In this document: piece by piece, positions 1 to 26,757 of the stretch
How the letters are laid out: each line of letters begins with the position of its first letter
Position numbering within the stretch: the first letter of the stretch is position 1
Origin: Candidatus Gastranaerophilales bacterium
Lineage (GTDB): Bacteria > Cyanobacteriota > Vampirovibrionia > Gastranaerophilales > Gastranaerophilaceae
DNA length: 26,757 bases
Assembly (NCBI GenBank): GCA_944323945.1
Contig: CALUUL010000024.1
Span: 1-26,757 of the forward strand
Direction of reading: 5' to 3'
The notes under the pieces: model-generated
The model's input: only the letters and a program-made list of their open reading frames with translations
Told to the model about the DNA's origin: nothing
Database searches by the model: none
Program-made: the position numbers and the translations under genes

Positions 1-270
1 AACTATGATGTTGAACTGCTTATTACTGAGAAAAAATCAAAACCATCTTTAAAAGAAAAATATGAAGCTGAAAAAAAGAGACAATCAGACTATAAATTTG
101 ATAAAACTTCAAAAAGACAAGATGTCGATAGCAATAAATCTGAAAAAAGAGTTCAAAAAAAAGAAATTAAACTTTCTTTATTCTGGAAAATTATAGTTGT
201 TTTATCTTGTATTTCTATTTTTATTATTACTTTTGTGTCTATAGCTGTTCTTATAAACTCAAAACCCTAA
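1..270 (+). CDS. C-terminal part of a membrane-anchored Lys/Glu-rich hypothetical protein (5' truncated by window edge)
   Basis: Frame 1 is open from the first base to a TAA at 268-270, giving 89 residues with no start inside the window. The first ~60 residues are strongly charged (runs of Lys, Glu, Gln, Ser) and look disordered. They are followed by one hydrophobic segment at about residues 62-86 (starting LSLFWKIIVVL) and a very short polar tail ending NSKP. This is the layout of a C-terminally anchored protein with a long cytosolic part, or of a short protein ending in a membrane helix. No family is recognisable from this fragment. The frame was read directly from the sequence; the stop codon lies inside the stem of the terminator that follows. 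Real coding is likely because of the uninterrupted frame, the sharp change to a transmembrane segment and the terminator placement. Confidence 0.7.
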   Translation, partial: NYDVELLITEKKSKPSLKEKYEAEKKRQSDYKFDKTSKRQDVDSNKSEKRVQKKEIKLSLFWKIIVVLSCISIFIITFVSIAVLINSKP

Positions 271-295
271 GTAAATATACTTAGGGTTAGTTTTT
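263..295 (+). terminator. Intrinsic terminator, probably shared by two convergent genes
   Basis: An 11-bp perfect stem (263-273 with 278-288, core AACCCTAAGTA) has a 4-nt loop and is followed by AG and five T. The stop codon of the upstream gene sits in the 5' arm. The rhodanese-like gene on the other strand ends at 309, so the hairpin can serve both, although the - strand U-tract is weaker. Confidence 0.8.
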
Positions 296-308
296 ATGAG
301 ATAGATTC

Positions 309-734
309 TTAATTTTCTTTTTCGTCAGAATCTTCATAGTGTGGTGAGTCTGTTTTAATTATATCTAAATCAAATTTTTTCCATTCTTTGAATCCGCCTC
401 TTAGAGTAATTGCGGGATAGTGTTTATCTACGAGAGCTAAGGCTGTATTATATGCTCTCGGACAAGAGTCTGAATATGTATAAATTACTGTGATTTTGTC
501 TTTTTCGAGCATTTCCATATGATTTTGAATTTCTTTATATGGAATATGAACAGCATAAGGAATATGCCCTTTTATATAGTCGTTATATTCTCTTACATCA
601 ACTATATTAATAGAGTTTGTTTTATTTATTATTATGTCATCAAGAGTAAATGGACCTATAGTATAAGAAATTATATCTTCAAAGAATTTTTTTGCTCTTG
701 ATAAATCTTTTGTTATTTCACCGTGTAAAAACAT
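309..734 (-). CDS. Rhodanese-like domain protein
   Basis: The 141-residue product is a single rhodanese (sulfurtransferase-fold) domain. It shows the typical N-terminal block with VDVRE and GHIP, a following strand, the active-loop region YTYSDSCPRAY, and the C-terminal LRGGFKEWK that closes the fold. Rhodaneses usually carry a persulfide Cys directly after the strand preceding the active loop. Here that position is Thr, and the only Cys (residue 91) lies five residues later, as in some single-domain relatives. Sulfurtransferase activity is therefore uncertain and a binding or regulatory role is possible. The start at 734 is chosen because GAAAGGA lies six bases before it. An in-frame ATG at 749 would add five residues but overlaps that ribosome binding site and has none of its own. 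The gene stands alone, divergent from the pyrimidine operon and convergent with the upstream membrane protein. Confidence 0.85.
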   Translation of the reverse strand: MFLHGEITKDLSRAKKFFEDIISYTIGPFTLDDIIINKTNSINIVDVREYNDYIKGHIPYAVHIPYKEIQNHMEMLEKDKITVIYTYSDSCPRAYNTALALVDKHYPAITLRGGFKEWKKFDLDIIKTDSPHYEDSDEKEN

Positions 735-857
735 ATAAATTCCTTTCATAAATATTACTATGGTAAATTATTACAAACGATTAATTTATAAAATGCCCAA
801 ATTAACTATATTTTAGGATGATATAAGAACTTAATGTAAAAAAGTTAGGTTTTTAAA

Positions 858-886
858 TTGACTTTAAAATTTATTGGTCAGATAAT
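858..886 (+). promoter_or_regulatory. Sigma70-type promoter of the pyrimidine operon
   Basis: TTGACT at 858-863 and GATAAT at 881-886 are separated by exactly 17 bases, each one mismatch from consensus. Transcription would begin near 893, leaving a leader of about 115 nt before pyrK. This is the best promoter match in the 735-1009 gap. In AT-rich DNA chance matches occur, but correct spacing and position make it credible. Confidence 0.65.
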
Positions 887-908
887 ACTTAAAAATAAGG
901 TAAATGAC

Positions 909-938
909 ATGAAACATTATTTGATAAAAATTGAATAA
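909..938 (+). CDS. Possible 9-codon leader peptide ahead of the pyrimidine operon
   Basis: ATG at 909 opens a nine-codon frame (MKHYLIKIE) ending in TAA at 936-938. AAGG at 897-900 gives a ribosome binding site eight bases upstream. The frame ends about seven bases before a U-tailed hairpin (945-977) in the leader of pyrK. The arrangement recalls leader-peptide-coupled attenuation of E. coli pyrBI, but the peptide sequence has no recognised relative and short frames are common in AT-rich DNA, so this is a candidate only. Confidence 0.3.
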   Translation: MKHYLIKIE

Positions 939-944
939 TATAGA

Positions 945-977
945 AAAAAGAAAAACTGTCTGTTTTTCTTTTTTTTT
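945..977 (+). terminator. U-tailed hairpin in the pyr leader: candidate attenuator
   Basis: AAAAAGAAAAAC (945-956) can pair over 12 bp with GTTTTTCTTTTT (962-973), around a TGTCT loop. The T-run extends to 977. It lies 32 bases before the pyrK start and downstream of the predicted promoter, so it is inside the operon's own transcript. The stem is nearly all A-U with only two G-C pairs, so it is weak as a terminator. A conditional (attenuation) role is inferred from position. Confidence 0.45.
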
Positions 978-1009
978 GAGTTTTTTGAAAATTAATAAGA
1001 AAGAATATT

Positions 1010-1759
1010 ATGAAAAAGATACATAAAGCAAAAGTTAATAAAATAGAAAAGGTAAGTTCAAGCTCTTATTTTATTGAAATTGAATGTGAAAGACCTGTTT
1101 ATGTAGAAGCAGGTCAATTTATATCAATCTATTGTAACGGTTTAACTTTGAGAAGACCATTTAGTGTTTATTCAAATAATGATGGAAGAATTGGTATTCT
1201 ATTTAAAGAAAGAGGCAAAGGTACAAAGTATATAAAGTCGCTAAAGGTTGGTGATGAAATAGATATTGCAGGTCCATTTGGTAATTCATTTGATATAAAT
1301 AATAAAAAAGCATTGTTAGTTGGAGCAGGTATTGGAGCCGCTCCTATTTCTTATTTAAAGACAAAATTAGACAATAAAAATATAGAAAATTGTTTTATAG
1401 CCGGTTTTTTAAATAAAAACGAAATACCAAAAGGTATGGAAATAGATAAAATATATACTGATGATGGCTCTTTGGGTGAAAAGGGCAGTGTTTTAAATTA
1501 TATAGGCGTAATTATCAATGAATATAAACCTGAAGTCATATATGCTTGCGGTCCTCATATTGTGTTAAAAATAATTGCAGAATTGGGTGAAAAATACGGA
1601 ATTGAAACTCAAGTAGCAATGGAAAAAGTTATGGCATGCGGAATAGGTGTATGTAGAGGTTGTGTGATTGATATTAAAAAGGACGGTAAAATTACAAATG
1701 CCACTGTGTGCAAAGACGGTCCTGTATTTAAAGGAAATGAGGTAGTATGGGAAAGTTAA
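1010..1759 (+). CDS. pyrK: Dihydroorotate dehydrogenase B, electron-transfer subunit PyrK
   Basis: PyrK passes electrons from the FMN of PyrD to NAD+ through FAD and a [2Fe-2S] cluster, which defines the class 1B (NAD-dependent) dihydroorotate dehydrogenase. The 249-residue product has the ferredoxin-reductase layout. A beta-barrel with the FAD-binding RRPFSVY is at residues 48-54, the nucleotide-binding GAGIGAAP at 105-112, and the C-terminal cluster ligands are Cys210, Cys215, Cys218 and Cys234 in a CGIGVCRGC...C pattern. Length matches the family (about 250-260). It is first in the pyrimidine operon, and its last codons overlap the start of pyrD by 13 bases, consistent with 1:1 translation of the two subunits. 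The ribosome binding site is weak (AAGAAAGA). Confidence 0.95.
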   Translation: MKKIHKAKVNKIEKVSSSSYFIEIECERPVYVEAGQFISIYCNGLTLRRPFSVYSNNDGRIGILFKERGKGTKYIKSLKVGDEIDIAGPFGNSFDINNKKALLVGAGIGAAPISYLKTKLDNKNIENCFIAGFLNKNEIPKGMEIDKIYTDDGSLGEKGSVLNYIGVIINEYKPEVIYACGPHIVLKIIAELGEKYGIETQVAMEKVMACGIGVCRGCVIDIKKDGKITNATVCKDGPVFKGNEVVWES

Positions 1760-2661
1760 GTGTAAATTTTGACGGACTTGAATTGAAAAATCCGATAATG
1801 AGTGCATCAGGTACATATGGTTATGCTAATGAATTTGATGAATTCATTGATGTTTCAAAGATTGGTGCTGTTGTAACCAAGGCTATTTCTTTATATCCTC
1901 GTGCTGGGAATAAGCATATAAGAATTACAGAAACTGAAGCTGGCATGATAAATTCCATCGGGCTTGAAAATGTTGGGATTGAAAAATTTATAGAGGTAAA
2001 AATTCCTGAACTTAAACAAAATAATATTAACTATATTATGAATGTTGCAGGCTCTACAATTGATGAATATGTTCAAGTTGCAAAAATATGTGAAAATGAA
2101 AAAATTAAAGCAATTGAACTGAATGTATCTTGTCCTAACGTTAAATCAGGCTGCTTAGAGTTTGGAACAGATGAAAATTCCTTATATGAACTGGTCAGTG
2201 CAGTAAGAGATGTTTATAGTGGATTTTTAATAATAAAATTGACTCCGAATGTTACTTCTATAGAAAAACTAGGAATCGCAGCTGAAAAAGCAGGAGCAAA
2301 CGCAGTAAGTGCAATAAATACGTTGAAAGGTACTTCTATAAAGTTGGAATTTATAAACGGGAAATATAAAAAGATAATAGTTCAGGGCGGATATTCAGGA
2401 AAGGGAATTAAACCTGTTGCCATTAATGCGGTTTCTCGTTTATATAAAGTGATTAATATTCCAATAATCGGAATCGGCGGAATAGAAACATTGGATGATG
2501 TTCTTGAATTTTTTGTAGCGGGAGCTGAGGCAGTTCAAATTGGTACATCCAATTTTACACATCCTGATACAGCTGGAAGACTTGTTGAAGAACTGGATAA
2601 ATATATAAATAAAAGCGGATTTAAAAGTTTAGATGAACTAAAAAAAGAATTGAGGGCATAA
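1747..2661 (+). CDS. pyrD: Dihydroorotate dehydrogenase B, catalytic subunit PyrD (class 1B)
   Basis: This FMN enzyme oxidises dihydroorotate to orotate, the fourth step of UMP synthesis. The 304-residue TIM barrel carries the class 1 signature NVSCPNVKSG, with Cys129 as the expected catalytic base. Class 2 membrane enzymes use Ser at this point, so Cys together with the adjacent pyrK assigns class 1B. Other visible blocks are MSASGTYGY near residue 18, NTLKGTSI, GGYSGKGIKP and the C-terminal phosphate-binding GIGGIETLDD and GAEAVQIGT. The gene begins inside pyrK, and its stop overlaps the pyrE start in a TAATG. Length agrees with the family (about 300-310). In a strict anaerobe the electrons would go to NAD+ through PyrK. 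Confidence 0.96.
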   Translation: MGKLSVNFDGLELKNPIMSASGTYGYANEFDEFIDVSKIGAVVTKAISLYPRAGNKHIRITETEAGMINSIGLENVGIEKFIEVKIPELKQNNINYIMNVAGSTIDEYVQVAKICENEKIKAIELNVSCPNVKSGCLEFGTDENSLYELVSAVRDVYSGFLIIKLTPNVTSIEKLGIAAEKAGANAVSAINTLKGTSIKLEFINGKYKKIIVQGGYSGKGIKPVAINAVSRLYKVINIPIIGIGGIETLDDVLEFFVAGAEAVQIGTSNFTHPDTAGRLVEELDKYINKSGFKSLDELKKELRA

Positions 2662-3239
2662 TGACAAATGAAGTTTTAAATTTATTAGAACAGGCGGAAG
2701 GTGTTTTACACGGGCATTTTTGCCTTACATCAGGGTTGCATTCAGATATTTATTTTCAATGTGCAAAGTTGTATCAATATCCTGAAATAACTTCAGAGTT
2801 AGGGAAAAGACTTGCTGAAAAACTTTCTGATATTGAATTTGATACTATAGTGGCTCCAGCTATAGGTGCTGTAATTATAGGTTATGAGACAGCAAAAAAT
2901 GCGAAAAAACGTAATCTCTTTGTTGAAAGAAAAGACGGAGTAATGCAATTAAGAAGAGGTTATACTCTAAAGAAAGGTGAAAAAGTTGTAATTATAGAAG
3001 ATGTAATCACAACAGCCAGAACTATAAAAGAAACAATGGAAGCAATTAAAGAGTATGAACCTGAAGTTGTTGCAGTTGGTTGTATTGTTGACAGAACAAA
3101 AGGAAAAACAGAGTATAATATTAAGTCATTATTGCAAATAGATCCTGTTGTATATGAGCCAAATGATTGTCCTTTATGCAAAGAAGGTATAGAACTTGTT
3201 AAACCGGGAAGCAGAACAGAAGTAAAGGCAAACGCATAA
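2661..3239 (+). CDS. pyrE: Orotate phosphoribosyltransferase
   Basis: The enzyme joins orotate to PRPP to give OMP. The 192-residue product has the type I phosphoribosyltransferase fold. The PRPP loop reads VVIIEDVITTART at about residues 108-120 (the acidic pair ED followed by Thr-rich loop), with a flexible catalytic-loop region ERKDGVMQLRRG before it. It also has a C-terminal extension with CPLCKEG, seen in PyrE proteins of the longer Thermus/cyanobacterial style. Start and stop both overlap neighbours by one base (TAATG before; TAATG into pyrB). A GAGGG ribosome binding site lies just upstream of the start. It is third in the operon, directly after the genes making its substrate. Confidence 0.95.
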   Translation: MTNEVLNLLEQAEGVLHGHFCLTSGLHSDIYFQCAKLYQYPEITSELGKRLAEKLSDIEFDTIVAPAIGAVIIGYETAKNAKKRNLFVERKDGVMQLRRGYTLKKGEKVVIIEDVITTARTIKETMEAIKEYEPEVVAVGCIVDRTKGKTEYNIKSLLQIDPVVYEPNDCPLCKEGIELVKPGSRTEVKANA

Positions 3240-4156
3240 TGAAACATTTAATTGATATTAAAAGCATTTCTAAAGAAGAAATAGAAAATATCATAAATTT
3301 AGCAAAAGAATTTAAAACAGGAAGAAAAAAGTCTGATGTTGAAAAAAAGACGCTTTCTTTAATGTTTTACGAAAATTCAACAAGAACACGCTGTAGTTTT
3401 GAGATAGCTGCTCAAAAACTCGGTATGAATATAATAAATTTTGATGCTAATCATTCATCACTTTCAAAGGGTGAAAGTCTAAAAGATACAATCGAAAATT
3501 TATACTTTTTAGGGGTAGATGCTGTTGTTATAAGGCATTCTTTATCTGGAATAATTAATAACGTAATGAGATTGGTAAAGTATCCTATTCATTTTGTAAA
3601 TGGTGGAGATGGAACTCACGCACATCCATCTCAAGCATTGCTTGATTATTATACAATGCTTGAAAAAATAGGCAGTGTAGAAGGCAAAAAAATAACAATA
3701 GTTGGTGATGTTTCTCATTCCAGAGTTGCAAAATCAAATATAAGTCTGCTTTCTAAATTTGGAGCAGATATTCATTTATGTGCTCCTACATATTTACAAT
3801 TTGAGAATGAACAGGCTTTTAATGTTCATTATCATAATGAAGTAAAAGAAGCCATTGATGGTTCAAATGTAGTAATGGTGTTAAGAGTTCAAAACGAAAG
3901 ACATGAAAAAGAAGGTTATCCTGATTCTTCCGAATACAAAAGATTATATGAAATAGATACTGAATTATTAAAAAAATATGCAGCAAAAGATTTTATTTTG
4001 ATGCACCCCGGACCTGCAAACAGAAATATAGAAGTTTCATCCGAGCTTCTTGATAATCAAGTGGGAAAAACTATATTAGAACAAGCTCAAAACGGTGTAT
4101 ATGTAAGAATGGCAATATTGAATACATTATTGAAAGGGGACAATAATGCTTCTTAA
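3239..4156 (+). CDS. pyrB: Aspartate carbamoyltransferase catalytic subunit
   Basis: The product condenses carbamoyl phosphate with aspartate. The 305-residue chain shows the carbamoyl-phosphate site STRTR at 47-51, SKGES at 76-80, the HAHPSQ block at 127-132, the aspartate-site LRVQNERH, and the C-terminal HPGPANR. These together separate it from ornithine carbamoyltransferase, which lacks SKGES and has an SMG loop. No regulatory subunit gene pyrI lies nearby, so a simple trimer, or one associated with dihydroorotase as in some bacteria, is expected. It overlaps pyrC by 11 bases, suggesting coupled translation with the next pathway enzyme. Confidence 0.96.
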   Translation: MKHLIDIKSISKEEIENIINLAKEFKTGRKKSDVEKKTLSLMFYENSTRTRCSFEIAAQKLGMNIINFDANHSSLSKGESLKDTIENLYFLGVDAVVIRHSLSGIINNVMRLVKYPIHFVNGGDGTHAHPSQALLDYYTMLEKIGSVEGKKITIVGDVSHSRVAKSNISLLSKFGADIHLCAPTYLQFENEQAFNVHYHNEVKEAIDGSNVVMVLRVQNERHEKEGYPDSSEYKRLYEIDTELLKKYAAKDFILMHPGPANRNIEVSSELLDNQVGKTILEQAQNGVYVRMAILNTLLKGDNNAS

Positions 4157-5420
4157 AAATGCAAAAATAATAAATCCAAAAACAAACTATGAAGGTATTT
4201 CTGATATACGTATAGAAAATGGAATTGTAAAAGAAATAGCTGTTAATATTATTCCAAATTCGAGTGAAGAAATTATTGATTTGACAGGGAAAATATTAAC
4301 TCCAGGACTTGTTGATATTCATTGCCATCTTAGAGAGCCCGGTTTTAATTCAAAAGAAACAATAAAGACAGGAATATATTCTGCTATAAATGGAGGTTAT
4401 ACTGCAATTTGTCCTATGGCAAATACAAATCCGCCTGTCGATAATTCTACAACATTAATGTATACAATAATAAAGGCAAAAGAAGTATCAGATATTGGCT
4501 TCCATCCTATATGTGCTGTTACAAAAGGACTTTCAAATGAGAAGATAGTTAATGTTTCAGAACTTCTTTCAAATGGTGCAATTGCATTTTCTGATGATGG
4601 TAAGCCTGTTGAAAATATGCATTTATTAAAAGAAGCTTTGAAATATGTAAATTCTCATAATGCCGTAATTATTTCGCATTCGGAGGATTCATCATTAGCA
4701 ACCGGAGGCGTAATAAATGAAGGGAAAGTATCAACTCGTCTCGGGTTGAAGGGAATACCTGATATTACAGAGTCATTGGCAGTTGCCAGAGAACTTGAAG
4801 TTGTAAGAGCCGTAAATGGGAAATATCATTTTGCACATATATCAACAAAACGCTCAATTGAACTTATTAGACAAGCAAAAAAAGAAGGCTTGAATGTAAC
4901 GGCAGAAACGGCTCCTCATTATTTTAGTTTGACTGAAGATGATATAGTTGATTATGATGCAAAATACAAAGTTAATCCGCCATTAAGAACAAAAGAAGAT
5001 TTAGAAGCTGTAATAACAGGACTTCAGGATGGAACAATAGATTTAATAGCTACAGATCATGCTCCACATACTGTTCATGAAAAACAACTTCCTATCCAAA
5101 TGGCTCCAATGGGACTTGCTGGATTTGAAACAGCTCTTGGCATTACACTTACTTATCTTGTTCATACAGGGAAATTGAGTTTAATGGACGCAATTAAAAA
5201 ATTAACATATTTACCTGCTTCTATTTTAAATATTCCAAACCAAGGTTCTATAGAAGTTGGGAAAGAAGCTAATATGACGGTAATTGATTTGAATGAAGAG
5301 TGGGTTGTTGAAGCTTCAAAATTTAAATCAAAATGCCGAATTTCTCCATTTGACGGTTATAAATTAAAAGGTAAACCTAAAATGACAATAATAAAAGGTA
5401 AAATAATTAATATAGGATAA
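4146..5420 (+). CDS. pyrC: Dihydroorotase (zinc amidohydrolase)
   Basis: The enzyme cyclises N-carbamoyl-aspartate to dihydroorotate. The 424-residue amidohydrolase has the metal ligands expected of the Bacillus-type class: His59 and His61 in DIHCHLREPG, Asp151 in FSDDGKP, His178, His231 and Asp304 in ATDHAPH. The substrate-binding block MANTNPPVDN is at 91-100. All catalytic residues are present, so this is an active dihydroorotase rather than the inactive homologue that accompanies pyrB in some species. The start lies within pyrB behind AGGGG with seven bases of spacing. Six bases separate its stop from the pyrF-carA start. Confidence 0.96.
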   Translation: MLLKNAKIINPKTNYEGISDIRIENGIVKEIAVNIIPNSSEEIIDLTGKILTPGLVDIHCHLREPGFNSKETIKTGIYSAINGGYTAICPMANTNPPVDNSTTLMYTIIKAKEVSDIGFHPICAVTKGLSNEKIVNVSELLSNGAIAFSDDGKPVENMHLLKEALKYVNSHNAVIISHSEDSSLATGGVINEGKVSTRLGLKGIPDITESLAVARELEVVRAVNGKYHFAHISTKRSIELIRQAKKEGLNVTAETAPHYFSLTEDDIVDYDAKYKVNPPLRTKEDLEAVITGLQDGTIDLIATDHAPHTVHEKQLPIQMAPMGLAGFETALGITLTYLVHTGKLSLMDAIKKLTYLPASILNIPNQGSIEVGKEANMTVIDLNEEWVVEASKFKSKCRISPFDGYKLKGKPKMTIIKGKIINIG

Positions 5421-5426
5421 ATAAAA

Positions 5427-7298
5427 ATGCAAATCAGACCAGAAATTAAAGAAAAAATAGTACTTGCGTTAGATGTTGATACACCAGAACAAGCAAAACA
5501 ATTAATTACTGAGCTTAAAGATTATGTTGGTATATTTAAAGTCGGCTTGCAGATGTATACAGGTAACGGCTATGAAATTTTTAACTTTATGAAAGAACAA
5601 AATATAAAGTTCTTCTTTGATGTTAAGCTCCATGATATACCGAATACTGTGGCAAAAGCATCAGAAAATATAATCAGAAACGGTGCCTCATTTTTTAATC
5701 TTCATACAACAGGTGGCGAAGAAATGATGAGAATGGCTCAAGAATCAGCAAGAAAAACAGCAAAAGAACTTGGTAAAGAAAATCCTATGATACTTGGTGT
5801 TACTGTTTTGACGAGTATAAGTGAAGAAAGTTTGCAAAAAGAACTTAAAGTTCCTTATAAACCGAATGAATATGCTATTCATTTGGCTTTGATGGCAAAA
5901 AATGCAGGTTTGGATGGTGTTGTTGCAAGTGTTTGGGAGGCTAAGAAAATTAAGCAGGTATGCGGTAAAGACTTTAAAGTTCTATGCCCCGGCATAAGAC
6001 CTGATTGGTCAAATAAGAATGATCAAAAACGTCTTGCTACACCAAGTATTGCAATAAAAGAAGGTGCTGATTATTTGGTTATAGGAAGGGCCGTTACAAG
6101 TGCAGAAGATAGAGTTAAAGCAATTCAAATGATATACGAAGAAATTGAAAATGCAATGCTTACTCAAAATAAATCTTATGCGGTTTCAAAAGGTAAATTA
6201 ATTCTTGAAAACGGCATGATTTTTGAGGGTGAATCAATTGGTGCAGATGGAACTTCATATGGCGAGATTGTATTTAATACATCAATGGTAGGTTATCAAG
6301 AAATACTTACAGACCCTTCTTATGCCGGTCAAACAATAGTTATGACATATCCTGAAATAGGTAATTACGGAATTAATAAAGATGATTTTGAATCAGGAAG
6401 AATTCACGCTAAAGGTTTTATTGTAAAGAATATGTGTGAACATGAATCACATTATAAAAGCGCATTACCTTTGTCAGAATATTTAAAACAAAATAATATA
6501 GTAGGCTTAAAAGGAATAGATACAAGACATCTTACTCAAATCATAAGGAATTATGGTGCAATGAATTGTGCTATAACAACAGGTGATATTACTCCTGAAA
6601 TAAAAGAAAAGATGAAAGAATACAAAATAAGTAAAGATATTACAATGGAAGTAACTACTTATAAATTAGAAAAATATTCAGGAACGCGAATAAAGCTTGC
6701 AATTATAGATATGGGTATAAAAAAGAGTATACTTGAAAACTTCAAAGCTTTAAATTGTGATATTACGGTTTTCCCAGCAGATGCAAAAGCTGAAGATATT
6801 CTAAATGAAAATCCTGATGCTGCACTTATCTCAAATGGACCTGGGAATCCGGAAGACGCAAAACAAGCTATAGAAACGGCAAAAGAATTATTAGGTAAAT
6901 TACCTTTATTTGGAATTTGTCTTGGACATCAAATAATATCACTGGCATTAGGAGCAAAAACATATAAACTTAAATACGGTCACAGAGGCGGAAATCATCC
7001 TGTAATGAATATGGAAACAAATGAAATATTTATTACTGCTCAGAATCATAGTTATGCTGTTGAGTCTAATTCTCTTCCTGCTGATGTAAAAACAATATTC
7101 ATAAACTTAAATGATAATACTATAGAAGGAATTAGTTGTGAAAAATATAAGATAAATACGGTTCAATTCCATCCTGAATTAACAGCAGGTCCATATGATG
7201 CAAATAAAGTTATATCAAGCTGGATCGAAAAGGTAGAGAAAGAGAAAAAGCTTTTTGTACAGCAGTATGAAAGTTTGAGAAAGTACTTGAAATTATAG
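5427..7298 (+). CDS. pyrF-carA: Fusion protein: OMP decarboxylase (PyrF) + carbamoyl-phosphate synthase small subunit (CarA)
   Basis: One uninterrupted 623-codon frame encodes two enzymes. Residues 1 to about 240 are a type I orotidine-5'-phosphate decarboxylase, with the charged catalytic network in DVKLHDIPNT (Asp65, Lys67, Asp70), CPGIRPDW and the phosphate-binding GADYLVIGRAV. Residues about 250-623 are a full CarA: an N-terminal domain (ENGMIFEGESIG onward, with MVGYQEILTDPSYAGQ) and a glutamine amidotransferase domain with FGICLGHQ (nucleophile Cys498), His582 and Glu584. Each half has the family's usual length (about 240 and 360-380), so neither is degenerate. The join is near residue 243, where an internal ATG (6156) follows no convincing ribosome binding site. 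The fusion links the last step of UMP synthesis to the ammonia-producing half of the first; carB follows after 12 bases. Confidence 0.93.
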   Translation: MQIRPEIKEKIVLALDVDTPEQAKQLITELKDYVGIFKVGLQMYTGNGYEIFNFMKEQNIKFFFDVKLHDIPNTVAKASENIIRNGASFFNLHTTGGEEMMRMAQESARKTAKELGKENPMILGVTVLTSISEESLQKELKVPYKPNEYAIHLALMAKNAGLDGVVASVWEAKKIKQVCGKDFKVLCPGIRPDWSNKNDQKRLATPSIAIKEGADYLVIGRAVTSAEDRVKAIQMIYEEIENAMLTQNKSYAVSKGKLILENGMIFEGESIGADGTSYGEIVFNTSMVGYQEILTDPSYAGQTIVMTYPEIGNYGINKDDFESGRIHAKGFIVKNMCEHESHYKSALPLSEYLKQNNIVGLKGIDTRHLTQIIRNYGAMNCAITTGDITPEIKEKMKEYKISKDITMEVTTYKLEKYSGTRIKLAIIDMGIKKSILENFKALNCDITVFPADAKAEDILNENPDAALISNGPGNPEDAKQAIETAKELLGKLPLFGICLGHQIISLALGAKTYKLKYGHRGGNHPVMNMETNEIFITAQNHSYAVESNSLPADVKTIFINLNDNTIEGISCEKYKINTVQFHPELTAGPYDANKVISSWIEKVEKEKKLFVQQYESLRKYLKL

Positions 7299-7310
7299 AA
7301 AGAGATAGAA

Positions 7311-10300
7311 ATGCCTATAAATACAAAAATAAAAAAAGTTTTAGTAATCGGTTCCGGTCCTATAGTTATAGGTCAGGCTGCAGAGTTTGATTATGCAGGT
7401 GTTCAAGCCTGTAGAGCACTAAAAGAAGAAAAGATTGAAGTGGTTCTTGTAAATTCAAACCCTGCAACGATTATGACTGATGAAAATATTGCAGATAAAG
7501 TTTATATAGAACCTTTAACTGTAGAATCGTTAACTTATATAATAGAAAAAGAAAGACCAAATGGTATTATAGCAACTTTAGGCGGCCAAACGGGTTTAAA
7601 TTTAGCAGTAAGTTTGTATGAAACTGGTATTTTAGAAAAATACAATGTAGAACTTTTAGGAACAAAAATAGAATCAATAAAAAAAGCAGAAGATAGAGAG
7701 TTATTTAAGAATCTTATGCTGGAAATAGGTGAACCAATACCTGAAAGTGACATTGTTTCAAGTTTTGAAGAAGCAAAGAAATTTGCACAAAAGATAGGTT
7801 TCCCAATTATTGTAAGACCGGCATATACCCTTGGTGGTACAGGTGGAGGTATTGCAAATAACTATGGTGAGTATGAAGAGATTGTGTATACAGGTTTATC
7901 TTTAAGCCCTATTTCACAGGTACTAGTAGAAAAAAGTATTGCGGGATATAAAGAAATTGAATATGAAGTAATTAGAGATGCAAATAATACGAGTATTGCG
8001 ATATGCAATATGGAAAACATTGACCCTATTGGTATTCATACAGGAGACAGTTTTGTAGTTGCACCAACACAGACCTTAACAAATAAAGAATGTCAAATGT
8101 TAAGAAGTGCAGCATTAAAAATCATTAGAGCTTTAAAGATAGAAGGCGGATGTAACGTTCAATTTGCTTTAGATACCGTAAGTAATCAATATTATGTAAT
8201 AGAAGTTAATCCAAGAGTGAGCCGTTCATCTGCTTTAGCCTCTAAAGCAACAGGATACCCTATTGCTAAAATAACAACAAAAATAGCAGTCGGATATAAT
8301 CTGCATGAAATACCAAATTCAATTACAAAGAAAACCGTCGCTGCATTTGAACCTGCAATCGATTATGTTGTAACTAAAATACCTAAATGGCCATTTGATA
8401 AATTTAAACACGGCGATAGAATTCTTGGTACAAAAATGAAAGCTACTGGGGAAGTAATGGCAATTGGAAGAACATTTGAAAGTTCATTTAAAAAAGCTAT
8501 AACTTCAATTGAATCTAAATATACAGGTTTATTAAGAGGTCGTCATATTGAATGTAGTGAAGAAGAATTAAAAGCACTTTTACATGTACAAGATGACAGA
8601 AGAATTTTTAGAGTGGCGGAAGCTATAAATCGTGGTATTAGTGTTGATGAAATAAACAAAATAACAAAGATAGATAAATGGTTTATATACAAAATTAAGG
8701 GTCTTGTTGATTTTGAAAACAGATTAAAAAGTGAAACTCTAACTCCAGATTTGTATTTAGAAGCAAAAGAAAAAGGCTTTCTAGATGAAGAAATAGCCAA
8801 GTATACTCAAAATTCATTGTCTGATATAGAAAAAATGAGAAAAGAAAATTCAATAAGTGCTTCATTTAAAATTGTTGATACTTGTGCTGCTGAATTTAAA
8901 GCTTATACTCCATATTATTATTCAACATATAATGAATTTGACGAGAGTAATTCAAATAGTGAAGATAAGAAAATTTTAATTTTAGGTTCAGGTCCGATAA
9001 GAATAGGTCAAGGTATAGAATTTGACTATTGTTCTGTACATGCAGCCTGGGAAGTAAGAAATCATAATTATAAGTCATTAATAGTCAACTCCAATCCGGA
9101 AACGCTTTCAACAGATTTTGATGTTGCAGATAAATTGTATTTTGAACCAATGCATATTGAAAACATAATGAATATAATAGAAAAAGAAAATCCCGAAGGC
9201 GTAATGGTTCAATTTGGAGGACAAACAGCCATTAATTTAGCTCCAAAACTCCATGCAAGAGGTGTTAAAATTCTTGGTACATCATTAGATTCAATTAATA
9301 TTGCAGAAGATAGGAAATTATTTGAACAATTATTGAGAGAATTGAACATTCCTCAACCAAAAGGATTTGCTATAAAAAAACAATCAGAAGCATTAGAAGT
9401 TGCAAAAACACTTGGTTATCCTCTTTTGGTAAGACCATCTTATGTAATCGGAGGAAGAGGTATGCAGGTTGTTTATAATAAAGATGAACTTATTTCATAT
9501 ATTGAAGGGGCATTGAAATTCTCAGATGAGCATCCTATTCTAATCGATCAATATATTGAAGGTACAGAACTTGAACTTGATGCAATTTCAGATGGTGAAA
9601 ATGTATTGATTCCTGCAATTACTGAACACATAGAAAGAGCAGGAATACATTCAGGTGACTCTATAGCATTATATCCAACAAGAACAATATCTGAAGAAGT
9701 TATTAAAAACTTGGTGGATTATACAGAAAAAATAGCGAAAGCCCTTAAAGTGAAAGGTTTAATGAATATTCAATTCGTTCTGAAGGATAATATAGCATAT
9801 ATAATAGAGGTAAATCCTCGAGCATCAAGAACAGTTCCTATTTTAAGTAAAGTTACTGGAATCCCGATGGTAAAAATAGCGATTGATGCAATTATGGGTA
9901 AATCTATTATAGAACAAGGTTATAAACCGGGATTAGTAGATACTACAAATCTTGTATGTGCCAAAATACCAATATTCTCATTCCAAAAATTAAACAGGAT
10001 AGACCCGGCTTTAGCACCTGAAATGAAGTCAACAGGTGAAGTATTGGGGGTTGATACTAACTATGAAAGGGCATTAGTTAAAGGATTTTTAGCTGCCGGA
10101 TATAAACTTTCAAAGGAAAGAGGTAATGTATTAATCTCGATTAATGATCATTATAAGAAAGATAGTGTAGAAGTAGCAAAAACACTTGTTGATTTAGGTT
10201 ATAACTTAGTTGCAACAACAGGTACTCATAAATTTTTGAAACTTCATAATATAGAATCAAAAGAGATTGAGAAGTTTGATATTCAAAAAATACAAAGAAA

Positions 10301-10547
10301 TATGAAAAATAAAGAACTTTGTTTTATCATAAATACACCGACAACAAATAATAATTCTGCAAGGTATGGAAGTGAAGACAGAGGCTTTTTAATTAGGACA
10401 ATCGCTGAGATGTATTCAACACCATGCTTTACTGTTCTAGATACTGCAAAAGCGTATTTAGAAGCATTGAAATATTATATGAATGATGATAAATTGACTT
10501 ATGATAGTATTGATAAATATAGAAATTCAAAATTAATTTGTCGTTAG
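7311..10547 (+). CDS. carB: Carbamoyl-phosphate synthase large subunit
   Basis: The 1078-residue product makes carbamoyl phosphate from bicarbonate, ATP and the ammonia delivered by CarA. Its two homologous halves each contain an ATP-grasp synthetase unit. The first begins with VLVIGSGPIVIGQAAEFDYAG near residue 10, the second with ILILGSGPIRIGQGIEFDY near residue 558. VRPAYTLGGTGGG and VRPSYVIGGRGM mark the two ATP lids, and VNPRVSRSSALASK and VNPRASRTVP the metal sites. The C-terminal ~130 residues form the MGS-like allosteric domain that binds effectors such as UMP and ornithine in known enzymes (GNVLISIND onward, NTP region PTTNNNS). Length is normal. No arginine genes are nearby, but a single CarAB often serves both pathways. 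It ends in TAG overlapping the ribosome binding site of the next small ORF. Confidence 0.97.
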   Translation: MPINTKIKKVLVIGSGPIVIGQAAEFDYAGVQACRALKEEKIEVVLVNSNPATIMTDENIADKVYIEPLTVESLTYIIEKERPNGIIATLGGQTGLNLAVSLYETGILEKYNVELLGTKIESIKKAEDRELFKNLMLEIGEPIPESDIVSSFEEAKKFAQKIGFPIIVRPAYTLGGTGGGIANNYGEYEEIVYTGLSLSPISQVLVEKSIAGYKEIEYEVIRDANNTSIAICNMENIDPIGIHTGDSFVVAPTQTLTNKECQMLRSAALKIIRALKIEGGCNVQFALDTVSNQYYVIEVNPRVSRSSALASKATGYPIAKITTKIAVGYNLHEIPNSITKKTVAAFEPAIDYVVTKIPKWPFDKFKHGDRILGTKMKATGEVMAIGRTFESSFKKAITSIESKYTGLLRGRHIECSEEELKALLHVQDDRRIFRVAEAINRGISVDEINKITKIDKWFIYKIKGLVDFENRLKSETLTPDLYLEAKEKGFLDEEIAKYTQNSLSDIEKMRKENSISASFKIVDTCAAEFKAYTPYYYSTYNEFDESNSNSEDKKILILGSGPIRIGQGIEFDYCSVHAAWEVRNHNYKSLIVNSNPETLSTDFDVADKLYFEPMHIENIMNIIEKENPEGVMVQFGGQTAINLAPKLHARGVKILGTSLDSINIAEDRKLFEQLLRELNIPQPKGFAIKKQSEALEVAKTLGYPLLVRPSYVIGGRGMQVVYNKDELISYIEGALKFSDEHPILIDQYIEGTELELDAISDGENVLIPAITEHIERAGIHSGDSIALYPTRTISEEVIKNLVDYTEKIAKALKVKGLMNIQFVLKDNIAYIIEVNPRASRTVPILSKVTGIPMVKIAIDAIMGKSIIEQGYKPGLVDTTNLVCAKIPIFSFQKLNRIDPALAPEMKSTGEVLGVDTNYERALVKGFLAAGYKLSKERGNVLISINDHYKKDSVEVAKTLVDLGYNLVATTGTHKFLKLHNIESKEIEKFDIQKIQRNMKNKELCFIINTPTTNNNSARYGSEDRGFLIRTIAEMYSTPCFTVLDTAKAYLEALKYYMNDDKLTYDSIDKYRNSKLICR

Positions 10548-10556
10548 GAAATCTTT

Positions 10557-10697
10557 ATGGACGAAAAAAATAAAATACAAAAGAAAAGGAAAAAATTTCA
10601 AATAAATATCAAAAATATGGGAGTTGATATAGATAAAAATGAATATAGAGAAATAGTTTTGTCTAATTCAAATCATCCTGAAATATTAAAAAAATAA
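10557..10697 (+). CDS. Small basic protein of unknown function, last gene of the pyr operon
   Basis: A 46-codon frame starts nine bases after the carB stop. AGGAA at 10546-10550, overlapping that stop, gives a textbook ribosome binding site with six bases of spacing. The N-terminal third is highly basic (KIQKKRKKF), followed by the more mixed MGVDIDKNEYREIVLSN and a short tail ending EILKK. It has no signal peptide, Cys or transmembrane segment. Coding is supported by the ribosome binding site, by its place between carB and a strong terminator, and by its balanced composition. I do not recognise a family. Co-transcription with carB is very likely; any role in pyrimidine metabolism or control would be a guess. 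Confidence 0.6.
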   Translation: MDEKNKIQKKRKKFQINIKNMGVDIDKNEYREIVLSNSNHPEILKK

Positions 10698-10702
10698 GTA
10701 TA

Positions 10703-10733
10703 AAGAGGCGAGTTTCAATCGCCTCTTATTTTT
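10703..10733. terminator. Bidirectional terminator between the pyr operon and the SNF transporter
   Basis: AAGAGGCGA (10703-10711) pairs perfectly with TCGCCTCTT (10719-10727) around a 7-nt loop. A T-rich tail continues in + direction (ATTTTT), and a T-rich stretch lies on the opposite strand. The transporter gene ends at 10732 on the - strand, so one hairpin serves both convergent units. Confidence 0.85.
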
Positions 10734-12027
10734 ATGAACCACTAAGAATAACATATATTAAAATTACAGGAACAATAAATTTTAATAAAATATTGAATGA
10801 ATAGCCAAAAAGGTTTTCCCCGATTTCGTTTTTCCAAAGTCCTTTTATGCACCATCCTGATATTAAACAAATTAATAAGGTATTAAAAGGCAGTAAAATA
10901 TTAGAAGTTGTATAGTCTAAGAAGTCAAAAAAGTTTCTTCCGCCCAAGTTAAAATCACTTAGAAGACCAAATGAAAGTGTAGACGGAATAGTTATTGTTC
11001 CTATAATAATACTTAAAATAATAGTTGCCTTTTGCCTTGATATTTTAAATTGATTGATAAAAGAAGCAACCGCAGTTTCCATAATGCTGATACCTGAAGT
11101 TATTGCGGCAAAGAATAAAAGAATAAAAAATATTAAGCCTGTTATAGAAGGAAATGGTAACTTCGCAAACATTTCCGGTAATGATATAAATACTAAAGTT
11201 GCTCCGGCAGATGGTGTTACACCGAAAGAAAATACTATAGGGAATATCATAATACCAGCAATAACAGCTATTAATGTATCAAAAAATATTAAAGTATATG
11301 CAGATTTAATAATATTAGTATCTTTTTTCATATAGCTGCCATAAGTTATTATTGCACCCATTCCGATACTTAAAGTAAAAAGAGCTTGACCTAAAGCAGT
11401 AAGAACCATTTTTGAATCAAATTGAGAAAAATCAGGTTTAAACATAAAAGTTAAACCTTCTTTTGCACCGGGCAGTGTTATTGCATATATAGCCATAATA
11501 ATTAACATTAAAGCAAAAATAGGCATCATTATATTATTCGCCTTTTCAATTCCTTTATTTACACCTCTATATGGAAATATTGCTGTCATTAATAAGAATA
11601 ATATTGAAAGAAAACAAGGTATTGTTATTTGGGAACTGAAAGAAGAAAAATATAGTGCAAAATTTCCAGGAATACTATTTGTAAGAAATATCCATATATA
11701 ATTTAAAATCCATCCGCCAACAACAAAATAAAAGCAAGGAATTAAGATAACAGTTATTATGCATAACCATCCAAACCATTTAAATCTTGGGTTTATTTTT
11801 GCAAATGCTGAAACGGTATCTTTTTTGTATATTTTACCAATAAATAATTCACATAATAATGGAATAATGCAAATAAAAGCAATTAATAACAAGTAAGTTA
11901 TTAAGAAAATAGCACCTCCGTTTTTACCCATAATATAAGGGAAACGCCAGATATTACCGAGGCCTACGGCACTTCCGACAGTCGCAATAATAAAACTGAC
12001 ATGAGAACTCCATTGCGATTTTTCCAT
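10732..12027 (-). CDS. Na+-dependent amino-acid transporter, neurotransmitter:sodium symporter (SNF/LeuT) family
   Basis: The 431-residue polytopic protein imports amino acids with Na+. The family signature stands at the N-terminus: SAVGLGNIWRFPY at about residues 19-31, followed by GKNGGAIF, the unwound helix 1 region that binds Na+ and substrate in LeuT. About eleven hydrophobic segments follow, the bacterial number for the short (MhsT/TnaT-like) subgroup. Other typical blocks include TLSIGMGAIITYGSY in the helix 6 area. The ribosome binding site GGAGG lies upstream of the chosen ATG. Substrate cannot be read from sequence; hydrophobic amino acids, including tryptophan, are usual for this subgroup. 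It faces the glucanotransferase gene across a divergent 190-bp gap and converges on the pyr operon. Confidence 0.93.
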   Translation of the reverse strand: MEKSQWSSHVSFIIATVGSAVGLGNIWRFPYIMGKNGGAIFLITYLLLIAFICIIPLLCELFIGKIYKKDTVSAFAKINPRFKWFGWLCIITVILIPCFYFVVGGWILNYIWIFLTNSIPGNFALYFSSFSSQITIPCFLSILFLLMTAIFPYRGVNKGIEKANNIMMPIFALMLIIMAIYAITLPGAKEGLTFMFKPDFSQFDSKMVLTALGQALFTLSIGMGAIITYGSYMKKDTNIIKSAYTLIFFDTLIAVIAGIMIFPIVFSFGVTPSAGATLVFISLPEMFAKLPFPSITGLIFFILLFFAAITSGISIMETAVASFINQFKISRQKATIILSIIIGTITIPSTLSFGLLSDFNLGGRNFFDFLDYTTSNILLPFNTLLICLISGWCIKGLWKNEIGENLFGYSFNILLKFIVPVILIYVILSGS

Positions 12028-12065
12028 TGTTCCTCCAGATAAGTAACTATGAGAAAAGATAACAT

Positions 12066-12095
12066 ATTTTAACTTTTTTGTTAAGTTGATTGCAA
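12066..12095 (-). promoter_or_regulatory. Candidate promoter of the SNF transporter
   Basis: On the - strand TTGCAA (12090-12095) and TAAAAT (12066-12071) are 18 bases apart, about 40 bases upstream of the ATG. A short inverted repeat (TTAAC...GTTAA) lies between the two boxes and could be an operator. Each box differs from consensus by one or two bases. Confidence 0.4.
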
Positions 12096-12181
12096 TCTTA
12101 TTTTATATGTAAATATAAGAAAATAAGTAATTCAATTTTTAAATTGTAAAAAACTAGCAAATTTTTTTTTTACAGGTATTA

Positions 12182-12187
12182 TATAAT
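12182..12187 (+). promoter_or_regulatory. Candidate -10 box of the glucanotransferase gene
   Basis: A perfect TATAAT lies 36 bases before the ATG at 12224. No good -35 box is found at the expected distance; a run of ten T (12162-12171) occupies that place. The element is plausible but incomplete. Confidence 0.35.
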
Positions 12188-12223
12188 CAGGTCTTTATAT
12201 TATATATTATTAGGAGAATGTGT

Positions 12224-14071
12224 ATGAGAATTTCTGCAATACAAAATACATCGTCTTTTGGTAGAGCATTAAACAAAAAAGAAACTAAGGAATTTGAGAA
12301 AGTACAAAGTCAAGCAAGAAAAGAATTAGGTATTGATAAAACTACGGCAACAATATTTGATTTTAGTTTTCCATCTGCACAAAATGATACAGGAATAGGA
12401 ACAAGTTTTTCTCCAGAAGCTCAGAACTTAGCCGGTTTATTGAAAACTATGTGTGGTATAAATTCAATTCAGTTACAACCACAAGGAGAAATATCTAATT
12501 TTGTTCGTTCTCCATATTCAGGTACCGGATTTTCTCTTGGTATGCATATTATTGATTTAAACAAATTAAATGAAAAGTCTTATGGGAATCTTTTAACAAC
12601 AGAAGATTTGAATTCTCCATATATGAAAAGGGTATCAAATCATGATTCAGTAAATTATGATAATGTTTTTGCAGAAGATGGTCAAAGAGCAATGTTGAAA
12701 AGAGCATTTGAACGTTTTGAACAACTTGAAGAATCTTCACCATTAAAAAAAGAGTTCAAGAAATTTGAAAAAGAAAACAGTTATTGGGTAGAACGAGATG
12801 CATTGTATGAAGCAACTGCAGTTGCAAATGGATCTAGAGATATAAGAATTTGGAACCATCGAGATCAAAATATATTTGCAACAAAAGATGGAGATAAAGC
12901 AAGAATTACGGAATTAAAACAAGTTAGAGAAGAAGATGGTACAAATGTTGTAGAATTTGAGAAATTTGTTCAATTTATAGCCGATAAACAACAAAAAGAA
13001 TCAAAAGCTAATTTTAATAAGCAAGGTATTAGTATATATGGAGATTGCCAGATAGGATTTTCACAAAAAGATTTTTGGACACACAAATCAGCATTTTATC
13101 CAAACTATGAATTTGGATGTGATATAGGTGACGGAAATTATTCTTGTTGGTCACCTGCTATTAATTTTGACAAAATTGATGGAGAAGCAGGTGAATTACT
13201 TTATAATAAATTTAATTTATTCTTTAAAAGATATGACGGTGTCAGAATTGATGCCGCTTGGCAATTGATAAATCCTATTATTTGTGAACCTTGGCAAAAT
13301 CAAGGTAAAGATGTATTTGACTCCAATGGTAATAAGCTAGGTAGAAAACTGGATCATCAGCCAAAAGTCGCAAAAAATGGTCAACATATTATAAAAGATA
13401 TTGTTTTAAAGGCAGCTGATGAAAATCATGTGCCTCATGATAGAATTCTTCTTGAATTGTTGGGTGGGAATTCTTATGATTCTTTAGATGCAGTTAAGAA
13501 CTTAGGTACTACTTTAATTCATATTACAAGATATGGGGGCGACAAATGGGGTCGTGTAAAATATTATGAATCAAAAGGCGATAATAAGTATCAAAATATG
13601 AAACCGGGAGATTATACAATCGGACCTGGAACTCATGATGATTATAGTTTGCTAGAGCAAGTTGAAAATGGTAAAGAACGTGCCGGCTATTTATCAAAAG
13701 ATTTGCATTTGAATAAGCAAGAATTGGAACATTCTCAAGAAGCGCTTTCAAAGGCAATTTTTGCAGAGTTATTTACAACTAAGAATCAATTTGCAACACT
13801 CCCTGATATGTTAGGTTCAAGAAGAAGAATAAATGTTCCAAATACAACTGAAGGTAACTGGTCATATAGAGCTTCACAAGACTATGAACGTGAATATTTC
13901 GAAAATTTATCGCAAGGCAAAGGTTTGAATAGTGCAGATGCTCTAAGTAAAGCAATAAAAGCAAAGCAAAATGGAAGAAGATCTTCAATTACTGATAAAT
14001 TGGACTATTTTGCCAATATTTTAAGACAGAAAGGTCCAATGACAAGAGAAGAAGCAGATAAGCAAGTATAA
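12224..14071 (+). CDS. Divergent 4-alpha-glucanotransferase-like protein (GH77 family type)
   Basis: The 615-residue product resembles MalQ/amylomaltase, which transfers alpha-1,4-glucan segments during glycogen or maltodextrin handling. Recognisable GH77 blocks occur in order: SPYSGTGFSLG near residue 92, YGDCQIGFS before the barrel core, then the likely catalytic residues. These are Asp343 in GVRIDAAW (nucleophile), Glu411 in ILLELLGG (acid/base) and Asp472 in THDDYS (stabiliser). The motifs are looser than in ordinary MalQ (RIDAAW rather than RIDHFRG; THDD rather than THDN), so substrate or activity may differ. The first residues, MRISAIQNTSSFG, form a short polar leader ending in Phe-Gly before the enzyme proper, without a signal peptide. 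ATG at 12224 is chosen because AGGAG lies seven bases upstream; the ATG at 12218 is only one base from it. It is transcribed alone. Confidence 0.8.
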   Translation: MRISAIQNTSSFGRALNKKETKEFEKVQSQARKELGIDKTTATIFDFSFPSAQNDTGIGTSFSPEAQNLAGLLKTMCGINSIQLQPQGEISNFVRSPYSGTGFSLGMHIIDLNKLNEKSYGNLLTTEDLNSPYMKRVSNHDSVNYDNVFAEDGQRAMLKRAFERFEQLEESSPLKKEFKKFEKENSYWVERDALYEATAVANGSRDIRIWNHRDQNIFATKDGDKARITELKQVREEDGTNVVEFEKFVQFIADKQQKESKANFNKQGISIYGDCQIGFSQKDFWTHKSAFYPNYEFGCDIGDGNYSCWSPAINFDKIDGEAGELLYNKFNLFFKRYDGVRIDAAWQLINPIICEPWQNQGKDVFDSNGNKLGRKLDHQPKVAKNGQHIIKDIVLKAADENHVPHDRILLELLGGNSYDSLDAVKNLGTTLIHITRYGGDKWGRVKYYESKGDNKYQNMKPGDYTIGPGTHDDYSLLEQVENGKERAGYLSKDLHLNKQELEHSQEALSKAIFAELFTTKNQFATLPDMLGSRRRINVPNTTEGNWSYRASQDYEREYFENLSQGKGLNSADALSKAIKAKQNGRRSSITDKLDYFANILRQKGPMTREEADKQV

Positions 14072-14090
14072 ATTATAGTCTTTATAGAAG

Positions 14091-14127
14091 AGAAAGAGGT
14101 AGCTATATCGCTACCTCTTTCTTCTTT
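14091..14127 (+). terminator. Intrinsic terminator after the glucanotransferase gene
   Basis: AGAAAGAGGTAGC (14091-14103) pairs with GCTACCTCTTTCT (14110-14122) around a 6-nt loop. The T-rich tail TCTTT follows. The 13-bp stem is perfect and lies 20 bases after the stop codon. Confidence 0.85.
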
Positions 14128-14151
14128 ATATTATCTTAATACCGAATTTGA

Positions 14152-14182
14152 TTGACATTCATTTATATTTATGGTCTATTAT
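14152..14182 (+). promoter_or_regulatory. Candidate adhE promoter
   Basis: A perfect TTGACA (14152-14157) is followed after 19 bases by TATTAT (14177-14182). The overlapping TATAAA at 14180 is an alternative -10 box with a poorer distance. The site lies between the upstream terminator and adhE, so it is the obvious place for adhE initiation. No clear Rex palindrome is visible beside it. Confidence 0.5.
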
Positions 14183-14219
14183 AAATAGAGATTTTAATCA
14201 CGAAAGGACTTGAAACATT

Positions 14220-16871
14220 ATGACAACAAAAAGTAAGAAGACGGTTGAATCTTTGGAAAAAGCATTGAACAAATCAGATGTTGTTGAAACACTTGATCAA
14301 TTGGAAGTTCTTATTTCTAAAGTAAAAAAAGCTCAAAAAATCTATGAAACATTCACTCAAGAACAAGTAGATGCTATATTTAAGGCTGCTGCTACAGCTG
14401 CAGATAAAGCTAGAATTCCGCTTGCAAGAATGGCTGTTGAAGAAACAGGCATGGGTGTATTAGAAGATAAGATTATTAAAAATCACTTTGCTTCTGAATA
14501 CATATACAATAAACATAAAAATGCAAAAACATGTGGAATTATAAAAGAAGATAAAGCAAATGGTATTAAAATAGTAGCTGAACCTTTAGGTGTAATTGCT
14601 GGTATTATTCCTACAACAAACCCAACATCAACAGCTATTTTTAAATCATTAATAGCATTAAAAACAAGAAATGCTATAATATTTTCACCACACCCAAGAG
14701 CAACAAAATGTACAATTGCTGCAGCAAAATTAGTACTAGAAGCAGCTGTTAAAGCAGGAGCACCGGAAGATATTATCGGATGGATTGATGTTCCATCTAT
14801 AGAACTTTCAAGTGCATTAATGCATCACCCATCAATTTCTTGTATTGTTGCAACAGGTGGTCCAGGCATGGTTAAAGCCGCATATTCATCAGGAAATCCA
14901 GCATTAGGAGTAGGTCCTGGTAATACATCTGCCGTTATAGATGAAACTGCTGATATAAAAATGGCTGTTTCTTCAATATTAATGTCAAAGACATTTGATA
15001 ATGGTATGATTTGTGCTTCAGAACAATCTGTAGTAGTTGTTGATAGTGTTTATGAAGAAGTAAAAAAAGAATTTGAATATAGAGGAGCTTATCTTGTAAA
15101 TAAGGCAGAACAAAAGAAAATGGTAGACTTGCCGTTTATCGATCCAAAACGTGGAACAGCCCATCCTTCAATAGTAGGTCAACCTGCACATAAAATAGCG
15201 GAACTTGCAGGATTTAAGACACCTGATAATGCAAAAATATTATTAGTAGAAAGACCTGCAGTAGATTGGGAAGATCCATTCTCAAGAGAAAAGTTATCTC
15301 CAATTCTTACAATGTACAGAGCAAAAAACTTTGAACAAGCATCAGAAATGGCATATGAACTTGTTATAAAAGGTGGTGCCGGTCATACAGCTGTTTTATA
15401 TACAGATGAAAGATCTAAAACAAGAATAGATCAATATGCAGAAAAAATGCCTGCTTGTAGAATTTTAATTAACTCTCCTTCATCACAAGGTGGTATTGGT
15501 GATTTATATAACTTTAAATTAGAACCATCTCTTTCACTTGGTTGTGGTTCTTGGGGTAAAAATGCAATATCCGGAAATATTGGAGTTGAAAACTTATTGA
15601 ACTACAAAACAGTTGCTGAAAGGAGAGAAAATATGTTATGGTTTAAAGTTCCTTCAAAAGTATACTTCAAGAGAGGTGCTATAGACTTGGCTCTTCGTGA
15701 ATTAGCTGGTAAAAAACGTGCATTTATAGTAACAGACAGATTCTTGTTTAATTCTGGCGCTGTAGATAGTATTACAAAGGTTTTAGATGAAATAGGTGTT
15801 GAACATGAAGTATTCTTTGATGTAAAACCGGATCCTACATTATCAACAATCAACCAAGCACTTTCAATTTTAAGACCTTTTGAACCTGATGTAATTATTG
15901 CATTAGGTGGTGGTTCACCAATGGATGCTGCTAAAATCATGTGGTTAATGTATGAGCAACCTGATACAAACTTTGAAGATATTTCAATGAGATTTATGGA
16001 TATCAGAAAAAGAATATGTGCTATACCAGAGTTAGGTAAAAAAGCGATGATGGTAGCTATTCCAACAACTTCAGGTACAGGTTCAGAAGTAACACCATTT
16101 GCAATTATTACTGATGATGAAACCCAAGTAAAATATGCAATAGCAGATTATGCACTAACACCTAATATGGCAATAGTTGATCCAAACTTTGTTGATGGAA
16201 TGCCAAAAGGTTTGACATCTGCTTCTGGTATCGACGCATTAGTTCACGCAATTGAAGCATATGTTTCTTGTATGGCTACAAACTTTACAAATTCCAATGC
16301 TTTAGAAGCAACAAAATTGGTATTCAGATACTTAGAACGTTCATATAATGAAGGTTCCAATGATCCAATGGCAAGAGAAAAAATGCATTATGCAGCAACT
16401 ATTGCTGGTATGGCATTTGCTAATTCATTCTTAGGATTATGTCACTCAATGGCACATAAACTTGGTGCAATGTATCATGTTCCTCACGGTGTAGCTAATG
16501 CTTTATTAATCAGACAAATAATTAAATACAATTCATCTGATGCGCCTAAAAAGCAAGCTATATTCCCACAATACAAGTTCCCTTGTGCAAAAACAAAATA
16601 CGGTCAAATTGCAGACGAACTTGGTTTGGGTGGTAAGAATGATGATGAAAAAGTTCAATTGTTGTTAGAAGCAGTTGATAAACTAATGAAAGCAGTAAAT
16701 CTTCCAAATTCAATTAAAGACTTCGGAGTAGATGAAAAGACATTTATGGATAACTTAGATGAACTTGTTGAATTAGCATATGATGACCAATGTACAGGTG
16801 CAAATCCAGTATATCCATTAATGGAAGATATTAAGAAAATCTATATTGATGCTTATAATGGTGTAGTATAG
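14220..16871 (+). CDS. adhE: Bifunctional aldehyde/alcohol dehydrogenase AdhE
   Basis: AdhE reduces acetyl-CoA to acetaldehyde and then ethanol, reoxidising two NADH, and works as cytosolic filaments (spirosomes) in known species. The 883-residue chain has an N-terminal CoA-acylating aldehyde dehydrogenase domain (to about 450), with the catalytic Cys265 in NGMICASEQS and the NAD-binding GGPGMVKAAYSSG. A linker at about 460-475 leads to an iron-dependent alcohol dehydrogenase domain carrying GGGSPMDAAK, DALVHAIEAY and the iron-site LCHSMAHK (His742, His746) plus VPHG. An extra ~20 residues at the N-terminus relative to the E. coli enzyme are Lys/Ser-rich. AAAGGA lies about 11 bases before the ATG, slightly far. 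The gene has its own promoter and terminator, and rex lies immediately downstream, which fits NADH-linked control. Confidence 0.97.
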   Translation: MTTKSKKTVESLEKALNKSDVVETLDQLEVLISKVKKAQKIYETFTQEQVDAIFKAAATAADKARIPLARMAVEETGMGVLEDKIIKNHFASEYIYNKHKNAKTCGIIKEDKANGIKIVAEPLGVIAGIIPTTNPTSTAIFKSLIALKTRNAIIFSPHPRATKCTIAAAKLVLEAAVKAGAPEDIIGWIDVPSIELSSALMHHPSISCIVATGGPGMVKAAYSSGNPALGVGPGNTSAVIDETADIKMAVSSILMSKTFDNGMICASEQSVVVVDSVYEEVKKEFEYRGAYLVNKAEQKKMVDLPFIDPKRGTAHPSIVGQPAHKIAELAGFKTPDNAKILLVERPAVDWEDPFSREKLSPILTMYRAKNFEQASEMAYELVIKGGAGHTAVLYTDERSKTRIDQYAEKMPACRILINSPSSQGGIGDLYNFKLEPSLSLGCGSWGKNAISGNIGVENLLNYKTVAERRENMLWFKVPSKVYFKRGAIDLALRELAGKKRAFIVTDRFLFNSGAVDSITKVLDEIGVEHEVFFDVKPDPTLSTINQALSILRPFEPDVIIALGGGSPMDAAKIMWLMYEQPDTNFEDISMRFMDIRKRICAIPELGKKAMMVAIPTTSGTGSEVTPFAIITDDETQVKYAIADYALTPNMAIVDPNFVDGMPKGLTSASGIDALVHAIEAYVSCMATNFTNSNALEATKLVFRYLERSYNEGSNDPMAREKMHYAATIAGMAFANSFLGLCHSMAHKLGAMYHVPHGVANALLIRQIIKYNSSDAPKKQAIFPQYKFPCAKTKYGQIADELGLGGKNDDEKVQLLLEAVDKLMKAVNLPNSIKDFGVDEKTFMDNLDELVELAYDDQCTGANPVYPLMEDIKKIYIDAYNGVV

Positions 16872-16882
16872 TAGAAAAAACT

Positions 16883-16915
16883 AAAAGAGGAACGTAGAAA
16901 TGCGTTCCTCTTTTT
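16883..16915 (+). terminator. Strong intrinsic terminator after adhE
   Basis: AAAAGAGGAACG (16883-16894) pairs over 12 bp with CGTTCCTCTTTT (16903-16914) around an 8-nt loop, and T continues after the stem. It separates adhE from the rex-hydrogenase cluster transcriptionally. Confidence 0.88.
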
Positions 16916-16926
16916 ATTTTATAAAC

Positions 16927-16954
16927 TTGTTTTTTTTATATAATTTATTATAAA
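16927..16954 (+). promoter_or_regulatory. Candidate promoter of the rex-hydrogenase operon
   Basis: TTGTTT (16927-16932) and TATAAA (16949-16954) are 16 bases apart, shortly after the adhE terminator and 28 bases before the rex ATG. A second TATAAT overlaps at 16939 without a partner -35 box. A Rex consensus operator is not recognisable; the only local dyad is a short ATGA/TCAT pair downstream. Confidence 0.4.
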
Positions 16955-16981
16955 TGAGTTTAATTCATAAAAGGTTATGAG

Positions 16982-17611
16982 ATGGAGAAGAATCTTCCTG
17001 ATAAAGTAATAAATAGGTTAACTTTATATCATAGTATTTTGACTGATTACATAGAAAAAAATATTGAGTATATTTCAAGTCCTCAAATAGCAGAGTTATT
17101 ACATGTTGATAATACTCAGGTTCGAAAAGATATTGGTCTTTTAAATTATAAAGGAAAGTGTAAAGTAGGATATAAAGTAAAAGAACTGAAACTATTGATA
17201 GAAGAAACACTAAAATTTAAAAAAGTAAAAACGGCATTTATAGTTGGTGCTGGTAATTTAGGTATGGCATTAGCAAAATATGATAATTTTGAAGCATATG
17301 GTTTTAATATTTATGCATTATTTGATAATAGCCCCGAAAAGGTTGGTACAAATATAAATGGAAAGAATGTGTTTCATTTAAAAGATTTTCCAAAGATAGC
17401 AGAAAAAAATGATGCAAAGATTGTAATTTTGACAGTACCGCGGAAAAATGCACAAGAAGTTACAGATTATATTGTAAAGGCAGGAATTAGATATATATGG
17501 AATTTCACACCTTGTGTATTATCGGTTCCCAATAATGTTCAAGTTTGGAATGAAAATTTAATAGGGAATTTTTTGCAGTTCACGGTAAATCATGGAGTAG
17601 AGGATAATTAA
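16982..17611 (+). CDS. rex: Redox-sensing transcriptional repressor Rex
   Basis: Rex dimers bind DNA when NADH/NAD+ is low and release it when NADH rises, derepressing fermentative and hydrogenase genes. The 209-residue product begins with a winged helix (residues 5-60, with SSPQIAELLHVDNTQVRKDI as the recognition part). A Rossmann domain follows, opening with the dinucleotide motif GAGNLG at 89-94 and continuing through YALFDNSPEKVG. Length and layout are standard. The start has AAGG seven bases upstream. It lies between adhE and the hydrogenase genes, and its stop overlaps the next start (TAATG), so it is the first gene of the hydrogenase operon and probably controls it, adhE and itself. 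Confidence 0.94.
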   Translation: MEKNLPDKVINRLTLYHSILTDYIEKNIEYISSPQIAELLHVDNTQVRKDIGLLNYKGKCKVGYKVKELKLLIEETLKFKKVKTAFIVGAGNLGMALAKYDNFEAYGFNIYALFDNSPEKVGTNINGKNVFHLKDFPKIAEKNDAKIVILTVPRKNAQEVTDYIVKAGIRYIWNFTPCVLSVPNNVQVWNENLIGNFLQFTVNHGVEDN

Positions 17612-17841
17612 TGGTAAAAGAAATAAAAATATGTATGGGCAGTGCTTGCTTTGCTAGAGGGAATGCAGATAATCTAAGATTTATAGAGGATTATATAAAG
17701 AAAAATAATTTAAATGCTGAAATAGAAATATATGGTGAGCGATGTAAAAATCTTTGCGAAAAAGGGCCAAATATTGAAATAGATGGTACAATTTATTATG
17801 AGATGACACCTGAAAAAATTATAGAGATATTAAGGAAATAA
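17611..17841 (+). CDS. Small [2Fe-2S] thioredoxin-like ferredoxin (NuoE-like)
   Basis: The 76-residue product is a stand-alone thioredoxin-fold [2Fe-2S] protein of the kind that forms the C-terminal part of NuoE/HndA. The four ligands are Cys8, Cys13, Cys45 and Cys49 (CMGSAC ... CKNLC), followed by the usual strand IEIDGTIYYEMTPEKI. It would shuttle electrons or report redox state to the hydrogenase-like sensor encoded directly downstream. It overlaps rex by one base, has AGAGG upstream of its ATG, and is three bases from the next frame. A near relative occurs at 20772, ahead of the second hydrogenase. Confidence 0.88.
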   Translation: MVKEIKICMGSACFARGNADNLRFIEDYIKKNNLNAEIEIYGERCKNLCEKGPNIEIDGTIYYEMTPEKIIEILRK

Positions 17842-17844
17842 AAA

Positions 17845-19569
17845 TTGAATAACATATATCCTGTATATACATTAAAAAATGAATGTCATGATTGTTATAA
17901 ATGTATTAGAGAATGTCATGTAAAGGCAATAAAAATACAAGATAACAGTGCCTATGTGATAGGAGAAAGATGTGTTGCTTGTGGTCATTGTGTAATGGTA
18001 TGTCCATCAGGTGCTAAAAGAGTCAGAAATGATATAGATAAAGTAAAAAAATTGTTTTTGCAGAATAAAAAAGTATATGTTTCTTTAGCACCAAGTTGGG
18101 TTGGAGTATACAATGTAAAAAAAGAAAAAATTATTTCAGCGTTAAAAAAATTAGGCTTTGAAGGAGTTAGTGAAACAGCATTAGGTGCACAGGAAGTATC
18201 TATAGAGTGTGCAAAAATTATAAATTCATCTGATAAAAATGAAATGCTAATATCAAGTGCTTGTCCTGTTATTGTTGATTATATAAGAATGTATAAGCCA
18301 AAATTTGCCAAAAATATTGTACCTATTGTTTCTCCAGCATTGACTCATGCAGGTTTGCTTAAGAAAACATTTGGGGACGATATTGCAGTTGTATTTATTG
18401 GACCTTGTATAGCAAAGAAGAAAGAGTCAGATTCCCATCAAGAATTAATTAACGCCTCTTTGACATTTGAAGAATTAAATCTTTGGTTAAAAGATGAAGA
18501 TATAAATCTTCATGATATTGAAGAAATTGAAGGATCTGAGTTTGTACCGAAAGGAGCATATGAAGGATCACTTTATCCTATTGAAGGGGGGATGAATGAA
18601 ACAATTCGAAAAGTCGGGATAGATGAGAATAAAGTTTCTTTGATAAGCATAAGTTCGATAAATAATTTTGATAAAGCATTAGATGGTATAGAAGAAGATA
18701 AGCTAACAAGAAAAATATTTATTGAAGCATTGGGTTGTGAAGGTGGATGTGTAAATGGTCCTTGTCTATCAACAGAAAGAGGTATTATTGCAGTAACGTC
18801 TGATGTTTTAACGACAACAAAATACCGAGATAAAGTTCCAACAGAGCCTGAAGTTGTAGTAAGTGAAAATTATAAACCCCAACCTGTTGAAAAACGTAAA
18901 TATACTATAGAACAAATAGATGAAGCTTTAAAAAGAATAAGTAAACATTCACAGGAAGATGAATTAAATTGTAGCGGATGTGGGTATTCCACGTGTCGTG
19001 ATTTTGTAAATGCTTTGATAGCAGGAGATGCAGAAACCTCTATGTGTGTATCTTATATGCGAAAAATAGCAGTAAGAAAAGCAGCAGCATTGGTTAGATG
19101 TATGCCGGCAGCTGTTGTTATGGTAGATAAAGATTATAATATATTAGAAACTAATGATGCTTTTCTAAAGATGTTTTGTTCCGATATGTATGATGTTTTT
19201 TCATCAAGAGAAGAAGGTCTAAAAGGTGCTGCAATTGAAAGAATTGTTCCATTTGGTGATATATTAAAGATCGCATTGCGTTCAGGACAAGATATACACA
19301 AAGAACATTATGCAATAAATGATAAATTATATGATATAAGTGCATTTACAATAGAAGCTGGTGAAATAGCCGGTGCAGTAATAACAGATGTCACGAAATC
19401 TGAAATGGATAGAGAAAAGATAGCAAAGAAAGCAAGGGATGTAATTGCCAAAAATATAGCAACTGTACAAGAAATAGCTTGTCTTTTAGGCGAACATATG
19501 GTTGAAACTGAAGTATTATTGGATTCAATAGCAAAAGACTATGAAAGTAATACTGAAGAGGAAAAATAA
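17845..19569 (+). CDS. Putative sensory [FeFe] hydrogenase with PAS domain (HydS-like)
   Basis: The 574-residue chain has four parts. Two [4Fe-4S] ferredoxin motifs come first (Cys14/17/20/24 and Cys43/46/49/53). An H-cluster domain carries ligands Cys140, Cys188, Cys298 and Cys302. A [4Fe-4S] motif of the CSGCGYSTC type is at 376-384 with Cys401, and a PAS domain lies at about 415-515 (MVDKDYNILETNDAFLKMF). The first H-cluster motif reads SSACP where catalytic enzymes have TSCCP, so the proton-relay Cys is Ala139. The known putative sensor HydS of Thermotoga has the same change. A role in sensing H2 or redox state rather than bulk H2 turnover is inferred. It uses a TTG start with AGGA eight bases before, and the phosphatase gene overlaps its stop (TAATG). 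The organisation resembles the hfs cluster of Thermoanaerobacterium. Confidence 0.88.
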   Translation: MNNIYPVYTLKNECHDCYKCIRECHVKAIKIQDNSAYVIGERCVACGHCVMVCPSGAKRVRNDIDKVKKLFLQNKKVYVSLAPSWVGVYNVKKEKIISALKKLGFEGVSETALGAQEVSIECAKIINSSDKNEMLISSACPVIVDYIRMYKPKFAKNIVPIVSPALTHAGLLKKTFGDDIAVVFIGPCIAKKKESDSHQELINASLTFEELNLWLKDEDINLHDIEEIEGSEFVPKGAYEGSLYPIEGGMNETIRKVGIDENKVSLISISSINNFDKALDGIEEDKLTRKIFIEALGCEGGCVNGPCLSTERGIIAVTSDVLTTTKYRDKVPTEPEVVVSENYKPQPVEKRKYTIEQIDEALKRISKHSQEDELNCSGCGYSTCRDFVNALIAGDAETSMCVSYMRKIAVRKAAALVRCMPAAVVMVDKDYNILETNDAFLKMFCSDMYDVFSSREEGLKGAAIERIVPFGDILKIALRSGQDIHKEHYAINDKLYDISAFTIEAGEIAGAVITDVTKSEMDREKIAKKARDVIAKNIATVQEIACLLGEHMVETEVLLDSIAKDYESNTEEEK

Positions 19570-20726
19570 TGTTCATAGATGTAGGATGCAGTCAAGAAAA
19601 AAAATATAATCAGAATGCTTATGGCGATTATTTTATTTCAAAAAGATATAAGGATAATGGTCGAGTTATAGGTATATTGTCAGATGGATTAGGAAGCGGA
19701 ATAAAAGCAAATATTTTAGCAAGTATGACTGCTACTATGCTTTTGAAGTTTATAGAAGCTCAATCTGATATTAAAGTAGCCTGTGAAACGATTATGAATT
19801 CCTTACCTGTATGTAAAGTAAGAAAAATCAGCTATTCTACATTTTCAGCAATAGACTGTGATGAAGAAGGTAATGCAAAAATAGTTGAAGAGGGTAATCC
19901 ACAGTTCTTATGGATTAGGAATAATCAAATTCTCAATCCGGAAGAAAGAATAATTACTTCAAAAACATTTCCAAATCGTCATATGCATTTATATCATATA
20001 AAGTTAGAAAAGGATGATAGAATAATTTTTTGTTCTGATGGAGTAACTCAAGCCGCATTAGGAACTAAAGAATTAAGATTAGGTGTTAGAAGAGAAGGTC
20101 TAATAGAGATAGTACAAAATAAATTAAAAGAGAAACCATTTATATCTTCAGATGAACTAACAAAGTATATTATCAGGCAGATTGAATTAATAGAACCCGA
20201 TCACAAGTTGAAGGATGATACCTCTGTAGTATGTTTCTATTTTAGAGAACCAAGAAAATCTATAGTATTTACAGGTCCTCCATATGACATGGAACAAGAT
20301 GCCTTATATGCTAAAAGTTTTTATAGTTTTAACGGTAAAAAAGCAATTGCAGGAGGAACAACAGCGAATCTTATAGCAAGAGAATTAAACTTGGAAATAG
20401 AAACAGACAGAAACCTAAATGTAGGTAAACTCCCGGGAATTTCGTATATGAAAGGTGTTGATTTAATTACAGAAGGTATTCTTACATTGACGAAAACTTT
20501 AGAGTATTTAGAGAAAGGTATTGTTGGAAATGATGCTGCAGGTAAATTAATTAATTTTCTTTTAGATAGTGATGAAATTAAATTTATGGTTGGAGTTAAA
20601 TTAAATCAGGCTCATTATAATCCTAATATGCCTGTAGAAATTGAAATAAGAAGAAATGTTGTTAAAAGAATAGTTGAAATTTTAGAAGAGAAATATACTA
20701 AAAAAGTAGATGTAAGATATATTTAA
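19569..20726 (+). CDS. SpoIIE/PP2C-type serine/threonine phosphatase, partner of the sensory hydrogenase
   Basis: The 385-residue product has a PP2C-like phosphatase domain in its first ~235 residues. Metal-binding motifs are ILSDGLGSG (Asp39), FCSDGVTQA and the C-terminal KDDTSVVCFYF, in the SpoIIE/RsbU order. The last ~150 residues (from about FTGPPYD) form a separate domain with AGGTTANLIARELN, found with this phosphatase type beside hydrogenase genes; I do not know its role. There is no membrane segment, unlike SpoIIE itself. The gene begins within the stop of the sensory hydrogenase behind GAGGAA, so the two are translationally coupled. It would act on a phosphorylated target such as an anti-sigma antagonist, but no such target is encoded in the window. 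Confidence 0.87.
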   Translation: MFIDVGCSQEKKYNQNAYGDYFISKRYKDNGRVIGILSDGLGSGIKANILASMTATMLLKFIEAQSDIKVACETIMNSLPVCKVRKISYSTFSAIDCDEEGNAKIVEEGNPQFLWIRNNQILNPEERIITSKTFPNRHMHLYHIKLEKDDRIIFCSDGVTQAALGTKELRLGVRREGLIEIVQNKLKEKPFISSDELTKYIIRQIELIEPDHKLKDDTSVVCFYFREPRKSIVFTGPPYDMEQDALYAKSFYSFNGKKAIAGGTTANLIARELNLEIETDRNLNVGKLPGISYMKGVDLITEGILTLTKTLEYLEKGIVGNDAAGKLINFLLDSDEIKFMVGVKLNQAHYNPNMPVEIEIRRNVVKRIVEILEEKYTKKVDVRYI

Positions 20727-20771
20727 AAATATGATAAAATAATTTTATTGGATGTTTGTTAAGGGGAATAT

Positions 20772-21035
20772 ATGGAAAAAATAGAAGTTAGAATATGCTC
20801 GGGAACTACTTGTTTTGTTATGGGGAGTTCTTTTTTGAATGAATTATATGATATAATTCCACAAAAATATGGTGATAAAGTTATTGTTAAACCAAGTTTA
20901 TGTTTAGGACAATGTTCTTCGAGTGATAAACATTCAAAAGCTCCATATGTAAAGGTTGATGGAGAAGTTGTTTCATCTGCTACAATAGAAAAGGTTTTAT
21001 TGGCTATTGAAAAAAAGGTTGGTGAAAATGAATAA
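20772..21035 (+). CDS. Second small [2Fe-2S] thioredoxin-like ferredoxin
   Basis: The 87-residue product has ligands Cys9, Cys14, Cys44 and Cys48 (CSGTTC ... CLGQC) in the NuoE-like thioredoxin fold. APYVKVDGEVVSSATIEKV provides the closing strand and helix. It is clearly related to the protein at 17611 but has a longer middle and a Lys/Glu tail. AAGGGG lies six bases before its ATG. Its last codons overlap the start of the group-B-type hydrogenase by eight bases, which argues for a direct electron-transfer partnership with that enzyme. A 45-bp AT-rich gap separates it from the phosphatase gene, without a convincing terminator. Confidence 0.87.
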   Translation: MEKIEVRICSGTTCFVMGSSFLNELYDIIPQKYGDKVIVKPSLCLGQCSSSDKHSKAPYVKVDGEVVSSATIEKVLLAIEKKVGENE

Positions 21036-22473
21036 TAATAGTCAATCTATACATATAAAAAGAGATATTTTAATTAGGCTAGTTCAAGCTTTTGATTCAG
21101 ATGAGTTTGAGAAAAATACAGCATCAATTCCTTATCAAATGCGTCCAAAAGATTGCGAGGTGCCATATAGATGTTGTATATATAAAGAACGTGAAATTAT
21201 AAAAGACAGAATAATTGCAGATATGGGTTTTTCTCTTGAAAATCTTGATGAATCTGAAAAATTGGAAGATTTTGCACATCAATCACTAGATAGAAAAAAT
21301 ACAGAAGAAAATCCATTGACGATTATAGATGCAGCTTGTAAGGGATGTGTTCCTTCAAGAGTATATGTAACAGATTTGTGTCAAGGTTGTGTCGCCCGTT
21401 CATGTGAAAAAACATGTAAATTTGGTGCTATAGAAATAGCTGGTGGAAAAAGTAATATAGATGCATCAAAATGTAAGAATTGTGGTATGTGTATTAGTGC
21501 TTGTCCATATAATGCAATTGTACGTTTGATTGTTCCTTGTGAGCAAGTTTGCCCAGTGGGTGCTATTTCAAAAGGTGATAACGGTACTGCTGTTATAAAT
21601 TTTGAAAAATGTATATCTTGTGGTAAATGCGTTGCAGCTTGTCCGTTTGGTGCTGTTAATGAAAAAAGTCAATTAATTGATATTTTGAAGGCAATGAAAA
21701 TTGGGAAAAAAGTTGTAGCAATGTTTGCCCCTGCTATTGCTGGTCAATTTCCGGGAAATATTTTTCAGCTAAAATCGGCAATGATTAAAGCCGGATTTTA
21801 TGATGTTATAGAGGTTGCACAAGGAGCTGATGTTACAACAAGGAAAGAATCTGCTGAATTCATTGAAAGAATGAAAAAGGGTGATTCATTTATGACAACT
21901 TCTTGTTGTGCAGGATACAATAATCTTATAGAAAAACATCTGTCTGAAATAAAACCATATGTTTCAGATACCAAAACACCATTATTCTATACTGCAGAGA
22001 TAGTAAAAGAAAAATATCCTGATTCAATAACTGTATTTATAAGTCCTTGTGTTGCAAAGAGAAAAGAAGTACAAGGAAATGATAATGTAAATTATGTAAT
22101 GAATGCAGATGAACTTGGTGCTCTTTTTGTTGGTAGAAAAATTGAAATTTTAGAGATGGAAGAGTCGAAATACCAATATGAAAGTTCCAAACAAGGTCGG
22201 AATTATGGAGTGACAGGTGGAGTTGCAAGTGCGGTTAATTCGTTGTTACCTTCTGATGTAAAGGCAAAACCATGTTATATTGATGGTTTAACGAAAGATT
22301 CTATAAAACAATTGAAAAAATATGCAAAAGAAGGACTTTGTCCAGATGGTAATTTAATAGAGGTTATGTGCTGTGAAGGTGGTTGTATTGGTGGAAATTC
22401 AACAATTTCAAATCCGAAAATCGCCAAAAAAATAATAAATAATCTTCTTGAAAAAAGTAGTGATTTAAAATAA
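21028..22473 (+). CDS. [FeFe] hydrogenase, group B type
   Basis: The 481-residue enzyme reversibly reduces protons with ferredoxin-derived electrons. An N-terminal region with an unusual Cys-rich block (CKGC at 104, CQGCVARSCEKTC at 118-130) precedes two [4Fe-4S] motifs (Cys149/152/155/159 and Cys195/198/201/205). The H-cluster domain follows, with TSCCAGY at 291-297, SPCVAKRKE (Cys341) and EVMCCEGGCIGG (Cys449, Cys453). Both Cys of TSCC are kept, so catalysis is expected, unlike the sensor at 17845. The motif variants (Ala for Pro after TSCC; GN instead of GG at the end) match group B rather than the well-studied group A enzymes. ATG at 21028 is preferred over an upstream TTG at 21007 because AAGG and GGTG precede it. 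Maturases HydE/F/G are not in the window. Confidence 0.9.
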   Translation: MNNNSQSIHIKRDILIRLVQAFDSDEFEKNTASIPYQMRPKDCEVPYRCCIYKEREIIKDRIIADMGFSLENLDESEKLEDFAHQSLDRKNTEENPLTIIDAACKGCVPSRVYVTDLCQGCVARSCEKTCKFGAIEIAGGKSNIDASKCKNCGMCISACPYNAIVRLIVPCEQVCPVGAISKGDNGTAVINFEKCISCGKCVAACPFGAVNEKSQLIDILKAMKIGKKVVAMFAPAIAGQFPGNIFQLKSAMIKAGFYDVIEVAQGADVTTRKESAEFIERMKKGDSFMTTSCCAGYNNLIEKHLSEIKPYVSDTKTPLFYTAEIVKEKYPDSITVFISPCVAKRKEVQGNDNVNYVMNADELGALFVGRKIEILEMEESKYQYESSKQGRNYGVTGGVASAVNSLLPSDVKAKPCYIDGLTKDSIKQLKKYAKEGLCPDGNLIEVMCCEGGCIGGNSTISNPKIAKKIINNLLEKSSDLK

Positions 22474-22503
22474 ATTGTAAATTTAAAATATAATTAAGCA
22501 ATT

Positions 22504-22532
22504 TTGTCTATTAAGTATTTTTTATATATTTA
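22504..22532 (+). promoter_or_regulatory. Weak candidate promoter before the repeat-containing hypothetical gene
   Basis: TTGTCT (22504-22509) is followed after 17 bases by TATTTA (22527-22532), ahead of the ATG at 22557. The region 22474-22556 is almost wholly A/T, so chance matches are expected. No terminator separates the hydrogenase from this gene. Confidence 0.25.
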
Positions 22533-22556
22533 ATAAGTGATATTTGCTGGGTTATT

Positions 22557-23606
22557 ATGACTAATAGTTACGTTGATACTAATTTATGTAATTTCACAGA
22601 TCAGATAATGGATATCTGGGCGGCAAGACGTACTGAAAAGAAGTATTTTCCAGATTCGGCTCTTTCAGGAAAAATAGGTAAAGATACACTTCAAAAAACT
22701 ACAGAGTTAAAATCTTCTGCACAAAAAACAAATGGAGAAAATTCGTTTGCAACTTCTGATGGAAAAGATGATGGCAAAATATCGTTTAAAGAAAAAATGC
22801 AAAATTTTGGAGAAGGATTAGTAAAACCAATAAAAACAATATTTTCGTCTCCTAAAAATATGCTAATAACTGCTGCTTCAGTTGCTGGAGGTGCTGCTTT
22901 GATTGCTTTGACAGGTGGTGCAGCTGCCCCTGTTATGGTTGCTGCAGGTGTTGTTGGCGGAACTGTTCAAGTTGGCAAGGGTATTTATAAACAATTAAAT
23001 GCTAAAACAGATAATGAGGCCAAACAAGCCTGGCAGGAAATGGGAACAGGTACCTTTGCAGTTGGAGTTTCTGCAGCTGGTGCAAAGTCTTCATTAAAGG
23101 CAGCAAAAGTTAGTGCTTCAAAAGATATACCAACAAGCAAGGCCGTTTGGCAATGTATGGCTGGTATTCCCAAAAATATAAAAACTGGCATAAAAAATAT
23201 TTATTCGAAAATGCCAGTTAAAAAAGTTATTGCTACTGCGCCTAAGCAAAAAGTTCCGGATACAGGTTCTTTTATATTGAATCCGATGAAAATACAAGGT
23301 CAATCTATACCAAATGTTTCTCAAACAAGTTTTGTATTGCCTAATCCTAAAGAAAGCTTAGCTTTATCTCAACCCAAGGAAGTGTTATTGACATTGCCTA
23401 GTCACAAAGCAAGCTTGGCATTACCACAGCCAAAACCTATTTTGGCTTTACCGGAATCACCAAAAAGACTTGCATTACCGGAACCACCAAAAAGACTTGC
23501 ATTACCAGAACCTAAAATAATAACTTCAAATAAAAAATTAGGAATATTATCAAAATTGAAGAAATTCCTAAATGTTTTTGGCTTGTTTCTTCCTAAAAAG
23601 AACTAA
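22557..23606 (+). CDS. Hypothetical protein with EF-hand-like loop, Gly/Ala-rich hydrophobic segment and LALPEP repeats
   Basis: The 349-residue product is not a family I can name. Residues 1-65 are polar. Residues 68-79 (DGKDDGKISFKE) match the 12-residue EF-hand loop at positions 1, 5, 6, 8 and 12 but carry Lys at position 3. NFGEGLVKPIKTIFSSPKN leads to a Gly/Ala-rich hydrophobic stretch at about 102-142, long enough for two membrane passes or a glycine-zipper hairpin. A second small Ala/Gly-rich patch is at 165-185. Residues 259-320 hold about seven degenerate copies of a Leu-Ala-Leu-Pro-x-Pro-Lys unit, the last two nearly identical in DNA. The C-terminus is basic and hydrophobic. It has no N-terminal signal peptide. 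The ribosome binding site is weak. It could be a membrane-associated surface or scaffold protein of this lineage. It converges on the next gene with a 4-nt overlap. Confidence 0.75.
   Translation: MTNSYVDTNLCNFTDQIMDIWAARRTEKKYFPDSALSGKIGKDTLQKTTELKSSAQKTNGENSFATSDGKDDGKISFKEKMQNFGEGLVKPIKTIFSSPKNMLITAASVAGGAALIALTGGAAAPVMVAAGVVGGTVQVGKGIYKQLNAKTDNEAKQAWQEMGTGTFAVGVSAAGAKSSLKAAKVSASKDIPTSKAVWQCMAGIPKNIKTGIKNIYSKMPVKKVIATAPKQKVPDTGSFILNPMKIQGQSIPNVSQTSFVLPNPKESLALSQPKEVLLTLPSHKASLALPQPKPILALPESPKRLALPEPPKRLALPEPKIITSNKKLGILSKLKKFLNVFGLFLPKKN
23457..23510 (+). repeat. Two-copy 27-bp tandem repeat inside coding sequence
   Basis: Positions 23457-23483 and 23484-23510 are direct 27-bp copies with two mismatches. 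They encode the nine-residue unit PPKRLALPE and its SPKR variant. They are the most recently duplicated part of the longer degenerate Leu-Ala-Leu-Pro array at 23331-23516. Confidence 0.85.
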
Positions 23607-25102
23607 CTTCTATTAATATATTTATAAATCTTATAGCCTTCATTTGGTTCAACAGAAGAATTTGAATAAAATATAAGTTTGAAATTATCCTTATATTCTT
23701 CGTCTAATTTCTTAAAAATATTTTGGTTTTTTTCATCTGCAAATGAACGTATTATATATATATCTGAATTATTTTCCTTAGATATTAATTTACTGTATTC
23801 ATACCAAGCATTGTTAGAAAGTCTTTGTGAATTAATTTTGTCCCATATTACATATTTTAGATTTTTGTTTCTTATTACAGAAAAAAGGTTATATTTATTT
23901 TGTAAATAATATGATAATGAAATCATATATGCTTCATTATCAATTAGTAATTTTGCATTTTCTTTAATGTTGTTTTTTATAAAAGTAGCGGTTTCTTTTG
24001 CACCGGTATAGCTATATTTGTATTCTAGAATGTAATAATTTATACCATTATAGCTTGTAAGAAAGAAAAAAATACAAAGTAAGCAAGAACATACTTTCCT
24101 ATTTGCAAATTTATAATTATTTTTAAAAGAATTTTTTTCATATAGAATCCAAAAACAAAAGAGTAATATACAAAAAACCATAAAAATCTTGTTGACATAA
24201 ATGTTTGCACTATAAGTAAAAATATAAATATAAAATTGAAAAATAATTCCTATTGTGCCAATTAAGAAGATCTTTTTATTATTTATAAATAAATTGATGA
24301 ATAACATTATAAATATAGTGAAAATAGAAATAAAAGTGAAAATATCAAGAATAGGGTAAATCAAAGACTTATTTATCGTTATTTCATAATTAAATGAACT
24401 GAGAAAGAAGAATACCGGAACTTTAATTAGGTTTAATAAAATATAATTGGGCTTATATGTAATATAATAGTTTTCAGCTGTAGTGTTATGTAGTTGTAAT
24501 ATAAGAAAAATTAAGCCCATAAACATTATTAAAATTGAAAAAATAATTTTTTTTGAAAAGTTTTTTTCTCTAAGATTTTCAATTAGAAACAAAGCCGTTA
24601 AAATAGAAACAAATCCGAACATAAGAGCATGTGTATTTACTAGTAAAAATAAAGTAATTGAATATAAAAAAGGATGCTCTTTTCTTTTTGAATATAGAAT
24701 TGCAGCTAAAAATATAAGAGGAGGAATTATAGAATAACTTCTTGCAATTACAGGTAAGAAGTAAATGAAGCCCCCACTCAAAATTATTGCTAATTTAACA
24801 ATTAATGGAAACTTCGATTTATGCATTAATAAGAATACCGAAAAACACATTGCGAACCAACATATTAACTGCATATATAATATGTTTGAAAATATCTTTG
24901 CAAATGGCATTACCAGTAGATAAAAAAAGGAAGGATGTCCTTCATTATGGAGGTGATTAATTAATTGAGGAATAGATAAATGTTTACATAACATCCAAAC
25001 TTGTGCTTCATCCGCCCAAATTTCATGATGAAATACAGCAACTAATGTAATAATTGAGTATAATATAGTTATAATAATTGAACAAACAATATCTTTTTTC
25101 AT
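23603..25102 (-). CDS. Polytopic membrane protein, probable GT-C-type glycosyltransferase
   Basis: The 499-residue protein has a first transmembrane helix (residues 6-25), then the extracytoplasmic acidic motif EIWADEAQVW (Asp31, Glu32) and EGHPSFFYLL (residues 54-63). About nine to ten further hydrophobic helices follow, with a soluble C-terminal region from about residue 380. The acidic loop after helix 1 is the hallmark of GT-C enzymes such as ArnT/PMT (GT39/GT83), which use polyprenyl-phosphate sugars. The Asp-Glu-Ala and Glu-Gly-His-Pro pair is typical of this group, so a role in envelope or surface glycan assembly is inferred. The start has AAGGA six bases upstream. It lies downstream of rpsU on the same strand behind a hairpin, and no own promoter is obvious. 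Its stop overlaps the convergent hypothetical gene by four bases. Confidence 0.75.
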   Translation of the reverse strand: MKKDIVCSIIITILYSIITLVAVFHHEIWADEAQVWMLCKHLSIPQLINHLHNEGHPSFFYLLVMPFAKIFSNILYMQLICWFAMCFSVFLLMHKSKFPLIVKLAIILSGGFIYFLPVIARSYSIIPPLIFLAAILYSKRKEHPFLYSITLFLLVNTHALMFGFVSILTALFLIENLREKNFSKKIIFSILIMFMGLIFLILQLHNTTAENYYITYKPNYILLNLIKVPVFFFLSSFNYEITINKSLIYPILDIFTFISIFTIFIMLFINLFINNKKIFLIGTIGIIFQFYIYIFTYSANIYVNKIFMVFCILLFCFWILYEKNSFKNNYKFANRKVCSCLLCIFFFLTSYNGINYYILEYKYSYTGAKETATFIKNNIKENAKLLIDNEAYMISLSYYLQNKYNLFSVIRNKNLKYVIWDKINSQRLSNNAWYEYSKLISKENNSDIYIIRSFADEKNQNIFKKLDEEYKDNFKLIFYSNSSVEPNEGYKIYKYINRS

Positions 25103-25120
25103 GAAAAATCCTTCATAAGT

Positions 25121-25154
25121 AAATAAGAGAACTAAATAAATAGTTCTCTTATTT
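25121..25154 (-). terminator. Hairpin after rpsU
   Basis: AAATAAGAGAACTA (25121-25134) pairs perfectly over 14 bp with 25141-25154 around a 6-nt loop, six bases after the rpsU stop. The T-tract in - direction is interrupted (TTATTTACTT), so partial readthrough into the downstream glycosyltransferase gene is plausible. It could instead stabilise the 3' end of the rpsU mRNA. Confidence 0.65.
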
Positions 25155-25159
25155 ATAAA

Positions 25160-25333
25160 CTATACACGTCTTTTACGAGCTGCTTCAGATTTGCGTTTTT
25201 TCTTTATGCTTGGTTTTTCATATCTTTCGCGACGTTTGATTTCTGAAAGTATACCGGCTTTTTGAATTTTTTTCTTAAATCTTTTAAGAGCACTTTCAAT
25301 ACTTTCGTTATCACCAACTCTTACTTCAGGCAT
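25160..25333 (-). CDS. rpsU: 30S ribosomal protein bS21
   Basis: bS21 sits on the small ribosomal subunit near the anti-Shine-Dalgarno region and helps translation initiation. The 57-residue, strongly basic product starts [19 protein letters not shown] and ends in a Lys/Arg-rich tail (AARKRRV), the standard layout and length. ATG at 25333 is chosen because GGTGGTGA, one base from an ideal ribosome binding site, lies five bases before it. The longer frame would begin at GTG 25345 within that site and add four residues not found in the family. It has its own promoter (25378-25406) and a following hairpin. Confidence 0.95.
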
Positions 25334-25377
25334 TTTATTCACCACCTTTGATAATTATAATCTTATTCTATGCCAAG

Positions 25378-25406
25378 ATAATAACAAGAACATGTTTTAA
25401 TTTCAA
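25378..25406 (-). promoter_or_regulatory. Sigma70-type promoter of rpsU
   Basis: On the - strand TTGAAA (25401-25406) and TATTAT (25378-25383) are exactly 17 bases apart, about 45 bases upstream of the rpsU ATG. Both boxes are one or two mismatches from consensus. Confidence 0.6.
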
Positions 25407-25424
25407 CCCTTTTGTATTAAGTAT

Positions 25425-25456
25425 AAAAAAGCCTCTTGATTTCAAGAGGCTTTTTT
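25425..25456. terminator. Strong bidirectional-type terminator after the SLH-protein gene
   Basis: AAAAAAGCCTCTTG (25425-25438) pairs over 14 bp with CAAGAGGCTTTTTT (25443-25456) around a 4-nt loop, with T-tracts on both strands. It lies 17 bases beyond the stop of the SLH gene (- strand) and isolates rpsU from it. Confidence 0.9.
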
Positions 25457-25473
25457 ATAAAAGTTATATCTGA

Positions 25474-26739
25474 CTAGTTAGGAATAGATAAATCTTGAGT
25501 TAATTCTAACCAAACATAGTCACCATCATTAGCTTTGTATGTTCTACCAGGAGTTGTTAAACCTGTCAAAAGACCAACACCTGCACCAACAGGGGCACCA
25601 ATTGCAATTCCTTCACCAAAATGGTCATCATCTTGAGAAGCAATAGCAGCAATACCCATACCAACACCTGTACCAACAACAGCACCACCTACAGTATAAC
25701 CAACAGGTTTTGCCCATCTGTTTTCAGTTAAAACACCGTTATTGTTTATAACTTCAGCCTTAAAAGGAACACAAGTACCACAAGGTAAAGTCATAGATTC
25801 AAATTCTACAGTAACTTTATCGTTTTTGTTCCACCATTTTTTAGGTTCAACTGAAGTGATTTTTGCTTTCATTGTTGTAGCAGCAGGAATTACTAATGTA
25901 CCTTCTTCTGTATGAATATCATTTTTTGCTGTGAAAGTTACAGTATCACCAACTTGAGCATCTTTAGATGTGAAGTAAGTATAAAAATAGCCTTTAATTA
26001 TATTTTTTGCTAAAACAACTTTTCTTTGGTTTGTAATTTGAACTTCATTAACTTCAGCTTTTTTTGTAACACCTAAATGTTCTGTTGAAAGAATTTTTTC
26101 GTCACTTACATATTGTTTTTTTACAGAGTCAATTTTTTCCTTTAATTTGTATAATAATACAGCGGCTTCAGCTCTGTTTAAGTTTTTATTAGGTAATAAT
26201 TTATCTGCATCAGGATAATTTACATAAATACCAAGATCAATAGTTTTTGCATATTGTAATTTTGCCCAAGCAGGAATAGCGTTTTTATCAGTAAAAGCAT
26301 TTAACGATTTTATATCGCCTTTAAAGTCCTTTGTGATATGACTTATAACAGAGGCAGCTTCTGATTTTGTCATGATTCTATCGGGTTTAAAAGTTCCATC
26401 ATTATATCCATATATTAAACCTAATTTGTGAGATAGTAAAATATCTCCATAGTCAGCTCTTGAAGAAACTACATCTGAGAATGGATTAGTTTCAGATAAG
26501 GTTGTCATTCTGTGTCCTAAAGTTTTTAGTAATGCAGAATTAAAATCAGATCTTGAAACTTCTTTTTCAGGGTAGAATGCTTCTTTTTCTAATAAAGGAA
26601 GGACCCCGTCACTAACAACTGCTGAAATTTCTTTGTTAGCCCAATAATCAGCAGGTACATCGCTGTAAACAGCTGCATTCGCCGGATTGAAAGCTATCAT
26701 CATGAAAAATACAGCAAGCATGGCTAAAATCTTTTTCAT
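25474..26739 (-). CDS. Secreted SLH-domain envelope protein with glycine-zipper-like C-terminus
   Basis: The 421-residue precursor starts with a signal peptide (MKKILAMLAVFFMMIAF, cleavage likely after PANA near residue 22). Three SLH-type repeats follow at about residues 25-205, marked by FSDV/YSDV, GYNDGTFKPDRIMTKSEAA and LPNKNLNRAEAAVLLYKL. SLH domains bind pyruvylated or polyaminated cell-wall polymers and tie envelope proteins to peptidoglycan. Residues about 225-345 look like a beta-rich domain with two Cys (CGTC) and VGDTVTFTAKNDIHTEEG. Near 350-405 is a Gly-rich stretch (GGAVVGTGVGMGIAAIA ... GAPVGAGVGLLTGL) like a glycine zipper. There is no outer-membrane beta-barrel of cyanobacterial SLH porins. 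ATG at 26739 is preferred because GGAGAG lies six bases before it; the ATG at 26751 overlaps that site. Its promoter is outside the window. Confidence 0.87.
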   Translation of the reverse strand: MKKILAMLAVFFMMIAFNPANAAVYSDVPADYWANKEISAVVSDGVLPLLEKEAFYPEKEVSRSDFNSALLKTLGHRMTTLSETNPFSDVVSSRADYGDILLSHKLGLIYGYNDGTFKPDRIMTKSEAASVISHITKDFKGDIKSLNAFTDKNAIPAWAKLQYAKTIDLGIYVNYPDADKLLPNKNLNRAEAAVLLYKLKEKIDSVKKQYVSDEKILSTEHLGVTKKAEVNEVQITNQRKVVLAKNIIKGYFYTYFTSKDAQVGDTVTFTAKNDIHTEEGTLVIPAATTMKAKITSVEPKKWWNKNDKVTVEFESMTLPCGTCVPFKAEVINNNGVLTENRWAKPVGYTVGGAVVGTGVGMGIAAIASQDDDHFGEGIAIGAPVGAGVGLLTGLTTPGRTYKANDGDYVWLELTQDLSIPN

Positions 26740-26757
26740 TTTTCTCTCCATATTTTT

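Follow-up and report, generated by a model that had tools for sequence, protein, structure and literature searches.

An adhE-rex gene pair followed by a putative sensory hydrogenase, phosphatase and hydrogenase module in a Candidatus Gastranaerophilales bacterium

A core of hydS, phosphatase and hydrogenase genes is already known from hfsBCD of Thermoanaerobacterium and hydS-hydA2 of Ruminococcus albus. In Thermoanaerobacterium saccharolyticum, the hfsABCD operon encodes, as far as the available excerpts describe it, the PAS-bearing, HydS-like HfsB, the serine phosphatase-like HfsC and a second [FeFe] hydrogenase, HfsD. A Rex box was predicted upstream of hfsABCD (excerpts of PMC5886521), and the Thermoanaerobacterium operon was also treated in PMC11837493. 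According to the available text of PMC5707799, the deletion of hfsB increased adhE expression and ethanol formation, and adhE and Rex were discussed as functionally linked; how HfsB affects adhE and the ethanol yield was left open there, with Rex as a possible link. In the same text, rex expression was higher rather than lower in the strains that formed more ethanol, and the authors took this to speak against a simple Rex link (PMC5707799). In R. albus, the genes for HydS and a further, ferredoxin-type hydrogenase lie close together, next to one for a serine/threonine signalling protein, and an H2-dependent control of that further hydrogenase was proposed (Zheng et al. 2014, as related by citing papers). 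In the open-licence literature, we found no report that places adhE, rex and hydS together or that describes a sensory hydrogenase from Gastranaerophilales; the available parts of two genome papers on this order mention [FeFe] hydrogenases, with no sensory one among them.

In this study, we analysed a stretch of 26,757 nucleotides (the window) from a Candidatus Gastranaerophilales bacterium. Gastranaerophilales are non-photosynthetic gut relatives of cyanobacteria. Six genes, rex-trx1-hydS-phosphatase-trx2-hydB, were found on the + strand at 16982-22473, each with the support of a family profile, in agreement with the preliminary description of this DNA. Its statement that a [2Fe-2S] protein precedes each hydrogenase (trx1 before hydS, trx2 before hydB) was also borne out. 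Moreover, adhE, which had been overlooked, was found 110 bp upstream of rex (Table 1), and the gene order adhE-rex-trx1-hydS-spoIIE-trx2-hydB was conserved among related loci. Also absent from that description were the hfsABCD and hydS-hydA2 precedents and the second phosphatase domain.

Table 1. Features of the adhE-rex-hydrogenase locus; coordinates are those of the window
Feature	Position	Strand	Description
Candidate adhE promoter, read by eye	14152..14182	+	TTGACA 14152-14157, 19-nt spacer, TATTAT 14177-14182
Candidate Rex operator TAGAGATTTTAATCACGA	14186..14203	+	asymmetric, one intact half-site
adhE	14220..16871	+	bifunctional aldehyde/alcohol dehydrogenase, 883 aa; PF00171, PF00465, PF25137
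Hairpin with T-rich tail, adhE-rex gap	16883..16914	+	14-pair stem
rex	16982..17611	+	NAD(H)-responsive repressor, 209 aa; NF003994
trx1	17611..17841	+	thioredoxin-like [2Fe-2S] protein, 76 aa; PF01257
hydS	17845..19569	+	putative sensory [FeFe] hydrogenase, 574 aa, TTG start
PAS domain of HydS, residues 421-518	19105..19398	+	PAS_9 and PAS_8 matches
SpoIIE/PP2C-type Ser/Thr phosphatase gene	19569..20726	+	385 aa; PF07228
Phosphatase C-terminal alpha/beta domain, residues 230-385	20256..20723	+	
trx2	20772..21035	+	thioredoxin-like [2Fe-2S] protein, 87 aa; PF01257
hydB-type monomeric [FeFe] hydrogenase (group B1)	21028..22473	+	481 aa from ATG 21028

The locus differs from both precedents in several respects. 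In T. saccharolyticum, the available text places adhE (Tsac_0416) and the hfs operon (Tsac_1550) at distant locus tags, whereas in the window the module follows adhE and rex without a break. The position before hydS is held by trx1. For R. albus, which belongs to another phylum, an adjacent kinase is mentioned in the excerpts of PMC5707799, while the window has a phosphatase and no kinase, and its module is led by adhE-rex. Most of the gene set is thus known from other fermenters, and its joining to adhE is apparently new, at least to us.

The smaller members of the cluster were assigned from their profiles and cysteines. The trx1 product matched PF01257 with 34.8 bits (cut-off 24.8; cysteines 8, 13, 45 and 49), and the trx2 product scored 24.2 bits, just below the same cut-off of 24.8 (cysteines 9, 14, 44 and 48). 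HydB matched TIGR04105 with 507 bits (cut-off 450) and has the loops SCCA, SPC and EVMCCEGGC; its start is best placed at the ATG at 21028, in preference to the TTG at 21007 that is given in the list of open reading frames. Among 42 hydS loci, two of which end inside hydS, the phosphatase gene followed hydS in all 40 whose DNA extends past it. In 21 of the 42, the module was directly preceded by a rex homologue; in 18, none was seen, the contigs of the remaining three beginning too near the module to judge. Because of these two frequencies, the gene association is not attributable to chance.

HydS matched PF02906 (163 bits) and PF04060 (34.8 bits), and 103 of the 146 genomes of the order had a match to it, with E values no higher than 5.3e-220 in 98. 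Two [4Fe-4S] motifs, CX2CX2CX3C, at residues 14-24 and 43-53 precede the H-domain, in whose loops SACP, GPC and EALGC the H-cluster cysteines are kept. The proton-path cysteine and the two flanking methionines are replaced by A139, G186 and L296 (positions assigned by alignment to 8a6t), and these residues were invariant in all 14 aligned HydS sequences. Further towards the C-terminus lies a CX2CX4CX16C motif (residues 376, 379, 384 and 401), which is among the marks of group-C sensory [FeFe] hydrogenases given in the available text of PMC8163306; further marks are given in that of PMC10055695. The HydS of Thermotoga maritima similarly has Ala at the proton-transfer Cys, Gly at Met353 and a PAS domain (excerpts of PMC10055695), while the HydS of the window differs from it in having Leu, not Ser, at the place of Met497, as in TamHydS (excerpts of PMC8163306). 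The PAS_8 match was weak over the whole protein (20.0 bits, cut-off 21.8) and just above this cut-off for residues 406-574 (22.5 bits). In a model of moderate quality (mean pLDDT 69.7), strands and a long conserved helix after the PAS domain (H517-548) were predicted, with block pLDDT values of 73-86 over 421-520 and 54-71 over 521-570; the best 50 matches of a fold search were all [FeFe] hydrogenases, which is no test of the PAS part. Judged by its motifs, HydS bears the marks of a putative sensory [FeFe] hydrogenase of group C (M2f), the tree that was built having comprised the window and related loci.

Direct physiological evidence for the sensory role of such hydrogenases is described as scant, and the role itself is termed putative, in the available text of PMC8924675. 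HydS might instead be a slow metabolic hydrogenase or an electron-transfer partner of HydB, served by the [2Fe-2S] carriers, with the phosphatase acting independently and no sensing of H2. The retained H-cluster cysteines and the two [2Fe-2S] proteins of the cluster would suit such a role, but we consider it unlikely, as the proton-path residues are lost without exception in the aligned sequences, a PAS-like stretch and a long helix form the C-terminal part, and the phosphatase gene accompanies hydS in every locus that could be judged, whereas hydB is located away from hydS in at least two genomes.

The phosphatase gene, which overlaps hydS by one base, encodes a protein that matched PF07228 with 54.9 bits (cut-off 25) and shares with SpoIIE/RsbU-type PP2C phosphatases the fold of the phosphatase domain and the metal-binding aspartates, Asp 20, 39, 157, 216 and 217 being invariant. 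It differs from them in an additional C-terminal domain, which was conserved across 34 aligned HydS-type phosphatases. The invariant motifs of this domain (TGPP, GGTTA, TEG, N346 and H349) are placed where successive strands end, in the manner of a ligand-binding or active site, in a predicted model with a pTM of 0.86, in which the blocks 281-290 and 341-360 have pLDDT values of 56-60. Searches with the domain from the window and from a related locus (L033) gave no Pfam match at E<=5, and the copy from another (L037) gave one match at chance level. A profile search of the PDB sequences returned one chance match (E 0.75), and the matches listed in two whole-model structure comparisons all fell on the phosphatase domain and none on the C-terminal one. 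Additionally, in a profile search for stand-alone copies of the domain, the best 120 of 1575 matches were mostly short proteins resembling fragments of the phosphatase, and none carried an informative name. By these searches, the domain is without a nameable family, which is not to say that its fold is new.

The opposing kinase, missing from the cluster according to the preliminary description, was sought in 19 related genomes. In all 19, the phosphatase was the sole SpoIIE-family protein and, in a departure from the partner switching of SpoIIE/RsbU systems, no small anti-sigma kinase was found. Matches to HATPase_c_2 above the cut-off numbered two in the 19 genomes, in frames of 535 aa (G006) and 247 aa (G008), the latter being a histidine kinase as read by eye; weaker matches in other genomes also lay in frames of at least 242 aa. 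STAS matches were found in 16 of the 19 genomes (all except G006, G009 and G013), many of them in frames of 530-580 aa. Two STAS proteins were considered as a target of the phosphatase and rejected: a 92-aa STAS protein and a receiver-STAS protein both lie outside the cluster and, as read by eye, have no Ser at the usual phosphosite position. A search for the target among gene neighbours disclosed none in common between L013 and L034, which have hydS-spoIIE and no hydB, and L031 and L033, two loci out of three with Desulfovibrio in their titles. Since the phosphatase is the lone protein of its family and no small anti-sigma kinase was seen, ordinary partner switching is unlikely.

Rex was well supported by NF003994 (221 bits, cut-off 130), with an N-terminal DNA-binding domain (PF06971) and a Rossmann domain (PF02629), and its best solved relative is 3wg9 (E 6e-34). 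In a sample of 146 genomes, adhE and rex lay within 1 kb of each other on the same strand in at least 29, a lower bound because 45 AdhE matches were entered. The pairs are widespread in Gastranaerophilales, and the module stands behind the pair in some lineages, that of the window included. Among the 98 HydS genomes, 16 had rex no more than 1 kb from hydS, eight co-directional behind adhE and eight divergent; this exceeds the expectation for 2-Mb genomes, so the adjacency is not due to chance. The remaining 82 had no rex neighbour of HydS.

The preliminary description had placed rex at the head of the cluster and a Rex site within 16916-16981. The best Rex-type box in that interval, and in the whole of 16872-16981 before rex, had four mismatches, and matches to the clostridial Rex box TTGTTAA-N4-TTAACAA near rex and adhE were merely scattered, with three mismatches, inside and outside genes. 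The candidate operator lies instead at the adhE promoter, which escaped a promoter scan limited to spacers of 16-18 nt, and its first base is 34 nt from the adhE ATG. Taken alone, the box of the window is not significant (three mismatches; 109 of 400 shuffles equally good). TAGAGATTTTWWTCACGA was found once per locus in 24 of the 185 loci analysed, three of the 24 being loci which duplicate the DNA of other loci, and in every one of the 24 it lay 31-35 nt before an AdhE-like start. A TTGTGAAATAAATCACAA-like box preceded adhE in all 20 chosen genomes in which adhE and rex lie apart (0.2 expected from shuffles), and the asymmetric form seen at 14186-14203 recurs across adhE-rex lineages. Of 48 pieces of DNA from upstream of adhE, 28 had their best box 3-6 nt past a -10-like hexamer, a count with no shuffle control. 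In the eight divergent rex/trx1 gaps, a box was present at one mismatch or fewer in two (shuffles 0.1) and at two or fewer in five (shuffles 1.24). Upstream of 20 chosen stand-alone hydS modules, none had a box at one mismatch or fewer (shuffles 0.18) and three had one at two or fewer, against 3.3 in shuffles; this lack of enrichment speaks against a general control of the module by Rex, and together with the 82 genomes without a rex neighbour it makes Rex control of the module at best lineage-specific. The boxes point to the adhE promoter, and not to the stretch before rex, as the likelier place of a Rex operator, so that the regulated unit more likely begins with adhE.

The palindrome at adhE could also serve a regulator of the Crp/Fnr family, with rex a mere neighbour of the hydrogenase module, since TTGTGA-N6-TCACAA resembles the CRP consensus. 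Crp/Fnr-like proteins scored above the cut-off in 5 of 14 chosen genomes, and one genome (G068) carries the box before adhE and has no Rex that we could find. We nevertheless hold this explanation to be distinctly improbable. The fuller box occurred in seven of nine tested genomes without a Crp match at cut-off level (G008, G010, G058, G068, G083, G106 and G129), while the five with such a match (G001, G003, G005, G009 and G021) have just degraded boxes at adhE. Moreover, the box tends to lie shortly after the -10 hexamer, which is the place of a repressor, and rex repeatedly follows adhE within 1 kb.

Whether rex could nonetheless head a unit of its own depends on the hairpin between the two genes, and it would be first only if this hairpin terminates completely. 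The region 16872-16985 folds with a z of -5.75 (0 of 200 shuffles as good), and a hairpin of 10-14 pairs was found in all 17 related loci with an adhE-rex gap of at least 60 nt, in one of them (L012) without a T run. It was absent from three loci with short gaps (L016, L030 and L039). A strong hairpin with a T-rich tail, together with the 67 nt downstream of it in the window, which could hold a weak promoter, would fit a true terminator and a rex-hydB unit regulated apart from adhE. We find such a separate unit somewhat unlikely: rex starts about 20 nt or less from the hairpin in two loci (L006 and L008), adhE and rex nearly abut in the three loci with short gaps, and no Rex-type box precedes rex. 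The hairpin is probably a partial terminator or attenuator. Of the two-input circuit that had been proposed earlier, the sensory-group marks of HydS, the phosphatase and output hydrogenase alongside and the Rex-HydS neighbourhood are supported, and rex as its head with an operator at 16916-16981 is not.

We tentatively propose, at a little under an even chance, an adhE-rex operon with an hfsBCD-like H2 module behind it, in which Rex gates by NADH and HydS feeds the H2 state to the phosphatase. Rex would sense NADH/NAD+ and repress from an operator overlapping the transcription start of adhE, so that on accumulation of NADH, AdhE would be made, ethanol formed and NADH oxidised. Partial read-through of the hairpin would yield lesser amounts of Rex, the HydS-phosphatase pair and HydB, a ferredoxin-type hydrogenase that would make H2. 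HydS, with its altered H-cluster surroundings, may sense H2 and relay its state to the phosphatase through the FeS and PAS domains of its C-terminal part and through the conserved end helix, presumably by contact. The phosphatase would then alter the phosphorylation of some protein, moving electrons between H2 and ethanol in one direction or the other. A bolder and rather doubtful extension is that the H2 signal in this order bypasses sigma-factor partner switching altogether, the C-terminal domain of the phosphatase being its real output or a third, metabolite input; if true, a self-contained circuit would weigh NADH, H2 and a third signal in dividing electrons between ethanol and H2. On this view the phosphatase is an orphan, as no small anti-sigma kinase is visible in these genomes and Hanks kinases are nearly absent from them.

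The contiguity of adhE, rex and the module makes the suspected link between ethanol and hydrogen control testable with few proteins and short DNAs, and it draws attention to an unnamed conserved phosphatase domain and to a signalling phosphatase that lacks the kinase it is usually paired with. In gut ecology, the arrangement is relevant to the choice of these bacteria between feeding H2 to partners and forming ethanol. In the order, rex also adjoins trx2-hydB, which is a third geometry besides the co-directional and divergent ones.

The genes adhE and rex, together with the module that lies behind them (the thioredoxin-like [2Fe-2S] protein genes trx1 and trx2, the putative sensory hydrogenase gene hydS, a phosphatase gene and hydB), form a redox operon with a putative sensor; the operon is real and conserved, and it makes sense. 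From rex through the phosphatase gene, neighbouring genes share one base or are spaced by 3 nt.

Coordinates of the operon features in the window
Feature	Position	Strand	Basis
adhE	14220-16871	+	window annotation and profile matches
Hairpin between adhE and rex	16883-16914	+	
rex	16982-17611	+	
trx1	17611-17841	+	
hydS	17845-19569	+	
SpoIIE-type phosphatase gene	19569-20726	+	
trx2	20772-21035	+	
Monomeric [FeFe] hydrogenase gene (hydB)	21028-22473	+	

Two precedents show that the module belongs to a known type. According to the available part of PMC11837493, hfsABCD of T. saccharolyticum encodes the PAS-bearing, HydS-like HfsB, the serine phosphatase-like HfsC and the HydA2-like HfsD; the second precedent, hydS-hydA2 of R. 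albus, is known here from citing papers. In the accessible portion of PMC5707799, deletion of hfsB raised adhE expression and ethanol, and Rex was weighed as the link between hfsB and adhE, yet rex expression was up in the high-ethanol strains, which is the opposite of a simple Rex effect. Excerpts of PMC5886521 place one predicted Rex box before hfsABCD and two before adhE. We give the full mechanism of the operon, i.e., Rex gating, putative H2 sensing via HydS and output through the phosphatase, a shade less than an even chance, our confidence being slightly lowered by the rex expression result. As far as our searches of the open-licence literature show, the contiguous adhE-rex-module order and its spread in this bacterial order are new, and so are the evidence on the operator, the missing partner kinases and a phosphatase domain that has no family name.

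Among the 42 loci matched by the window HydS, rex is directly 5' of the module in 21 and none was seen in 18, while in three (L005, L010 and L037) the contig start was too near for a call. In a sample of 146 genomes of the order, 103 have a HydS match (98 of them at E 5.3e-220 or better), 132 a Rex match and 131 an AdhE match. Sixteen of the 98 genomes have Rex no more than 1 kb from HydS, eight co-directional with adhE in front and eight divergent; in the other 82 it was not seen within that distance, for which contig ends are perhaps part of the reason. For AdhE, the number of genomes with Rex that close is at least 31 (29 on the same strand with adhE in front, two divergent); adhE-rex is therefore the more widespread unit, to which the module behind it is a rarer addition. 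In 19 related genomes, rex is present once, apart from G010, where two copies each stand behind an adhE. In G007 and G019 (loci L099 and L100), rex is followed by trx2-hydB, away from hydS-phosphatase, which makes a third kind of contact between rex and hydrogenase genes. A quick tree of 40 HydS rows (20 labelled adhE-rex-hydS, 13 without rex and seven unlabelled) requires four changes of the adhE-rex-hydS label, two of them forced by well-supported branches, and the arrangement was therefore gained or lost more than once; a shuffle test shows label clustering only, for part of which near-copies account. The module was also seen in MAGs titled Endomicrobium and Desulfovibrio (L030-L033), whose isolate names have the prefixes Kf353 and Nm470 in common, reflecting either misbinning or transfer among bacteria that share a habitat; L030 retains adhE-rex in front of the module.

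The preliminary description placed a Rex operator just before rex, but the region upstream of rex holds no Rex-type box. The pattern TNGTGAWN4WTCACNA, searched in 12 genomes, occurred at nine distinct places and its reverse at four. Five of the nine precede adhE (G008, G010 twice, G011 and G023); the others are inside long open frames (G003 and G019), at a frame edge (G013) and in G009. In 20 hand-picked genomes in which adhE does not adjoin rex, TTGTKAWN4WTMACAA with at most one mismatch precedes adhE in all 20 (shuffle mean 0.2), and 19 of these upstream pieces also match the stricter GTGA form. Among 28 adhE-rex genomes, the box was found in five at one mismatch (0.48 expected) and in 11 at two (3.5 expected). 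In many of them the fuller box is replaced by the asymmetric form TAGAGATTTTWWTCACGA, which has one intact half-site. It is present in 24 of 185 loci, with a single copy in each (three of the 24 duplicate the DNA of other loci) and always 31-35 nt 5' of an AdhE-like start. The window carries this form at 14186-14203, a match that by itself chance could give (109 of 400 shuffles were as good). The box starts 3-6 nt past the best -10-like hexamer in 28 of 48 adhE pieces, a figure without shuffle control, and judged by sequence this would be the position of a repressor. That one half-site is weaker in operons that include rex hints at a self-regulating switch that has been softened. Divergent rex-trx1 gaps carried boxes in two of eight cases at one mismatch and five of eight at two (0.1 and 1.24 expected), and none at one mismatch was found upstream of 20 stand-alone hydS modules.

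The genome G068, which has a box and no Rex match, counts against the Rex reading, and a Crp/Fnr-type regulator could read a similar sequence. Such proteins exceeded the cut-off in five of 14 genomes tested; at adhE these five show degraded boxes only, while the fuller box is present in seven of the nine tested genomes without such a protein. By eye, a second imperfect palindrome (ttgtaaa....tacactt) was seen upstream of adhE in L146-L160, overlapping the -35 of many promoters, and may serve as an additional repressor site.

A strong hairpin (z -5.75) follows adhE, and all 17 related loci whose adhE-rex gap is 60 nt or longer have one too. Yet only some 20 nt or less separate it from the rex start in L006 and L008, and adhE almost touches rex in L016, L030 and L039. 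Damped read-through of the hairpin would be the simplest reading; a weak promoter inside the 67-nt gap that follows it in the window is a possible alternative.

Genome-content statements were drawn from relatives. The preliminary description advised a search for an opposing kinase, and a classical anti-sigma switch was not visible in the 19 related genomes (23 minus those titled Endomicrobium, Desulfovibrio, Lentisphaerae and Heliobacteriaceae), as the following counts indicate. The HydS-linked phosphatase is their sole PF07228 match. HATPase_c_2 exceeded the cut-off in two of 19, once in a 535-aa frame and once in a 247-aa frame that reads as a histidine kinase, and the other genomes have weaker matches in frames of at least 242 aa; a Hanks kinase exceeded its cut-off in one, with weaker matches in four more. 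STAS matches occurred in 16, and the two proteins read were a 92-aa STAS and a receiver-STAS. Incomplete assembly of a MAG might conceal a gene in a single genome, but hardly in every one of them. G001, a close relative of the window, encodes a receiver-STAS protein (L107, 1378-2367) and a 92-aa STAS protein (L075, 3853-4131), which are possible signalling parts. Two short proteins match the phosphatase C-terminal domain and contain a further one, namely a thioredoxin-like [2Fe-2S] domain in P0206 and a sigma-54 activator domain in P0261; these could be real fusions or assembly errors.

At 96-97%, the window HydS matches loci with Candidatus Gastranaerophilales or Ca. Avigastranaerophilus in their titles, which places its host in that group. 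Two 4-Cys motifs lie near the N-terminus at residues 14-24 and 43-53, the H-cluster loops read SACP, GPC and EALGC, and the C-terminal part has cysteines 376, 379, 384 and 401. Their CX2CX4CX16C spacing is exactly that which, in the available text of PMC8163306, marks putative sensory subclasses together with a lost proton-transfer Cys. HydS of T. maritima has Ala at the C299 position and Gly at the M353 position, as stated in passages of PMC10055695. A139, G186 and L296 are fixed in 14 of 14 aligned sequences, among them sequences of 45-46% identity whose titles name Lentisphaerae or Victivallales. The PAS domain gives a weak profile match, but the structure model predicts PAS-like strands and, after them, a long helix.

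Elsewhere in the window, orotidine-phosphate decarboxylase and the carbamoyl-phosphate synthase small chain are fused in one 623-aa frame (5427-7298) within a pyrimidine gene run. A 349-aa protein without a Pfam match (22557-23606) has proline-rich repeats close to its end, and its relatives (55-68% identity) come next after hydB in L001-L004, L007, L009 and L011.
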